This document shows positions 1-64,000 of a stretch of 64,000 nt of DNA, piece after piece (within the stretch, counting starts at the first letter, position 1; the number at the start of each line of letters is the position of its first letter). This stretch comes from an uncultured Sphingomonadaceae bacterium (GTDB lineage: Bacteria; Pseudomonadota; Alphaproteobacteria; Sphingomonadales; Sphingomonadaceae), in contig CANLCX010000002.1 of the NCBI GenBank assembly GCA_947489315.1, forward strand, positions 496,001 to 560,000, in the 5' to 3' direction. A model generated the notes under the pieces. That model was not told the DNA's origin. It did not search any database and saw only the letters and a list, made by a program, of their open reading frames with translations. The position numbers and the translations under genes are program-made.

Positions 1-1804
1 AGTCAATGTAGAAAGCGGCAAGGTTCAGCGTCGCCAACCCATTCATGAAGCTATTCTTCAGGCCAATTTCATAGGTCCAGTTTGTATCTGGTCCGTAAAA
101 CTGTTCCTCCGCCAACAGTGGAGCGCCGCCGGGCAGGTTTGAGTTGTTAATGCCACCGGATTTGATACCTTTAGCCACGGACGCATAAATTAAATTATCC
201 TCCGTGATTTTGAACGAGACATTGGCCCGTGGCGTAAAATAGCTATCAGAAAATTCATACGGATCCGGCGATGTCAGATCGATCTGGGTCTTTTCCTCAT
301 CTGTGTAACGCCCCTCCAATTCAAATACCAAACGCTCATCCATCAGAGGAACAGAAATACGTCCAAAAATCGCATTGGTATTCGTATTTGTAAATGTGTC
401 GGAAGGGGTTGCAAATGATGGAACCGTCGTAATCGCCTCGGTGACAGGCGCGTCAAACACGGCGCCAGTACTGAAGTCCTGATCATCGCCATCCTGAATG
501 AAGGCGCCGACCATTATATATATGCCGTTGTCGCCTTCATATTGCAGGCGAAATTCATGCGAATCATATTCGTAACTACCAACCGGGTTAATGCTAAACG
601 GGAAAACGACGTTGCCTTGAAACAGGTCGCCGTCAATTGGGTTACGTGCACTCTGACCAGCGGAGAAAACACTGCCTGACGAACGGCCAAACAGATAGTT
701 TGCCGTAATTTGATCGGTCAGCTCCACTGCGACATTGGCGCGATAGATATCTGACTCTGATTCAAGTCCATAGGATACCGGGTCAATAACATAGCCTTCG
801 GGAAAGTCGACCGACCCAGGAGGTGCTGGCGGATCAACTGAGAGCTCACCGCAGAATAGTTGATTTTCAACCGCAGCAGGTTCGAATGAAAATGTCGCAA
901 AGCTAAATGCAAGCCCACCGACACTACAGTTAAAGTCACCTGCACCGCGGTCCAATCGATATTGTGCCCTGGATTCTGATGAGACATCAAAATTGTAATA
1001 ATCAAAGTCGATTGTCACCGCCTCGATCGGACGGAAACTGGCACCAACGGTGAGTGACTGGTTGTCATAACCACCAATCCGGCCATTTGTGCCGGGATTG
1101 ATCGTGGCTGCGTTTGGAAAATTATTCTTCCAGTCGCCGTCATATTCCGAAAAACCAAGTCCGAGCCGCATCGCAAGCATGTTGTCGATCAATGGAACGC
1201 TGAGATTACCTGAAATATCGAAGCCCTTATTCTCGGAAACCTCGATTTCGCCGCTCGCTGAAATTTCGGTCAGGCTGCGGTTCGTTGTCACATAGTTGAT
1301 TGCACCAGCGAAAGCATTGGCACCGTAAAGTGCGCTCTGAGGGCCTTTTACGACTTCGACACGCTCGAGGTTGGTCGAGCCAATATCTACTGCATATTGA
1401 CGCGGAATATATATTCCATCAATGAACGTCGAAACATTCTGCTCTAGGTTGTTAATTGAAAACTGCGTAGTGCCCCGAATGGTCGGTGTCCCGAAACCGC
1501 CATTCGAGAAATCTTCGAACACCAGACCGGGCGTCAGCAGCGCAACATCTTCTAGTTCGGAAATCGACCGGCGCTGGATTTCTTCTGCAGAGAAAGCGGT
1601 AATGGCACCCGGAATTTCCTGAAGATTCTCTTCGATTTTTCGGGCTGTTACAACAATCATATTGTTGCTTTCTTCCGCAGCGGCGGAATCACTGGTTTGA
1701 GCAATCGCCGCATTTGTTGGCAAAAATGCCATTGCTGTTATTGCTGTGGTTCCCAGAGCCGTAAGGACGGCTGCACTCATTTTGCTATTTTTACTCTTGG
1801 ACAT
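1..1804 (-). CDS. TonB-dependent outer-membrane receptor (3' part cut by window edge)
   Basis: This is a TonB-dependent receptor that would import a substrate across the outer membrane using TonB energy. About 601 codons are visible and the C-terminal barrel strands lie outside the window. The start at 1804 has an AGGGGG ribosome site just upstream. A signal peptide ends near AIAQ (about residue 36). A TonB-box-like stretch MIVVTARK follows, then the plug domain with TIRGT and the conserved VEVVKGPQSALYGANAFAG. No siderophore genes lie nearby; the downstream neighbours on the same strand are catabolic. The likely ligand is therefore the organic substrate of the island rather than iron, which is an inference. 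The family call is secure, the ligand is not. Confidence 0.93.
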   Translation of the reverse strand, partial: MSKSKNSKMSAAVLTALGTTAITAMAFLPTNAAIAQTSDSAAAEESNNMIVVTARKIEENLQEIPGAITAFSAEEIQRRSISELEDVALLTPGLVFEDFSNGGFGTPTIRGTTQFSINNLEQNVSTFIDGIYIPRQYAVDIGSTNLERVEVVKGPQSALYGANAFAGAINYVTTNRSLTEISASGEIEVSENKGFDISGNLSVPLIDNMLAMRLGLGFSEYDGDWKNNFPNAATINPGTNGRIGGYDNQSLTVGASFRPIEAVTIDFDYYNFDVSSESRAQYRLDRGAGDFNCSVGGLAFSFATFSFEPAAVENQLFCGELSVDPPAPPGSVDFPEGYVIDPVSYGLESESDIYRANVAVELTDQITANYLFGRSSGSVFSAGQSARNPIDGDLFQGNVVFPFSINPVGSYEYDSHEFRLQYEGDNGIYIMVGAFIQDGDDQDFSTGAVFDAPVTEAITTVPSFATPSDTFTNTNTNAIFGRISVPLMDERLVFELEGRYTDEEKTQIDLTSPDPYEFSDSYFTPRANVSFKITEDNLIYASVAKGIKSGGINNSNLPGGAPLLAEEQFYGPDTNWTYEIGLKNSFMNGLATLNLAAFYID

Positions 1805-1908
1805 GAAAATCCCCCTCGATGAAAAATTGGCCTCCCAGACCGGCGTTATCCGACTGCAAGTGTATCAAGGGAATGAAGCACAAATAGTTCTTACCAAAGA
1901 GTCTCCGC

Positions 1909-1941
1909 CAGTTGGTTAAAAATCTGCACAGTTGGTTAAAA
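1909..1941. promoter_or_regulatory. Direct repeat CAGTTGGTTAAAA x2, candidate operator upstream of the TonB receptor
   Basis: An exact 13-base sequence occurs at 1909-1921 and again at 1929-1941, a 20-base period that places both copies on roughly the same DNA face. It lies in the 268-base gap between the receptor start (1804) and the end of the next gene (2073). Tandem sites of this spacing often bind a dimeric regulator. Its role here is inferred from position only. Confidence 0.4.
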
Positions 1942-2072
1942 GCCAGTAGCGTCGAAAAACGGACTCATTCAACAGGCTACGAACAGCGCCAATTCCTGCC
2001 ACTTTAGCCGAATATCAACACTGCCATCGCTCCATTCAGGAATGAAAGCAGGAGGGACAGAGAGCCGGCAGG

Positions 2073-2588
2073 TTAGCCTTTAGGCGGATCAAAATTGCTC
2101 CAACTTTGCCAATCAGCTGTTACAAAATGCTCATCGATCAATGTCCGCATGTAGCATTTTCCATCGCGAAACCACTGCCAAGTCCGGGCCCGTTCTTTGA
2201 CATCCTTGTCCACCTGAATCATTTCATAAAGATAGACGCCGGGCTCATCCTTGCGCACCCAGTTCAAGCAGGTTGAAAGACCATTGTCATCGGGCTGCAT
2301 CGCCGCCGCCCAACCTTTGATCAGGTCATTATCCCACCATATCCGGCCATCTCTATAATTTGCAGGGAACTCGCGCGTTTCGCTTTTCCCATCGTCCCAA
2401 AAATAATAGTTGGTCTGATGATAATCCGCAGGCTTTCCGTCTTCCGGGATGCGGCAGATCAGGCGCGACTTGTGCGCATCGATCAATTCTCCGGTGATCG
2501 CATCATAATAGCGGTACATGCCTTCCCAGACGCCTTCATTGGCCGCCAGCAGCGGCATATTTTTTCTGAGTATTTCGGGTTGTGCCAT
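2073..2588 (-). CDS. DUF3598-like (lipocalin-type fold) protein, function unknown
   Basis: A 171-residue soluble protein with no signal peptide or membrane segment. It is unusually rich in Trp and Tyr, with repeated short beta-like stretches (VWEGMYRYYD, YYFWDDG, GRIWWDND, RTWQWFRDG). This pattern resembles small lipocalin-like/DUF3598 barrels that bind or process hydrophobic ligands. It lies 36 bases downstream of the SnoaL-like gene on the same strand, inside the leftward catabolic operon. A ligand-binding or isomerase role on an intermediate of the pathway is possible, but nothing catalytic is visible. The start at 2588 is preceded by GAGGAGACG. Family assignment is tentative. Confidence 0.6.
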   Translation of the reverse strand: MAQPEILRKNMPLLAANEGVWEGMYRYYDAITGELIDAHKSRLICRIPEDGKPADYHQTNYYFWDDGKSETREFPANYRDGRIWWDNDLIKGWAAAMQPDDNGLSTCLNWVRKDEPGVYLYEMIQVDKDVKERARTWQWFRDGKCYMRTLIDEHFVTADWQSWSNFDPPKG

Positions 2589-2624
2589 GAGTCGTCTCCT
2601 CTATTGATTGTGCGGAAAGTTGTT

Positions 2625-3035
2625 TTATGTGCTCGATCCGACTTCAAAACCCTTGCTCAACGGAGCAGAGGCAAAGATCAGGATATCGTTGAGTTTACCG
2701 TCTTCACCAATTTCGAAGAAATTGCAGTTGGACATGTGGGTTTCTTCGCCCTCATCATCGGTCAGCGAGATGTTGAAGCGCACAGCCAGGCGGTTTTTTT
2801 CCGGGTCAGCCACAGCGATAAAATCACGAAAGTTGACGACAGGAAAGCTGGTGATAAAATCTTCCAGATGATCGCGCAACGCCGTCCAGCCGGTATAGGT
2901 AAAATTGCTGCTCGGGATCCGCATTTCGCAATCCTCCGATATGCCTGCCATAACGCCATCCAGATCATGGGCATTGAGCTTCTTGAAAAAATTTTCGACA
3001 CCTGCGGTGACAAGCTGTTCTCTCGATAACGCCAT
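2625..3035 (-). CDS. SnoaL-like / NTF2-fold protein
   Basis: A 136-residue protein of the SnoaL-like NTF2 superfamily. It has the typical N-terminal helices (VENFFKKLNAHDLDGVMAGI), a cone-forming sheet, and the pattern DCEMRIPSS...YTGWTALRDHLEDF. Members act as small isomerases, cyclases or hydrolases, or simply bind ligands. The start ATG shares one base with the stop of the upstream MmgE/PrpD gene (TAATG at 3035-3037), which indicates translational coupling. It probably acts on the same pathway intermediate. No specific reaction can be assigned. Confidence 0.8.
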   Translation of the reverse strand: MALSREQLVTAGVENFFKKLNAHDLDGVMAGISEDCEMRIPSSNFTYTGWTALRDHLEDFITSFPVVNFRDFIAVADPEKNRLAVRFNISLTDDEGEETHMSNCNFFEIGEDGKLNDILIFASAPLSKGFEVGSST

Positions 3036-4462
3036 TACGTATCTCCTCTTGATTGGGTGACCGTGTCCATAACGTCCCTGCTGTTCGGATAGGGGCTCGA
3101 TTGCTCAACAATGGCAAACAGCTCGGCTGGGTCCCGGTCAAAAGCGGCCGCAGCAAAACACTGGCTGACCTTAGTCAATTCATCTGCACGGCTAAGTGGT
3201 CGCAACGGGGAACCGAACGGCATATCCACAGTCTGTTTTATGGTTCGGCCATCATTTAGCTCGAGCACGATTTTTTGCGGTGACAAAGCATTGGGATCCG
3301 GATTGTCATCCAGAATGACATGAATTTTTGCTGCATCATCAAGAGTCTGCGGATTGCTAAAGCTCTCAGCGGAGAAGAGAGCCGGATCAATTTTGCGCTG
3401 GCGTATCATCATTGGAGCCACAAATTCCAAGCATAAGCGGGCATAAGCGGGCTGCATATCCGGCTTGCAGGTTCGGCCAACCAGAAGTTTGATCAGCGAG
3501 GGTACATAGGCCGTCAGGCTGGCGACATTCTCCATTTCGAAATCATGGTCTGCGCGCATATCCATCAGGGCGGTCAGTGTGGCCTGGGTGGCGCGCCCCG
3601 CGGGAAACGGTTTGTGTGCCACCTCGGTAATTTTCCAAGGGTTGGCCCAAGCGTTGAAATGCGGATCAAGATTTTCGCCCTGCTCGATCAGTTTGAAATA
3701 TCCAAACTTACCGTCCACCACGTCATGCGGGCCGGTCATGCCATTCGCCACCAGATCAGCAGCAGTCAGCGCGGCGCGGGCGGCGATACCGATTTGCAGC
3801 GGCAAAGTTTCCGAACCCTCCCAATGCGCCTGCATGGTTCCGGAAACCTGGCTATAGGCAATGCCCATCAGGTTGATCATTTGCACCCGATCAAACTTGC
3901 GAAGCCTTCCAATAGCCATGGCCGCACCCATTAGTCCGGCAGCCGAAGGCCTGAAAAAACGCGGTTCTGTTTTGGCTGCAGCACCGAAAAATACGGCGGT
4001 TTCGACACCGACTATCAGCGCCAGCAACATCTCGTCGAGAGACACCGGGCGCTCCTCAACTTCGGACAACAATGCGGCTGTCGTTGTGCAAAGCGCAATA
4101 ACCACTGACGGTTCATGTAGCGCGTCCCATTCCAGCGCGTGAATCTGAAAACCATTCACGACTGCGGCTGAATGAGGCGACAACCGGATGCCTTCACGGC
4201 CCAATATGCGGCAGCTTCCTGTCCTGTCGCCATCCCATTGCTGTGCCGCCGCCAATATCTTGTCGCTGGCGGGATTGCATTTTCCAGCAACGCCAACGGC
4301 CAGCGTATCAGCCAGAAAAGTCTTGGCGTGGCGGACTGCATCAGCCGGTAGATCGGAAAAATTGTGAGATAGCACGCAATCGATCAACCGATCCGTGGTC
4401 GGACTGCTGTCACGCGATGCCTCAGGCTCGCTGCTGCCGGATTGTAATGTCATAATCGGCAC
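3035..4462 (-). CDS. MmgE/PrpD family protein
   Basis: A 475-residue MmgE/PrpD protein, the family of 2-methylcitrate dehydratase and related dehydratases, isomerases and decarboxylases. The all-helical N-terminal domain shows the family pattern AKTFLADTLAVGVAG, AAVVNGFQIHALEWDALHE and AAGLMGAAMAIGRL. No prpB or prpC is nearby, so propionate metabolism is unlikely. In this setting it more probably dehydrates or isomerises an intermediate of the island pathway. The start at 4462 is GTG; an in-frame ATG at 4453 is an alternative. Its stop overlaps the start of the following gene. The family call is firm and the substrate unknown. Confidence 0.88.
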   Translation of the reverse strand: MPIMTLQSGSSEPEASRDSSPTTDRLIDCVLSHNFSDLPADAVRHAKTFLADTLAVGVAGKCNPASDKILAAAQQWDGDRTGSCRILGREGIRLSPHSAAVVNGFQIHALEWDALHEPSVVIALCTTTAALLSEVEERPVSLDEMLLALIVGVETAVFFGAAAKTEPRFFRPSAAGLMGAAMAIGRLRKFDRVQMINLMGIAYSQVSGTMQAHWEGSETLPLQIGIAARAALTAADLVANGMTGPHDVVDGKFGYFKLIEQGENLDPHFNAWANPWKITEVAHKPFPAGRATQATLTALMDMRADHDFEMENVASLTAYVPSLIKLLVGRTCKPDMQPAYARLCLEFVAPMMIRQRKIDPALFSAESFSNPQTLDDAAKIHVILDDNPDPNALSPQKIVLELNDGRTIKQTVDMPFGSPLRPLSRADELTKVSQCFAAAAFDRDPAELFAIVEQSSPYPNSRDVMDTVTQSRGDT

Positions 4463-4529
4463 GAATAGCTTTTCTGGTCAAACACCGGAACGATGAATAC
4501 TGGTTGACCGCGCAACGGATAGATTGTTT

Positions 4530-5768
4530 CTATTTGTCCAAAGCTTCTAAAATGGTGTTGGGAATGAAACTATTATCCCATTCCGGCTCTTTCGGCGGAC
4601 TGTCACCCATGCGCAATATGACAAGCTTCTTGGATGGGATAATATAGGTGACCTGATTGCCGTTGCCGTCGAACAAAAACAGGTCATTGGCAAGATAGGG
4701 CGCACTGTGGAACACCTTTGGCGCTTGCGAAGCCGGGCCCATAAAGCCGCGGCGCTCGGCATAGGGAGAGCCAATCCAAACACCCAGTCCATAATAAGGG
4801 TTGGTTTTCGACGCTGTGCGCATCTCATCTACATAGCCCTCCGGCAGCACCGGCGCGCCATCCATTTTCCCGTCATTTACGAGCAATATCCCCAGCTTTA
4901 GCCAGCTTTCAGCCGGTAGCAGCATACAGCAACCAGAATGAGCCAGGCCACCTTCCCTGTTGAGCCAGATAGTCCCGCCAGGCGCGCCGATTTTCTGCAA
5001 AATCTCGGTGCCGATAAATTCCTCATATTGCCGTCCGGTCGCCCGTTCGATGACGATGGCAACCAAATCGCCAGTAGCGTTATTATAGGAATATTTTGCA
5101 CCCGGCGTGTCGGTCAACGGATATTCGTCGATAATATACTGGCCGTGATAAGGATCGAGATAGGCCCGCGGAAAGGGGCTATCGGGATCCATCGCAAAGC
5201 TCTGTTCGAGCAATCCGCTTGCCATAGACAGCATGTGACGGACGGTCATGCTTTCCTTTGGTGTTCCTTGCCACTCGACAATGAAGTCCGAGAGTTTCTG
5301 GTCAAGACTCTTGATGTCGCCGAGCGCAATCGCTCGTCCTATCGCGATAGCGCTGAGCGGTTTCGACAGGGATTTGGAGACCAGCGGCGTGGTGGCGGTG
5401 TTACCCTCAAAATAATGCTCGGCAGCCAGATTCCCATCATGCCACACCAACAGTGCGGAGCTGTTATTCTTTGCCGCATAGCCGACTATTTTCTCCACTG
5501 CCGATTGGGGCAGCGCATTGGTCGATACGTCGGGCAGATTGGATTGCGCCGCGCCCGGCACCGGTACCATCACATCATATTCCAGCCGTTCCCGTGCCGC
5601 AATCGCAGCAAACCGCTTTCGATAAAGTGTCTCTGAATCCGCCGGACGATCTTTCCAAGAAGGGGACATCGGCGTCTTTGCGGGATCGGCCATCGCATTG
5701 TCTGTTGTCGACATGCAAGCCGTAGCGCCCAGAAGCAGCGGAAGCGCAAACAATTGTGGATATCTCAA
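4530..5768 (-). CDS. Beta-lactamase-fold serine hydrolase, probable lipoprotein
   Basis: A 412-residue class C beta-lactamase/penicillin-binding-like serine hydrolase, similar in layout to 6-aminohexanoate-dimer hydrolases and esterases. It starts with TTG at 5768 after AGAGGG. The signal peptide ends in GATAC, a plausible lipobox that would anchor it in a membrane facing the periplasm. The nucleophile motif is SLSK within VSKSLSKPLSAIAIG; the second motif is YSYNN (YxN). The gene sits between MmgE/PrpD and the 119-residue protein in one leftward operon. It probably hydrolyses an ester or amide in the incoming substrate. Antibiotic resistance is unlikely. Confidence 0.87.
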   Translation of the reverse strand: MRYPQLFALPLLLGATACMSTTDNAMADPAKTPMSPSWKDRPADSETLYRKRFAAIAARERLEYDVMVPVPGAAQSNLPDVSTNALPQSAVEKIVGYAAKNNSSALLVWHDGNLAAEHYFEGNTATTPLVSKSLSKPLSAIAIGRAIALGDIKSLDQKLSDFIVEWQGTPKESMTVRHMLSMASGLLEQSFAMDPDSPFPRAYLDPYHGQYIIDEYPLTDTPGAKYSYNNATGDLVAIVIERATGRQYEEFIGTEILQKIGAPGGTIWLNREGGLAHSGCCMLLPAESWLKLGILLVNDGKMDGAPVLPEGYVDEMRTASKTNPYYGLGVWIGSPYAERRGFMGPASQAPKVFHSAPYLANDLFLFDGNGNQVTYIIPSKKLVILRMGDSPPKEPEWDNSFIPNTILEALDK

Positions 5769-5773
5769 AATGA

Positions 5774-6133
5774 TTATCCCTCTGCAATTTCTTCCAGCAC
5801 AGCGGAGTAACGCGCACCGGAATCGTCCTGTTCCTGCTCTTTGGCCTTCTTGAGTGTCACATAATAAAGGCGATCCAGAAAGGCTTTGCGTCGTTCTTCG
5901 CGCGCCAGGGTCGTGGCTTCGTCCGGTTCGAAATTGTCCACTTCCTCGTCAATCATAATGCCCTTGGCCGTCGCGATTTTCTCAACAGTGTCGAGCCGGT
6001 CTCTCATGACGCAAAACTCACTGGCGAGCACCAATATCATCGACATGGCTTCGTCAACGCCATCAACTTCAAAAAATGTCGGCCGCTTGCCCTTGGCGTG
6101 GCGTGGAATCGCGGGTTCGGTTGTCTCTTCCAT
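5774..6133 (-). CDS. Uncharacterised 119-residue acidic protein coupled to a methyltransferase
   Basis: I do not recognise this family. It is a soluble, strongly charged, helix-prone protein with no signal peptide. The N-terminus carries KRPTFFEVDGVDEAMSMILVLASEFCVMRDRLDTVEKI, here seen as a long predicted helix pair, followed by an acidic linker and a basic helix (REERRKAFLDRLYYVTLKK). The ATG follows the methyltransferase stop with no gap (TAGATG at 6136-6131), and its own stop is 5 bases before the hydrolase start. Such coupling suggests a partner or small subunit of the methyltransferase or of another enzyme in the operon. Confidence 0.7.
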   Translation of the reverse strand: MEETTEPAIPRHAKGKRPTFFEVDGVDEAMSMILVLASEFCVMRDRLDTVEKIATAKGIMIDEEVDNFEPDEATTLAREERRKAFLDRLYYVTLKKAKEQEQDDSGARYSAVLEEIAEG

Positions 6134-7327
6134 CTAGCTAGCCTTCCGTGCGATCAATACTTCCCAGCCACCACCTGGCGCATATTCGCCCGCGACAAAC
6201 TCTCTATCTGCCTCTTGAAGTTCCTCTGGAGCAAAAGCTTCGAGGGCCGCCATCGGTGCATTGTCAAATGACACCGCATCGGGCGCAAATCCTGCATCGG
6301 TTGCAAGCTTGATCTGGTCCATTTCGCGCATCGCGCCCCAGAAGGGTTCGTTATTATAATAGGTCTCGTTGTCGAGAATGAACTGCATGAACGGCCCCAT
6401 TTTGTGAAACGGCGGCAAGTCGGCATGGATCATATAACCGCCTGGTTTCAGCAGCCGATGACATTCGCGAATAATTTCCGGCATCGCCTTGCCGCTCGTT
6501 TCGTGGAGCAGGATATGACTGACAATCAGATCGAAGCTTTCATCATCAAAACCAGTTGTTTCTGCATCGCGCTGCAAGAAGCCCACTTCCATTCCCTTTG
6601 CTGCAGCACGAGCATGGGCGTAGCGAACACACGGGCCGCCAACATCAATACCCGTGACATTGGCTTCCGGAAAAAGCTCCTTATAGGGCAGCGTTGAATG
6701 CCCGACAGTGCAACCCATATCGAGAATATCCCTGGGCTCAAACCCGTCCAGATTGCGTTTAATATAGTTACAGACCGACCGGCCCATATCATCATTGTCA
6801 GGGCCCATCATTCCCATGGAGTAGAGATACACTCCGCGATCGTAGAGAGCGCCGGCAGTTACATCCGCATCCGTCGCAGCAGAGGCATATCCGCCGGGCA
6901 TGCAATGAATATCAATCGCGCTGATATAGCGGGGCACTTCGAAGTCGGTGCTTGATTCCAAAGGAGCATTGGATTGAGCGGACAGTTGCTGGGCTTTCGC
7001 ATTAATATCATCCTGATCCCGCGCCAACGGTTCGATCACCGAATCCCAAAGCAATTCCTGCGCGATGCGATTGGCAGATGCATAGGCCTGAAAATAGGGG
7101 TCAGCGACCATGGTTGACCGAATATCATGGCGATCCTCCGGTTTGCGCCCATGCTGTTTTTCAAATTGCCGGGATGCGCGACCTTCAAAAACCGGCGTGA
7201 GCCCGGGAAGCAGATCATTCTGAACAAATTGTTTCAGGCTTTTGGAGAAATCCTGCCGCATGCGATCATCATGATCTCCAACAACAAGAATATCATGCTT
7301 TGCTTGTCCGGATACATAGTGCTGCAT
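6134..7327 (-). CDS. Class I SAM-dependent methyltransferase (paralogue of 10059-11255)
   Basis: A 397-residue protein with an N-terminal region of about 190 residues and a C-terminal Rossmann methyltransferase domain. Motif I is ILDMGCTVGHS, the acidic end of strand 2 is VTGIDVGG, and later motifs are DLIVSHILLHETSGKA and LLKPGGYMIHAD. The N-terminal part carries AIDIHCMPGGYA, which recurs almost unchanged in the divergently transcribed homologue at 10059-11255. It is the first gene of the leftward block, with AGGAG before the ATG at 7327. It probably methylates the pathway substrate or an intermediate. The HCMPG module may help bind it. Substrate unknown. Confidence 0.88.
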   Translation of the reverse strand: MQHYVSGQAKHDILVVGDHDDRMRQDFSKSLKQFVQNDLLPGLTPVFEGRASRQFEKQHGRKPEDRHDIRSTMVADPYFQAYASANRIAQELLWDSVIEPLARDQDDINAKAQQLSAQSNAPLESSTDFEVPRYISAIDIHCMPGGYASAATDADVTAGALYDRGVYLYSMGMMGPDNDDMGRSVCNYIKRNLDGFEPRDILDMGCTVGHSTLPYKELFPEANVTGIDVGGPCVRYAHARAAAKGMEVGFLQRDAETTGFDDESFDLIVSHILLHETSGKAMPEIIRECHRLLKPGGYMIHADLPPFHKMGPFMQFILDNETYYNNEPFWGAMREMDQIKLATDAGFAPDAVSFDNAPMAALEAFAPEELQEADREFVAGEYAPGGGWEVLIARKAS

Positions 7328-7558
7328 AATTTTTACTCCTTGGGGATAGGGTCGCGATATACAGGCGCGACCGGCCGATTTTATCTCATATTATTCGACT
7401 ATATTCGCCTCTGTTTTCCGACAGTGGATGCAATTGCAAAACTATCCGACAAGCGGTCACACTTTTCATCAATCGAGCGGGATCAGACAGTCCAACTATG
7501 GTCAGCATGATTTGAAACCGATATTTTGGCTCAGGCTGAGTGAATAGGGAGCGATATT
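7328..7558. promoter_or_regulatory. Divergent promoter region with CGATATTTTGG direct repeat
   Basis: This AT-rich stretch of 231 bases separates the two divergent catabolic blocks and must hold both promoters. CGATATTTTGG occurs at 7519-7529 and exactly again at 7552-7562. The second copy includes the TTG start codon of the cytochrome gene. The repeats could bind a shared regulator, possibly the TetR protein encoded at 15398, but that is a guess. No convincing -35/-10 pair was fixed by eye. Confidence 0.4.
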
Positions 7559-8827
7559 TTGGTCAAGGACTCTGTGGCTGAGGAACAGCAAGGACTAGCG
7601 AAAATTCTAGGCCATTGGGTAGAATATGCCTGGGCGCTGGCATTCTTTGTACACAGCATAATAAACACCCTGTTGCCGCGAACGGACAAAGCCGATGCCA
7701 TGCGGGAAGTGCTGCGCGGCTGGCACTATGCGGTAGGCACGGTTGTCGGTATATTGAGTATCTGGGTCCTGATCCGGCTATGGAAACGCCGTCATGTTCC
7801 GGTCAACAGCAACATGTCCGCACGGGCCAATCGCTGGTCATTTGCATTGGTCCTTTTCACCGCAGCATTACTGTTCATTGCGCCGTTATTCGGTATTTTT
7901 AATGCATGGGCCAATGGTCTGGCCATTCATTTTGGGCCTCTCCCGGCCTTCCCCTCGTTAATGGGAGAGAACCGGGCTGTCTGGCTGTTTGCAGGATATT
8001 TCCACGCCGGCATCGGTTTTTCGGTTTTGTTTTTGACGCTAACGACGCTGCTTACTTCCGGTTACTTCCTGCTCCGTTATGGTCAGGGACTGTTCGCCGG
8101 CTTTCCGCCAGGGTTTGGCCTGTTCATGTTGCTCAGCGCGATTGTTTCAATTTACGCCGCGACAACCTTCAGCGGACCGGAACCTGGACCGCGCGCTGTG
8201 GCGATTTTTCTCGCCATCTGTCTGGCTGCCTGGGGACTCGCGCGCTTGCTCAAACGGCAGCCGTCAAAAACCGTTAATGCTTTTTCCGGTCGTGCCGGTC
8301 TCGGTATGATCGCGGTAATCGCGGCGCTGATGGTAAGCGCTGCCGGTCTTTACGGCCCCTATGCTCTGTTCCGGGTTAGTCCGATCGAAATGGGCGACCG
8401 GATTGATGCACCCGAAGGCGTAACGTCTCATCCGGATCCTGAAATCATAGTGCAAGTCACCCCGGAAACGGCGCTAGAGCGCGATGTCCGGGCAGAAAAT
8501 TTCAAATGGTGTGGCTTTTGTCATACCATGAACAAAGGCGGCAAGCATTTGGCGGGACCAAATCTCTACGGGATATTCGGTCACCCGGTTGGGACAGTTC
8601 CCAACTTTACCTTTACCGAAAATTTTACTGCCCGCGGGAAGGCTGGAGAAGTCTGGACAGAGGAACTGATGGACGAACTGGTTGCCGACCCTGACGCATT
8701 TGCGCCCGGCACGACGATGGTTGTGTCCTCCGGCAACGTCAAAGACCCTGAACGCCGAGCTGCGCTGATCAACATACTGAAGAAAGAGACCATGGGTGAA
8801 GCTATTGAAGAAGTACCCGCACCATGA
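7559..8827 (+). CDS. Membrane cytochrome b-like / cytochrome c fusion protein
   Basis: A 422-residue protein. Residues 20-280 hold about seven or eight membrane segments with several histidines in early helices (H19, H32, H56 and GYFHAGIGF), reminiscent of cytochrome b561-type haem b proteins. A periplasmic C-terminal class I cytochrome c domain carries CGFCH at 318-322 and a likely axial Met at about 387 (APGTTMVV). The start is TTG with AGGGAG upstream. Its end overlaps the MFS gene by 4 bases (ATGA). It would pass electrons from the quinone pool or a periplasmic dehydrogenase to terminal oxidases; the GMC oxidoreductase downstream is a possible donor. The exact fusion is not one I can name. 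Confidence 0.82.
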   Translation: MVKDSVAEEQQGLAKILGHWVEYAWALAFFVHSIINTLLPRTDKADAMREVLRGWHYAVGTVVGILSIWVLIRLWKRRHVPVNSNMSARANRWSFALVLFTAALLFIAPLFGIFNAWANGLAIHFGPLPAFPSLMGENRAVWLFAGYFHAGIGFSVLFLTLTTLLTSGYFLLRYGQGLFAGFPPGFGLFMLLSAIVSIYAATTFSGPEPGPRAVAIFLAICLAAWGLARLLKRQPSKTVNAFSGRAGLGMIAVIAALMVSAAGLYGPYALFRVSPIEMGDRIDAPEGVTSHPDPEIIVQVTPETALERDVRAENFKWCGFCHTMNKGGKHLAGPNLYGIFGHPVGTVPNFTFTENFTARGKAGEVWTEELMDELVADPDAFAPGTTMVVSSGNVKDPERRAALINILKKETMGEAIEEVPAP

Positions 8828-10062
8828 TTCATGAGGAATTTCGCAAAGGCTGGAAGGCTCTGTTTGCAGGGGTCGTTGGTGTTACCACCGGTGCATCGCC
8901 AATACCGTTCAATGTCCTGCCAATCGTCATCGGTCCAATCCATTTCGCCATGGGCTGGTCCTTTCTGCAGATCAGCATCGGCATAACAATTTATGGCATG
9001 GTCGGCGCGTTTCTTGCGCCGGCTGTTGGGGCTCTTGCCGACAAAATTGGCGTAAAGCCTGTTGCCATGGCATCGCTATTCGGCTTCGGAATTGCCTTTT
9101 CCTTGCTCTATTTCACACCGGACAACATATATGTGTTCTACGCAATATGGGCATTGGTCGGGATGCTCGGGATTGGTTCCACTCCAGTTACATGGAGCCG
9201 CACGATCAACATGTGGTTCTACGAAAACAAGGGGCTCGCGCTTGGCATATTATTGCTCGGCACCAGCATAGCCGGACTGATCGTCCCGCAAATCGCCAAC
9301 GCTGTGGTGGAGGCGGCAAGCTGGCGGGAAGTTTTCCCTGTCATGGCTTTGTTGCCGCTACTGGTTGGTTTGCCTATCGCCTTTTTTCTATTCCGTGATC
9401 CATCGCCGTCCGAACGGCCTCAGGAGATCCGCAGCAGCACCGGCGAGTTAACCGGATTCGGATTGCGCGAAGCGCTCCAGCATTATCGCTTTTGGATATT
9501 ATTCGCTTCAGTGGTTTGCATTGCTCTGGCTTATGGCGGCGCGCATATTCATATGGTTCAGATTGTCCAGATGCACGGATTGACCCCGGGTCAGGCCGCA
9601 ACCGTAATGGGTGTCGTCGCCAGCGGTATTTTCGCCGGCAGAGTGATAGTTGGCCTGCTGTTCGACAAATTCTGGGCTCCTGCTGTGGCATTCCCGGTGC
9701 TGCTCTTGCCGGTCGCAGCCTGCGCCTTTTTACTGGGTACCGGCACCAGCCAGCCGATCATTTTTTTGGCCGGCTTTCTGCTGGGATTTGCAGCAGGGGC
9801 GGAATCAGATGTTATCGCCTATCTCGCGGCACGCTATTTTGGTATGATCTCATACGGGCGCATCTATGGTTTCCTCTATGCGCCCTTTGGCATATTTTCG
9901 TCCATATCGCCGGTGCTCTATGGTTACACACGCGATACCACGGGCAGCTATGACAATATGCTGATCTTCGCCATGGGATTATTTGCGATCGGCGGAGCCT
10001 TGTTATTGTTGCTTGGCAAATATCCCGACTGGAAGGCAACGGAAAGGACCGTAATGGCATGA
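8824..10062 (+). CDS. MFS transporter
   Basis: A 412-residue major facilitator with twelve predicted membrane helices. The loop between helices 2 and 3 shows the signature ALADKIGVKPV, and the matching second-half loop is FAGRVIVGLLFDKF. It resembles the oxalate/formate antiporter-like or monocarboxylate-transporter-like branch. The gene overlaps both neighbours by 4 bases (8824-8827 and 10059-10062), so cytochrome, transporter and methyltransferase are made as one coupled unit. It probably moves the substrate or an acidic intermediate across the inner membrane. Substrate unknown. Confidence 0.9.
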   Translation: MIHEEFRKGWKALFAGVVGVTTGASPIPFNVLPIVIGPIHFAMGWSFLQISIGITIYGMVGAFLAPAVGALADKIGVKPVAMASLFGFGIAFSLLYFTPDNIYVFYAIWALVGMLGIGSTPVTWSRTINMWFYENKGLALGILLLGTSIAGLIVPQIANAVVEAASWREVFPVMALLPLLVGLPIAFFLFRDPSPSERPQEIRSSTGELTGFGLREALQHYRFWILFASVVCIALAYGGAHIHMVQIVQMHGLTPGQAATVMGVVASGIFAGRVIVGLLFDKFWAPAVAFPVLLLPVAACAFLLGTGTSQPIIFLAGFLLGFAAGAESDVIAYLAARYFGMISYGRIYGFLYAPFGIFSSISPVLYGYTRDTTGSYDNMLIFAMGLFAIGGALLLLLGKYPDWKATERTVMA

Positions 10063-11255
10063 AACCAGAAGATATTGCACCGCCCTATACGGCGGTCACC
10101 CAGCATGATGTTTTTCCGAAGCCCAATCATGATGAGGTCGCGCGCTTCAACTTCCTCGCCAATTTCAACCGCTTCATGGCTACCGCTCTCGGCCCCGGGA
10201 ACAAGCGGGCTTACGACAAGCGCGTCTTGCCCCAGTTCATCAAGGAACATGGCCGCGAGCCTCAGGACCGGTTTGAGATCCGCCGGGCCATGAACGAGGA
10301 TCCCTGGCACCGTTTCTGGTCCGCATTGAAACGGAACTCCATGGAAATCCGTCAACAAAACGGGCGAACGATTGTTTTGCGGCAGCTGGAAGACCTTGTC
10401 GAAAAGGCGAGCCAGTTGAACGAAGGCAGCAACAAGCTCTCTCTGGATCCGAATGTCGGCACACCACGTTATCAGTCGGCGGTAGACATACATTGCATGC
10501 CCGGCAGCTATCATGGTGAAGAATGCCCCGACGATATTTCGGCCGGCGCCAATTATGACTGCGGAATATTTGCCACTACCGCAGGCGGCATTGGTGCGCT
10601 GTCAGATGGCGGCGGTCAGGCGCTGGTCAAATGGATCAAGGAAGAACGACCCGGCTGGACGCCGAAACGGATCCTCGATATCGGGTGCACTGTGGGTCAC
10701 AATATCGTGCCACTGGCCCTTGCTTTTCCTGAAACTGAAATCATTGCGATAGATGTTGCCGCACCCGTATTGCGCTATGGTCATGCCAGGGCAAAAGCGC
10801 TGGGTGCTGATAATATCACTTTCATTCAGCACAATGCAGAAGATTTGTCCCGCTGGCCGGACGAATATTTTGACTGGGTTCAAACAACCATGTTCCTGCA
10901 CGAAACCAGTGGTACGGCGCTCCCTAAAATAATCAACGAGGGCTATAGGACGCTCGCCAAAGGCGGACTGATGTTCCATCTTGAGCAGCCAGCCTATACC
11001 GATGCGATGCCGCTCTATGAGCAGTTTATTCGCGACTGGGATGCATTCAACAATAACGAGCCATTCTGGTCCTCGATGCACGCGATTGATCTGAACGCTG
11101 TCATGACCGACGCTGGATTTGATGCTGGCTCGTTGTTTGAAGCCTATGTCAAAGCTGTGGTTGATCGCGAAGTATTTCCGGCAACGGCCGATAGCGGTGA
11201 AACCGAAGATCATGGCCGCGCGGCTGCATGGCATGCCTTTGGCGCCTGGAAGTAG
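10059..11255 (+). CDS. Class I SAM-dependent methyltransferase (paralogue of 6134-7327)
   Basis: A 398-residue methyltransferase built like the one at 6134-7327: an N-terminal region of about 190 residues with DRFEIRRAM and AVDIHCMPGSYH, then a Rossmann domain with motif I ILDIGCTVGHN, strand 2 IIAIDVAAP and the shared FLHETSGTAL. The two proteins are clearly homologous but diverged, so they probably methylate different positions or intermediates, or form a heteromer. The ATG overlaps the MFS stop (ATGA). It is the third gene of the rightward block. Confidence 0.88.
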   Translation: MKPEDIAPPYTAVTQHDVFPKPNHDEVARFNFLANFNRFMATALGPGNKRAYDKRVLPQFIKEHGREPQDRFEIRRAMNEDPWHRFWSALKRNSMEIRQQNGRTIVLRQLEDLVEKASQLNEGSNKLSLDPNVGTPRYQSAVDIHCMPGSYHGEECPDDISAGANYDCGIFATTAGGIGALSDGGGQALVKWIKEERPGWTPKRILDIGCTVGHNIVPLALAFPETEIIAIDVAAPVLRYGHARAKALGADNITFIQHNAEDLSRWPDEYFDWVQTTMFLHETSGTALPKIINEGYRTLAKGGLMFHLEQPAYTDAMPLYEQFIRDWDAFNNNEPFWSSMHAIDLNAVMTDAGFDAGSLFEAYVKAVVDREVFPATADSGETEDHGRAAAWHAFGAWK

Positions 11256-11336
11256 GCTGGCAGATGTACCAAAAAACTAGCCAACCGATTCCTTTGCAAA
11301 ATGCGAAGGCGAGCATTTGGCGCTAAAAGAGCTGAA

Positions 11337-12971
11337 GTGACAGAGTGTGATTTCATTATCATTGGTGCTGGCTCGGCAGGAGCGGTGCTTGCGAACCGGC
11401 TGTCGAGCAGCGGCAGATTCAAGGTTCTTCTGATTGAAGCCGGCGGGCGCAACCGATCACCCGTCTTATCAATACCGGCTGCCATGGCGACTGCGATTGC
11501 AATGCCAAAATATAGCTGGGGCTATCCGGTCGAACCGGACCAAAGCCGCCAGGGACGCCCTGACAACTGGCCCAGCGGACGAGGGCTTGGCGGAAGCAGC
11601 GCCATTAACGGCCTGTTTTACACCCGCGGCCAGCCGCAAGACTTCGACAATTGGGCAGCACTTGGCAATGCAGGCTGGGCTTATGCCGATGTCGAGCCTT
11701 ATTTTCGCGCGATTGAGAATTCAGAAATCGGGTCCGCCACAACGCGCGGCAAAAATGGTCCTCTGACTATTTCCAGACTTCGAGAGGTTCACCCGCTTGC
11801 CCAGAGCTTTGTGGATGCGGTTGAGGAATGCGGAATCGAACAGGTCGAGGATTATAACGGGATTCACGGATCAGGCGTTTCACTCGTACAGGTGACGCAA
11901 CGAAATGGACGGCGACAGAGCGCGGCCGATGCTTATCTCACCCCTGCCCGGAATAGAAGCAACCTTACGATCCTTACTGATGCGCAATGCACAAAGCTGA
12001 TTATCGATGAGGGCGTCTGCAAGGGCGTCCACTATATTCGCGGCGGGCGCAGCATGACGGCCCATGCCCGGCGCGAAGTGATTCTCAGCGCCGGTGCCAT
12101 TGGCTCACCCAAACTCCTCATGGCATCGGGCATTGGCCCGGAAAAAGCGCTGAAAGACGTTGGCATAGATGTCGTTCAAAGCCTCAACGGGGTTGGCCAG
12201 AACCTGCAGGAACACCCCAATGTCGGGATTAGCGCCGAAGTGAACGTACCGACGTACAATATCGATGCCCGCAACCCGTTCAAAATGGCAGCCCATCTCA
12301 CGCGATGGTTCGTTTTCGGAACGGGCCCGGCCACAAGCCCCTATTCGCAGGCAGCGGCATTTTATAATTCGCGCGACCTGAACGGGCGTCCCGATCTCGA
12401 AATTCTGTTTGCGCCACATGATTTCAAATGGACCGACAAAGGCCCGAAACCTGCTCCATTGCCGGGGGTCAATCTGATTGTGAGCCTCTGTCGCCCGGAA
12501 AGCAGAGGTGAAGTTCTCCTGCGTTCCAGCGACCCGGCTGCCCCTCCGATCATCCGGCACGACATGCTTGAAAACGCAGAAGATATGCGGCTGATTCTGG
12601 AATGCTGCTGGATGGTCAGGAAAGTCTATTCCACCTCTGCATTTGGCCCGTATGTGGTGCGGGAAAACTTGCCGGGTGAAGCGGTTGGGTCGGATGCAGA
12701 AATGGAAGATTATGTTCGCGGTGCCGTCTTCGGCGGGAACCATCTGATCGGAACGTGCAAGATGGGTCAGGATTCGATGGCAGTGGTGAACGAGAAACTC
12801 GAAGTGAGGGGTATCGGAAAGCTGCGGGTGATCGACGCATCGATCATGCCCCAACTGATCAGTGCCCATACCAACGCCGCCACAATGATGATCGCCGAGA
12901 AAGGCGCGGAGATGATCTTGCAAGATCATCTTTCGGGATCCCGAAAGCGGACATTAGCATCATCCAACTGA
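11337..12971 (+). CDS. GMC family FAD-dependent oxidoreductase (choline/alcohol dehydrogenase-like)
   Basis: A roughly 544-residue GMC oxidoreductase. The FAD dinucleotide motif [17 protein letters not shown] is at the N-terminus, followed by [14 protein letters not shown] and the second GMC signature ([16 protein letters not shown]). The C-terminal active site HLIGTCKMG...[17 protein letters not shown] provides the catalytic His pair region. I chose GTG at 11337 because it places the FAD motif at the usual distance; an in-frame ATG at 11301 would add 12 basic residues. It oxidises an alcohol to an aldehyde or ketone. Electrons could pass to the cytochrome fusion upstream. The last 14 codons run through palindromic DNA (12911-12947). 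Confidence 0.9.
12911..12947. repeat. Two abutting perfect palindromes inside the 3' end of the GMC gene
   Basis: GATGATCTTGCAAGATCATC (12911-12930) is a perfect 20-base palindrome. CTTTCGGGATCCCGAAAG (12930-12947) is a perfect 18-base palindrome sharing one base with it. The second runs into CGAAAGCGGACATT, the same end sequence seen in the intergenic repeat at 20729. The element therefore looks like a repeat half that has invaded or been captured by the coding end, adding the C-terminal tail RKRTLASSN. No T-run follows, so it is not a classic intrinsic terminator. Confidence 0.75.
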
Positions 12972-13094
12972 ATGTAATGCTGTGAGGAATAACAGGGTGA
13001 GCCATGCGCCACAAATCCAGTTACTATATTATTTATCCGATCGTATCAATTTAGACAGTTCTGGATTATAGCGTCTGTGGATAGATAGCGTCAT

Positions 13095-13133
13095 CCGGGT
13101 TTGAAACCGGGCCATAAGATACTGTCATGACAG
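13095..13133. promoter_or_regulatory. Palindromic operator candidates before the second TonB receptor
   Basis: Within the 216-base gap upstream of 13188 there are two dyad sequences: CCGGGTTTGAAACCGGG at 13095-13111 (one mismatch in the arms) and CTGTCATGACAG at 13122-13133 (perfect). Their sizes suit dimeric TetR-type binding. A TetR gene is the next gene after the receptor, so autoregulation of the receptor-regulator unit is plausible but unproven. Confidence 0.4.
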
Positions 13134-13187
13134 CAACCCGGAAAACTGGGGGCTGCCATTGAAAAGACAGCTCACTGGAGGGATGAC

Positions 13188-15350
13188 ATGACTGGAACTC
13201 ATATTCAGCGCACTCTGCGCCGCTTGCCGTATCTAATCGGCACAGGAATCATCGCAGGCGCGGTCGGCATGACTAGCATGCCAGCTTATGCACAAAACGA
13301 GACCATCGTGGTAACCGCACGAAAGGTTCAGGAAAACCTGCAAGACGTTCCCGTCTCAGTTACTGCTTTCACCGGCGAAACTTTTGAAGAAGCCGGACTG
13401 ACCGAATTTGCCGATATATCCCAACTGACACCCAATTTTGACGTCAGGCCGCGAGGAGCCACCGGAGCGCTTTTTGCTAACCTGACTATTCGCGGCCAAA
13501 CTTCCGGGTTTTTGACACTGAATGCAGATCAGGCTGTCGGGATAAACATCAATGGTGCGCCGATTACACGTGGGACCAGCTTATTCTCAAATTTGTTTGA
13601 TATTGAACGCATTGAGGTGCTGAAAGGTCCACAAGGTACACTCTATGGCAAAAACACCACAGGCGGAGCTGTGAATGTTGTCACAAGGGGGCCGGAACTG
13701 GATGAGATAAGCGGCTATGGTCAGTTCACATATGGTTCCTTTGATCGGACGGACGCGCAGCTGGTAGCCAATGTGCCGCTGGTGGAAGACAAGTTTGGTA
13801 TCCGCCTTGGTGCTGCACTGACACATCGCGATGGTTTTGGTATCGGGGTTGGAACGGGCCGGGAACTGGCAGACGATAACGAAATCTTCCTTCGTGGTTC
13901 GCTGTTATTTGAACCTAGCGATACATTCTCGATCCGCATTAATGCAGACTATCATGACGTCGATGAGTCCACGTCCATCTTCCGGTCCCTGCGATCCGCA
14001 TCGCTGGACCTTGGCTTTTTCATCCTGCCAATAGCTGTCGAAACGACCGATCCGAATTTTTACGCAGGAAATGATTTTCGCGCTGAGGCACCGTTTGCCA
14101 GATCGGATGAGTTTAATATCAATGCTACGGCGACCCTTGATCTGGGCGGTGCCACGCTGGAATCCATAACCAGCTATCGGCAACAAAATTCACTGACACT
14201 GGTGCAATCCGCTCCGAGTACATCCGTCACTTTGGGTCAGGATTCTGACCTGTTCGCACAGGAGCTCCGTTTGTCGGGAGCGGCGTTGGATGACCGACTA
14301 ACTTGGCAAGTTGGTGGCTTTTATTCGACAGAGTCCGGCGAAGATATTGATAATGTTGGGGGGTTTCAGACAACGGCAGCAGAAAACGAAGGCTGGTCTC
14401 TGTTCACCCAGAACAGCTTTGCAATGACCGATCAATTGAAATTGACACTTGGCCTTCGCTACACAAATGAAGATCGCGAAGTGCGAGATATTTCACCGGT
14501 TGTGTCTGGACTTCTTCAGAATAATGCGAGTTTTGATGCCTTCTCCTGGCTGGCCAGTCTCGACTTCAAGCCAACAGATGAGACGTTGCTATACGCCAGT
14601 ATATCACGCGGCTTCCGAAGCGGCGCGATCGACCAGGACAATCTGGCGACCATCGTCGATCCCGAATTTGTTTTGAACTATGAAGCTGGTTTCAAGGCAG
14701 ATCTGTTCGATAACAATGTTCGCTTCAACACGTCCGTTTTCTATAGCGACTATACAGATATTCAACGGACTGCGTTTGACCCCGATAGTATTGGTATGAC
14801 GGGCGTGCCAACGACCGTGCTACGAAATGCTGCCGAAGCCACTATCTGGGGTTTCGAGGCAGAGCTTCAGGTGACGCCCGTGGATGGATTGTCATTGGGA
14901 GCCACTGTTGGATATACCAACGCGGAATTTGATGAATTTATTGATTTTGACGCGGCGGGAAATCTCCTTGACCGGACCGACGAGCCGCTTGGCGGCCCGG
15001 AGTGGCAGTTTAGTCTGAACGGCCGGTACGAATATTATGTTTCAGACACGGCCAAGCTTGGTATTCAGGCGAACTATTTCTGGATTGGCGAGGATGTCCT
15101 TGCTGCCCCGGCTGTTGTCGCGGCGCTGGATCCGGGCGAAGGATCCATTGCATCGATTGGCTTACTGAACGGCCAAATTGATCTCGATCTCGAGAAATGG
15201 GGCGGCCTGAAGGTCGCCGTCTTCGGAACCAATATCTTGGATAAAGAATATTTTGTCGGCGGGATTGCGCTCGATCTGTTTGGGGGAATCTCCAACAGGC
15301 TGGTTGGTGAACCACGGCAATGGGGTATTCGCGTGACAAAAGACTTTTAG
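13188..15350 (+). CDS. TonB-dependent outer-membrane receptor
   Basis: A complete 720-residue receptor. The start has GGAGGG seven bases upstream. A signal peptide ends at AYAQ near residue 36, followed by the TonB-box-like ETIVVTARK, the plug (LTIRGQTSG, IERIEVLKGPQGTLYGKNTTGGAVNVVTR) and a barrel ending with an aromatic residue (RVTKDF), as needed for outer-membrane insertion. It belongs to the large sphingomonad TonB receptor group used for uptake of plant or pollutant-derived molecules. Its 3' end nearly touches the TetR gene, and catabolic genes follow. Ligand unknown. Confidence 0.93.
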   Translation: MTGTHIQRTLRRLPYLIGTGIIAGAVGMTSMPAYAQNETIVVTARKVQENLQDVPVSVTAFTGETFEEAGLTEFADISQLTPNFDVRPRGATGALFANLTIRGQTSGFLTLNADQAVGININGAPITRGTSLFSNLFDIERIEVLKGPQGTLYGKNTTGGAVNVVTRGPELDEISGYGQFTYGSFDRTDAQLVANVPLVEDKFGIRLGAALTHRDGFGIGVGTGRELADDNEIFLRGSLLFEPSDTFSIRINADYHDVDESTSIFRSLRSASLDLGFFILPIAVETTDPNFYAGNDFRAEAPFARSDEFNINATATLDLGGATLESITSYRQQNSLTLVQSAPSTSVTLGQDSDLFAQELRLSGAALDDRLTWQVGGFYSTESGEDIDNVGGFQTTAAENEGWSLFTQNSFAMTDQLKLTLGLRYTNEDREVRDISPVVSGLLQNNASFDAFSWLASLDFKPTDETLLYASISRGFRSGAIDQDNLATIVDPEFVLNYEAGFKADLFDNNVRFNTSVFYSDYTDIQRTAFDPDSIGMTGVPTTVLRNAAEATIWGFEAELQVTPVDGLSLGATVGYTNAEFDEFIDFDAAGNLLDRTDEPLGGPEWQFSLNGRYEYYVSDTAKLGIQANYFWIGEDVLAAPAVVAALDPGEGSIASIGLLNGQIDLDLEKWGGLKVAVFGTNILDKEYFVGGIALDLFGGISNRLVGEPRQWGIRVTKDF

Positions 15351-15397
15351 AACAGCAGAAAGACGGCTTGAAATTCGTCATCATTTGCGAGGATAAT

Positions 15398-16072
15398 ATG
15401 GAAACCGGACTGGAACTAGACACGCGCTCGAAACTGCTAAAAGCGGCAGTCGTGCAATTTGGCAAATTTGGCTTTGCTGGCACCTCTGTGCGCAAAATCG
15501 CTGATGATGCTGGTGTTAACCACGGTTCGATCAAATATCACTATTCCAGCAAGGATGACCTGTGGCGCGCCGCCGTGGCCTATCTCTATGGCTTGCTCGA
15601 TGAAGCCGTGCACAAGGATGAGGCAGAATGGAAAAACATGTCTCCGCGCGAGCAAATCATCAACAGCGCCACCAATTATATCCGCTTTTCTGCAAAGCAT
15701 CCTGAATTGAGCCGGATCGTTTTTTTCGAAACGATGCACGAGAGCGAACGTCTGGAATGGCTGACAGAGAATTTTATCCGGCCCTACACATCGCGTGCGA
15801 TTGCCCGCGTTGCCTTGGCGCAGGAGCAAGGCGTCTATGTTGATGACGTGCCTGCGATGAACTTGCATTATGTCAATATTGCCGCAGCCAAGAATATCTT
15901 CCTGATGGCGCCAGAAATCAAACGGGCCTTCGACATTGACGTCTTTGATGATGATCAGATCGAACAGCATATCGATGCGGTTTTGAAACTGACCATGCGC
16001 CCAGAGCATGCGGAAGAGAAGCCATCACCAGATGGCACAGACACAGATAAGAATTTTTCCAATGTGACTTAG
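15398..16072 (+). CDS. TetR/AcrR family transcriptional regulator
   Basis: A 224-residue repressor-type protein. The N-terminal helix-turn-helix domain reads TRSKLLKAAVVQFGKFGFAG, then SVRKIADDAGVNHGSIKYHYSSKDDLW, matching the TetR recognition helix and the phenylalanine/tyrosine-rich end. The remaining 150 residues form a helical ligand-binding domain. I selected ATG at 15398, with GAGG five bases before it; an upstream in-frame start at 15320 would overlap the receptor gene. It probably senses the island substrate and controls the receptor and perhaps both catabolic blocks. The C-terminal 20 residues are polar and look disordered. Confidence 0.9.
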   Translation: METGLELDTRSKLLKAAVVQFGKFGFAGTSVRKIADDAGVNHGSIKYHYSSKDDLWRAAVAYLYGLLDEAVHKDEAEWKNMSPREQIINSATNYIRFSAKHPELSRIVFFETMHESERLEWLTENFIRPYTSRAIARVALAQEQGVYVDDVPAMNLHYVNIAAAKNIFLMAPEIKRAFDIDVFDDDQIEQHIDAVLKLTMRPEHAEEKPSPDGTDTDKNFSNVT

Positions 16073-16142
16073 ATTCGCCCTCGCTAAAGCTGACGCCGCT
16101 TCAGGCGTTGCGCGGTATCGGGTATGACGTGAAAGGATAAAA

Positions 16143-17897
16143 ATGCTCGATATAGTGATCAAAGGCGGGACCATAATTGACGGATTGGGCGGCGCCTCTC
16201 GCATCGGAGATGTGGGCATCAAAGACGGAATGATCGTCGAGATGGATGACGCGATCACAACGACTGCCGACGAAGTGCTTGATGCACAGGGCGCTATCGT
16301 CACGCCGGGCTTTGTCGATATTCACACCCATTATGACGGGCAGGTGAGCTGGGACGATGAAATGAATCCGTCTGCCAGCCACGGCGTAACATCGGTAGTG
16401 ATGGGCAATTGCGGCGTCGGTTTTGCGCCGGTTCCGCCGGGCGGAGAACGGGATTTGATCGAAGTGATGGAGGGAGTTGAAGATATACCCGGCACTGCCC
16501 TTTATGAGGGCATAGAATGGGGCGCTTGGGAGAGCTTTCCCGAATATCTCGACTATATTGCCTCGCGAAAATTTGCATTGAACATCGGCGCGCAAATCCC
16601 GCACGCCGCCGTGCGCAACTATGTCATGGGTCAGCGCGGCCGGGACAACGAAGCGGCGACACAGGATGATCTCGATAAGATGGCAAAAATTGTGAAAGAC
16701 GGCTTGGAAGCGGGAGCTGTTGGATTTTCGACCTCTCGCACCATCGGGCACCGTTCGACACATGGCCATAGCATTCCGGGCACATTTGCTGCGGATGAGG
16801 AAATCCTGACACTCGCCAACGCGATGACGGAGGCGGGCAAAGGCGTCTTTGAGCTTATTCCCGCTGGCGTCATTGGCGATCTGGAAATGCTGGGCGGTGA
16901 AAAACGCAGCGCTGAACAAGAACTGGAACTGATGACGCAAATATCACGCGACAGTGGCCGGCCGGTGACCTTTACTCTGCTCCAGCATGCCGACGAAAAA
17001 ACGGCATGGCGTGACATTCTCGAAAAAGTGTCAGCCGCTAACAAGGAGGGTGCGCATCTCTTCCCCCAAATTGCCTCGCGCCCAATCGGGTTGGTAACAA
17101 ACCTCAGAACCTATCATCTGTTTCAGCGCCGGGAGACATTTCTCAAGCTGCGCGACTTGCCATTTGATCAGCTTCTGACCGAGATGCGAAAACCGGAAGT
17201 CCGCGCGGCAATATTGTCTGATGAGAACGTAAAACCCGATCTGCCGGGTACGATGGAAAATGTCTATTACATGTTCAAAATCGCGACAGCCGGTCTGTTT
17301 GAGATCGAAGATCCGATCGATTACGAGCCAACCGCAGACAAGAGCTTCAAAGCCCGGGCGGCGGCACTGGGTCAGGATGAAGAGGAATTCATGTATGATT
17401 TCCTGCTCAAAGATGACGGGTCCCGGTTCGCCATCGTACTGGGCAGCAATTTCTATGATTATAATCATGACGCGATTCACGAGATGCTGTCTCATCCCGA
17501 AACAGTGACCGGATTGAGCGATGCCGGGGCCCATGTCACTTTGATATTCGATGGCGTCGCGCCCACCTACCAGATGACGCACTGGAGTCGTGACCGAAAG
17601 CGGGGCGCGCAAATACCGCTTGAATTTATCGTCCACAAACAAAGCTATAAAAATGCCCAGCTTTACAATCTGCAGGATCGGGGTTCGCTGGAAGTTGGCA
17701 AGCGGGCAGATATTAACGTTATCGATTTCGATCAATTGAAACTCGGTGGACTGGAAGTGCACGCTGACCTGCCGGCTGGAGGCAAGCGCATCTTGCAACC
17801 GGCATCGGGCTATATCGCGACCTATGTAAATGGTGTCAAAACCAGAGCGAATGATCAGGATACCGGCGCGCGGCCCGGCCACTTGCTGCGCGGGTGA
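16143..17897 (+). CDS. Amidohydrolase, N-acyl-D-amino-acid deacylase family
   Basis: A 584-residue amidohydrolase of the D-aminoacylase group. The N-terminal beta-sandwich strand [15 protein letters not shown] leads to [12 protein letters not shown], the metal-binding Hx[10 protein letters not shown] supplies the conserved cysteine of the family, and SDAGAHVT carries the catalytic Asp. The C-terminus returns to the sandwich ([15 protein letters not shown]). Members hydrolyse amide bonds, but many in sphingomonads have unknown substrates. The gene follows the TetR gene and precedes an MFS transporter. It would release an amine or acid for the acyl-CoA ligase downstream, which is an inference. 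Confidence 0.9.
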
Positions 17898-17942
17898 GTA
17901 GGCAAAGACCAGTGAGTCAATCTGCCGGGGGAGAAATATCTC

Positions 17943-19136
17943 ATGACCAGTGATAACATCGTTGCGCTAAAGCCCTATCAACTCGCGGCCTTGCTGGTCA
18001 TTTTCATGACTGTTTTTGCAGCGCCCCTGACCATCGCATTTAACATCGGTGCAATCGTTTCCACGTTCGATGCAACGCGCACCGAGGCTGGACTGGTTAT
18101 GACAGCCGAAGGTGTCGCGGTTTCGCTAGCTTCCATCATTGGATCACGCCTGATATCAAAATATTATCTGAAAACATTGCTGGTTGCGGGCGTATTGCTG
18201 GTCATTGCTGGCAATGCGCTAACCGTAATAGCGACGGATATCCCGATGATGGTCATCTGCCGCATATTGGCTGGTTTGGGTATCGGAACGGTCATCAGTT
18301 CGATCATGGCAACCGCCGCACGTACCCCCAAGCCCGAAATGACTTTTGGCTGGGTGAATGCCAGCGCGGGCGCTTTCATCTCGCTCCTCGCACTTGCCGT
18401 TCCCTTTGCGATAATCCGCGGCGGTCTGGACGGTGCCTATGGGCTCTACACTGCTCTTGCCGTCATCGGGCTAATTTTGATCACCGTAATTCCAAACAAC
18501 AAAGCCCCAAATATTAGTGCTCCGGCAAAAGCATCTGATGACAAAAAGTCCGCCGGGCGGTTCAAAGCCAATGCAGGATGGATTGCGCTTTTGGGCCTGG
18601 GGATTTTCTTCTTTGGTCAGGCAGGCATCGCTGCCTTTGTAGAAAGAATAGGCGCTGATGTCGGCATTCCGCTGGCCAAAATCGGAACGATCTTCTTCTT
18701 TGCAGGTCTTTTGACCATCGTCGGTCCCATCTGTGCCGGTATCGTCGGCGCGCGTTTCGGAAGTACGAAACCGCTCGTGCTCGTCGGTGTGTTTATTTGT
18801 CTCGCGGTAATTGGCATTGCGATTAGCGGAGAGAAAATCGGTTTCTACATCGGCGTTCCCATGATCATGATAATGCCTGCCATCATGTTACCGTCCTTTC
18901 TGGGCGGTCTTGCGGTGGTTGATCCAACGGGCCGTCTTGCAGGAGCGCATCCAGCCTTCGCGACCATGGGCGGCGCCATGGGCCCGGTTGCCGCAGGAAC
19001 AATCTCTGACATCGGAGGTTTTGCAACCCTTGGGTGGTTCATTGTTGCTGTGCTGGTCATTGGAATGACGCTGATGGCTGCTGCCACATTCAAGGCGGAT
19101 AGTCTCCGATCAGCCTCGCTTCAGCCTGCGGAATAG
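17943..19136 (+). CDS. MFS transporter
   Basis: A 397-residue inner-membrane transporter with about twelve hydrophobic helices. Residues 120-130 read LAGLGIGTVISSIMATAAR, a typical helix 4 of sugar/drug-antiporter-like major facilitators. GGGAGAAATATC precedes the ATG. It lies between the amidohydrolase and the acyl-CoA ligase with short gaps, in the same operon. It is a second transporter of the island, unrelated in close sequence to the one at 8824. Import of a hydrolysis product or export of a by-product are both possible. Confidence 0.88.
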   Translation: MTSDNIVALKPYQLAALLVIFMTVFAAPLTIAFNIGAIVSTFDATRTEAGLVMTAEGVAVSLASIIGSRLISKYYLKTLLVAGVLLVIAGNALTVIATDIPMMVICRILAGLGIGTVISSIMATAARTPKPEMTFGWVNASAGAFISLLALAVPFAIIRGGLDGAYGLYTALAVIGLILITVIPNNKAPNISAPAKASDDKKSAGRFKANAGWIALLGLGIFFFGQAGIAAFVERIGADVGIPLAKIGTIFFFAGLLTIVGPICAGIVGARFGSTKPLVLVGVFICLAVIGIAISGEKIGFYIGVPMIMIMPAIMLPSFLGGLAVVDPTGRLAGAHPAFATMGGAMGPVAAGTISDIGGFATLGWFIVAVLVIGMTLMAAATFKADSLRSASLQPAE

Positions 19137-19150
19137 AAGGGCACGATAAG

Positions 19151-20665
19151 ATGCATCCTCGTGTTTTTGCAAAAACCCACCCGGACCATCTTGCAACGAT
19201 TCTGGCCGATGGTTCTCGGTCATTGCGTTACGCAGAGCTGGAAACGCGCGCGAACAAGGGCGCGCATTATTTCCGGTCGCTTGGTATCGACAATGGAGAT
19301 GCCATCGGCATTTGGCTGCCCAATGGCATTGAATTTTTCGAGGTTTACTGGGCGGCCCAAAGAGCGGGCGTTTACATATGCCCGATATCGACCCAACTCA
19401 CCGCAGAAGATGCCGCCTATATCCTGAACGACAGCGGTGCCAAACTTGTTGTCACCGACATTCTCGTGAAATCTGCACAGGAACTCCTAGATCGCAAGAG
19501 CAGCTTGATTTCCGATACCCTTGTCATTTTGGAAGGCACGCAATGGACCGAAGCCATTGCGCCGTTTCCAGAAAAACCAATTGCCGACGAGCGGGCCGGC
19601 TATCAGATGGTCTATTCCTCCGGCACTACAGGGCGTCCCAAGGGTGTCAGGGTCCCATTGTCTGACGAAGCGGCCGACGCACCAATGGTTCGCGCCAAAC
19701 TTATGCAGCAAAGCTTCGGGTTTGATGAGCATTCCGTTTTGCTAACCCCGGCTCCATTATATCATGCGGCGCCGCTGATATTTTCCACCATTCCGCAGCG
19801 CCTGGGCGCAACCATAGTCATCATGCCCAAATTTGATGCGGAAGACATGCTGCGACTGATTGAAAAATATCGCGTTACCTTTGTTCAGATGGTCCCGACC
19901 ATGTTTGTCCGCCTGCTGAAATTACCCAAAGCGGTCCGGGAGCGATATGATATTTCCTCCTTGCAGAATGTTCTGCATGCTGCCGCTCCCTGTCCCATCG
20001 AAACCAAGCGCCAGATGCTTGATTGGTTTGGACCAATAATTTCTGAATATTATGCGGGATCAGAAGGCAACGGCTCTACGGCCATCGGACCATTAGAATG
20101 GCTTGAAAAACCGGGTTCGGTCGGGAAAGCACAAGGCGCTACCATTCATATCTGTGGCGAAAATGGCGAAGAACTGCCGGTTGGAGAAGATGGCCTGATC
20201 TATTTTGCCGGCGGCGAAGATTTTGAATATCTGAATGATCCCCAGAAAACAAAAGATTCCCGCCATCCGGAACACCCCAATTGGAGCACGTTAGGCGACA
20301 TTGGTCATGTTGACGAAGACGGCTACCTTTATCTCACCGATCGCAAAAGCTTCATGATCATTTCCGGCGGTGTGAATATCTATCCGCAAGAAGTCGAAAA
20401 CCTTCTGGTGCAGCATCCCGATGTCGATGATGTCGCTGTTATTGGAATCCCCAATGCGGATATGGGGGAAGAAGTCAAAGCGGTTGTGCAGCCCAAAAAT
20501 TGGGACCAAAGCGGCAAGGCACTGGCGGACCGCTTGATCGAACATTGTCGAACCAATTTGAGCCACTACAAATGCCCGCAATCGATAGATTTTGACAGAA
20601 AACTGCCGCGTCACGAAACCGGAAAGCTCTACAAGCAGGAGGTCCGGAAACGTTATTGGTCTTGA
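19151..20665 (+). CDS. Acyl-CoA synthetase / AMP-dependent ligase
   Basis: A 504-residue ANL-superfamily ligase that adenylates a carboxylic acid and transfers it to CoA. The P-loop-like motif YSSGTTGRPKGV is near residue 155. YYAGSEGNG (A5 motif), the A7 motif LGDIGHVDEDGYLYLTDR and the C-terminal lysine motif PRHETGKLYKQEVR are all present. It is closest in feel to FadD-type ligases for bulky, steroid- or terpenoid-like acids. It ends the rightward block, which suggests that the pathway delivers a carboxylate into CoA-linked degradation. It is probably not the acyl-ACP synthetase of the sphingolipid pathway, given its neighbours. Confidence 0.9.
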   Translation: MHPRVFAKTHPDHLATILADGSRSLRYAELETRANKGAHYFRSLGIDNGDAIGIWLPNGIEFFEVYWAAQRAGVYICPISTQLTAEDAAYILNDSGAKLVVTDILVKSAQELLDRKSSLISDTLVILEGTQWTEAIAPFPEKPIADERAGYQMVYSSGTTGRPKGVRVPLSDEAADAPMVRAKLMQQSFGFDEHSVLLTPAPLYHAAPLIFSTIPQRLGATIVIMPKFDAEDMLRLIEKYRVTFVQMVPTMFVRLLKLPKAVRERYDISSLQNVLHAAAPCPIETKRQMLDWFGPIISEYYAGSEGNGSTAIGPLEWLEKPGSVGKAQGATIHICGENGEELPVGEDGLIYFAGGEDFEYLNDPQKTKDSRHPEHPNWSTLGDIGHVDEDGYLYLTDRKSFMIISGGVNIYPQEVENLLVQHPDVDDVAVIGIPNADMGEEVKAVVQPKNWDQSGKALADRLIEHCRTNLSHYKCPQSIDFDRKLPRHETGKLYKQEVRKRYWS

Positions 20666-20728
20666 ATTCTGTTTTTCAAGAAAGTGGCATCGGCTTACAA
20701 AGACCAGTCTTTCATTCAAAATTCTAGT

Positions 20729-20792
20729 GTCCGCTTTTGCGCCCATAGCGGACGCAAGCGTTGTGGCTGCTATATCCCGAAAGCGGACATTG
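20729..20792. repeat. Intergenic repeat, copy A
   Basis: The stem GTCCGCT...AGCGGAC (20729-20735 with 20747-20753) encloses TTTGCGCCCAT. About 25 bases further on, CCCGAAAGCGGACATTG gives a second half-site. The same layout recurs at 22178 and partly at 23099 and 12930. It resembles short dispersed palindromic elements common in sphingomonad intergenic DNA. It could form a hairpin in either transcript after the ligase gene. Confidence 0.7.
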
Positions 20793-20853
20793 GTGAGGAG
20801 AGGCCGCAATCGTTCGAAGAAACAGTGACACAACCGTCCCATTCAGATAAATT

Positions 20854-21600
20854 GTGAAGATGGACTCCTATTTCGGACAAAGAATAGCCAGCGAACTTTG
20901 CTTCAATCCAAATTCCGGTTGGAGGTTATTCGGCATGGGCGGGGCGTTCTTGGCGTTGAGCGTCATGTATTGTGTACTGCATCAGTGGGCTCTCAATCAG
21001 CAAATTGATGTCTCGCTGTCGTTAAGTTGGGCGATTGCTGCGATGTTGCCCTTCTACATTGCCTTTGAAACAGGCAAACGAACGATCCAATGGGGCTGGA
21101 ACATATTTACGGGTACTTCGTTTGCCGTTCTGGTTGGCGCTTTCCTTTCAATTGCAATCGGACAGATTATTTTTCGCGATTTGTGGGAACAATCAATTGT
21201 GAAGATAGCGTTCGACCTGATTCTACCGAGCGCCGCCACGCTCGTTCTCCTGCGATTTACGCGCCGGTTTCAGGCTCAAAGGCAATACGGCACTGTTCCC
21301 GATGACGTACATGATCGTCCGGATTTTGATCTTTCCCTCGAGGGTGTCGATCTCGTGCGAACGGCTGGAAACTATGTTGAGCTGGTCGGTCAAGGCAAAA
21401 GCCAACTCGTTAGAGCCACCATGATTTCACTGGAAAAGAAACTCCAACAACGCGGTTTTGTTCGAATTCATCGAGGAGCAATGGCCATGAGAGACCAAAT
21501 CGATCGCATTCAGAAAAATAATGGGCATTACCGCGTTGTTATGAAATCGGGTGAATGTCAGCGCGCTAGTAAATCTTATCGAAGAAATTTGGGTCTCTGA
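20854..21600 (+). CDS. LytTR-domain membrane-bound transcriptional regulator
   Basis: A 248-residue protein. Residues 25-130 hold about four membrane helices (FLALSVMYCVLHQWAL, WAIAAMLPFYIAFET, TSFAVLVGAFLSIAI, ILPSAATLVLLRF). A C-terminal LytTR DNA-binding domain follows, with DLVRTAGNYVELVGQG, RATMISLEKKLQQRGFVRIHRGAMAMRDQI and the closing KSYRRNLGL. There is no response-regulator receiver domain, so the membrane part probably senses a signal directly. This architecture is common in alphaproteobacteria, often as a regulator of its own operon. GTG at 20854 or ATG at 20860 may start it. It is flanked by repeat copy A and lies before the DUF4440 gene. Confidence 0.88.
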   Translation: MKMDSYFGQRIASELCFNPNSGWRLFGMGGAFLALSVMYCVLHQWALNQQIDVSLSLSWAIAAMLPFYIAFETGKRTIQWGWNIFTGTSFAVLVGAFLSIAIGQIIFRDLWEQSIVKIAFDLILPSAATLVLLRFTRRFQAQRQYGTVPDDVHDRPDFDLSLEGVDLVRTAGNYVELVGQGKSQLVRATMISLEKKLQQRGFVRIHRGAMAMRDQIDRIQKNNGHYRVVMKSGECQRASKSYRRNLGL

Positions 21601-21687
21601 CCGACCGTTCGTCCCTTTATCCCAAACCGCTTGGCGTTTCCTTCATGATGGCTCAACTTGCCAGCATAACAAGGAAAGGCGTGAGTT

Positions 21688-22176
21688 ATGAAAAGCGGAA
21701 AATACGTGTTCGTGATGGTGATCCTGTGGCTATTTGCAGCTCCGGCTTACGCCGATCATCAACATGAAGAAAAGCGCGCCAGAGACATTGCTGTTTTGTC
21801 AGAAAAAAAGGTTTTTGAATGGCGTAGAATCTATGCAGAAAGAGATGCGGCTGGTTTGGACGAGTTTCTGGTTGATAGTTTTGTGGTGCTTGAATCAGAT
21901 GGCACAGTCCGAACCAAGAAGGATGAAATTCGATGGCTAGAAGAAACGCCACCGGACACCAAACCAAGTGATTTCATCTATACAATCAAACAAATCGTCT
22001 TCGCTGGAAATGATACTGCCATTGTCTACGGGCATGGCGATTCCACCCAAACAACCGACGATAACAAATATTGTCATCACAGATATTGGTCCTCCAACAC
22101 ATTGGTGCGTGTCAAAGGCGAATGGAAGGCAGCGTTCTCTCACGTTTCGGGATCAAAATGCACACTAATTGAGTAA
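21688..22176 (+). CDS. Secreted DUF4440 / SnoaL-like protein
   Basis: A 162-residue protein with a signal peptide (MVILWLFAAPAYADH) and an NTF2-fold DUF4440 domain. The fold is visible in VFEWRRIYAERDAAGLDEFLVDSFVVLESDGTVRTK and IKQIVFAGNDTAIVYGHGDST. A paired HH and the late SGSKCTLIE tail give two cysteines that could form a disulfide in the periplasm. AGGAAAGG precedes the start. It lies 87 bases after the LytTR gene and may be its target. Function unknown; DUF4440 proteins range from ketosteroid-isomerase-like enzymes to pure binding domains. Confidence 0.8.
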   Translation: MKSGKYVFVMVILWLFAAPAYADHQHEEKRARDIAVLSEKKVFEWRRIYAERDAAGLDEFLVDSFVVLESDGTVRTKKDEIRWLEETPPDTKPSDFIYTIKQIVFAGNDTAIVYGHGDSTQTTDDNKYCHHRYWSSNTLVRVKGEWKAAFSHVSGSKCTLIE

Positions 22177-22177
22177 C

Positions 22178-22240
22178 GTCCGCTTTTGCGCCCAAAGCGG
22201 ACATCAGCGTTGCGGGTAGTTCATCCCAAAAGCGGGATTT
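22178..22240. repeat. Intergenic repeat, copy B
   Basis: GTCCGCTTT (22178-22186) pairs perfectly with AAAGCGGAC (22194-22202) across TGCGCCC. It is followed after 30 bases by CCCAAAAGCGGGATTTTG, a degenerate second half-site matching copy A. It begins two bases after the stop of the DUF4440 gene, so it could act as a transcript-end hairpin. Confidence 0.75.
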
Positions 22241-22305
22241 TGCGCTAGATAGAAAATGTCTTAACAGTTTTAGGCTAATGTCTTTGGATAACTGGGAGAG
22301 ATGTT

Positions 22306-22968
22306 ATGGGGGCTTGGAACCCTGGAAATTTTAGCAACGATATTGCCCTAGACTATGTTTCCGGAATTGCATCAATGGATGATCTAAAACGACCGATAGA
22401 TACTGTAGTGTCTGGTTTGCTAGATTATATAGATGCTGACTTGGCCTGCGAGGCACTGGCCGCTGCGGATCTTTTGGCGGGCATGTTAGGAAGGCCCGCG
22501 ACAGATTTACCAGAGAAAACTCAGGATTTGCTCTCGAAGTTTAGTGAGCCTTCCGCAGATATGCTCACCCTAGCGAGAACAGCCGCTGCCCGTATATTAG
22601 AAGCTTCCGAGCTGGCTGAACTTTGGAAGGAAGAAGAGAGTCAGGCTTGGAACGATGTGATCGGCGATCTCATTCAACGTCTAGATCCTAACACTGCCTA
22701 TAAATCTCAAGAATCTGAGATACCGGTTGAAGGTGGATTTATCTGCTCGGTTTGCGAAGGGATCATCCCGGATTCCGACATGATAACTGTCGAAATAGGT
22801 TTTCCGAATATGCCGGGCATCACTATGGGGACATATTTCCATCACAGCTGCCTCGAAGCCAATTTTAAGCCTCCGTATTTTTCCAGCGAGGGATCCGTAG
22901 AGGATGCATTGAAACGACAGATCGAGCGGTTCCTACTTAGTGAGGACAATAACCGTAAGGAATCCTGA
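22306..22968 (+). CDS. DUF4259-domain protein with C-terminal Cys-rich segment
   Basis: A 220-residue cytosolic protein. It begins MGAWNPGNFSNDIALDY, the typical opening of DUF4259, whose members are often linked to immunity-type or toxin-neighbour genes but have no known activity. Residues 1-130 are helical. The C-terminal part carries CSVCEGIIPDSDM and later HHSCLE, a possible CxxC...HxxC zinc site that would be an unusual addition. GGGAGAGATGTT precedes the start. The gene stands alone between repeat copies B and C, as expected for a mobile cargo gene, though no transposase is present. Confidence 0.75.
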   Translation: MGAWNPGNFSNDIALDYVSGIASMDDLKRPIDTVVSGLLDYIDADLACEALAAADLLAGMLGRPATDLPEKTQDLLSKFSEPSADMLTLARTAAARILEASELAELWKEEESQAWNDVIGDLIQRLDPNTAYKSQESEIPVEGGFICSVCEGIIPDSDMITVEIGFPNMPGITMGTYFHHSCLEANFKPPYFSSEGSVEDALKRQIERFLLSEDNNRKES

Positions 22969-23421
22969 GCCGGTTCACGTTGCGCGCCTTAGCCATAGTT
23001 TCTCCCTAATGGTCGTTGTTTTGATCGCCGCCATCTGGAGGACATCCATTTTGGGACGAGCTATATTCCAGAATCGGCGAAGATCAGCGTTTCTAATATC
23101 CGCTTTTGCGCCCAAAGCGGACTCCAAGACTACGGTAACAGTCGCAACAATCCCCAATGAATTGATCAACGCTCGAAAGCATCCAACCGCTTTCCTACAT
23201 GCCACGCGCCTGATATGATATTCACCATGATCAGCCACCTACCCTTAGACGCGCTACTCCGTTCAACGTCCAAAACAATCGCTTCACCAGAATTTCACCC
23301 TCAAAATGCGTATAATATGTCCCCTTTCTCCGCTCTTCCTCCGTCCCTTCTATCACTATTGCCAATCGACGGCCGCAGCGGCGGCGTGGCATTCCTCCAT
23401 TAGGGAGAGAGAAATAAAGCG
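22969..23421. other. Gene-free stretch of 453 bases between DUF4259 and Rieske genes
   Basis: No credible gene is seen here. Short open frames on both strands have no ribosome site and no recognisable protein. The stretch contains repeat copy C (23099-23122). The last part before 23422 is C- and T-rich and ends in AGGGAGAGAGAAATAAAGCG, the ribosome site of the Rieske gene. Confidence 0.6.
23099..23122. repeat. Intergenic repeat, copy C (core only)
   Basis: TCCGCTTT...AAAGCGGA around TGCGCCC, identical to copy B over the core, but the flanking second half-site is lost. It is the third copy in 2.4 kb. Confidence 0.7.
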
Positions 23422-24720
23422 ATGCCTATGGATCCAGCCTATGTTGCGCAGATGAAGCGCGTGATGGAATGGGAAGCGGCGCGGACCGCTCCGCCAGAGG
23501 GCTTTCCGCATCTGCCCGATCTGCCTGCTGGCCGTTATACCTCCCAGGAATATTATGATCTGGAACAACAGCATATCTGGAAGAAGAGTTGGCTGTTCGC
23601 GGCGCATATTGATGAAGTGCCGGAGCCGGGATGCTTCATGAAATGGGAGAATACGGGTACGCCCGTGATTATCGTCCATGGCATGGATGGTGAAGTGCGG
23701 GCCTTTTACAATACCTGTCGTCATCGCGGAGCACCGGTTGTGACCGAGGAAAGGGGCCGCTCTCCACGGCTGATGTGCGGCTATCATAATTGGACTTACA
23801 AAACCGATGGTGAGTTGGTTGGTGTGCCTGAGAAACAGGACTTTACCGGGCTAGACATGTCCTGCCGCAGTTTGATCCCGGTCAAATGCGAGCGGCTCGG
23901 CAATGTGATTTTTGTGAACTTTGACGATGATGCGATGCCGCTGAAAAAATGGCTCGGCCCCGTTTGGAATGATTGGGAAGAATTTCAGTTTGACAAAATC
24001 AAGCTCGCCGCGCGCCACAGCTTTGATCTCAACTGCAATTGGAAGGTCGCGATGGAGGCCAATATGGAGGTCTATCATGTGCCCTTCATTCATCCTGAAA
24101 CCGTCGCGCCGCTGGTCGATAGCAAGCGCAATGTGAATACCATGTTCCCCAATGGCCATGCCCGGATGTTGGCCCCTGCCCCGCAGCAAACCGACCGCGA
24201 GCATGTTCGTGCCGTCGACTCTCCGCCAGAATGGCAAGAGATTGATACGGTTGGAGAATTTGGCCGCACCTGCACCCAAAGCTACACCATGTTTCCGAAC
24301 TGGGTGTCGCCGCTATCCAATTATTTTGTACCGCCTTTGATTTTCTGGCCCACCGGGTTGAATACAACCCGGTTGGAGCTCGTCACGATGGCGCTGGACT
24401 GGGGGGACGGTCCAGCGCCAGACTTGTGGACGGTGCCAGACGACAGCAAACCGAATGGCCGGGACATGAGCCCGATCATCCTCGAAGACACGCAATTTGG
24501 CGAGATGATCCAGAAGTCCATGGAAAGCGATGGCTTCAAAAGCGTGCCGCTAAGCTATCAGGAAGCGCGCATCTATAGTTTTCATCAGACTTGCGACAAA
24601 ATGATTGGTCTCGACAATGTACCGGAGCAGCTTGCGGTGGATCAGGTGATTGGCGAAGAATGGGTCTATCCCAATGATCCGCGGGTCGCGCAGATGGAGC
24701 AATTGCAGGCGGCAGAGTGA
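23422..24720 (+). CDS. Rieske non-haem iron oxygenase, alpha subunit
   Basis: A 432-residue aromatic-ring-hydroxylating-dioxygenase-type alpha subunit. The Rieske [2Fe-2S] site is C99-x-H101 with C119-x-x-H122 (CRHRGAP and MCGYH). The mononuclear iron site is in ANMEVYHVPFIHPE, where the two histidines and a downstream acid would bind iron. No beta subunit, ferredoxin or ferredoxin reductase gene lies beside it, so it probably works as an alpha-only homotrimer using shared redox partners. Many sphingomonad alpha-only members demethylate or hydroxylate aromatic acids, quaternary amines or sterol-like compounds. Substrate unknown. Confidence 0.92.
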   Translation: MPMDPAYVAQMKRVMEWEAARTAPPEGFPHLPDLPAGRYTSQEYYDLEQQHIWKKSWLFAAHIDEVPEPGCFMKWENTGTPVIIVHGMDGEVRAFYNTCRHRGAPVVTEERGRSPRLMCGYHNWTYKTDGELVGVPEKQDFTGLDMSCRSLIPVKCERLGNVIFVNFDDDAMPLKKWLGPVWNDWEEFQFDKIKLAARHSFDLNCNWKVAMEANMEVYHVPFIHPETVAPLVDSKRNVNTMFPNGHARMLAPAPQQTDREHVRAVDSPPEWQEIDTVGEFGRTCTQSYTMFPNWVSPLSNYFVPPLIFWPTGLNTTRLELVTMALDWGDGPAPDLWTVPDDSKPNGRDMSPIILEDTQFGEMIQKSMESDGFKSVPLSYQEARIYSFHQTCDKMIGLDNVPEQLAVDQVIGEEWVYPNDPRVAQMEQLQAAE

Positions 24721-24771
24721 AAAACTGCGGATGACAATGACGGTGATGAGACTAGGTAATCAAGCCCCTAG

Positions 24772-26984
<2,213 letters not shown>

Positions 26985-27008
26985 AACAGGGCATAAACAG
27001 ATAGTCAC

Positions 27009-27935
27009 ATGCGGACCAAACAAACTCTAGCGATAACCGGTGCTACCGGTTTTGTGGGCGGACATTTGCTCAACCTCGCCGTGCGTGCCGGTTTTCCGGT
27101 TCGCGCCCTTACCCGCCGTACGCAGGATGACCGGCCGAACGTCACATGGGTGCGCGGCGCTTTGGACAATCCAGCTAGCCTCAGCGTGTTATGCACAGGG
27201 GCCGATGTGGTGATCCATATCGCCGGAGTGGTCAACGCACCTACCCGAGAAGGCTTTGAAACGGGCAATGTCGCCGGTACATTGGCCGTCGTCGAGGCGG
27301 CCAAAAAATCGGGGTGCAAGCGCTTCATTCATGTTTCATCGCTGGCCGCGACCCTGCCCAAACTTTCCATCTATGGAGAAACCAAAGCCAAAGCAGAGAA
27401 GATTGTGAAAAGCAGCGGGCTCGATTGGACGATCATTCGACCACCGGCCGTTTATGGACCTGGAGATGCCGATATGCTTGATGTCTTCAAAATGGCCAAG
27501 CTTGGCTTCATCAACCTGCCACCCAATGCTGATGGCCGTCTTTCAGCAATCCATGTAGACGATCTGGCGCGGGCCTTGATGACCATTATTCCCGAAAATG
27601 AAGATCTGACCACTGAAATATTTGAGGTAGATGACGGAAAAACTGGTGGCTGGACCCAAGCGAGCTTTGCCAAAGCCATTGGATGGGCGATCGGCAAACG
27701 AATCAAACCTATAGCGACACCAAAATTTCTTCTGAAACTTGGCGCTAAAGCGGATCGCCTGATACGCCGTGACAAGGCCAAGCTGACCGAGGACCGAGTG
27801 AGCTATTTCTGCCATGATGACTGGACTGTCGATCCCGCCAAGCGCTTGCCGCCCGAGCTATGGACACCGCAAATAGAGACGCGACAAGGGTTGAAAGATA
27901 CAGCCAAATGGTACCGACAAAATGACTGGCTCTGA
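27009..27935 (+). CDS. NAD(P)-dependent epimerase/dehydratase-type SDR, CerR-like candidate
   Basis: A 308-residue extended short-chain dehydrogenase. The nucleotide-binding motif is TGATGFVGGHLL. The catalytic Ser-Tyr-Lys region shows HVSSLAATLPKLSIYGETKAKAE, with YxxxK at YGETK. The substrate loop RPPAVYGPGD follows. It sits 24 bases after proB and 2 kb before acp-spt. In Caulobacter a reductase of this general class (CerR) acts in ceramide synthesis by reducing the 3-keto group. The size, fold and neighbourhood fit that role, but other nucleotide-sugar or lipid reductases cannot be excluded. Confidence 0.8.
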   Translation: MRTKQTLAITGATGFVGGHLLNLAVRAGFPVRALTRRTQDDRPNVTWVRGALDNPASLSVLCTGADVVIHIAGVVNAPTREGFETGNVAGTLAVVEAAKKSGCKRFIHVSSLAATLPKLSIYGETKAKAEKIVKSSGLDWTIIRPPAVYGPGDADMLDVFKMAKLGFINLPPNADGRLSAIHVDDLARALMTIIPENEDLTTEIFEVDDGKTGGWTQASFAKAIGWAIGKRIKPIATPKFLLKLGAKADRLIRRDKAKLTEDRVSYFCHDDWTVDPAKRLPPELWTPQIETRQGLKDTAKWYRQNDWL

Positions 27936-28004
27936 CGCCTCATAAAATCACTAGCTGCCACAGTCGTTTAACAAGCGCATGGTGATTGTCTGGGAGATGA
28001 TGTT

Positions 28005-29195
28005 ATGCAGAACAATGCTGCGGTGCGCGATGATGTACCGACCCACAATTTCGATATCTATGCCGAACCCGCGATCAAGATCGACGTGCATGATGCTTTT
28101 CTGGCCCTGAAAAAAGAAGCCCCTCCCTTGTTCTGGACGCCCGCCAATGGTGGGCATTGGATTGTGACCGACGGAGATATGATGATCGACTTGCTCCGCA
28201 AGCCCAATATCTTTTCAAACGAGAATTTTTCGATCCCTCATATTGAGAATATACCCAAGACCATTCCGCTATCACTCGATCCGCCCGAGCACCGCCCCTA
28301 CCGCCAAATGATGCGCCCGTTTTTTGAGAAAAAAGCGATTGCGCCATTGCAAGACCGGATACAGCAATGGGCCGACCGGCTTATCGGAGCGGTAAAAGCA
28401 GATGGGCAATGTGAATTTGTTGAAGCGGTGGGTTCGCGCTTTCCGGTATCGGTTTTCATGGAAATGCTCGGATTGCCGCTTGACCGCTTTGACGAGTTCC
28501 GCGCGCTGGTAAACGAAAATTTTGCTTTGGCCGGTACGCCGGATGCTGCGGTAGTTCAGCAGAAAATTGTCGCTATTCTCGCCGAATTTGTGAAAGTGCG
28601 ACAGGCCGATCCCCAAGACGATATGATGAGCCATATCATCCAATCCGACATTGATGGTCGCGCGCTTTCCTTCGAAGAACTGCTCTCTATCGCACATCTG
28701 CTGTTCCTTGCCGGCCTAGATACCGTGGTCAATGCGCTGAGTTTCAGCATGAAGCATCTGGCCGTAAATACGGCCCTGCAACAGCGGATTATTGATGACC
28801 CTGCCTGTATCCCCGATGTCACCGAGGAGCTGCTCCGCCGCTACAGTTTCGTCAACCTGCCCCGCCAAATCAACGAAGACACAATGCTTGGCGGGCAAAA
28901 ACTGTCCAAGGGCGAGAAGATTATCTGTCCGCTGGCAATGATCGGCTGGGAGGATAAACTCAACGAAGACCCCATGACCGTCTCGATCGATCGCAAACAT
29001 TATCGCCACGGCGCTTTTGGCTCCGGCATCCATACGTGCCTTGGACTGCATCTGGCGCGGATGGAGCTGCATATTTTCTATGAAACGTGGTTCCGTGAGA
29101 TTGGCAAATTTCAACTGCAGCCGGATAGACCGCAAGGTGCCATGCGCGGCGGCGTTGTGTGGGCGATTGAAGACCTATGGTTCCGCTGGGGATAG
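28005..29195 (+). CDS. Cytochrome P450
   Basis: A 396-residue bacterial class I P450. The oxygen-activating I-helix motif is LAGLDTVVNA, the ExxR is EELLRR in the K-helix, and the haem-binding loop is FGSGIHTCLGLHLARME with the ligand Cys at about residue 345. No dedicated ferredoxin or reductase is adjacent. GGGAGATGATGTT precedes the ATG. The P450 stands between the CerR-like gene and acp-spt, so hydroxylation of a fatty acid, a long-chain base or an isoprenoid is possible. The position alone does not prove a link to sphingolipids. Confidence 0.93.
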   Translation: MQNNAAVRDDVPTHNFDIYAEPAIKIDVHDAFLALKKEAPPLFWTPANGGHWIVTDGDMMIDLLRKPNIFSNENFSIPHIENIPKTIPLSLDPPEHRPYRQMMRPFFEKKAIAPLQDRIQQWADRLIGAVKADGQCEFVEAVGSRFPVSVFMEMLGLPLDRFDEFRALVNENFALAGTPDAAVVQQKIVAILAEFVKVRQADPQDDMMSHIIQSDIDGRALSFEELLSIAHLLFLAGLDTVVNALSFSMKHLAVNTALQQRIIDDPACIPDVTEELLRRYSFVNLPRQINEDTMLGGQKLSKGEKIICPLAMIGWEDKLNEDPMTVSIDRKHYRHGAFGSGIHTCLGLHLARMELHIFYETWFREIGKFQLQPDRPQGAMRGGVVWAIEDLWFRWG

Positions 29196-29197
29196 GC

Positions 29198-29722
29198 CTA
29201 GCCTTGCAATAACGGCCCGGTAAACTGCTCGGCAAGATATGTAACGAAGGTGAGCGAGAGGCCGAGCAGAAACACGCGGTAGGCAAGACCCAGATAACGG
29301 TATTTTTTGCGTTCCAGCACCAGACCCATTTGATAGATATCGCGCAACATGGTGCGATACACCGTTTCCTGATTCACGAAATTCTCGGTCAATAGCTTGT
29401 CCTTAAACTCGTCTTCCGATACTTTCGAAAACGCGCCGAAAAACAGCATGTTGGGATTGGCACCTGCCCGGATTTTGGTCGCTGGCATCACCGCAATCGC
29501 GGCCAGGCCGGCCGCGCAAAAAGCCGAAATCGCCAATATCAGTAACGGTAGCGAAAATGTGCTGGCATGGCTTTGTCCGATCGCCAATGTAAAAACCACA
29601 AAGGTGGCACCAATGAGCATGTTCGCTTTATGATCGGCCATCAGACTGAGCTGAACATGATGCTGCTGGGTCGTCCGCAGCAATTGGATGACTTCGTCCG
29701 GCCATTTTCGTTCTTCGGTCAT
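29198..29722 (-). CDS. Pycsar-effector-like (PycTM/DUF5706) membrane protein
   Basis: A 174-residue protein. The N-terminus HHVQLSLMADHKANMLIGATFVV fits the start of the PycTM/DUF5706 fold. Two membrane helices follow (MLIGATFVVFTLAIG and LPLLILAISAFCAAGLAAIAV), then a long charged cytosolic helix and a last helix LLGLSLTFVTYLAE. In Pycsar defence such proteins disrupt the membrane when bound by cCMP or cUMP. No pyrimidine cyclase gene is present here, so this may be a stand-alone member with another role. I chose ATG at 29722; the open frame extends upstream only as antisense of acp. Confidence 0.75.
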   Translation of the reverse strand: MTEERKWPDEVIQLLRTTQQHHVQLSLMADHKANMLIGATFVVFTLAIGQSHASTFSLPLLILAISAFCAAGLAAIAVMPATKIRAGANPNMLFFGAFSKVSEDEFKDKLLTENFVNQETVYRTMLRDIYQMGLVLERKKYRYLGLAYRVFLLGLSLTFVTYLAEQFTGPLLQG

Positions 29723-29909
29723 GCGTCGCCCTCCGCAAAAGCGCGACCCGATGCGTCCAAAGAGTGGCACAGTCGGCGCAATTGGGCAAGTTGCGGCCGA
29801 TAAACCCATGCTTGTGCCGCGTTTCGGCCTTATTCGCTTGCCAATGGGGGGATCATATTGGCAAAGGTCGCTTAGAGTGAAGCAGACCGGCATATTGGGG
29901 AATTGGAAC

Positions 29910-30155
29910 ATGGCAAGTCGCGAAGAAATTATGACTAAGGTTGAGGCTTTGATAGGCCCGTTCAACAACAAGGGCGTGGAATTGAAAGATGCGACGACCT
30001 TCGCCGGCGATCTGGAATGGGATAGCCTGACCGTCATGGATTTTGTGGCCGCTGTCGAGGATGAATTTGATATCATCATCACCATGAACATGCAGGCCGA
30101 AATTGAAACCGTTGGCCAATTGGCCGACGCCGTTGCCAAGTTGATGGATAACTAG
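29910..30155 (+). CDS. Acyl carrier protein, sphingolipid-associated
   Basis: An 81-residue acyl carrier protein. The phosphopantetheine site is Ser39 in LEWDSLTVMDFV, and the small acidic four-helix layout is typical. It is not the housekeeping fatty-acid AcpP, which would lie with fabD, fabG and fabF. It precedes the serine palmitoyltransferase gene by 99 bases, as in Caulobacter and sphingomonads, where a dedicated carrier supplies the acyl group for ceramide synthesis. I chose ATG at 29910 because the residues upstream look like non-coding sequence. Regulation together with spt is likely. Confidence 0.9.
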   Translation: MASREEIMTKVEALIGPFNNKGVELKDATTFAGDLEWDSLTVMDFVAAVEDEFDIIITMNMQAEIETVGQLADAVAKLMDN

Positions 30156-30254
30156 ACTGAATAGATAGTAATCCGGCTTTAGCACCTTTAGGCACCTTTT
30201 GTTTCATGGTGAAATGCTGAAAGACCGTTGAGAAAACGATAAGCAGAGAGTAAA

Positions 30255-31454
30255 ATGACCGACCTATTGAGTAAATTTGATCCGCTGATTCAGGAACGCG
30301 AGACTCTTCTCGCGACGGGCATCAAAGACCCGTTTTCGCTGGTTATGGAAGAAGTCAAATCACCCACTGTCGCGGTGTGCAATGGCAAAGAAACCATCCT
30401 GCTTGGTACCTATAATTATATGGGCATGACCTTTGACGATGATGTACGTGAAGCAGGCCTGACAGCACTTAAAGACTTTGGCTCTGGTACAACGGGTAGC
30501 CGGGTTCTCAATGGCACCTATAGCCCACACAGAGATTGCGAAGAGGCACTCAAAGAATTCTATAACATGGACCATGCGATGGTCTTTTCCACCGGCTATC
30601 AGGCCAATCTGGGAATTATTTCGACACTGGCTGGAAAAGGGGATTATGTCATCCTCGACATTGACAGCCATGCGTCCATTTATGATGGCTGTGCGATGGG
30701 CAACGCGGAAGTCGTTGCATTCCGCCATAATGATGTTGAGGCTCTGGAAAAGCGTCTGAAACGCCTCCCTGCCGAGGCTGGTAAGCTGGTTGTCCTCGAA
30801 GGCGTTTATTCGATGCTCGGCGATGTTGCGCCGCTCAAAGAAATGATCCGTGTTTGCAAGGAAAACGGCGCGATGACTTTGGTCGACGAGGCCCACAGCA
30901 TGGGCTTTATCGGCGACAATGGCCGCGGCGTTAGCGAAGCAGCGGGCGTGATTGACGACGTTGATTTCATCATCGGCACATTCAGCAAATCGGTGGGAAC
31001 CGTTGGCGGTTTCTGCGTCTCCAACCATCCCAAATTTGAAATCATGCGGCTGGTTTGTCGCCCCTATGTCTTTACCGCATCCCTGCCGCCCAGCGTGATG
31101 GCAACCGCCAGCACCTCTATCCGCAAATTGATGCACAGCGGTAACAAGCGCGCCCATCTTTGGGAAAATAGCAAAAAGCTCCACAAGGGCCTGCGCGGTC
31201 TGGGCTTTAAACTCGGCACACCGGAAGCGCAGAGCGCGATCATCGCGGTGATCATGCCCGATCTGGAGCGCGGCGCATTGATGTGGCAAGCGCTGCTCGC
31301 AGAGGGCCTTTACGTCAATCTGGCGCGGCCGCCGGCAACACCGGCCAATATGACTCTGTTGCGTTGCTCGCTATGTGCCGAGCACACGTCCGAACAAGTC
31401 GATCAGATTTTGGGCATGTTTGAAGCAGCTGGCAAAGCGGTTGGGGCGATTTGA
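30255..31454 (+). CDS. spt: Serine palmitoyltransferase
   Basis: A 399-residue PLP-dependent alpha-oxoamine synthase that condenses serine with a long-chain acyl thioester to 3-ketosphinganine, the first committed step of sphingolipid synthesis. It closely fits the soluble Sphingomonas enzyme: GTYNYMGMT, SGTTGSRVLNGTYSPH, LVDEAHSMGFIGDNGRG and the PLP lysine at about residue 245 in FSKSVGTVGGF. KBL and BioF paralogues lack this combination with a neighbouring acp. GCAGAGAG precedes the start. The enzyme acts in the cytoplasm and feeds the ceramide genes around it. Confidence 0.94.
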   Translation: MTDLLSKFDPLIQERETLLATGIKDPFSLVMEEVKSPTVAVCNGKETILLGTYNYMGMTFDDDVREAGLTALKDFGSGTTGSRVLNGTYSPHRDCEEALKEFYNMDHAMVFSTGYQANLGIISTLAGKGDYVILDIDSHASIYDGCAMGNAEVVAFRHNDVEALEKRLKRLPAEAGKLVVLEGVYSMLGDVAPLKEMIRVCKENGAMTLVDEAHSMGFIGDNGRGVSEAAGVIDDVDFIIGTFSKSVGTVGGFCVSNHPKFEIMRLVCRPYVFTASLPPSVMATASTSIRKLMHSGNKRAHLWENSKKLHKGLRGLGFKLGTPEAQSAIIAVIMPDLERGALMWQALLAEGLYVNLARPPATPANMTLLRCSLCAEHTSEQVDQILGMFEAAGKAVGAI

Positions 31455-31475
31455 TCCTCCACACGGGAGACAGAA

Positions 31476-32270
31476 ATGACTAACAGCCTGCTTATCGAAC
31501 AACGCGGCACCGTTGAAATACTCTCTCTCAACAGACCCGACAAGCTCAACACAATGAACGAAGACATGATCTTCGCCTTGCGGGAGTATTTTGAAGGACT
31601 GCAGGATCGACATGACGTCCGGGTCGTCTTGTTCCGAGCCGAAGGACGCGCCTTTTGTGCTGGCCTGGATATCGGCGCATGGAAGAATGATGGATCACGC
31701 GGACAAGTCCAGCATATCTGGCGGACGCAGCGCAGCATCGCCACGGTCATGCAATTTATGCGGCAATGCCCACAGCCGATTATCGCGCTCGGGCAAGGCG
31801 CAGCTTGTGGCGGCGGTTTCTCGCTGCTGCTCGCCAGCGATGTGCGTTACGGCGCGCCGAGCCTAAAAATGAACGCGGCCTATATCAAAATCGGCCTCGG
31901 CGGATGTGATATGGGGTCGAGCTATTTCCTGCCGCGACTGGTCGGATCATCACTCGCATCAGAGCTGCTCTTGACGGGCCGCTTCATTCATGCCGAACGC
32001 GCCGAAAAGCTCGGCTTGATCAGTGAAATGGTTGCCGAAGACAAGCTGCTCTCTACCGGCTTATCGTTAGCCGAGGAAATGCTCGACACCGCGCCAATGG
32101 GTCTGCGGCTGACCAAGGATGCGCTCAACCGCAATATCGATGCCCAAAGCTTTGAAGCCGCAATGGCGATTGAAGACCGGCAGCAGGTCATGCTGAGCAT
32201 GACCGAAGATAGCCGGGAAGCGGCAAAGGCCTTTTTCAGCAAACGGAAACCGGACTATAAAGACCGGTAA
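31476..32270 (+). CDS. Enoyl-CoA hydratase/isomerase family protein
   Basis: A 264-residue crotonase. The start LNRPDKLNTMNEDM, the oxyanion-hole element AFCAGLDIGAW and the second signature QGAACGGGFSLLLASDVRYG mark the family. The position usually held by the first catalytic Glu is not obvious (LGGCDMGSSYFLPRLVG), so it could be a hydratase, an isomerase or a hydrolase. It follows spt by 21 bases and probably shares its transcript. It ends directly against the convergent cupin gene. A role in trimming or tailoring the acyl chain is possible. Confidence 0.88.
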   Translation: MTNSLLIEQRGTVEILSLNRPDKLNTMNEDMIFALREYFEGLQDRHDVRVVLFRAEGRAFCAGLDIGAWKNDGSRGQVQHIWRTQRSIATVMQFMRQCPQPIIALGQGAACGGGFSLLLASDVRYGAPSLKMNAAYIKIGLGGCDMGSSYFLPRLVGSSLASELLLTGRFIHAERAEKLGLISEMVAEDKLLSTGLSLAEEMLDTAPMGLRLTKDALNRNIDAQSFEAAMAIEDRQQVMLSMTEDSREAAKAFFSKRKPDYKDR

Positions 32271-32666
32271 TTAGCGATCGCGATGCTCGGTGCCCTGCCC
32301 AGCTGTAATAAACAATGCTGATGCTTCACCATCAATATCGGCGGTATGCCAAACACCGGGAGGATTGATCGCATATTCTCCTTCACCGAGTGTAATTTTC
32401 TTCTCTGATCCGTCAGGCATTTCCTGAATGAGCGATATTTCGCCCGTCGTACACATTACGACTTCTGATCCCACAGGATGCATTTCCCAGACAGTCCATG
32501 GCTCACTAAATTGGTGTAGCGAAACCAATCGCCCCTCTGCGCCATCGTCAGCATGACGTTCGGCATAAGCCTGATACCAGGCGGGATCACCCGTGAAATG
32601 CGGTTCGGAAAATGCCGTGGCTCCCAGGCCTAAATGGATCGGATTACCGGATAGATTATCGGCCAT
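32271..32666 (-). CDS. Cupin-domain protein
   Basis: A 131-residue single-domain cupin. The core reads WEMHPVGSEVVMCTTGEISLIQE and GEGEYAINPPGVWHTADI, giving two conserved cupin motifs with His and Glu as possible metal ligands. No catalytic partner is visible. The gene abuts the convergent enoyl-CoA hydratase gene with no gap and follows the Tam41-like gene on the same strand by 37 bases. It could bind a small ligand or act as a dioxygenase-like enzyme. Function unknown. Confidence 0.83.
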   Translation of the reverse strand: MADNLSGNPIHLGLGATAFSEPHFTGDPAWYQAYAERHADDGAEGRLVSLHQFSEPWTVWEMHPVGSEVVMCTTGEISLIQEMPDGSEKKITLGEGEYAINPPGVWHTADIDGEASALFITAGQGTEHRDR

Positions 32667-32703
32667 ATCAACTCCTCCTCAATATTCCGGAGTGCAGGTT
32701 ATC

Positions 32704-33606
32704 CTATTTTATCGCTCCAGCGGAAATTAATCGCGGAAGCATGGTGATCGCACCCAATATCGGCCATTTGCGCTGCCAAGGCTTGATCTCATAATTGGTG
32801 CCAGCATGGCGGTTAATCTTCCACGCGAGATAGTCGATTCCACCGGCATAGGTTCCGGAGGCCTTGGCCAGGCGCGCCAATGTCAGAAGCTTGCCGTTGC
32901 GGCGGAGCGTCTTCCAGCGCTTCGTGGCCTCTTCAAAAGATAGCTCGGAGGATTCTGATACATCTTGATCCTGCATCGTCGCCATCGTCGCAAGTCCAAA
33001 GCGCTGATAGCGATCCAGATCCGCATCGACCACCGAACCCGGGCGATTGGTTCGCTCGGCCCGCAATTCTGCGCCATAGGTCAGCTCAAAGCCGCGATGG
33101 AATATTCGGATAGGCGTTTGGGGTTGGATACCTAGCACCGGCAATGCGAGTTCAAACAAGGTCAGCGGCGCGCGCGCAATCGCCGCCACTATCTTGTCTT
33201 TGGCCGCTTTGTCCGCACACCAAACCAGCCGCGACGGCTGCGCAAAACGCGCCCACACACTCACCGCGCTTGCTTCCGGCCCATTGAGCCTGTGAAAATC
33301 TTCTTCACTCAAAACGGCAATTTTGGCGACGAGACCATCATGTTCGGCTGGAAACACATTGGGCGGCAATAATTTATTCGCGCGCACGAGCCAGCTTTTG
33401 CCATAAGCCGCTTCATAGCTAGAGACGATCAAGTAGAAATCGAGCATCTGCCCTTCGAGCTCGGTGGTTCGGAGACAAGACCCGTAAAAGAGCACCGCGC
33501 GGGAAGCATCACCATATTGCGCCGCAATCGAGGCCGCAAAGGCAGCCACACACGGTACAACTGGCTCAGCCAGTTCCGCTTCTACAAGGGGTTCAAGGTA
33601 GTTCAC
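32704..33606 (-). CDS. Tam41-like nucleotidyltransferase (CTP:phosphatidate cytidylyltransferase family)
   Basis: A 300-residue soluble protein. Near residue 40 the nucleotidyltransferase motif LFYGSCLRTTELEGQMLDF matches the GS...D pattern of the Tam41/Mmp37 family. Further family-like stretches are AKIAVLSEEDFHRL, VWARFAQPSRLVW and RGFELTYGAELRAERTN. Tam41 makes CDP-diacylglycerol from phosphatidate and CTP in mitochondria. Here it sits 15 bases after the lipid kinase gene on the same strand, within the sphingolipid locus. Activation of a phosphorylated ceramide or lipid with CTP is my inference. Housekeeping CdsA is an unrelated membrane enzyme. Confidence 0.65.
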   Translation of the reverse strand: MNYLEPLVEAELAEPVVPCVAAFAASIAAQYGDASRAVLFYGSCLRTTELEGQMLDFYLIVSSYEAAYGKSWLVRANKLLPPNVFPAEHDGLVAKIAVLSEEDFHRLNGPEASAVSVWARFAQPSRLVWCADKAAKDKIVAAIARAPLTLFELALPVLGIQPQTPIRIFHRGFELTYGAELRAERTNRPGSVVDADLDRYQRFGLATMATMQDQDVSESSELSFEEATKRWKTLRRNGKLLTLARLAKASGTYAGGIDYLAWKINRHAGTNYEIKPWQRKWPILGAITMLPRLISAGAIK

Positions 33607-33621
33607 CCGTTGGATGATAGC

Positions 33622-34596
33622 CTAAGCAGCGAGGCGAAGGAAAGACACTGGTTTGGTTGATTTCAAAACAATCGGCTGACCTTCTTCTGCCCGGAATAAT
33701 TCGCCGTCCATCACGACATTGCTATTCTTGCCTTCAATGCGGATCATATCACCTTGCTCCAGGTGGATACCCTTTTGTACGTTTTTACCGAGACGACCAA
33801 ATAAAGCAGATACTATGAAGCGAACCAAAGCCGCCGGCTTCTGATCAATCGCCATAAGTTGCAAACGCCCGCGTTTTCCGCCCGACCGAGTCAAGCGGCG
33901 CATTAGCAATAGCTTTTCCAGCGTCGTGACGATCAAAATCGCGAAATTGCCTTGATATTGGCCCTTTTTGATGAGCGAAATACTAATCGGCGATGGCCGA
34001 TTTGGCAGGAACTTCGCTCTTACACCAAATAATACCGAAGCCAGAGCTGCAAATACCGTGAGAACATGAGAAGCCGCATTGGGCAGGCCCAAAGGATAAA
34101 TCTTGTGCCGACAATAAAGTATGAACTCCGACAGGCCTGCTCCACCGAGGAACATGCCGAGTACGACTTTGCTATCCTTGCCACCGTCCGAAAGAGCGAT
34201 CAGTTCGCGATCAACCAGATGTTCGTGCAAATCATGCTTGGCCATTTCGACAATGCGTTCCAGCGCCTTTAGCGGATTGCCTTCCGCGCCCAGATCCAGC
34301 GCGATTAAATTGGTTTTTCCATTAGGTAAAACGGCAACCGGCGGTGGGTTATCACCAAAATGCCCACCCTGATGCAATTCCGTGAGAGCGGCTTGGACAG
34401 TACCATCACCGCCATTGATCACCAGCACCTTGGGTTTTACTTTTGCTATAGTTTGCAGCGCTTTGGTAATCTCATCAACATCGTCGACTTCATAATGGAA
34501 AACATCACTGTTTTTGACGCAATAAGAGCGCACTTCCGGTAATATCGCACGATTACCCGTGGAGTGTGGATTCGAAAGTAGCGCTACATTGGCCAT
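33622..34596 (-). CDS. DAGK-family lipid kinase, ceramide-kinase-like candidate
   Basis: A 324-residue LCB5/DAGK-fold kinase. The nucleotide-binding signature GGDGT is at residues 62-66 (VINGGDGTVQAAL), with PVAVLPNGKTN and the C-terminal lipid-site GELFRAEEGQPIVL. It would phosphorylate a lipid hydroxyl with ATP at the inner membrane. In Caulobacter a kinase of this class (CpgB) phosphorylates ceramide in the anionic sphingolipid pathway. The location beside a Tam41-like gene and 2 kb from spt fits this. YegS-like diacylglycerol kinase activity is the alternative. Confidence 0.78.
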   Translation of the reverse strand: MANVALLSNPHSTGNRAILPEVRSYCVKNSDVFHYEVDDVDEITKALQTIAKVKPKVLVINGGDGTVQAALTELHQGGHFGDNPPPVAVLPNGKTNLIALDLGAEGNPLKALERIVEMAKHDLHEHLVDRELIALSDGGKDSKVVLGMFLGGAGLSEFILYCRHKIYPLGLPNAASHVLTVFAALASVLFGVRAKFLPNRPSPISISLIKKGQYQGNFAILIVTTLEKLLLMRRLTRSGGKRGRLQLMAIDQKPAALVRFIVSALFGRLGKNVQKGIHLEQGDMIRIEGKNSNVVMDGELFRAEEGQPIVLKSTKPVSFLRLAA

Positions 34597-34631
34597 TATT
34601 TAATTGCCCGTTTCCCCGTAATATCTGCCCA

Positions 34632-35114
34632 TCACAGATATTTCATTTTGATATTGATCGACTTCACTTCATTGCCCACCGCAAATTTAGTCTTCTTGTA
34701 ACTGGGCTTGCCCAGGTTAAATATATTGATGCTCGGATTGTTCGACATGCCACCGCCGTCGGACCTGATATCGGTCTTGCCATTGCCGTTCACGTCGTGA
34801 CGCACAGCAATACCATAGGTTCCACTAGTTGGGACCGGCACACAAAAGGTCATGCTGTTGCTTTTTGCTGGCGCTTCAATACGGGTAATCCACGCACCTT
34901 TCTTTAGCCATTCGGCCTTGGTTCCCCGATAGCTCTGCACCCGAATTTTACCCGACGATGCCTTGACACCACTGAGTTTCACCAACACAGCAGGACCATT
35001 ACCGGACCGGCATTTATTTAAATCATTGGAGATTTTCTGTCCCGCGGTTGTCGCAGAAACAGGAATAGCCAAAAGAGCGGCTGAAAGCGCAAAAGACGCT
35101 GCAAATTTCAACAT
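34632..35114 (-). CDS. DUF2141 secreted protein
   Basis: A roughly 160-residue protein with a signal peptide (FAASFALSAALLAIPVSA) and a DUF2141 domain. The signature is GTYGIAVRHDVNGNGKTD followed by GGGMSNN. The calcium-loop-like DVNGNGKTD resembles EF-hand-like sites. A pair of Cys (NKCRSG and TFCVP) may form a disulfide in the periplasm. I selected ATG at 35114 so that the signal peptide starts the protein. It lies 35 bases before the kinase gene on the same strand and diverges from the LptF-like gene. A periplasmic lipid-handling role is possible but untested. Confidence 0.8.
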   Translation of the reverse strand: MLKFAASFALSAALLAIPVSATTAGQKISNDLNKCRSGNGPAVLVKLSGVKASSGKIRVQSYRGTKAEWLKKGAWITRIEAPAKSNSMTFCVPVPTSGTYGIAVRHDVNGNGKTDIRSDGGGMSNNPSINIFNLGKPSYKKTKFAVGNEVKSINIKMKYL

Positions 35115-35238
35115 GACGAAAATACTCCCAGTCGTTATACCCGCGTTCAAACTGCGGCGGATAAAGAATCAGTTCTCAATATAAATATGGTTATGGGAAT
35201 GATTTGCGGCAGAAACATGGTGAGAGGGCGACGATAAA

Positions 35239-36450
35239 TTGAAATTATTGACTTCCACTGACCGTTATATCGCCCGTTTGATCGCCGTTCCGCTGTTTAG
35301 CACGCTGGTAATCGCCGCGATGTTGCTCGTGCTTGAGAAGATGCTGCGGCTTTTCGATTTTGTTGCTGCCGAAGGCGGCCCGGTCAGCGTCGTTTGGCGA
35401 ATGCTCGCTAACCTCATCCCGGAATATCTGTCATTGGGCATTCCGATCGGCCTTTTGCTGGGCATATTGCTGGCATTTCGAAAGCTGTCTCTCAGCTCGG
35501 AATTGGATGTTTTCAGGGCAGTTGGCCAAGGTTACGCCAGATTATTAAAAGTACCTTATATGTTTGCGGTCGCCCTGATGCTGGTCAATCTGGCATTGGT
35601 TGGTTTTATCCAACCGCTATCTCGCTACTATTATGAGGAACTGCGCTTTGAATTGCGGTCTGGCGCGCTTGGAGCTTCGATAAAAGTTGGTGAATTTACC
35701 AATTTGGGGGCACGGATGACGATGCGGATCGAAGAAAGTCGCGACAATGGGACAAAATTGGGAGGCATGTTTGTTCGGGCAGAGAATAAATCCGGGCAGA
35801 TCGTCTCGGTAACCGCTGAACACGGGCAATTTCTCGCCACTGACGATCCCGACACGATCATTTTACGTCTCACACAAGGCGTTCTGATCCACGATGCCCC
35901 AAATTATGAGAAACCCCGCATATTGAGCTTTAGCAGCCATGATTTGCCCATAGATCTGCCCGATATCGAATCATTTCGATCAAGGGGTGGGGAAGATCTG
36001 GAATATACCATTCCAGAGCTAGTAAGGGTTGGAATGGATTCAAAACGCCCGTTGGCAGAACGCAATGAGAGCCGGGCAAATTTCCACTACCGGATGGTCG
36101 AAGTGGTAATGATGCTTCTCATGCCTCTTTTGGCGCTGGCTCTAGCGATTCCGCCTAAAAGGTCGAATTCTGCGCTGGGCGTGTTTGTTTCGATCGTCAT
36201 GATTGTGACCTATCACAAGATCAACCAGTATGGAGAAGATCTCGGTGCGCTTGGCATTGTGGACCCCATCATTGCTCTATGGGTTCCGTTCTTTCTTTTC
36301 GGCGGCTTGATCCTATGGATGTACCATATGATTGCACATGTTCCCGGCGGGCAGCCCATTGGGGCGCTAGAAAAAGCTTTCTCGAAATTTGGCGGCGTTT
36401 TCAAAGGGCTGCTAAATTTCAATCGAAAGCGCGCTGATGTTCAGGAATAG
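35239..36450 (+). CDS. lptF: LptF family permease
   Basis: A 403-residue LptF/YjgP family protein. Three N-terminal membrane helices (LIAVPLFSTLVIAAMLLVLEKM, YLSLGIPIGLLLGILLAF, PYMFAVALMLVNLALVGF) are followed by a periplasmic beta-jellyroll domain (about 130-265) and three C-terminal helices starting FHYRMVEVVMMLLMPLLALALA. LptF pairs with LptG and the ATPase LptB to pull lipopolysaccharide from the inner membrane. A TTG start at 35239 is used. Sphingomonads often replace LPS with glycosphingolipid, so the cargo here may be a sphingolipid. The ATPase is elsewhere. Confidence 0.88.
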   Translation: MKLLTSTDRYIARLIAVPLFSTLVIAAMLLVLEKMLRLFDFVAAEGGPVSVVWRMLANLIPEYLSLGIPIGLLLGILLAFRKLSLSSELDVFRAVGQGYARLLKVPYMFAVALMLVNLALVGFIQPLSRYYYEELRFELRSGALGASIKVGEFTNLGARMTMRIEESRDNGTKLGGMFVRAENKSGQIVSVTAEHGQFLATDDPDTIILRLTQGVLIHDAPNYEKPRILSFSSHDLPIDLPDIESFRSRGGEDLEYTIPELVRVGMDSKRPLAERNESRANFHYRMVEVVMMLLMPLLALALAIPPKRSNSALGVFVSIVMIVTYHKINQYGEDLGALGIVDPIIALWVPFFLFGGLILWMYHMIAHVPGGQPIGALEKAFSKFGGVFKGLLNFNRKRADVQE

Positions 36451-36489
36451 GTATATGAGCGAAAACTTCATGAACGGGGATGCTGACCG

Positions 36490-37578
36490 ATGAATTTCTT
36501 CCCGTCAAAGACACTGGCTTTTTACATGGCCAAGATGTTGATGATACGCACTTTCGCTGTGCTGGCTATGCTGGTGTTAGTTTTACAGGCTCTTGATTTG
36601 CTCGGCGAAAGCGGACGCATCATGGCGCAAGAAGGCAATGGCCAAGGAGAGCTTTGGACCTATGTGAGCCTACGCGCGCCACAATTGGTGGCACGTTTTC
36701 TCCCTTTCGCGGTCTTGTTGGGAACGATTATCACCGCCGCCACGCTGAACCAAAATAGCGAAGTCGTGTCCATGAAAGCCGGAGGACTATCAGCGCATCA
36801 AATCCTAGCGCCGCTGATCATTGCCAGCATGTTTGTAGCAGTCATTTCATTTCTGTTTAACGAGATTGTGGTTGCCCCCTCGACAGCCCGGCTTTCGGCA
36901 TGGGAGAAAGTCGAATATGGACCAATTCCGGTCGCCAGCAACGTCCGCACCAATGTCTGGGTCCGGGATGGCAACAATCTGATCAATGCCAAAACAGTGA
37001 CCGGGAGTGGCGACGATGTGTTGCTACAGGATATCACTATTTATGACCGCGCCGATAACGTCCTGCGCAGCCTCATGCAGGGTGAAGAGGCACGATATAG
37101 CGGCTCAGACTGGACGATGACCGGCGTGACCCAATTTAATGTGCGGACTGGCACGGAAGCAAAAAAAGACAGTGTTTTGTTGAGCGATAGCTTGCGGCCA
37201 GACCAATTTACGCTGGCTAACGTCAACGCCGAAGGACTATCCTTCATGCAGCTAAGATCCGCCATAGCCGAATTGAAAGAAGCAGGCCGACCGACTATGG
37301 GTCTGGAATCAAGTCTGTGGCACAAAATTTCCGGACCTTTATCGTCCATTTTAATGCCCTTGCTTGGGGCTGTTGCAGCCTTTGGTCTCGCGCGGTCCGG
37401 GCAACTTTTTGTTCGTGCCGTTATTGGCATGGCGCTAGGTTTCGCTTATTTTGTAGCCGACAACTTCTCGCTCGCCATGGGTACTATCGGCGCCTATCCG
37501 CCAATATTGGCGGCCTGGGCCCCGTTTATGCTATTCTTCCTAATTGGTGAAACAGTGCTTATCCGAACCGAAGAATAA
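36490..37578 (+). CDS. lptG: LptG family permease
   Basis: A 362-residue partner of LptF with the same fold: helix 1 FAVLAMLVLVLQALDLL, jellyroll from about residue 135 (NVWVRDGNNLINAKTV) and C-terminal helices (HKISGPLSSILMPLLGAVAAF, GMALGFAYFVADNFSLAMG). Together with LptF it forms the lateral gate that accepts the lipid. The gene begins 39 bases after lptF and is translated in the same direction. No lptD, lptC or lptB gene follows; the next gene is a convergent desaturase. That context differs from the common lptF-lptG-lptD order in alphaproteobacteria and supports a sphingolipid cargo. Family call firm, cargo inferred. Confidence 0.9.
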   Translation: MNFFPSKTLAFYMAKMLMIRTFAVLAMLVLVLQALDLLGESGRIMAQEGNGQGELWTYVSLRAPQLVARFLPFAVLLGTIITAATLNQNSEVVSMKAGGLSAHQILAPLIIASMFVAVISFLFNEIVVAPSTARLSAWEKVEYGPIPVASNVRTNVWVRDGNNLINAKTVTGSGDDVLLQDITIYDRADNVLRSLMQGEEARYSGSDWTMTGVTQFNVRTGTEAKKDSVLLSDSLRPDQFTLANVNAEGLSFMQLRSAIAELKEAGRPTMGLESSLWHKISGPLSSILMPLLGAVAAFGLARSGQLFVRAVIGMALGFAYFVADNFSLAMGTIGAYPPILAAWAPFMLFFLIGETVLIRTEE

Positions 37579-37580
37579 GC

Positions 37581-38708
37581 TTAGTTGGGTGTCCCTGGCT
37601 GAGTAGAAGCGGCATGACCGGAACTTCCTCGTACCAGTCCAGCAACCAAACCGAACAGGCTGGTATGATTAGCGCGATAGTAGGTCGAGCCCTTTGGGAC
37701 AGCTTCTGCAATGCGGCGATGTGCCTCACCCAGCGCGTGATAAGGAACACCGGGCAGCAAATGGTGCAGCGCATGATAACGCAGGCCCACGGGTGCCCAC
37801 AATGCTGGTAGAAGGCCTGGTGGCGGAACATTGACGCTGTCGAGATATTGTTCTGTCACACTCATGACGTCACCGTCATTTTCCCACAAATGAGCGACCA
37901 GCGTCCGAATCTGATTGAGCACAACGGAACCCGCTGCAATCGCAACTGCGATCAGAAATGCTTTCATTGGCAGAAATCCAGTCGCTACTGCGACCAGCAA
38001 ACCGATCGCCCAGATACTGGCTGCGATTTCCTGAGCATACCATTGCCGCTTAAACTCTCCTTCAGGTGAGCGACGCCGAAACTCGGGGTTTATAACCAAT
38101 CCAGAATAGCGCTCCACTACAAGCTTCCGCAGTGGTGGGATAACCGCAGATAGTGGCGCAAGCAACGCGTAACGGATAAACAATCCAATTGGCGCCAATG
38201 CCGATACCAACACGAAAAGCGGCACCGTATAAGGCTTCATGAGGGCCAACGGCAGATATTCTGGATCTTCGATCGTGCCATAGCGCTTCCGCATGTGATG
38301 AAGGTTATGGACACCTTCATACATAAATGATGGCAACAATAGCGGCACCCCGATCAACGCATTCCAAGCGAAGTGGAAACCCGGCATGGATCCGCGCCGA
38401 ATATGGGTCAACTCATGAATGAAGCTCCCCGCACGATAGAGCGCGAGAACCGAAATAATCGCGGCCAGAACCGCCAAGCCATTGTTTTCAACCATGATCG
38501 CAGCGACCATTGCGCCATATCCAATCACGGTAGAAGCGAGCAAATCCGACCAATAAATAACTGGACGTACGGCGTTGAGGTCTCGTGTGACCTTTGCCGC
38601 CGTGCGGATTAACTCATTGTCATCAAAGGGTTGAGCTTTTGCGGCATCAGCAGCAAAACTATCCGTCGACATGGTGGCATCTGATGCCTGGGGAAGAGAA
38701 TGTTGCAT
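37581..38708 (-). CDS. Membrane fatty-acid desaturase family protein
   Basis: A 375-residue membrane di-iron desaturase. The three histidine boxes are HELTH (about residue 97), HNLHH (about 134) and HALHH (about 312), surrounded by four hydrophobic stretches. AGGAA lies upstream of the ATG at 38708. It converges with lptG (2-base gap) and diverges from the ceramide-synthase-like gene. Desaturation of an acyl chain or long-chain base of a sphingolipid is plausible, since sphingomonad long-chain bases carry unsaturated or cyclopropane groups. General phospholipid desaturation or carotenoid hydroxylation are alternatives. Confidence 0.88.
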   Translation of the reverse strand: MQHSLPQASDATMSTDSFAADAAKAQPFDDNELIRTAAKVTRDLNAVRPVIYWSDLLASTVIGYGAMVAAIMVENNGLAVLAAIISVLALYRAGSFIHELTHIRRGSMPGFHFAWNALIGVPLLLPSFMYEGVHNLHHMRKRYGTIEDPEYLPLALMKPYTVPLFVLVSALAPIGLFIRYALLAPLSAVIPPLRKLVVERYSGLVINPEFRRRSPEGEFKRQWYAQEIAASIWAIGLLVAVATGFLPMKAFLIAVAIAAGSVVLNQIRTLVAHLWENDGDVMSVTEQYLDSVNVPPPGLLPALWAPVGLRYHALHHLLPGVPYHALGEAHRRIAEAVPKGSTYYRANHTSLFGLVAGLVRGSSGHAASTQPGTPN

Positions 38709-38862
38709 AAGTTCCTGTCTTCGTAATCTGGTGCCTACAGCAAGACATCATGGCGAGATGATGGCATTGCTATGGTTTCTTGCGCTAACCCGCAGCACCG
38801 CCGCGACGGGCTCCAATGCTTGACATCTTGGCCTGATTAACGCCACAGAATGAAAAAGCTAA

Positions 38863-38893
38863 GTGCAAATAACCACTTAAAAGGTGCAAATAA
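38863..38893. promoter_or_regulatory. Direct repeat GTGCAAATAA x2 at the start of the ceramide-synthase-like gene
   Basis: The 10-base sequence is at 38863-38872 and again at 38884-38893, a 21-base period (two helical turns). The second copy contains the GTG used as the start codon. It lies in the 175-base divergent region between the desaturase and the acyltransferase, so it might be an operator for both. Confidence 0.35.
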
Positions 38894-40053
38894 TTACAGT
38901 GTCTTCTGATATAATCATAAAACCGGTCACCACCAAGGCCCAGCTAAAGAGTTTCGTGGAACTAGCCTATCATTTATACGCAAGCGACCTCCATTGGGTC
39001 CCGCCGCTAAAATCAGAAGTTTATGCGCTGCTCAATCCTAAGAAAAATCCTTTCTTTGAACATGCTACAATGCAACTCTTTCTGGCTGAGAAAAATGGCA
39101 AGACGGTGGGTCGGATTAGCGCACATATTGATCATCTGGCACTGGAACAGCCGGCGGAAAAAGGCTTGGGGCCCGGTACGGGCAGTTGGGGGTTGTTAGA
39201 AGCCGACAATGAAGCGATCATGACGACGTTGATTGATGCAGCTGAAAAATGGCTAAAAGAGCAAGGCATGCATCGCGTAATTGCACCACTGAGCCTATCC
39301 GTCTGGGACGAACCGGGCCTATTAACCACCGGCCATGATCATAGTCCGACGGTAATGATGGGGCATCACAAGCCAGAATATCAGGGCTGGATTGAGAGTG
39401 ACGGATATACAAGCGTTAAAGAGCTCATTACCTATGATTTGCGTATAGATAACGGCTTACCACCACTAATCGACAGGATCGTCAAATCCGGCGAACGCAG
39501 CAGCAAGCTCAAGATACGCAAGGTCGATAAGTCGCATTTTGACCGCGATGCCAAAATCATCATGGATATTCTCAATGATGCGTGGTCGGACAATTGGGGC
39601 TTTGTTCCGCTGACGGATAGCGAGATTGACCATGTTGGTGTGAAGTTGAAACCGATTGTCTATGAAGACCTGATCATGATCGCAGAGCTGGAAGGCAAAC
39701 CTGTAGCTTTTTTGATGACACTGCCCGATCTCAATGACCGTACCAAGGGTATGAAGGGCAGTTTGCTGCCGTTTAACTGGGCAAAACTGCTCTGGTGGCT
39801 GAAATTTCCCAAATCTCGGACCATGCGCGTGCCGCTCATGGGCGTGGTAAAGGAATTGCAAAACAGCCGGATGGCCAGCCAGATGGCCTTTATGATGATC
39901 GAATATATCCGCCGGGAAGCGGTTGCAAAATATGGTGCAACGCGAGGCGAACTCGGCTGGGTTTTGGAAGATAACCAAGGAATGGTCGCTATCGCCGATG
40001 CCATCGAATCCAAGGTAAACAGGGTTTATACGCTTTACGAAAAGGCGATCTAA
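38884..40053 (+). CDS. Bacterial ceramide synthase (bCerS)-like N-acyltransferase, GNAT fold
   Basis: A 389-residue soluble or membrane-associated protein. It opens with VTTKAQLKSFVELAYHLYA, then LHWVPPLKSEVYALLNPKKNPFFEHA and VGRISAHIDHLAL, a combination typical of the family annotated as dATP pyrophosphohydrolase/GNAT and shown in Caulobacter to contain bacterial ceramide synthase. The C-terminal half has the GNAT-like GELGWVLEDNQGMVAIADAIE and a closing KVNRVYTLYEK. It would N-acylate the amino group of 3-ketosphinganine or sphinganine. GTG at 38884 starts it; GTG at 38899 is an alternative. Eukaryotic ceramide synthases are unrelated. Confidence 0.8.
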   Translation: MQIITVSSDIIIKPVTTKAQLKSFVELAYHLYASDLHWVPPLKSEVYALLNPKKNPFFEHATMQLFLAEKNGKTVGRISAHIDHLALEQPAEKGLGPGTGSWGLLEADNEAIMTTLIDAAEKWLKEQGMHRVIAPLSLSVWDEPGLLTTGHDHSPTVMMGHHKPEYQGWIESDGYTSVKELITYDLRIDNGLPPLIDRIVKSGERSSKLKIRKVDKSHFDRDAKIIMDILNDAWSDNWGFVPLTDSEIDHVGVKLKPIVYEDLIMIAELEGKPVAFLMTLPDLNDRTKGMKGSLLPFNWAKLLWWLKFPKSRTMRVPLMGVVKELQNSRMASQMAFMMIEYIRREAVAKYGATRGELGWVLEDNQGMVAIADAIESKVNRVYTLYEKAI

Positions 40054-40136
40054 ACAGGGCTGTTCATCCCTCTTTCAGAGGCATCACATTAAACATTCAA
40101 GCAATTCTCCCCAGAGCTTATTTGCGAGAAATTGAC

Positions 40137-41288
40137 ATGATTGGTACCAGCCTGTTCCGCGCCATTCTTGCTGCCATACTGGTTACCCTGCCGATACATA
40201 TTTTGGTTGCGAAATCGGCAAAATGCTCTGCTGATATGCCATATATCGGGCCAGCACCGATTTCTGTGGCTCTGCCAAAAGTCGGCTCATTGCCAACAAA
40301 ACAAGCAATGACAAACCCAGAATCCTTGTCAGTTTTATTTGCCGATATGTTCACCAAATCCAAAGCTGCCAGTATGACCGTCGCCCTTGCTGATCACAGC
40401 GGACCGATATGGACAGAAACACAAGGCTTGGAGGGTCCCGAAAAGCTGCACTATTGGGCCAGTGTCGGAAAAACCTTCACCGCCGTCGTCATCATGCAGT
40501 TGGTCGCAGACGAGCGGCTGTCGCTTGATGACAAGCTATCAAACTGGATCGACGGCGTCCCCAATGGCGATTTGATCACGATCAAAATGCTGCTCGACCA
40601 TAGTTCAGGCCTCTACAGCACCAATGAAGATCCGGCGGTGGTCAAAAACAATCGCGGACCGCTTAGCTTGCAAGACAATATCAAAATCCTCAAAAAGCAT
40701 GGCCCACTATTTTGTCCGGGGCAATATTGGCGTTACTCCAACACAGGCTATTTTTTTCTGGGTGAAATTGCGGAACGGATTTACGGACAGCCTTTGCCCC
40801 AGATCATCAAAGCCCAGATTATCGACAAAATCGGCCTTAGAAACACCCGCATGCTAGTGGTTGGCGAGGATGTGTCCGATGTTGCTAAGCCGCAGCCAAG
40901 CGACGACCAGAAATCCGACGTCCGGACACCCGGCCCCGCCGGACCGATAGCGGCGACATCAGCGGACATGATCCAGTTCTGGCGCGCTTTTCTGAACGGT
41001 GAATTGGTTGCCCAAGAAACACGCGACCAAATGTTTGCAACGCTCTATCCGATGTTTGATAAAAGCACCTATTACGGCCTCGGAGTTATGGCGATGCAAG
41101 CGCCCGGGCCTGACGTCAAACCCACGATATGGATTGGCCATGCTGGCGGCATGCCGGGAGTTAAGGCTTTTGTGATGATCGATCCCGTGTCCCGGCAATA
41201 TGGATCCGTTGCCCTGACCGGCGACGGCCCAGCCGCCGCGGTGGTCTATAATATGCTGCAAGAATGGCAGAAAAGCGATGCTCCCTAA
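40137..41288 (+). CDS. Beta-lactamase-fold serine hydrolase, secreted
   Basis: A 383-residue class C beta-lactamase/PBP-like hydrolase. A signal peptide (FRAILAAILVTLPIHILVA) starts at ATG 40137. The motifs are ASVGK (SxxK), YSNTG (YxN) and HAGGMPG (HxG). The enzyme probably acts in the periplasm as an esterase, a peptidase or a peptidoglycan carboxypeptidase-like protein. It is about 80 bases downstream of the ceramide-synthase-like gene and may share its transcript, but nothing ties it to lipid metabolism. It is not closely similar to the homologue at 4530. Confidence 0.88.
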   Translation: MIGTSLFRAILAAILVTLPIHILVAKSAKCSADMPYIGPAPISVALPKVGSLPTKQAMTNPESLSVLFADMFTKSKAASMTVALADHSGPIWTETQGLEGPEKLHYWASVGKTFTAVVIMQLVADERLSLDDKLSNWIDGVPNGDLITIKMLLDHSSGLYSTNEDPAVVKNNRGPLSLQDNIKILKKHGPLFCPGQYWRYSNTGYFFLGEIAERIYGQPLPQIIKAQIIDKIGLRNTRMLVVGEDVSDVAKPQPSDDQKSDVRTPGPAGPIAATSADMIQFWRAFLNGELVAQETRDQMFATLYPMFDKSTYYGLGVMAMQAPGPDVKPTIWIGHAGGMPGVKAFVMIDPVSRQYGSVALTGDGPAAAVVYNMLQEWQKSDAP

Positions 41289-41297
41289 CGAGCAATG

Positions 41298-42111
41298 CTA
41301 ACCGCCCGAGGCAAATCGCTCCGCATCGCTGCGGACTAGCGCGTCAATCCCGCGCATCCATAGGTCATTATGCCCGCCATTTTTTATAGGACGTGCAACC
41401 TTCGGTTCCTGTGCCGCATCAAATAATCTCTGTCCCATGACAAAGGGTATCAGATCGTCATTCGTGCCGTGTATCCAGCTTAGCGGCATATTGATCTGAT
41501 CAATCCGGTCGAGCGAGCGATACCGATCCTTGATCAGCATTTTCGCCGGTAGGATAGAAAATTGCTTCTGAGCCATATCATCCATGCCAGTATAGGCCGC
41601 TTCCAAAATTAGGCCCGATGCTTCGTTACGGGATGCAAGCCAAGTCGCTACGCCAGTGCCAAGAGATTGCGCGGCAATCACAATCCGGTCGGCACTATAG
41701 CCTTCGGCAATCAACCAATCATAATTGGCCTGCGCCGCTGCATAGAAAGCCTCTTCGCTCGGCGCTCCGGGGTTCGCCATAGCCAGGATAACCCACCGCC
41801 AACACGCCCGCGCCGCCTTGCGCCATCGCCTGATATATCGACAGGCGCGGAGCGAGCGAACCGCCATTTCCATGGAAATGAATGACAACAGGTTTTGTTT
41901 TATCCACCGGCGCGCGCCATAGGGATATCAATTCACCAGAACCTTCGGCGGCTATTTTCACGGCATCGAAGCGAGCTTCGGCCAGTTCTTTCTCAGACAG
42001 GATATATTGATCAGGGAAATATAGCAGGCTGCGTTGAAAGCTATAGGCCAGTGCAACGAGCAGCAGGTAGAGCCCCGCAACAACGGCCAAGCTTACCAAT
42101 AACATCCGCAT
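41298..42111 (-). pseudogene. Alpha/beta hydrolase interrupted by a frameshift
   Basis: Two overlapping open frames together form one ABHD13/BAAT-like serine hydrolase. The first (from 42111) has an N-terminal membrane anchor (VSLAVVAGLYLLLVALAYSF) and the oxyanion part IHFHGNGGSL up to GYPGYG. The second frame continues from PGAPSEEAFYAAA, with nucleophile IAAQSLGTGVA, Asp in HGTNDDLIPF and His in NGGHNDL. The two meet near 41770-41778, where one base seems to be missing after GGCTATGGCG. It is either a recent pseudogene or a sequencing error. The ATG overlaps the xth stop by one base. Confidence 0.82.
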
Positions 42112-42899
42112 CAGAGGTTAAGCTCTACCCAGGTCGGCGCATGGTCGCTCGCCTTTTCCCGCCCGCGATGCTCTTTGTCGACACCGCAATGGCGCAGCTG
42201 ATCGGCAGCCAAAGGGCTGAGCAGCAAATGGTCGATCCGGAAACCTTGGTCCCGCTGCCAACCGCCACTACGATAATCCCAATAGGTCCAGATATTACCA
42301 GCCGGATAAGTCACACCCAAAGCATCGGTCCAGCCGTCATGCAGGATACGCTGGTAGGCCTGCCGGCTTTCCGGCTGCATCAGGGCGTCATTTTCCATAG
42401 CCTTGACCGAAAACACGTCATTGTCCCGCGGAATGACATTATAATCACCCGCCAATACGGCAGGAACTTCTTCTTGCCAGATTTCTGCAGCCCGATTGCG
42501 CAAGCGCTTCATCCAGCGGAGCTTGAAATCAAACTTCGGCCCCGGCTGCGGATTACCGTTCGGAAGATAAATACTAGCTACCCGCACCGTCTCGCCATTT
42601 GCACCTTTGACATTCGCCTCAAGATAACGGCTATGCTCATCCTCTGGCTCCCCATCGAGGCCGCGTTTGGTCTCTTCGGGTTGTTGATCGCGGGTTAGGA
42701 TGGCGACCCCGTTAAAGCTTTTTTGGCCGTGCCAAATCGCGCCATAGCCGATTTTTTCAAATTCAGCCGCCGGGAAGCCCTCATCCTGCGTCTTTATTTC
42801 CTGCAAACAAGCAACATCCGGCTTGGTCTCTTCGAGCCATTCCAGCAGGCGCGGAAGACGCGCCTTTATACCATTAATGTTGAAACTGGCTATTCTCAC
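42111..42899 (-). CDS. xth: Exodeoxyribonuclease III
   Basis: A 262-residue exonuclease III/AP endonuclease that repairs abasic sites. The start is GTG at 42899, giving the usual opening VRIASFNINGIKARLPRLL. Catalytic motifs are CLQEIKTQ (metal Glu), IYLPNGNP (Tyr), LAGDYNVIPRDND (Asp/Asn pair) and the C-terminal RIDHLLLS and SDHAPTWVEL. A longer reading frame upstream would overlap erpA. The stop (TGA) overlaps the start of the hydrolase remnant by one base. Confidence 0.94.
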   Translation of the reverse strand: MRIASFNINGIKARLPRLLEWLEETKPDVACLQEIKTQDEGFPAAEFEKIGYGAIWHGQKSFNGVAILTRDQQPEETKRGLDGEPEDEHSRYLEANVKGANGETVRVASIYLPNGNPQPGPKFDFKLRWMKRLRNRAAEIWQEEVPAVLAGDYNVIPRDNDVFSVKAMENDALMQPESRQAYQRILHDGWTDALGVTYPAGNIWTYWDYRSGGWQRDQGFRIDHLLLSPLAADQLRHCGVDKEHRGREKASDHAPTWVELNL

Positions 42900-42910
42900 C
42901 GATGCTGCGA

Positions 42911-43273
42911 TCAGACAGAAAAGCTGGAACCGCAACCACAGCCAGATGCCGCGTTGGGATTGGTCACTTGAAACGCGCTACCGCCGAGGGATTCAACGAA
43001 GTCCACCGCACTTCCGCGGACAAGATCTAAACTGATTTCATCGACGACTAGCGTTACGCCCGATTCCTGAACCGCTATATCATCGGATTCAACTTCCTCG
43101 GCCAAACCAAACCGGTATTGGAAACCGGAACATCCACCGCCCTCTACTGCCAAGCGCAGTATCGCGGGCTTTTCTTGCTTTTCAGCAATAGCGGCCACAC
43201 GTTTGGCAGCGTTAGGGGTCAGAATAATATCCTGACTGGAATCTTGATCGGCAGTTTGAGCTGTCTGGTTCAT
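42911..43273 (-). CDS. erpA: Iron-sulfur cluster insertion protein ErpA
   Basis: A 120-residue A-type carrier that delivers [2Fe-2S] or [4Fe-4S] clusters to apoproteins. The core is ILRLAVEGGGCSGFQYRFGL with the first Cys, and the C-terminal ASGCGCGSSFSV provides the Cys-x-Cys pair. LVVDEISLDLVRGSAVDFVES is typical. I chose ATG at 43273; an upstream GTG at 43297 would add 8 residues. ErpA and IscA/SufA are similar, but the single stand-alone gene and the N-terminal DIILTPNAAKRV favour ErpA. The xth gene follows after 11 bases. Confidence 0.9.
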   Translation of the reverse strand: MNQTAQTADQDSSQDIILTPNAAKRVAAIAEKQEKPAILRLAVEGGGCSGFQYRFGLAEEVESDDIAVQESGVTLVVDEISLDLVRGSAVDFVESLGGSAFQVTNPNAASGCGCGSSFSV

Positions 43274-43352
43274 CTTCTTAAGATAGGGACTGTGCACCAG
43301 AGTGTCAAAAGAAGCTGGGAGAAAATTGCCTAAAAATAAATTCAGGCAAATT

Positions 43353-43393
43353 AAAAAGGGTCGGCAAGCGTTTCAGCGTTACCAACCCCTTTT
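43353..43393 (-). terminator. Probable intrinsic terminator after the M23 peptidase gene
   Basis: On the minus strand AAAAGGGGTTGG pairs imperfectly with CCGACCCTTTTT across a short loop, and the stem is followed by TTTTTAATTT. It lies between the stop of the M23 gene (43436) and the start of erpA (43273), both on the minus strand. Confidence 0.5.
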
Positions 43394-43435
43394 AGCACCC
43401 TCTCCCAAAGGTGTTTCGTACTTTACTACCGTGCG

Positions 43436-44134
43436 CTATTCAGCGGGGCCGCCCAATGCGACACCAGGGGTTGCTTTGTTGGCCAAAAGGAAATCGTTGG
43501 ATTGCATGAATGGAACCGGGTTAACCGCTTCGCCAGCAATGCGTACTTCATAGTGAAGGTGGCTGCCAGTCGAGCGACCGGTTGAGCCCATAAAACCAAT
43601 TAAATCACCGCTTTTCACGCGGGTATTTGCTTTTACATTCAAGCGAGACATGTGCCCGTAGCGGGTCTGGATTTCATTGCCGTGGTTGATTTCAATGTAG
43701 TTGCCATAGCCGCGAACCCATTGAGACCGTCCAACGATACCGTCAGCTGTTGCATAAATAGGGGTGCCTACCGGGCCAGCCATATCGATACCCTTGTGAC
43801 GGGCGCGGCGGCCTTTGAACGGATCGGAGCGGAAGCCATAAGAACTGGTTAGTTTATAATTTTCAACGGGTTTGCGAGAAGGGATCATGAGTTGGACTGG
43901 GGCTTTCTTTCCCTGTCCGGACCAATTGTTGAAAAGAAGCCGAAAAGCGGGGTCTGCTTCACCTAGAATATTTTCAGTGCTCGAACTGCTTTTTAAAGCA
44001 TCTACCGGAAGGCTGCTATCTGCTGCCTCGGCGGCCATCGCTGTCGCTGAAAAAGTCATTGCGGATCCGAAAATCGCTACTGTTGTGATTTTTTTCACAA
44101 CCCTATGAAACAAACCTACTACGCTATCGGTCAT
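43436..44134 (-). CDS. M23 family metallopeptidase (peptidoglycan endopeptidase)
   Basis: A 232-residue secreted LytM/M23 zinc peptidase. The N-terminal signal region is VVKKITTVAIFGSAMTFSATAMAAEA. The catalytic domain runs from about residue 110: RHKGIDMAGPVGTPIYATADGIV (first zinc His and Asp), YGNYIEINHGNEIQTRYGHMSRL and GSHLHYEVRI (HxH). It would cleave peptide cross-links in the cell wall, as in cell separation or growth. Start at 44134 was chosen for the signal peptide; 44173 is possible. No envelope partner such as FtsX is adjacent. Confidence 0.9.
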   Translation of the reverse strand: MTDSVVGLFHRVVKKITTVAIFGSAMTFSATAMAAEAADSSLPVDALKSSSSTENILGEADPAFRLLFNNWSGQGKKAPVQLMIPSRKPVENYKLTSSYGFRSDPFKGRRARHKGIDMAGPVGTPIYATADGIVGRSQWVRGYGNYIEINHGNEIQTRYGHMSRLNVKANTRVKSGDLIGFMGSTGRSTGSHLHYEVRIAGEAVNPVPFMQSNDFLLANKATPGVALGGPAE

Positions 44135-44244
44135 AAACTGATCGAGTCCTGCTACTGCGAACCAACAAAACATATTGGCTCAAAATTTTTGACAGAAATT
44201 CTGCCCCCGTCGTCTGGAGATAGAAGTAGGTTTATTTTAGTTAA

Positions 44245-45054
44245 TTATTCAATACCAAGATAATATTCCTGGGTTAAACCGGCTGCAAGGCGCGCTGAGT
44301 CGTTGAAAGGAGGCTTTAACCCGCCTCTAAAGTGGGTTTTTACCAAGTCCTTCCAGCGCCGATGGGGATCGTTATTTTGCTTTTGACAACACCATTCGAA
44401 CCATTTTGTTCCAAAAAATACGTGATTTATCTCGTCATGATAGATGCGGTTTAGGACCTTCGCTGTGAGTGGATCGCCCTGCGCCTTAAACCGCTCGACC
44501 GTGTCCAGTGTAATATCCAGACCCCGCGCTTCGAGAACCATTGGAACAATGGCCAGCCGTGCAGAAACATCATAAGCGGTTTCTTTTGCGGTATCCCACA
44601 AGCCGTCATGGGCAGGCAAATCACCGTAAAAACTTCCCATTTCGCGCAATCGCCGATCCAGAAGAACGAAATGCATCGCCTCTTCTGCGCCAACACGGAA
44701 CCAGTCATCGGCAAATTCGCTCGGAAATTGCGCTCCAAACCGTCCGATCATATCAAAAGCCAAATCAATCGCGACAAATTCGATGTGCGCCAAAGCGTGG
44801 ATCAGTGCGATGCGTTTGGTCACCGATGTGCCTTTGCCGCGCCGCGGCATCTGTCCTGGCCGCAACAGTTCGGGACGATCAGGACGCGCCGGCACATCTG
44901 GCATTGAGGTTGCAAATTCAGCCTTCAGCCTGCCCTTGCGCCATTCTCGCGTCGCATGCCGTGCCGCCATCACCTTGGCGGCCGGCACCGGCGTCATCAG
45001 GACATTCCTGACAGCTTCGCCCGCCGATGGCATCATGGTCGTTGCAATGTTCAA
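44245..45054 (-). CDS. Ferritin-like DUF455 protein
   Basis: A 269-residue cytosolic protein with a ferritin-like four-helix core. Likely iron ligands appear in IHALAHIEFVAIDL, VGAEEAMHFVLLDRRLREM, PMVLEARGLD and IYHDEINHV, the ExxH pattern of DUF455. The family is related in fold to tRNA hydroxylase MiaE, but its function is unknown. The gene lies 12 bases after bcp on the same strand. That position next to a peroxiredoxin fits oxidative stress or iron handling but does not prove it. Confidence 0.87.
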   Translation of the reverse strand: MNIATTMMPSAGEAVRNVLMTPVPAAKVMAARHATREWRKGRLKAEFATSMPDVPARPDRPELLRPGQMPRRGKGTSVTKRIALIHALAHIEFVAIDLAFDMIGRFGAQFPSEFADDWFRVGAEEAMHFVLLDRRLREMGSFYGDLPAHDGLWDTAKETAYDVSARLAIVPMVLEARGLDITLDTVERFKAQGDPLTAKVLNRIYHDEINHVFFGTKWFEWCCQKQNNDPHRRWKDLVKTHFRGGLKPPFNDSARLAAGLTQEYYLGIE

Positions 45055-45066
45055 ATCATCAACGCC

Positions 45067-45528
45067 TTAAGCGGCTTGTGCCGCTGCCAACACTTCGTCG
45101 GCATGCCCCTTAACCTTCACTTTCGGCCAAGCCTGAAGCACGGTGCCGTCAGCTCCGATCAAGAAAGTCGATCTTATGATGCCCATATAGGTTTTGCCGT
45201 ACATCTTCTTTTCTGCCCATACGCCGATCTTCTCCAAGAACGCGGTGCTTTCATCCGAAGCAATATCGACGGTCAATTCCTGCTTGGTGATGAAATTCTG
45301 TTGACGCTTCGGGCTATCAGCTGACATGCCCAGCACCGCGGTTCCGGCTTTCTCAAATTCTGGCAATAAGGCCGAAAAATCTTTGGATTCTGTCGTGCAT
45401 CCCGGCGTGCTCGCTTTGGGATAGAAAAACAACACCAGTTTCTTGCCTTGATAATTGGACAATTTCACCATACTGCCATCAGGCGCGGTCAATTCCATAT
45501 CCGGCAGTTTGTCACCAACTTCGATCAT
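45067..45528 (-). CDS. bcp: Thioredoxin-dependent peroxiredoxin (Bcp/PrxQ)
   Basis: A 153-residue atypical peroxiredoxin. The peroxidatic cysteine is in YPKASTPGCTTESKDF, where PxxxTPGCT matches the Bcp consensus, here without a second conserved Cys five residues on, so it works as a 1-Cys type enzyme. It reduces hydroperoxides using thioredoxin. GGAGATATATT precedes the start. The ATG overlaps the glnE stop (ATGA), so it is translated after glnE. Confidence 0.94.
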   Translation of the reverse strand: MIEVGDKLPDMELTAPDGSMVKLSNYQGKKLVLFFYPKASTPGCTTESKDFSALLPEFEKAGTAVLGMSADSPKRQQNFITKQELTVDIASDESTAFLEKIGVWAEKKMYGKTYMGIIRSTFLIGADGTVLQAWPKVKVKGHADEVLAAAQAA

Positions 45529-48251
45529 AATATATCTCCTAATATTTCATGGGGGTCCGGCCGCAAGTGCCGATTCCATTCTTCAATAACGCATTGCCGA
45601 GCCGTATCATACCCGTGCAAAAGGGCATCCCAGTTTTCCTGTCCCGCTGCTTTGGCGATTAGCTCACGGCTTGTCTCTGGCGGATAATCGCAGGTCGGCG
45701 ACATCAGCCGCAAAGCGACCAGTAACCGAGTCATAAGTTCATGTGCTGCCACCATGTTTTCGTTCAAATGCCCGCCAGCGACAAGACCCCGGGCCGCATC
45801 ACCCAATTGCGGGTGCAACGCTTCGCCCGTTTTTAGCTGCAAAAAGTGAATGATAAATTCCCAATCGACCAGACCGCCTTCCATAAGCTTGGTGTCCAGC
45901 GGTCCCTTGGGCGGTTTATGTTCGACAATATCTAACCGCATTTTGCGCACAGCTTTGCGCAGAGTTTCGGGCTCTCGCTGCTTCTGCAATATGGTTTCGA
46001 TCTGGTCCTGCAGCTGGTCACAAGCCTTCGCGCTACCATAGACGGGTCGCGCCCTAGTTAGTGCCATATGCTCCCAAGTCCATGCGCTTTCATCTTGATA
46101 TTTATAGAAACTTTCAACCGTGATAGCCATCGGACCTTGGGTTCCAGAGGGCCTAAGTCTCGTGTCAACTTCGTAAAGCGGTCCTGCAGCGGTCGGTACA
46201 GACAGAGCCGCGACAATACGCTGCGCCAGACGATTAAAATATTGCGTACCGCCCAAGGGACGCCGCCCATCCGATTCCGCACTATGATCACCAGTGAATA
46301 GGAAAATTAGATCGAGGTCAGAGGCGTGCGTCAACGCCTCACCGCCTAAACGGCCCAGCGCGAGAACTAACATTTCGCTGCCTGCAACTTTGCCATGAGC
46401 CTCCTCAAATTCCGATATGGTGGCGTCGGTCAGCACCCGGATCGCCGCTTCCGCAACACGGGCGTAACCGGCCGCTATGGCCAATGGATCGTGACGAGAT
46501 TCGATCAATTGTGTGCCCAGGGCAAAACGCTTCTCCCCAACCCGCGCGCGAACACGATCCAGCAGCATCTGATAATCATCACCGTCTTCACGCCGCGCAA
46601 ATTGCGCCGCCAGTTCATCCACGGCAGGTGGCAGATCTAAGGCGGTTGTATCGATCAACCCTTCAAACAATTCGGTTCTGCGGGACAATTCGTCAGCCAA
46701 AACCGGTGCATGACTCAATATGCGGCTAAGCATTTCCCGAAGCCCCGGGCGCGCCTCTAACATGCGGAAGAAATTGATCGCGGTCGGCAGTTTATCAATA
46801 AGGCTATCTAACCGGATAAGAGCTTGCTGCGGATCAGGTGATCCAGCAATGGCTTCGATCATATCCGGCAACACGGCTTCAAAGGATTCAACCGCAGCTG
46901 CGCTCCTCAGCGCCGTTACTTTGCCGCTGCGCCAGCGTTTTACTTTTTCAGCAAAAATGCCGGTTTGCGCGACCCCCCTCTTTTTAAGTGCCGCTTCCAG
47001 AGCCTGATCTGCTTGCGGCAATATGTTGCTGTCATCAGAACCAATCAACTCATCATAGATCGCGCCTACCGCCTCAACAGGTGGTTCCAGCAAGGCGAGC
47101 AAGTCAGCCCCCTGGCTCAGACCATGTAGCCGCGCCACCCTGTCCAACGCTGTTTCGTCATCGGGCAGACTATGGGTTTGCTGATCATTGATCATCTGCA
47201 GGCGATGCTCGATCACCCTATATAATTCATAGGATTCAGCCAAAGTCTTGGCCTTGCCCGCATTGATCCGGCCCGCACTCGCCAGTTCTCGCAGGGCGTC
47301 CCTCGTCGCTGGCACACGTAGCGCTGGCTCGCGTCCACCAAAGATCAACTGGTGCATCTGCGCATAAAATTCCGCTTCCCTGATGCCGCCGCGTCCGCGC
47401 TTTAAGTCATAGCCGGGTCCGAATTTCTGACCCGCAGCATAATGGTCACGGATCTGGACCGACACAGCGCCAATATTGCGAATGGCTCCATAGTCCAGTG
47501 AGCGGCGCCAAATGAAGGGGTTAATAGTTTCCAAAAAATAGCGACCCAGATCAGCATCTCCGGCAGCAAAACGGGAACGAATAAACGCCGCCTGCTCCCA
47601 TGCAAGCGCGCTGGATTCATAATAGCTGATCGCGGCTTCCACCGGCAGCGCCACCGGACTGACCTCTGGCGACGGGCGCAACCGCATATCGACACGAAAA
47701 ACATAGCCATCGGCATCCCGCGCATTCAGCGCATCAACCAATTGCTGACCAACACGCCGTGCCGCATCGCTGGGCTCTTCGCGTCCCCGCATGGGAATTT
47801 TCTCAGGGTCATAGATGAAAATCGGATCAATATCGGAAGAATAGTTTAGCTCCCGGCTGCCATGTTTACCCAAACCAATGACGGCAAAGCCAGCGGGGTC
47901 AGCATCCGGATAACGGTTGGCATAGATATCCGCCAGCGCCTCATCCAGTGATCGATCAGCAAAATCCGATAGCTGCGTCACGACATCGGTCAGACTCAAC
48001 TGCCCTGCCAAATCTCCAACCGCCAAGGTCAGCGCCAGCGCCCGCTTTTCCCGCCTCAGTTTCTGACGAACATTTTCAGCATTGGCTCCCGCCTCTTTCA
48101 CAAATGCAAAAGCGGCATTCAAATCTTCACCACCAAGCAATGCCGTAAGCTCCGGCTGAACCTCCATTGCCATGCACAGATAGGGCGCATGGTCCTGCGC
48201 GCGCTTCATAGCGTCTTTCAGGCTGATTAGTTCAGGCAAGCCTTTGATCAT
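45525..48251 (-). CDS. glnE: Bifunctional glutamine synthetase adenylyltransferase/deadenylase
   Basis: A 908-residue GlnE that adds or removes AMP on glutamine synthetase according to nitrogen status. The two nucleotidyltransferase domains are visible as GLGKHGSRELNYSSDID (about residue 125) and LALGRLGGEALTHASDLDLIF (about residue 630). The intervening and C-terminal helices (GGIREAEFYAQMHQLIFGG, EGGLVDWEFIIHFLQ) are normal. Slightly shorter than the E. coli enzyme, as in other alphaproteobacteria. Its ATG shares one base with the tgt stop, and bcp overlaps its end. Confidence 0.96.
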   Translation of the reverse strand: MIKGLPELISLKDAMKRAQDHAPYLCMAMEVQPELTALLGGEDLNAAFAFVKEAGANAENVRQKLRREKRALALTLAVGDLAGQLSLTDVVTQLSDFADRSLDEALADIYANRYPDADPAGFAVIGLGKHGSRELNYSSDIDPIFIYDPEKIPMRGREEPSDAARRVGQQLVDALNARDADGYVFRVDMRLRPSPEVSPVALPVEAAISYYESSALAWEQAAFIRSRFAAGDADLGRYFLETINPFIWRRSLDYGAIRNIGAVSVQIRDHYAAGQKFGPGYDLKRGRGGIREAEFYAQMHQLIFGGREPALRVPATRDALRELASAGRINAGKAKTLAESYELYRVIEHRLQMINDQQTHSLPDDETALDRVARLHGLSQGADLLALLEPPVEAVGAIYDELIGSDDSNILPQADQALEAALKKRGVAQTGIFAEKVKRWRSGKVTALRSAAAVESFEAVLPDMIEAIAGSPDPQQALIRLDSLIDKLPTAINFFRMLEARPGLREMLSRILSHAPVLADELSRRTELFEGLIDTTALDLPPAVDELAAQFARREDGDDYQMLLDRVRARVGEKRFALGTQLIESRHDPLAIAAGYARVAEAAIRVLTDATISEFEEAHGKVAGSEMLVLALGRLGGEALTHASDLDLIFLFTGDHSAESDGRRPLGGTQYFNRLAQRIVAALSVPTAAGPLYEVDTRLRPSGTQGPMAITVESFYKYQDESAWTWEHMALTRARPVYGSAKACDQLQDQIETILQKQREPETLRKAVRKMRLDIVEHKPPKGPLDTKLMEGGLVDWEFIIHFLQLKTGEALHPQLGDAARGLVAGGHLNENMVAAHELMTRLLVALRLMSPTCDYPPETSRELIAKAAGQENWDALLHGYDTARQCVIEEWNRHLRPDPHEILGDIL

Positions 48252-49375
48252 TATTGCAGATATTTCCCGCGAAAATTGGAGGCAAAAGCGGCAAAAACAC
48301 CACCTGCGATAGCGTCTCGCATCCCGGCCATAAGCGACTGGTAAAAAGCAATATTATGCTCTGTCATCAGCATCGCCCCTAATATCTCCTTCGATCGGAT
48401 CAAGTGGTGCAAATAGGCGCGACTATAGGCCTGGCAAACCGAGCAGGCGCAGTGTGCATCCAATGGCTCCATATCCTCGGCAAATTTTGCGTTGCGAATA
48501 TTGATAGGACCGGTGGCCGTAAAAGCCTGACCGTTACGGCCTGACCGGCTTGGCAGCACACAGTCAAACATATCAACCCCGCGCTCCACCGCGCCGACAA
48601 GATCATCGGGTTTACCTACCCCCATCAGATAACGCGGTTTATCGGCAGGCAGTTGGTCGGGAGCATAATCCAGCACACCAAACATCGCCTCCTGCCCCTC
48701 TCCCACGGCGAGGCCGCCAATCGCATAGCCATCAAAGCCTATCTCGATCAAAGCCTGAGCCGAGGCCGCGCGGATTTCCTTGTCCAAAGACCCTTGCTGA
48801 ATTCCAAAAAGCGCGGCCTTTGCAGCATGTTCTTTTCCACTGTCAAAGCCATCGCGGGACCGCTTGGCCCAGCGCATAGAGCGTTCCATTGAAAGCACCG
48901 CTTCCTCGCGGGTCGCCCCGTTTTTGGTGCACTCGTCGAAAGCCATAACAATATCACTACCGAGCAGACGTTGAATCTCCATGGAACGTTCCGGCGTCAG
49001 CATGTGGCGTGATCCATCCAAATGGCTTTGAAATTCCACACCATTTTCGCTCATCTTGGTGAGATCAGACAGGCTCATCACCTGATAGCCGCCGCTATCG
49101 GTCAGGATCGGACGATCCCAATTCATAAATTTGTGCAAACCGCCGAGCTTAGCCACCCGCTCTGCACCGGGGCGCAGCATCAGATGATAGGTGTTTCCCA
49201 AAATAACATCCGCGCCGGTTGCGCGCACCGTTTCCGGTTTCATAGCTTTGACTGTCGCAGCCGTCCCCACAGGCATAAAAGCAGGCGTACGAATGTCGCC
49301 GCGTTGCATCGTGATTTTTCCGGTGCGCGCCTTCCCATCGGTGGCGGCAATCGAAAAAGAAAAACGGTCAGCCAT
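48251..49375 (-). CDS. tgt: Queuine/preQ1 tRNA-ribosyltransferase
   Basis: A 374-residue tRNA-guanine transglycosylase that exchanges G34 for preQ1 in queuosine tRNAs. The motifs are [28 protein letters not shown] (nucleophile Asp region) and [12 protein letters not shown]. The zinc site is [17 protein letters not shown] in the C-terminus. ATG at 49375 is the start; the frame also has a TTG at 49390. A second queuosine gene, queA, lies 1.3 kb away at 50704. The TAATG overlap with glnE suggests one leftward transcript. Confidence 0.96.
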
Positions 49376-49530
49376 TAAAAATTGTCCCAATCAACGAAGT
49401 AAGGCCCGAAAAAACAAAGAATTTTGTATTTTTTGCCTGATGGTGTAACCAAAGGGGCATTCTGTACGAATCCCTCAGTAACTGTGCAGGATGGTAACAG
49501 TTTTTCAAAGACCAAAATCGGGAGTAAATT

Positions 49531-49878
49531 ATGACAAAGACAATGAAATTAGGTTCAGCCGCGACCGCACTGATCGCAGCCGCAGCACTTTCCGCCTGTT
49601 CCGGCGGCGCTAGCGAAGCAACCGAAGGCGCTGAAGCCACCGGTGAAGAAGTCACCGAAGTCGCAGCAGCTGAAAAAGAAAAATGTTTTGGTATCGCCAA
49701 AGCGGGCGAAAATGATTGCGCCGCTGGCGAAGGCACAAGCTGTGCTGGCACATCCGTTGTAGATTATCAGGGCAATGCTTGGACATATACCAGCGCAGGC
49801 GAATGCGAACCACAAGGCGGTTCGCTGACCGAAGTAGCAGACAATGATCCACCAGTTCCTGTCGCTGCTGAAGGCTAA
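49531..49878 (+). CDS. Bufferin-like DUF2282 small lipoprotein
   Basis: A 115-residue protein with a signal peptide ending in the lipobox LSAC (Cys23), so it should be membrane anchored in the periplasm. An Ala/Glu/Thr linker follows. The core holds [17 protein letters not shown] then TSCAGTS and GECEPQGGS, with four cysteines at 52, 63, 71 and 92. This is the DUF2282/BufA1 signature of bufferins, RiPP-like metallophores that bind copper. The usual maturation genes (DUF692/BufB and DUF2063/BufC) are absent here. It may be an unmodified relative or be matured elsewhere. GGGAG precedes the start. Confidence 0.82.
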
Positions 49879-49899
49879 GCCTTAACGCATAGAAATTTG

Positions 49900-49930
49900 A
49901 AAGGGCGGTTCGATTGAGCCGCCCTTTTTA
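49900..49930 (+). terminator. Rho-independent terminator after the bufferin-like gene
   Basis: AAAGGGCGG (49900-49908) pairs with CCGCCCTTT (49919-49927) around TTCGATTGAG, followed by a short T-run (TTTTTA). It lies 22 bases after the stop at 49878. Confidence 0.88.
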
Positions 49931-50014
49931 TATGCATGACAGTTTGGTAGAACTATGGTTTCCATAAATGAGGGAGAATCTAGAGCTTAGGTTCTATCGC
50001 TTTCTTGTGCCCCT

Positions 50015-50650
50015 TCATTGAGAAAATAGGGCCAGCCATATTGCGATGAAAAACGCAGCGGTCCCAAGCAAAACAAACATATGCCACACAGCATATCTAT
50101 AAGCCTGAGCTTTGCGTCCGTAAAATATCGTTCCAAAAGAATAGAAAAAGCCGCCTACGATAATTGCGACCAAAGCTGACATGGGTAAAGTTGATGAGAA
50201 ATCCGGCAATGCAACTGTGCCAATCCAGCCGAGCCCGATATAAGAAGCCAAAGACCAGCGTGGCGCGATATTTTCACCCAGAACCTTATATAACATCGCC
50301 GGAATCGCGAGCAACCAGACGGCACCCAAAACAAAATAGAGCAACGTCGTCCCAATATGCACGAGAAGCGGCGTAAAGGTTCCAGCAATCAGCGCGTAGA
50401 TTGCCGCATGATCAAATCGACGTAAACCTTGCCGCCAATGGTGCTGGGGCAAAAGATGGTATGAAGCGGATGCGGCGAAGGAAGCGATCATACAGATAGC
50501 ATAGATCAAGCAAGCGATGATCAAAGGGGCGTCAAATTTCGCAACAGCATATACCACGAGGGCTGCACAGCCGATTAGAACGGCAAAAAGGCCTGATATA
50601 TGGATTACGCCATCGGCAACGCGCTCACGAGGGATTTCGCTAGGATACAT
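50015..50650 (-). CDS. Hemolysin III / PAQR-family membrane protein
   Basis: A 211-residue protein with seven predicted membrane helices. The PAQR/HlyIII signatures SASYHLLPQHHW and LRRFDHAAIYALIAGTFTP are present, and the C-terminal YAVWHMFVLLGTAAFF holds the next His. The partner His usually found about ten residues later is Phe here, so zinc binding may be altered. Members are proposed membrane hydrolases of the CREST group or channel-like proteins; haemolysis is not implied. No operon partner is obvious. It converges with the bufferin-like gene's terminator region. Confidence 0.88.
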   Translation of the reverse strand: MYPSEIPRERVADGVIHISGLFAVLIGCAALVVYAVAKFDAPLIIACLIYAICMIASFAASASYHLLPQHHWRQGLRRFDHAAIYALIAGTFTPLLVHIGTTLLYFVLGAVWLLAIPAMLYKVLGENIAPRWSLASYIGLGWIGTVALPDFSSTLPMSALVAIIVGGFFYSFGTIFYGRKAQAYRYAVWHMFVLLGTAAFFIAIWLALFSQ

Positions 50651-50703
50651 TCAGACTTCTTTCTGTCTTTCTATCGATCGAGGGGCAGATCCCAGGATGC
50701 CCA

Positions 50704-51732
50704 TCAGGGAAGCAACAGGCTGGAATCACCGTAGCTGTAGAACCGGTATTTCTCGGCAATGGCATGCGCATAGGCCGACTGCATAGTTTCAAGTCCCATT
50801 AGCGCACTGACCAGCATGAAAAGCGTCGATTTCGGCAAATGGAAATTGGTCATCAAGCCGTCTATGGCACGGAATTTATAGCCAGGCGTGATGAAAATAT
50901 CTGTGTCGCCTTCAAATGGATGGATGATTCCATCGGCTTGTGTCGCGCTTTCCAACAAACGCAGACTGGTGGTACCAACCGCAATCACCCGACCGCCCTT
51001 TTGACGCGCTGCATTTAACCGTTCCGCGACATCCGGTTCGATCCGGCCCCATTCGCTGTGCATCTTATGATTATCAGTTTCATCAACTTTCACCGGAAGA
51101 AAAGTCCCCGCACCAACGTGCAGAGTTAATGTTTCTTGGGCGATACCGGCATCGCTCAGCGCTTTCATCAATGCATCCGTGAAATGTAACGCTGCCGTTG
51201 GGGCAGCTACAGCGCCTTTTTCCCGCGCAAACATTGTCTGATAATCTTCCGCATCGCGCGCATCAATATCACGCTTGCTGGCAATATAAGGCGGTAATGG
51301 CATAGTCCCGGCACGCGCGAGCAGCACTTCAACAGGTTCTTCGCCCATAAAATACAACAGAAAACTGCCATCGTCATATTTTTCTTCGGCCCGCGCCGAC
51401 ACGCCTTCGCCAAAATCGACGATATCATCGATTTTCAATCTTTTGGCGTTCCGAATAAAGGCCTGCCAGCGCCTGAGATCCACGCGCTTATGCAAGGTCG
51501 CACCAATTTTCGCTTCTCCACGACGACCTTCCAGCTGAGCCGGAATCACCTTGGTGTCATTGAACACCAATATGTCCTGATTCGACAATAGCCGCGGCAA
51601 ATCAGTAACGGTATGATCAGACAATTGCCCTGACCCGGTTACGCTAAGCAGGCGCGCGCTATCTCTCGGCACGGCTGGCCTAAGGGCAATATTCTCTTGC
51701 GGCAGCGCAAAATCAAAGAGATCAACGCGCAC
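50704..51732 (-). CDS. queA: tRNA preQ1(34) S-adenosylmethionine ribosyltransferase-isomerase
   Basis: A 342-residue QueA that transfers the ribosyl moiety of SAM to preQ1 in tRNA, giving epoxyqueuosine. The start is [16 protein letters not shown]. Hallmarks are [29 protein letters not shown] and [17 protein letters not shown], followed by [21 protein letters not shown] at 51732 is the start. It lies 9 bases after the cyclophilin gene on the same strand. Together with tgt it covers two queuosine steps in this window. Confidence 0.96.
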
Positions 51733-51741
51733 GAAAAGAAT

Positions 51742-52395
51742 CTATGGGTTAATCGGTGCGTTCAAATCGTCGACCGAAATTTCTTTTTCGGGAACAGGTG
51801 AAAATGCACCGGCTACTGGCGGTGCTTTACCATCGGCAGCAATGGAAGCCTGGAGAATCCGGCTTGGGCTCGCAGGTGGTTCGCCGCGATTAATCGCATC
51901 GGCATATTGCATACCAGCTGTAACCCGGCCGAAGACCGTATATTTCTTGTCCAGCGCAAATCGCGGATAGAATACGATGAAAAACTGGCTATTCGCGCTA
52001 TCATCCCCTTGTGCACGCGCCATAGAAACCACGCCTCTTAAATGTGGGAACGCGTGAAATTCGGCTTTCAGGTCCGGCAATTCTGATCCGCCCGTTCCAG
52101 TGCCGGTCGGATCTCCGGTCTGTGCCATGAAGCCTTCGATCACCCGATGGAATATTATCCCATCATAAAATCCCTGCCGCGTTAGCGTTTTGATACGCTC
52201 TACATGATTGGGGGCAGCGGCCGGATATAACTCGATAGTCACGCGTCCGCCGGTAGAAAGGTCGAGATGCAGGATATTTTCTTCCGCTGGAACAGAGGCC
52301 GGAGCGGGCTCAGCCGAAGCGGTTTGTTCCTGAGCCAGCGCGCCGCTGCTCATCATCGCGAAAGCAAAGAAGGAAACAATATATTTGCTTAGCAT
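51742..52395 (-). CDS. Secreted cyclophilin-type peptidyl-prolyl isomerase
   Basis: A 217-residue cyclophilin. A signal peptide (FFAFAMMSSGALAQ) points to the periplasm. The catalytic domain has YDGIIFHRVIEGFMAQTGDPTGTG, SMARAQGDDSANSQFFIV and the closing KYTVFGRVTAGMQYADAI; the Arg in FHRV and the QFFI match active-site residues. It would speed folding of outer-membrane proteins. It is the upstream partner of queA, which follows after 9 bases, an arrangement common in this group. Confidence 0.93.
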   Translation of the reverse strand: MLSKYIVSFFAFAMMSSGALAQEQTASAEPAPASVPAEENILHLDLSTGGRVTIELYPAAAPNHVERIKTLTRQGFYDGIIFHRVIEGFMAQTGDPTGTGTGGSELPDLKAEFHAFPHLRGVVSMARAQGDDSANSQFFIVFYPRFALDKKYTVFGRVTAGMQYADAINRGEPPASPSRILQASIAADGKAPPVAGAFSPVPEKEISVDDLNAPINP

Positions 52396-52517
52396 ATTTA
52401 ACTACTCACCTGTTCGTTGGTCATCACCACGTATCGCTTTGATCGCGTGATCTCTAATATTGCCGCCTATTGGACGAGATATGCTTTCGCCGCAATGAAC
52501 TGCTTGTTAAAACCTGA

Positions 52518-53021
52518 TCACTGCTCGCCCTTCAGGCCAATTTCCGAAACGCGAGCAACCACTTCTTCACAAACTTTCGGCGGAACAAATTTGTGTATTT
52601 CACCACCATAGACCGCTATTTCCTTGACCAATCGCGACGCAATCGGCTGCAGCGAAACATCAGCCATCAGGAAAACCGTTTCAATTTGGTCATTCAACTG
52701 CTGGTTCATCCCTGCCATTTGATATTCATATTCGAAATCGGCCACAGCGCGCAATCCGCGAACGATTACGCTAGCACCTTGTTTCTGGGCAAATTTCATC
52801 AGCAGCGCGTTAAATGCGACGACTTCTACCGCATCGCCGAGATAGGCCGTTTCCCGGCGCACCATGTTGAGCCGTTCTTCCAGCGAAAACATCGGGGATT
52901 TTGACGGATTGGTGGTCACGCCGATAACCAATTTGTCCACCAGCCGCGTGCCGCGCTGAATGATATCCATATGTCCCAATGTTACGGGATCAAAAGTCCC
53001 TGGATAAACGCCAACTCTCAT
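52518..53021 (-). CDS. coaD: Pantetheine-phosphate adenylyltransferase
   Basis: A 167-residue enzyme for the fourth step of CoA synthesis, forming dephospho-CoA. It opens with VGVYPGTFDPVTLGHMDII, the TxGH nucleotidyltransferase motif. VIVRGLRAVADFEYEYQMAGMN and the ISSR-like IASRLVKEIA (here ASR, a close variant) complete the signature. I set the start at 53021 with GGGGGAAG upstream; a longer frame reaches 53054. The ispA gene ends 36 bases upstream of this start. Confidence 0.95.
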   Translation of the reverse strand: MRVGVYPGTFDPVTLGHMDIIQRGTRLVDKLVIGVTTNPSKSPMFSLEERLNMVRRETAYLGDAVEVVAFNALLMKFAQKQGASVIVRGLRAVADFEYEYQMAGMNQQLNDQIETVFLMADVSLQPIASRLVKEIAVYGGEIHKFVPPKVCEEVVARVSEIGLKGEQ

Positions 53022-53057
53022 AATATCTTCCCCCAAGGGCTTCTGCCCGGACAATGA

Positions 53058-53960
53058 TTACCGATCCCGCTGGACCGTATATTCGGCAATCGCCCGAAGC
53101 AAATTGGCTTCCTCGCCATAGCCGTTCAAATGTGATTTCGCTTGATTAACCAGCATTTGCGCCTGATCCTTGGCGCGATCCAGTCCCATCAAGCTCAAAA
53201 ATGTCTGTTTTCCTGCCGCTTCATCCTTATGCAGCGCTTTTCCGGCCAGCTTTTCATCGCCCTCTACGTCCAAAATATCATCGGCAATTTGAAACGCGAG
53301 GCCAAGATCATGGGCATAACCACGCAATCCTGTTCTTCCTTCCACTGGGACGCGACCCAATATCGCTCCGATCTCGACACAAGCGGAAATTAAGGCACCG
53401 GTCTTGAGTTGCTGTAATCTCGTCACGGTCGGCAAATCAAACGTCTTGGTTTCGGCAACAAGATCCATCATCTGGCCGCCCGCCATGCCCGACGGCCCGG
53501 CTGCCTTGGCAAGACAAGCCACCATCTCGGCGCGAACAAATGGGTCCCTATGAGTATTCTCATCTGCCAATAATTCGAAAGACAACGCATGAAGCGCATC
53601 ACCCGCCAAAACTGCCTGCGCCTCGCCGAAAGCTTTGTGGGCGGTCGGCTTTCCCCGCCGCATATCGTCATCATCCATACACGGCAGATCATCATGAATC
53701 AGCGAATAGACATGCAACGCCTCCAAAGCAGTGGCCGCTCGCAAGGCGCAATTCTCGTCGACATTGAACAGACGCGAGGTTGCCATGACCAACAAAGGCC
53801 GCAATCTTTTGCCGCCGCCGATGGCAGCATGGCGCATCGTCTCAAAAAGCTGTGCGCGCGCGTCATCCGGGACAGCCAGCATCAGATCAAACTGCTTGTC
53901 TACCGCGGCGGCAACACGGCTCATTTCCTGCTGCAGGTCCATATTATTATTGGCAGGCAC
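53058..53960 (-). CDS. ispA: Polyprenyl diphosphate (farnesyl diphosphate) synthase
   Basis: A 300-residue prenyltransferase that extends DMAPP with IPP, most likely to farnesyl diphosphate. The first aspartate-rich motif is LIHDDLPCMDDDD, and the second is FQIADDILDVEGD. AAIGGGKRLRPLL is the isopentenyl-binding region. Its partner upstream, xseB, ends at 53963, and the xseB-ispA order is conserved in proteobacteria, often followed by dxs. GTG at 53960 is the likely start; an ATG at 53942 is possible. Confidence 0.94.
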   Translation of the reverse strand: MPANNNMDLQQEMSRVAAAVDKQFDLMLAVPDDARAQLFETMRHAAIGGGKRLRPLLVMATSRLFNVDENCALRAATALEALHVYSLIHDDLPCMDDDDMRRGKPTAHKAFGEAQAVLAGDALHALSFELLADENTHRDPFVRAEMVACLAKAAGPSGMAGGQMMDLVAETKTFDLPTVTRLQQLKTGALISACVEIGAILGRVPVEGRTGLRGYAHDLGLAFQIADDILDVEGDEKLAGKALHKDEAAGKQTFLSLMGLDRAKDQAQMLVNQAKSHLNGYGEEANLLRAIAEYTVQRDR

Positions 53961-53962
53961 TG

Positions 53963-54223
53963 TTAATCCGCATCAAAGGCAGTGACGCCTTGGGCTTTGC
54001 CATCCCGGTCGAGCGTGATTTTCTCAATCTTCGCCTGCGCATCTTCAAGGCGTTTCTGGCACAATCCGCGGAGCTTCTCGCCCTGCTCATAGAGCGCAAT
54101 CGATTGATCCAACGGAACATCGCCGCTTTCCAGCTTTCTGACAATATCTTCGAGACGCCTCAGAGCATCTTCAAAGTTCAAGTTGGTGGTATCGTCTGTC
54201 ATATCTTGGGCGGTTTCACTCAT
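53963..54223 (-). CDS. xseB: Exodeoxyribonuclease VII small subunit
   Basis: An 86-residue XseB subunit. The family signature LNFEDALRRLEDIVRKLESGDVPLDQSIALYEQG is intact, followed by a coiled-coil-like KLRGLCQKRLEDAQAKIEKI. It binds the large subunit XseA (not here) to degrade single-stranded DNA. The stop lies two bases before the ispA start. I chose ATG at 54223; the frame also has starts at 54229 and 54202. Confidence 0.92.
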   Translation of the reverse strand: MSETAQDMTDDTTNLNFEDALRRLEDIVRKLESGDVPLDQSIALYEQGEKLRGLCQKRLEDAQAKIEKITLDRDGKAQGVTAFDAD

Positions 54224-54359
54224 GCCCATTCCAATGACGTTGCTTTGGGTTTCGGTCAAGGCCTCGAAAGCGCAATTTGATCAGTTTCCGTATCTTAGTC
54301 CCGATCTGGCTATTTGCCGACATCAGGGTTAGGATCTGTCCCAACAAGGGGAGAATATC

Positions 54360-55019
54360 ATGTTCATCGGGCATTTCGCGCCAGCAATGGTCGCAGCAAC
54401 CCATCCCAAGGCACCGGGTCTCGCTACATTATTTGTCGCTGGACAATTGGTGGATTTTGGTTTTTTTGGACTGGCGATTTTCGGTATTGAAAATTTCCGG
54501 ATTACGCCGGGAATGACCGTCATGAACCCGCTAGACCTTTATGACATGCCCTATACCCACAGCCTACTTGGCAGCGGTGCCTGGGCTTTAGGCTTTGCGC
54601 TGCTGATCTGGCTTATCACCCGCAACAAAACCGGGGCGTTGATTGGTGCCGCCATTGTCATGTCCCACTGGTTGCTTGACCTGCTGGTCCATGCGCCGGA
54701 TCTGACGCTAGCAGGATCACCGCCGAATCTAGGGTTTGGACTTTGGAATTATCCAGCCATAGCCATGCCGTTAGAGCTGCTTCTTACCTTCGGCGCGCTG
54801 GCCTTTTTCGTATTTCGAACGCGATCAACGGCGCCGCGCTCCAAACTGGCCTTAGTGCTTCTGGTCATATTGCTGCTCGTCTTTCAGGCGTTTAACTGGT
54901 TTGCACCGGAACCAGAAGCGGCTGACAGGGCAATGATGATAACAGCATTGATCGCCTTCACACTCGCGGCGGTTGCAGCAGCATTTGTCAGTCGGACAAG
55001 GACATTGAAACACGCCTGA
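54360..55019 (+). CDS. Multi-pass membrane protein with YdjM/DUF457-like histidine pattern
   Basis: A 219-residue membrane protein with about six helices. It opens FIGHFAPAMVAA and holds LVDFGFF, YTHSLLGSGAW and SHWLLDLLVHAPDLTLAG, so His5, a Asp near residue 32, His66 and the HWLLDLLVH group resemble the metal-dependent hydrolase YdjM/DUF457 pattern. Activity is not proven. A strong AAGGGGAGAATATC ribosome site precedes ATG 54360. The DUF2177 gene follows after 28 bases on the same strand and is probably co-transcribed. Confidence 0.78.
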   Translation: MFIGHFAPAMVAATHPKAPGLATLFVAGQLVDFGFFGLAIFGIENFRITPGMTVMNPLDLYDMPYTHSLLGSGAWALGFALLIWLITRNKTGALIGAAIVMSHWLLDLLVHAPDLTLAGSPPNLGFGLWNYPAIAMPLELLLTFGALAFFVFRTRSTAPRSKLALVLLVILLLVFQAFNWFAPEPEAADRAMMITALIAFTLAAVAAAFVSRTRTLKHA

Positions 55020-55047
55020 GTAACAGGGCCCGCAAACAGGAAGCACT

Positions 55048-55455
55048 ATGACCCAATTTGTCATCGCCTATATTATCGCCGCCATCATTTTCGGAATCCT
55101 CGATTTCCTATGGCTCAGCAATATGGCGAATAGTTTGTACCGCCCCGTGATCGGCGAAATTATGGCGGATGAGTTTCGCAAGCTACCGGCGCTGGCTTTC
55201 TATCTGATATATCTGTTCGGGATCATCTGGTTCGGTGTCAAACCCGCACTTGCGAGCGGGCAATGGACCACAGCTTTGCTCAACGGCGCGCTATTTGGCG
55301 GAATTGCCTATGCAACCTATGACCTTACAAGTCAGGCAGTGCTGAAAGTCTGGTCGACCAAAATCACTCTCTATGACATTGCATGGGGCACGTTCGCGAC
55401 AGGCGTAACCGCCGCGCTGACAGCCTATTTGGTGCTACGTTTCGTGAAAGCCTAA
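55048..55455 (+). CDS. DUF2177 membrane protein
   Basis: A 135-residue membrane protein with four predicted helices. It starts FVIAYIIAAIIFGILDFLWL, and the family markers LYRPVIGEIM and YATYDLTSQAVLKVW are seen. DUF2177 proteins have no known activity. GGAAGCACT precedes the start. It is downstream of the YdjM-like gene at 54360 with a 28-base gap, and it converges with the DUF983 gene. Confidence 0.9.
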   Translation: MTQFVIAYIIAAIIFGILDFLWLSNMANSLYRPVIGEIMADEFRKLPALAFYLIYLFGIIWFGVKPALASGQWTTALLNGALFGGIAYATYDLTSQAVLKVWSTKITLYDIAWGTFATGVTAALTAYLVLRFVKA

Positions 55456-55496
55456 GTAAGAAACTCTTTGCGCCTCATTTGCAGTCAAACGGTGCG

Positions 55497-55868
55497 CTAT
55501 TTATCAGTGGTTCCTTCACCTGAATCATAATTAATCTGCAAATTGAGTAATATTGCCTTTACCGGTGGCAGCAGGATCAAACAGACAATCGAACAAAGCA
55601 CTATGCCGGCGACAAACCAAAATATCTTGGCGGCTATAGTGTCTACAGATTGGACGAGCACCAAAGTTATCGGCGCAAAGATAATCATTGTGAAAAAACC
55701 TACAAAAAAGGCGGGACCATCTGCTGTATCAGCAACGGTTAAGTCCTGATGACAATTTGGGCAATTGTCATGAAACTTCAAATACCCTCTGAAAACTTTG
55801 CCCTGTCCGCAATGTCCACATCTGAGCTTCATTCCGGATTTTATCAACGCGACTACTTCGTCTTCCAT
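55497..55868 (-). CDS. DUF983 membrane protein with zinc-ribbon motif
   Basis: A 123-residue protein. A cysteine ribbon is at the N-terminus: LRCGHCGQGKVF then CPNCHQ, giving two CxxC pairs. DTADGPAFFVGFFTMIIFAPITLV begins two membrane helices. This matches DUF983, a family often found near cytochrome c oxidase assembly genes or nutrient-response genes, though no such genes are adjacent. It ends with polar residues. Its start is divergent from the LysR gene at 56168, across a 299-base region. Confidence 0.9.
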   Translation of the reverse strand: MEDEVVALIKSGMKLRCGHCGQGKVFRGYLKFHDNCPNCHQDLTVADTADGPAFFVGFFTMIIFAPITLVLVQSVDTIAAKIFWFVAGIVLCSIVCLILLPPVKAILLNLQINYDSGEGTTDK

Positions 55869-56136
55869 CGCTTGTTCCTATGCATTCGTTGAAGTTTATT
55901 CCGCTTGATTGGCAACTCGCAGACAAATTGATCAGCAGTAAATTGGCTCGACCCGGAGGGGGCATTAGGCCGAGCCGTTCACTACAGCCGAAAAAGCTGC
56001 TGCGAAAATAGAGGAAATGGCGGACTGTAATGTGGTCCGATCACTTGTTCATAAGTGATCGGCTGCCTTTCATCAGTCGACGGGTAGAGGCTTTTATAGC
56101 TTGAATAAATAGACTTTATGGAAAATGATTATTGAC
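55869..56136. promoter_or_regulatory. Divergent region with two hairpins
   Basis: This region separates DUF983 from the LysR gene. GGCTCG (55945-55950) pairs with CGAGCC (55971-55976). CCGATCACTT (56037-56046) pairs perfectly with AAGTGATCGG (56053-56062) over a 6-base loop. Neither is followed by a T-run, so they are not clear terminators. They could be transcript leaders or regulator sites. Confidence 0.45.
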
Positions 56137-56138
56137 AA

Positions 56139-56160
56139 AATTTCACTAATTAGAGAAATT
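56139..56160. promoter_or_regulatory. Near-perfect palindrome before the LysR gene, candidate operator
   Basis: AATTTC-A-CTAATTAG-A-GAAATT is a 22-base dyad with only the two bases flanking the centre unpaired. It ends seven bases before the LysR start codon, where autoregulation sites are often found. TTGACA at 56132-56137 could be a -35 box. Confidence 0.55.
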
Positions 56161-56167
56161 ATCGACC

Positions 56168-57070
56168 ATGCACCCAATTAGCGAAATGGCCGTTTTCACA
56201 GAAGTCGTGCAGTCAGGAAGCTTCATCGAAGCAGGCCGCAGACTTGGCCTTACATCATCGGGGGTGAGCAAAAAAATCAGCCGGTTTGAGGACCGGCTCG
56301 GCGTCAGGCTGTTTAATCGAACGACGCGCACCTTATCACTGACCGAAGCCGGAAATGCCTTATTTGAACGCTGCGAAAATATTCTGGCCGCTATCGAGGA
56401 AGCCGAAGACACCGCACGCGACTTGAGTAGCGTGCCCAAAGGCGTTTTGCGTATCGCAGCCTCTGATGCGCTTTCCTTGCAAGTCTTGGTTCCGTTCCTC
56501 ACAAACTTCTCACAAGATTATCCAGAGGTGTCGGTGTTGCTGTTGCAAGCCGATGGCGGGATTAATCTGTTGAATGAACGGGTCGATGTTGCGCTGCTCT
56601 TTGATCGTCCGGTGGAAACCTCGTTCATCGCCCGTAAGCTTATCGATGATCCTTGGATAATTTGTGCTTCGCCCGAATATCTGGAACAGCATGGAACACC
56701 GGCCGTACCTTCTGATCTCCACAATCATCGTTGCCTGACGATCCATGCCAAAGGCCAAACTAACGACCAATGGATATTTGATGCTGGCGATGAAGCAGAG
56801 ACAATCCGCGTCAACAGCACGTTTTCAGGAATTGGCCTGACCGTAAAGGCCGCAGCGCTACATAATATGGGTATCGCCCGTCTTGCGCACTTTCTGGTTT
56901 CCTCTGAAATAGCGGCAGGAAAGCTAAAGCCTATACTGGCGAACAGGATCAAAAACGATGATCGGGCGATTTACGCCGTTTACCCCAACCGGCAACATCT
57001 CCCCTTTAAAACCCGCGTTTTTGTTGATGCGCTAAATCAATATATAAACAGCACATTGGCCGCGCCCTAA
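56168..57070 (+). CDS. LysR-family transcriptional regulator
   Basis: A 300-residue LysR-type regulator. The N-terminal winged helix-turn-helix domain reads EMAVFTEVVQSGSFIEAGRR then LTSSGVSKKISRFEDRLGVRLFNRTTRTLSLTEAGNALFERC. The effector domain runs from about residue 90 (VLRIAASDALSLQVL) with the usual VDVALLFDRP stretch. Such regulators usually control a divergent gene or their own operon. Here the divergent neighbour is DUF983, but the oxidoreductase cluster at 57417-59825 is also close. Effector unknown. Confidence 0.93.
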   Translation: MHPISEMAVFTEVVQSGSFIEAGRRLGLTSSGVSKKISRFEDRLGVRLFNRTTRTLSLTEAGNALFERCENILAAIEEAEDTARDLSSVPKGVLRIAASDALSLQVLVPFLTNFSQDYPEVSVLLLQADGGINLLNERVDVALLFDRPVETSFIARKLIDDPWIICASPEYLEQHGTPAVPSDLHNHRCLTIHAKGQTNDQWIFDAGDEAETIRVNSTFSGIGLTVKAAALHNMGIARLAHFLVSSEIAAGKLKPILANRIKNDDRAIYAVYPNRQHLPFKTRVFVDALNQYINSTLAAP

Positions 57071-57076
57071 CGGCCA

Positions 57077-57256
57077 TCACGGCTTCGTATTTCTAACAAT
57101 TTTCATCATTCTCTCGGGCAATATCGACAAAATCTGTTGCTTGCGTTCCGGCGGAGCGGAGGCCCATTCCCCGATTTCAGACAAGGTGCGTCCACATCCA
57201 ACACAAAGCCCGGTTGGGCGATCAATCGCACAGATATTTTTACAAGGGGATTCCAT
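57077..57256 (-). CDS. DUF1289 small protein
   Basis: A 59-residue protein read from ATG 57256 to TGA 57077-57079. It carries [32 protein letters not shown], split here as CKNIC and CVGCGRT; the four cysteines make a zinc-ribbon-like DUF1289 domain. The function of this small family is unknown. It converges with the LysR gene (stop 6 bases apart) and diverges from the oxidoreductase gene at 57417. Its small size makes it easy to miss. Confidence 0.85.
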
Positions 57257-57416
57257 AGGCCGTCACTCAGCACAACTGCCACGAGCGAGCAAGCCTATTT
57301 TGTCAGGATGTTTGGCAGCCGAATCTGAGATTTCCGACGGAGCTAATCAAACTGCTACTTGTGGCCAACGGACATTTTCATAAGGACCAAGGCTCTTCAT
57401 AACCAACGACAGGAGT

Positions 57417-58436
57417 TTGGTCATCGCTATCCAGAACCGCAGAGTTTTCATCAAGCAACGGCCAAATGGTATGCCAACGATAGATGACTTCGGCGTGGAA
57501 GACGTCAGCATCGAAGATATCCCAGCGGGCCATATCGTCGCAAAAGTGGATACCCTTTCCATGGATGCGTGGATTCGGACGACGTTGAACGACGAGGGGA
57601 TGCACAAGACCGGCGATATTGGGACCACTATCCGAGCGCTAGGCGTAGGCCAGGTTGTCGAAGCCAATAGCGAAAATCTGGCAGTCGGCGATTGGGTATA
57701 TGGCCTGATGTCCGCGCAAACCCATGCCCTGTTACCGGACAGTGCCGCCACCAAAATTGTTCCGGAGGAGGGCATAAAACCATCTGCTTTTGCTGGACAA
57801 CTCGGTATCACCACCGGCCTAACCGCATGGGTTGGGTTGATCGCTGTTGGTGAGGTCAAAGAGCGCGACGTTGTCGTCGTCTCGGGCGCTGCTGGTGCCG
57901 TGGGATCGGTTGTTGTGCAATTGGCTAAAGCGCGTGGAGCCTTTGTCATTGGCATCGCGGGCGGCGCGGAAAAATGTGCATATCTCACCGACATGCTGGG
58001 TGCCGATGTTGCGATTGACTATAAAAATTCCGATGTTGCTGAGGAATTGGCAAAGGCTGCACCGGATGGCGTGAACGTATTTTTTGACAATGTCGGCGGT
58101 GAAATTCTCGACAATGTGCTCGACAATCTGGCACCATCAGGAGCGCGCGTTGTCATCTGCGGTGCCATTTCACAATATCAACATCTGGAAGATGTCCGCG
58201 GACCGAAATTATATCTGCGCTTGGCCGAACGAAATGCATCCATGAGAGGCTTTGTTGTCAGCCACTATGATTCCAAATACCCCGAAGCCATTGCAGAAAT
58301 TTCCGATTTGATGCGGTCTGGCAAGCTTGTTCTTCCCGAACATGTTGTCGAAGGTATTGATCGCTTTCCCGAGGCTCTGTTCATGCTCTTCAATGGCAAG
58401 CATCTCGGGAATCTGGTCGTTCAGCCCTTAGGTTAA
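57417..58436 (+). CDS. Zinc-independent NADP-dependent MDR oxidoreductase (CurA/PTGR-like)
   Basis: A 339-residue medium-chain reductase of the leukotriene B4 dehydrogenase/curcumin reductase group. It lacks the zinc ligands of alcohol dehydrogenases. The NADP site shows VVSGAAGAVGSVVVQLAKARG, and VFFDNVGGEILDNVLD follows. It reduces alpha,beta-unsaturated ketones or aldehydes. TTG at 57417 follows AGGAG by only one base, so the start is uncertain; the protein may begin a few codons later. It converges with the isomerase gene at 58446. Confidence 0.9.
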   Translation: MVIAIQNRRVFIKQRPNGMPTIDDFGVEDVSIEDIPAGHIVAKVDTLSMDAWIRTTLNDEGMHKTGDIGTTIRALGVGQVVEANSENLAVGDWVYGLMSAQTHALLPDSAATKIVPEEGIKPSAFAGQLGITTGLTAWVGLIAVGEVKERDVVVVSGAAGAVGSVVVQLAKARGAFVIGIAGGAEKCAYLTDMLGADVAIDYKNSDVAEELAKAAPDGVNVFFDNVGGEILDNVLDNLAPSGARVVICGAISQYQHLEDVRGPKLYLRLAERNASMRGFVVSHYDSKYPEAIAEISDLMRSGKLVLPEHVVEGIDRFPEALFMLFNGKHLGNLVVQPLG

Positions 58437-58445
58437 AGAGAGGAA

Positions 58446-59045
58446 TTAAGCGGACAATTGTTCGTCAATTTGTCCCAGACGCTCTTTGCCGAAGTACATT
58501 TCGCCATCGATATATATTGTCGGGATGCCGAAAGCGCCACGCTCGACCGCGTTCTCGACATTGTCCATGAGCGCCTGTTTAACCGCCGGGTCCTGCGTTT
58601 TTGCAAATAGCGCCTGCGCATCAAATCCGCCTTCTTCAAGGATTTTACCGAGCAGTTCCACGTCCGTGACGTCTAATTGTTCTTCCCATATTGCGGGCAA
58701 CAATGCTTCAATAAACCCGCCACGCTTTTCCGGTTCAAGCGCAACAAGCATGCGTTGCAGACTTATGGTGTTGAAGGGAAAATGCGGGTTCATCTGAAAT
58801 TTGGTCAGACCGTGTTTGGCGATGAAGCGATTCATCTCCAGCATCGCATAGGCGTTCTTGCCTTTGACATCCGCGTCCCGGATAAATGGCGGAGCGTTCC
58901 CAGTCAGCTTATGCATTCCCCCGAGAAAAGCGGGTATCACCTCAATTTGAGCACCATGTTTTTCAGCCAATGCCTTTAGCGGATGCCAGATCAGATAGGC
59001 ATTGGGACTTACAAAATCAAAAACAAGTTCAATGGTCTTACCCAT
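58446..59045 (-). CDS. 2-hydroxychromene-2-carboxylate isomerase family protein (DsbA-like)
   Basis: A 199-residue kappa-class glutathione transferase-like isomerase. The N-terminal VFDFVSPNAYLIWHPL provides the active-site Ser in FVSPNAY; C-terminal AVERGAFGIPTIYIDGEMYFGKERL holds the cis-Pro of a thioredoxin fold. The classical member isomerises an intermediate of naphthalene degradation using glutathione. Here it is next to an SDR gene upstream, so it may act on another aromatic or enone. Gene order with the SDR suggests a small operon. Confidence 0.88.
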   Translation of the reverse strand: MGKTIELVFDFVSPNAYLIWHPLKALAEKHGAQIEVIPAFLGGMHKLTGNAPPFIRDADVKGKNAYAMLEMNRFIAKHGLTKFQMNPHFPFNTISLQRMLVALEPEKRGGFIEALLPAIWEEQLDVTDVELLGKILEEGGFDAQALFAKTQDPAVKQALMDNVENAVERGAFGIPTIYIDGEMYFGKERLGQIDEQLSA

Positions 59046-59102
59046 GCAGCATATCCTTTTAAAGTTTGGCGAAAAACGCCTCAGTTGATTCCACCTAATC
59101 CG

Positions 59103-59825
59103 TTACCATTTCTCATTCCAGGGCCGGACGTCCATTTCAAATGTCCAGGCGCTGCGCGGCTGTTCGTGCAACATCACATAATTTTGCGCGAGATCATCGG
59201 GATTCACAACGCCGTCATTGGCTTTGCGCTCCTCATAATCAGGCAACATCCCCTTGATCCAATCGGTGTCTACTGCAGCATCAATCACCACATGCGCCAC
59301 ATGGACATTTTGCGGACCCATTTCGCGAGCGAGACTTTGCGCCATATTACGCAAAGCGCCTTTGGCGCTGGCGAAGGCACCGAAACCCGCCGCGCCGCGC
59401 ATACTGGCCGTTGCGCCGGTAAAGATAATCGAGCCCTGCCCGCGCTTAGTCATCACGCGCGCCGCTTCTCGTCCGGCAAGGAATCCGGCGAATGTGGCCA
59501 TTTCCCAAATCTTGAAAAATTTTCGAGAGTCTGTGTCGAGGATAGTCATTGGAACATTGGCCCCGACATTGAAAACGACGCAATCGAGCGGCCCGATATT
59601 GGCTTCGATATCAGCGAATAGGGCCTCAACCTGACCTTCCTTGCGCGCATCGCATGAAAATCCGTGCGCTTGCTTGCCAGCGCTGCGTAACTCTTCGACC
59701 AGCGGATCCAGCTTTTCTCCGCCACGTCGCGCGCCGCAAACAACATAGTCCTTGCCCGCAAACGCGCGCATGATCGCGCTACCAATGGCGTCGCCTGCGC
59801 CGATGACCAAAACCACTTTTTTCAT
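59103..59825 (-). CDS. SDR-family oxidoreductase
   Basis: A 240-residue classical short-chain dehydrogenase. The nucleotide motif is VIGAGDAIGSAIMRAFAG (a GxGxxxG variant of TGxxxGxG). NVGAN sits where NNAG usually occurs. The catalytic Ser is in IIFTGATASMRGAAG; the usual YxxxK Tyr is replaced by Phe in FASAKGALRNMAQSLA, so catalysis may be altered. It lies 57 bases upstream of the isomerase gene. The loss of Tyr suggests a non-standard reaction or a weak enzyme. Confidence 0.88.
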   Translation of the reverse strand: MKKVVLVIGAGDAIGSAIMRAFAGKDYVVCGARRGGEKLDPLVEELRSAGKQAHGFSCDARKEGQVEALFADIEANIGPLDCVVFNVGANVPMTILDTDSRKFFKIWEMATFAGFLAGREAARVMTKRGQGSIIFTGATASMRGAAGFGAFASAKGALRNMAQSLAREMGPQNVHVAHVVIDAAVDTDWIKGMLPDYEERKANDGVVNPDDLAQNYVMLHEQPRSAWTFEMDVRPWNEKW

Positions 59826-59855
59826 AAGAACACCCCAGCCATCGAATCAATTTCA

Positions 59856-59870
59856 GTTTCAATATGAAAC
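59856..59870. promoter_or_regulatory. GTTTCA-ATA-TGAAAC palindrome, candidate operator
   Basis: A perfect 6-base dyad around ATA, 31 bases before the SDR start and 87 bases before purL. It resembles short TetR-type operators. It most likely serves the SDR-isomerase unit. Confidence 0.4.
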
Positions 59871-59956
59871 CATGTTTTGACGCGTAAAGCAATACAGCGC
59901 CGGAAAAAGGATAATTCGCACTAGGCGGAATCGGGAGGGCTCGTTAAAGGGTTTTC

Positions 59957-62245
59957 ATGACACAGACATCCTCGCGCACCGCCACCGTTATCACGCCTGA
60001 AATTGTTGCCGAACACGGCCTCAACAAGGAAGAATATCAGCGCATATTAAACGCGCTGGAGCGCGAACCCAATATTACTGAGCTTGGGATATTTTCGGTG
60101 ATGTGGTCGGAGCATTGTTCTTACAAATCCAGTCGCCTGCATCTCAAGAAACTGCCAACAACTGGCCCACAGGTTATTTGTGGTCCCGGCGAAAATGCTG
60201 GTGTTATCGACATAGGTGACGGTCAGGCCGCGATCTTCAAGATGGAGAGCCACAACCACCCGAGCTATATCGAACCCTATCAAGGCGCCGCAACCGGCGT
60301 TGGCGGCATCCTCCGCGATGTGTTCACCATGGGCGCCCGGCCAGTGGCGAATTTGAATGCCCTGCGTTTTGGACGTCCTGAGCATCCCAAGATGAAGCAC
60401 CTCGTCAAAGGCGTCGTCGCTGGCATTGGCGGCTATGGCAATTGCGTGGGCGTACCCACCGTCGGCGGCGAAACCAATTTCGACGCAGCTTATGACGGCA
60501 ATATCATCGTCAATGCGATGACTGTCGGCGTGGCGGATGCGGACAAGATTTTTTACTCTGCGGCCTCCGGCGTTGGCAACCCTATCGTCTATGTCGGCTC
60601 CAAAACCGGCCGCGATGGCATTCATGGCGCGACCATGGCGAGCGCGGAATTTGACGATGACAGTGATGAGAAGCGCCCAACCGTTCAGGTTGGTGATCCG
60701 TTTACCGAGAAACTGCTGATCGAAGCCTGTCTGGAATTGATGGCGAGTGACGCAATTGTCGCCATTCAGGATATGGGCGCGGCTGGCCTGACCAGCTCCA
60801 GCGTCGAGATGGCGACCAATGGCGAGGTTGGTATCATCCTCGACATGGACAAGGTTCCATGCCGCGAGACGGAGATGACCGCTTACGAGATGATGCTGTC
60901 CGAAAGTCAGGAACGCATGCTGATGGTCCTGAAACCCGGCCGCGAAGAAATGGCCGAAGCCATCTTTACGAAGTGGGAACTGGATTTTGCCGTGATCGGC
61001 GAAGTGACCGATACCCGCCGCATGGTATTGACCCACAAAGGCGAGACCGTTTGCGATATTCCGCTGGGCCCGCTCGCCGATGATGCCCCGCTCTATGACC
61101 GGCCGCATCTTAGCCAAGAAGAATATAAGGCCCATGTCGCCATCAAACCGCTCGGCGACATTCCCGAAAGCACAGATATTGGTGCGGACCTGCTCAAGAT
61201 GATGGCGAGCCCCGCCCTCGCCTCGCGCCGCTGGATCTGGGAGCAATATGACAGCCAGGTTGGCGCAGATACAGCGCAACGCTCCGGCGGCGATGCAGCT
61301 GTCGTTCGCGTCCATGGCACCAACAAAGGTCTGGCGATCACCACCGATTGCACCCCGCGCTATTGCAAGGCCGATCCGGTTGAAGGCGGCAAGCAGGCAA
61401 TTGCGGAGGCCTATCGCAACCTGACCGCTGTTGGCGCAAAACCACTGGCGACAACCGATTGCATGAATTTCGGCAATCCCGAGAAACCGCATATCATGGC
61501 GCAATTTGTCGGCTGTATTGAAGGTATGGCGGAAGCCTGCGAAGCGCTGGATATGCCGATCGTGTCAGGCAATGTCAGCCTTTATAACGAGACCACTGGA
61601 GCAGATGGCGTGAGCCATGCGATTTTGCCGACACCGGCTATTGGCGCGGTGGGACTGATTGATGATCTCGACAAGATGATGACCCTTGGGTTTAAGAATG
61701 AGGGGGAAACCATACTCCTTCTGGATCATCGAAATGATTTGGACTCGTGGCAACCCGAGATCGGACAGTCTCTCTGGTTGCACGAAATTCACGGACGCAA
61801 AGACGGCACTATTCCCCAAGTAGATTTGACGGGTGAAGCTCGAGTGGGGGCGTTCCTAAGGCAGTTGATCACCAATGGTCACATTACAGCAGCACACGAT
61901 GTTTCGGATGGAGGCACGCTTGTTGCTGTCACCGAAATGGCCCTTGCAAGTGGTATCGGAGCTTGCCTAGACCACGATACCTCAGAAGAACTCAATGAGC
62001 CTGCAAGTTGGTTTAGCGAATGGCAGGGTTGTTACATTATCACTGTTAAGGAAGATTGGACCATACTTGCAGAAGAAGCCAAGAAGGCAGGCGTAAACAT
62101 CTCACGCTTGGGGGCGACTGGCGGTGATGCGATCCAATTCCTTGACGACAACGAAAGCTACGACCCTATTAAAGGTATGGACATCCCTCTAGCGGACCTC
62201 CGCGAAGCCAGCGACAGTTTCTTCCGCGACTGGATGGAAGACTAA
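59957..62245 (+). CDS. purL: Phosphoribosylformylglycinamidine synthase subunit PurL
   Basis: A 762-residue PurL of the small, multisubunit type (with PurQ and PurS encoded elsewhere), performing the fourth step of purine synthesis. [34 protein letters not shown] is the N-terminal linker and catalytic region, seen as [44 protein letters not shown] and [15 protein letters not shown] are typical ATP-binding elements. The C-terminal part is complete. Its last 500 bases have less GC than the first part, but the frame is intact. It converges with the FAD oxidase gene. Confidence 0.97.
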
Positions 62246-62249
62246 CCGC

Positions 62250-63779
62250 TCATGCGTTCAACCCAACGCTATCCAGAAACGGCGAGGAGAACGCATCGCG
62301 CTCTGCCGCATCGGGCAACAACAATTTGCGCACCTGATTCCAGCGATCCACGCTGCCGCCATAGCCGCGCCGTACACGCGCTTTGGTGAGATCATGTATC
62401 TTGCCCCAATGCTGGGTGAAAGGCATGCCCGCCGCCTCAAGACGCTGACCGGCCAGCGTGATCAGCTTACGCGTTGCGGGCGTGTCGATACCGTCAATAT
62501 CGATGACACAGCTGGGGTCATAGCGGGTGAAGGCCATCATGCCCGGTGACTTTTGCGCATAGCGGCAGGTGAAAACAACCGGTGCGCTCTTATGGACCAG
62601 AAACGCCTGACGCATGATTTCCAGCGCTCTGGTAACTTGCGCAATCGGGACAGCGAAACCGGAGCTCGCAATACCTTCTCTCGCACTGGTGAAGCTATAA
62701 GTTTCGCCGGGCAGTCGCCATTCATGTGGCCTGTCCGACCGTACTTTCAGTTCGCTCTGGATCAGCAAACTAGTCGCCGTGTCGCGTAGGTCGGGAAACA
62801 TTTTGATCGCGGACGCGATAAGTCGCGGTAGATCGGTGCCCGGCTCCGCTTCGGACTTCAGATTATAATCGGCGCGATAGCCCGGCGGACACAATTCCTT
62901 GTAGCGCACCGTGGTATAGCCGATATCCATTTTGCTGGGGTCCAGGATCACCTGAAAGAAATAGGGCCTGCGAGTCTGGTCCGGCAATCCGGAGCCCCGA
63001 AAGTCGAGCATGTTGAGCGCGCCCTGCAACTGGCCAAAGGGAATATGGAGCATTGAGGAGTTGAGCAAATAGCGCCCGGTCCCGCGCAGCATCACGGAAT
63101 GAACGATCCCCAGCGCGCCCAAGCTAACCAGTGCGGCATCAAATTTCGCGTCATCACGCACCAGTGTCGCGCCAAGCTTGGCCGCAAAACTTGCCGTCAT
63201 CACGGGCGCTCTGGCCGGCTCAATCCACAGATTTTGCGTGGCTGTGAGAAGCTGGATACCCGCGACTTCGCTCTCCATAGCGCCAACATCGATAGCAGAG
63301 CCATGCACACCGGTCCCGATAGCCCCCGCTATCGTCTGGCCATTGCTCGCGCCTGTTGTGCGCAGCGCGCGGCGGCGCGTCTTGGTTTCCAGCCGCTCGT
63401 TTATCTTTGAAATATTGGTTCCGCATTGCACGAGATAAAGGTCATCTCGCGACGTAGAACTCGCAAGATCGACATCTGCGGCGCCAACATTAAACGTCCA
63501 GTCGAGATTGGCGGTTTCCACCACCCAACCATCCTTGACGACCGGAATATCCGAAAAAGACCAACGCGATCCGCAAGCCCGGATTTGTGCGCCCGCTGTC
63601 AACGCGTCCGCGATAATCCCCTGCAACCGTACGGCCGTTGCGCGCATTCCTGCCATCGTCGCCCGCGTGGGGTTTTCATTGTGGACTCTCAACCGCTTGG
63701 CAATCGGCACCTTGATATTGAAATGATGGTTCACCCATTCAATATTATTATTCACCTGTATCTGGTTGGGGGGCATCAT
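62250..63779 (-). CDS. FAD-linked oxidoreductase, aldonolactone-oxidase-like
   Basis: A 509-residue FAD-binding-4/ALO-type oxidase. The PP-loop region of the FAD domain is QIRACGSRWSFSDIPVV, then TTGASNGQTIAGAIGTGVHGSA for pyrophosphate binding. The C-terminal part has FTQHWGKIHDLTKARVRRGYG, a typical ALO-like closure with a His near the flavin. It would oxidise a lactone, sugar alcohol or similar donor with oxygen or a quinone. No signal peptide is clear. It converges with purL (4 bases apart) and follows the partial gene at 63809 on the same strand. Confidence 0.85.
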   Translation of the reverse strand: MMPPNQIQVNNNIEWVNHHFNIKVPIAKRLRVHNENPTRATMAGMRATAVRLQGIIADALTAGAQIRACGSRWSFSDIPVVKDGWVVETANLDWTFNVGAADVDLASSTSRDDLYLVQCGTNISKINERLETKTRRRALRTTGASNGQTIAGAIGTGVHGSAIDVGAMESEVAGIQLLTATQNLWIEPARAPVMTASFAAKLGATLVRDDAKFDAALVSLGALGIVHSVMLRGTGRYLLNSSMLHIPFGQLQGALNMLDFRGSGLPDQTRRPYFFQVILDPSKMDIGYTTVRYKELCPPGYRADYNLKSEAEPGTDLPRLIASAIKMFPDLRDTATSLLIQSELKVRSDRPHEWRLPGETYSFTSAREGIASSGFAVPIAQVTRALEIMRQAFLVHKSAPVVFTCRYAQKSPGMMAFTRYDPSCVIDIDGIDTPATRKLITLAGQRLEAAGMPFTQHWGKIHDLTKARVRRGYGGSVDRWNQVRKLLLPDAAERDAFSSPFLDSVGLNA

Positions 63780-63808
63780 ATTTCTCCCGTCTGCCTGAGT
63801 GTCGCGGA

Positions 63809-64000
63809 CTATTCGTCAGTGCTGCCTTCATCCGAAGGCACCTTGGCACAGAAATATTCGATGGTTGCCGGCTGATAGAAACCGAGTGTCAGCACCGTGA
63901 CCAACGACTGTCCGAAATTCGTTTTCACGCGAACTTCGTCGATCAGATTGGTCTGGCAATCGGCAACATTACGGGGCTGTCCCTTAGGCAGCAGATAGGC
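63809..64000 (-). CDS. Partial protein, C-terminus resembling Bor-like lipoproteins
   Basis: The last 63 codons and stop are visible; the start lies beyond the window edge. The sequence has NVADCQTNLIDEVRVKTNFGQSL then VTVLTLGFYQPATIEYFC, seen here as two parts of one frame. The NFGQxL...LTLGFYxPxT pattern resembles the end of Bor-like outer-membrane lipoproteins. Two Cys in this part may pair. The FAD oxidase gene follows after about 29 bases on the same strand. Identity is tentative. Confidence 0.55.
   Translation of the reverse strand, partial: AYLLPKGQPRNVADCQTNLIDEVRVKTNFGQSLVTVLTLGFYQPATIEYFCAKVPSDEGSTDE

Follow-up and report, generated by a model that had tools for sequence, protein, structure and literature searches.

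Gene content of the locus

The window analysed here, a 64,000-nucleotide stretch of an uncultured Sphingomonadaceae genome, carries at positions 27009-40053 (~13 kb), according to family-profile matches and, for the nucleotidyltransferase, a fold match, genes for serine palmitoyltransferase (SPT), an ACP, an SDR, a lipid kinase, a Tam41-like nucleotidyltransferase (NT), an LptF/LptG pair (LptFG), a desaturase-family protein and an acyltransferase. Its features are as follows.

27009..27935, + strand: CerR-like SDR (Epimerase, 2.3e-25), in the position of Caulobacter cerR/epi, upstream of acpR-spt
28005..29195, + strand: cytochrome P450, probable passenger (p450, 6.3e-22; 0/26 loci)
29198..29725, - strand: PycTM-domain membrane protein, probable passenger (PF18967, 1.9e-22; 3/26 loci: L029, L030, L070)
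29916..30155, + strand: acpR-like sphingolipid ACP, 79 aa (PP-binding, 2.5e-9)
30255..31454, + strand: spt, serine palmitoyltransferase (NF047603, 790 bits, cut-off 670)
31476..32270, + strand: enoyl-CoA hydratase family protein, probable passenger (ECH_1, 2.8e-45; 2/26 loci)
32271..32666, - strand: small cupin, probable passenger (Cupin_2, 1.6e-6; 1/26 loci, L070)
32704..33606, - strand: Tam41-fold NT, candidate CC_1161 counterpart (motifs and fold match)
33622..34596, - strand: DAGK-family lipid kinase, candidate ceramide kinase and CC_1160 counterpart (DAGK_cat, 1.1e-14)
34632..35114, - strand: DUF2141 protein, recurrent cluster member (PF09912, 6.6e-23)
35239..36450, + strand: LptF, sphingolipid-associated type, the only LptF of the genome (NCBIfam LptF equivalog; LptF_LptG; trees)
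36490..37578, + strand: LptG, sphingolipid-associated type, the only LptG of the genome (NCBIfam LptG equivalog; LptF_LptG; trees)
37581..38708, - strand: FA_desaturase-family protein, candidate ceramide acyl hydroxylase or desaturase (PF00487, 3.2e-29)
38884..40053, + strand: bCerS-like N-acyltransferase (GNAT, 3.5e-5, a weak match)

Every gene that the first-pass annotation had named in this interval was confirmed to be present, and its description of the locus as dispersed was a fair one: several blocks of genes, distributed over the two strands, make up the locus, which is therefore not one operon. The PycTM gene on the minus strand had not been listed in that annotation.

Synthesis and head-group genes

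The SPT passes the alphaproteobacterial SPT equivalog, and an acpR-like ACP gene lies directly ahead of spt, as in the Caulobacter-type cluster, a position which suggests that this ACP is dedicated to sphingolipid synthesis. The cerR/epi and N-acyltransferase genes of such a cluster are, by their predicted functions, both present. The acyl-ACP synthetase (AasR), earlier reported as missing, has a candidate on another contig of the genome (C3:76062-77747; 44% identity over 560 residues, 470 bits, next best 60), named by its similarity to the protein adjoining cerR-acp-spt in locus L124. Elsewhere in the family (e.g. L027, L061-L063) a desaturase-family gene adjoins LptFG or the acyltransferase gene, and in the distant L016 one lies next to spt; the window protein is a candidate ceramide acyl hydroxylase or desaturase.

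Searches with the window NT itself gave no Pfam or NCBIfam match, Tam41_Mmp37 (PF09139) included, and PF09139 was matched by one of 19 aligned NT relatives (9.8e-7; the window protein is counted in the 19). Among these relatives YGS.L is conserved and DFY nearly so. The AF2 model of the NT (pLDDT 90.5) has as its best fold match the mitochondrial CDP-DAG synthase Tam41 (PDB 6ig4, 6ig2; E 1.5e-5 for 6ig4), although identity is 12-15%, TM about 0.5, and the window protein is without a Pfam match. Caulobacter crescentus CC_1161 has a CDP-DAG-synthase-like domain (PMC11324152). By kinase family, Tam41 fold and matching gene position, the two window proteins are candidate counterparts of CC_1160 and CC_1161: the kinase is a candidate ceramide kinase, and the NT may form CDP-ceramide. 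An NT match was found in 137/197 genomes of the order, with up to 11 candidates scored per genome and misses possible.

Conservation of gene order and relation to published clusters

The order SDR-ACP-SPT, opposite-strand NT-kinase(-DUF2141), LptF-LptG and acyltransferase is repeated in distant alphaproteobacteria (e.g. L011, L012), and the lack of conservation that the first-pass annotation had named as grounds for rejecting its reading thus did not materialise. Among the 105 spt loci listed, which are no census, being drawn with the best 80 of 583 confirmed loci and including many short contigs, homologs of the ACP occurred in 105, of the SDR in 92, of the acyltransferase in 79, of the kinase in 43 (mostly adjoining the NT) and of DUF2141 in 30; two duplicates (L071 and L077, of L026 and L025) and two loci whose SPT frame hits the stretch end (L054, L055) are excluded from these counts. 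Within the order, lptFG lay within 20 kb of spt (<=20 kb) in 51/127 genomes and in 13/37 genera, against an expectation of about 1.6 genomes under random placement; this count takes one LptF/G and one SPT place per genome in the 127 of 197 genomes that had both, and is uncorrected for relatedness. The listed lptFG lay >20 kb from spt in the other 76/127, which counts against our preferred reading. Outside the order, spt and LptFG shared one locus in 13/16 SPT-positive genomes of the class whose spt locus was read.

Sphingolipid clusters of this kind are already described in the literature, from Caulobacter and from Sphingomonas wittichii (PMC11324152, PMC9386255). The C. crescentus region CC_1152-CC_1168 holds spt, acpR, cerR, an acyltransferase, a ceramide kinase, CC_1161 and a second LptF and LptG (PMC11324152), and by numbering these run in the order seen in the window (cerR 1164, acpR 1163, spt 1162, 1161, kinase 1160, LptF2 1156, LptG2 1155, cerS 1154); a second LptC (CC_1168) and a flippase (CC_1166) also belong to the Caulobacter cluster. 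The window genome differs in that its aasR candidate lies elsewhere, that it has neither LpxC nor a second LptFG pair, and that desaturase-family and DUF2141 genes lie inside the cluster. In S. wittichii RW1, Swit_3897-Swit_3908 places epi (3897), acpR (3899), spt (3900) and aca (3908) within 12 gene numbers, and aasR is distant there too (Swit_2559); orthologs from Hyphomonas and S. wittichii have also been published. The S. wittichii accounts describe ceramide, CPG2 and transport genes as scattered over the genome, and the portions of them drawn on here state neither a sole-LptFG status nor a link to LPS loss (PMC9386255, PMC11324152). The synthesis cluster and, for Sphingomonadaceae, a distant aasR are already in print (PMC11324152, PMC9386255); the present analysis adds to this on the export side.

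Two types of LptF/LptG

Neighbourhoods and trees both place the window pair with sphingolipid genes. A sphingolipid-cluster gene was found in the stretch read around all 14 LptFG loci of the order that had not been picked for spt linkage (14/14), as well as around the window pair and the 10 loci that had been so picked. LPS-type pairs from SPT-negative, LpxC-positive genomes were near no sphingolipid genes, whether 20 kb (0/9; a weak 40-bit ACP match in L171) or 5-6 kb (0/5; a 32-bit SDR match in L050) was read. In two genomes with both LpxC and SPT whose spt lies on a separate contig (G253, G298), the pair is beside NT, kinase and acyltransferase genes (L159, L160).

In the LptFG tree a branch with full support (100/100) has 17 LPS-type pairs on one side, namely 14 from SPT-negative, LpxC-positive genomes and the other pair of G306, G274 and G342, and all 25 pairs of the order on the other. 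The window pair groups with pairs adjoining sphingolipid genes and separately from those of LPS type. Two pairs initially labelled unlinked, L033 (G298) and L036 (G342), were also placed on the sphingolipid side; L033 proved in L160 to be beside NT, kinase and acyltransferase genes, and L036 is on a 3.6-kb contig. Forcing the order's pairs together with the 17 LPS-type pairs was rejected (AU p 0.0005) on a subset of 40 hand-picked rows under LG+G4, with groups defined once the first tree had been inspected. The input comprised 209 LptF/G frames, of which 3 were under 250 aa and L108, L113, L147 and L149 single-frame, and 101 pairs, or 99 once two duplicates were removed; a 75-row tree omits L013, L150 and the 22 pairs that form a gammaproteobacterial/Nitrospirota group of their own. 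Consistent differences between the types occur at nine columns of LptF and four of LptG (17 vs 60 rows, 75% cut). Comparison with relatives suggests that the window LptFG is of a separate type, one that accompanies sphingolipid genes. The LPS exporter LptB2FG, whose structures are solved (PDB 6mhu, 6s8g), belongs to the same sequence family, whereas the window pair is a separate type among the alphaproteobacterial pairs compared and comes from a genome without LpxC.

Copy number of LptF/LptG in relation to LpxC and SPT

The genome has two LptF/LptG matches in all, both in the window. LpxC, the only lipid A marker used here for an LPS-type exporter, was absent from the genome and from the order (0/197) in a search that detects it in 129/153 genomes of the class; of the 24 without it, four (G313, G319, G321, G346) were identified by elimination. 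LptD was present in 197/197 genomes of the order and LptF/G in 195, with exactly two genes in 179 (counts of two or more were read by eye; up to 9 LptF/G and 8 SPT candidates were scored per genome in an initial pass, and misses are possible). Three to five LptF/G matches were seen in 16/197, all without LpxC (e.g. four in G002, G047 and G053, five in G066), which counts against our preferred reading. All 197 genomes matched the SPT model, weak matches that may be related enzymes included (G013, 2.8e-71), and 149 passed a cut-off of 1e-140 that was fixed after the order-wide search and that divergent SPTs may escape.

In the class sample (153 genomes), four LptF/G genes were present in 5/5 genomes with both SPT and LpxC but in 4/124 with LpxC and no SPT (Fisher 5e-7, a test that ignores shared ancestry; the 20 SPT-positive genomes represent 14 families, 10 of these without LpxC). 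Two genes were present in 14/15 genomes with SPT and no LpxC. Five genomes with neither SPT nor LpxC also have two, which counts against our preferred reading.

A probable sphingolipid exporter retained after LPS loss

We consider it likely that the locus represents, in sphingomonads, an old sphingolipid cluster of the Alphaproteobacteria whose product is exported through a separate, sphingolipid-type LptF/LptG, which was retained through the loss of LPS and the LPS permease. We infer the enzyme substrates and the transport step. AasR, encoded at a distance, would charge the dedicated ACP, which would feed SPT to give a keto base, and the acyltransferase and SDR would turn this base into ceramide; the kinase would then yield ceramide-1-phosphate, and the Tam41-fold enzyme probably CDP-ceramide. 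The finished sphingolipid would pass from the inner membrane via LptF/LptG and the Lpt bridge to LptD and the surface. Two pairs are present in all five genomes of the sample that have SPT as well as LpxC, and one in the window genome and most of those sampled from the LpxC-less order. The earlier proposal that synthesis, head-group activation and export are covered in one place probably stands in outline, given the family matches and the conserved neighbourhood, but the AasR candidate is encoded elsewhere, probable passengers are interspersed, and the LptFG pair, which that proposal took as one member of the set, is the sole LptFG of a genome that lacks LpxC.

That the pair is instead an ordinary LPS-type exporter, which persisted fortuitously or took on a new use once LPS was gone, with incidental sphingolipid neighbours, appears very unlikely. 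LptF (241 bits) and LptG (301 bits) do pass the NCBIfam equivalog cut-offs and so are LPS exporters by annotation, yet these models do not tell one type from the other, and the pair falls outside the 17 LPS-type pairs both in the fully supported tree and in the AU test. The neighbourhoods likewise oppose this explanation, with sphingolipid-cluster genes at all 14 unselected pairs of the order and at none of the nine LPS-type controls read over 20 kb. We also regard it as improbable that LptFG exports another envelope lipid or a lipid-linked glycan co-occurring with sphingolipids, the cluster being a general outer-membrane lipid island. Sphingolipid genes without LptFG do occur, as in G236 (5.4 Mb, one contig), which has SPT, SDR, ACP and acyltransferase but neither LpxC nor LptF/G. 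Extra copies are found in LpxC-positive genomes without SPT (four LptF/G genes in four, three in four), and in five of these eight (G209, G276, G294, G310, G333) one pair had no sphingolipid-cluster gene over the 20 kb read; nearly every genome of the order, moreover, has the pair, and 137/197 have the NT. Against this, copy number tracks SPT among LpxC-positive genomes, and spt shares its locus with LptFG in most SPT-positive genomes of the class outside the order.

Beyond retention of a sphingolipid-type pair in this genome, we lean slightly towards the view that in LPS-less Sphingomonadales the Lpt system is dedicated to sphingolipid export and built on an ancient second LptFG type, the possession of which allowed LPS loss in several alphaproteobacterial families. 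On this view the LPS permease would have gone together with lipid A, leaving the sphingolipid permease to take over the shared bridge and LptD. The route of bacterial sphingolipids to the outer membrane is an open question in print, and in Caulobacter it is blurred by LPS. In the text drawn on here, Uchendu 2024 (PMC11087976) describes sphingolipid flippases and lipid transporters as not yet identified, and Olea-Ozuna 2024 (PMC11324152) proposes Lpt homologs for transport, transport itself not being studied there. No link between LPS-less Sphingomonadales and a sole sphingolipid-type LptFG was recognised in the literature covered, outside which most subscription papers and all of bioRxiv lay. 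Because the LpxC-less group mostly has one LptFG pair, of the sphingolipid-associated type wherever placed in the tree, the question becomes directly testable there: an essential Lpt function in this group should not be LPS export. The same reading offers a possible explanation of how a Gram-negative lineage could lose LPS.

DUF2141 and probable passenger genes

Of the additional genes that had been counted with the locus, DUF2141 recurs among spt loci, whereas the others are probably passengers. In an alignment of 36 rows, C91 and D107 of DUF2141 are invariant and C35 and H106 nearly so; the N-terminus looks, by eye, like a signal peptide. Its predicted model is confident (pLDDT 89.7) and matched nothing in the PDB under E 0.001, giving weak matches to beta-rich folds, and we therefore claim no function, although it may be a periplasmic accessory of the sphingolipid export route. 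Our guess from position is that it corresponds to CC_1157; if so, the published lack of high cofitness for that gene (PMC11324152) argues against an essential role. In tblastn searches of 26 loci (E 1e-4), the P450 was found in none, the cupin in one and the hydratase in two (L069 at 78% identity and L024 weakly, at 27%), and this rarity indicates that the three are probably not pathway genes. P450 matches at 27-28% were seen beside the SDR in the gammaproteobacterial L132, L133 and L142, where they may be superfamily matches.

Organisation of the cluster

We found that the window's Lpt permease is the sole pair of its genome, is of the sphingolipid-associated type and belongs to a genome without LpxC. 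The cluster comprises the following genes (window coordinates, strand):

27009-27935, +, SDR
after the SDR, +, P450
29198-29725, -, membrane protein with a PycTM domain (Pycsar effector), flanked by the P450 and ACP (acpR)
29916-30155, +, ACP
30255-31454, +, serine palmitoyltransferase (SPT), above the curated model cut-off
after SPT, +, hydratase
before NT, -, cupin
32704-33606, -, Tam41-like nucleotidyltransferase (NT)
33622-34596, -, kinase
34632-35114, -, DUF2141
35239-36450, +, LptF, above the LPS-exporter model cut-off
36490-37578, +, LptG, above the LPS-exporter model cut-off
between LptG and the acyltransferase, -, desaturase-family gene
38884-40053, +, GNAT-type acyltransferase

Family and profile matches confirmed that the genes named in the first-pass annotation are present. 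Its proposal that synthesis, head-group activation and export share one locus is largely supported by these matches and by a recurrent neighbourhood; sphingolipid transport by LptFG is inferred. Because LptF and LptG both pass LPS-exporter models, annotation alone would name them LPS export genes. The earlier interpretation of the cluster is already largely in print; what is new, and testable, is a sole sphingolipid-associated Lpt permease in an LpxC-less genome, an arrangement extending to most of the order.

Distribution of LptFG, LpxC and SPT

A whole-genome profile search of the window's genome (3.88 Mb, estimated completeness 100%) returned two LptF_LptG matches, both inside the cluster, and none to LpxC, the only lipid A gene searched for in this and the order survey. 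The genome probably belongs to Sphingomonadales, given its match to the SPT equivalog, the agreement with published S. wittichii gene numbering and the position of the Emcibacter locus L140, in the tree described below, among loci that carry its order label. Order, family and class are kinship labels of the genome collection; since Emcibacter is placed in Emcibacterales at NCBI, the order label is presumably that of the wider GTDB order. LptF/G was matched in 195 of the 197 order genomes, with exactly two genes in 179; the two without (G008, G031) are 95-96% complete in 160-370 contigs. LpxC was matched in 0/197 and LptD in 197/197 (in the window's genome we take the LptD neighbours to be surA, pdxA and rsmA). 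All 197 matched the SPT model, 149 over its cut-off, and the remainder may include related enzymes. The LpxC model works within the class, as it detected 129 of 153 sampled class genomes. Sixteen order genomes (G002, G047, G053, G066 and 12 further) have three to five LptF/G matches without LpxC, which narrows the order-wide statement; the window's genome, trees and neighbourhoods are unaffected by them, so the odds of the reading are unchanged. LptF/G is thus almost ubiquitous across the order, whereas the NT branch does not seem to be, NT being matched in 137/197.

In the class sample, where SPT was scored present at E up to 1e-140, 20 genomes were SPT-positive, 3 of them from the window's own family. 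All five with LpxC had four LptF/G genes; of the 15 without LpxC, 14 had two and one (G236) none. Among 124 SPT-negative, LpxC-positive genomes, 111 had two, four each had four, three or one, and one had none; nine genomes lacking both had two (5) or none (4). SPT presence was associated with LpxC absence (Fisher 7e-11), and four LptF/G copies with SPT among LpxC-positive genomes (Fisher 5e-7), both uncorrected for ancestry. G236 is a 5.4 Mb single contig with SPT, SDR, ACP and acyltransferase (L021, G236:C1:1499500-1519400), and neither LpxC nor LptF/G was matched anywhere in it; G313, of the same family, carries a pair.

Two types of LptFG pair

When LptF and LptG were joined and 99 pairs placed in one tree, all 24 sampled order pairs and the window's pair grouped with sphingolipid-linked pairs, and 14 pairs from SPT-negative, LpxC-positive genomes clustered with a single pair from each of G306, G274 and G342. 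A third group, 22 spt-adjacent pairs mostly from Gammaproteobacteria and Nitrospirota, was set off by a long branch adjoining the LPS-type pairs and may represent a second origin of the sphingolipid-associated role; with it removed, the 17 LPS-type pairs made up one side of a fully supported branch. The split between LPS-type and sphingolipid-associated pairs had 100/100 support in a 40-row bootstrap tree, and forcing the order pairs with the LPS pairs cost 74 log units on these rows (AU p 0.0005, groups defined after the first tree was known). Loci with spt in Nitrospirota, in Gammaproteobacteria and in one Calditrichota MAG hold pairs of this third group (for example L085, L092, L095, L098, L101, L102, L103, L132, L133, L141). 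L133, from a MAG titled Klebsiella pneumoniae, groups with uncultured gammaproteobacteria in the 99-pair tree, and its label is probably wrong.

Beyond the window's order, 17 class genomes are SPT-positive, and spt loci were read in 16 (G342 left out): the pair lay within the same 20 kb as spt in 13, on a different contig adjoining NT, kinase and acyltransferase in G253 and G298, and G236 had none. In the order, kinase, NT, DUF2141, desaturase or acyltransferase adjoined 14/14 pairs (L051-L064, L064 reread wider as L165), picked regardless of linkage or because spt was far. Around LPS-type pairs of SPT-negative, LpxC-positive genomes, cluster genes were found at 0/9 over 20 kb, the sole match being a 40-bit ACP in L171 (vs 71-111 bits for ACP in spt loci), and at 0/5 over 5-6 kb (one 32-bit SDR match, L050). 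In five such genomes with three or four LptF/G copies, one pair each was read, with cluster genes at 0/5.

Conservation of gene order

We compared window proteins with 26 loci of ~19-20 kb (10 same family, 16 other class families). L011 and L012 (family f29; SPT 52-54% identity) repeat SDR-ACP-SPT, opposite-strand NT-kinase-DUF2141, LptF-LptG and acyltransferase, and others do so in part; published S. wittichii gene numbering also matches the cluster. Profile searches of 105 spt loci, window included (a sample, many on short contigs, drawn in part from a search that kept the best 80 of 583 confirmed loci), matched ACP in 105, SDR in 92, acyltransferase in 79, LptF/G in 70, NT in 48, kinase in 43, DUF2141 in 30 and desaturase in 11. 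P450 recurred at 0/26 compared loci, cupin at 1, PycTM at 3 (upstream of ACP in L029, L030 and L070) and hydratase at 2, in one of them at just 27% identity; on this distribution the four are probably passengers or recent additions. Four genomes of the window's family (G004, G097, G136, G179; L027, L028, L068, L066) keep SDR-ACP-SPT-LptFG-desaturase-acyltransferase, with no NT, kinase or DUF2141 match within the locus; G004 and G097 had no NT match genome-wide.

Head-group enzymes, DUF2141 and the acyl-ACP synthetase

DUF2141 recurs in the cluster, mostly upstream of LptF or directly before the acyltransferase. Its N-terminus looks signal-like by eye, and 36 aligned rows show a conserved pair of cysteines (an invariant C91, and C35 in at least 90%) and an HD-N-NGK stretch, which resembles a metal-binding loop. 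Its model gave no fold match with E < 0.001, and the literature searched held no paper linking it with sphingolipid. In the NT family, YGS, D and K positions are invariant in the alignment, and the AF2 model matched Tam41 best, then aminoglycoside nucleotidyltransferases. This fold and the adjacent kinase suggest a route from ceramide through ceramide-1-phosphate to CDP-ceramide. As the available text of Olea-Ozuna (2024; PMC11324152) already proposes NDP-activated ceramide via CC_1161, the NT result is support for that idea, not a new one.

L124 (Caulobacter sp. HMWF025) shows by eye LptC-like, flippase-like and AasR-like genes, then cerR, acp and spt, with no NT, kinase or LptFG match within 10 kb. 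Its protein adjoining cerR-acp-spt, identified by position, served as AasR query. The acyl-ACP synthetase, previously called the missing piece, has a candidate by similarity on another contig of the window's genome (C3:76062-77747; 470 bits, second-best match 60), with none of nine cluster families matched in the surrounding 20 kb. In Sphingomonadaceae, aasR likewise lies far from the cluster, according to the available text of Padilla-Gomez (2022; PMC9386255).
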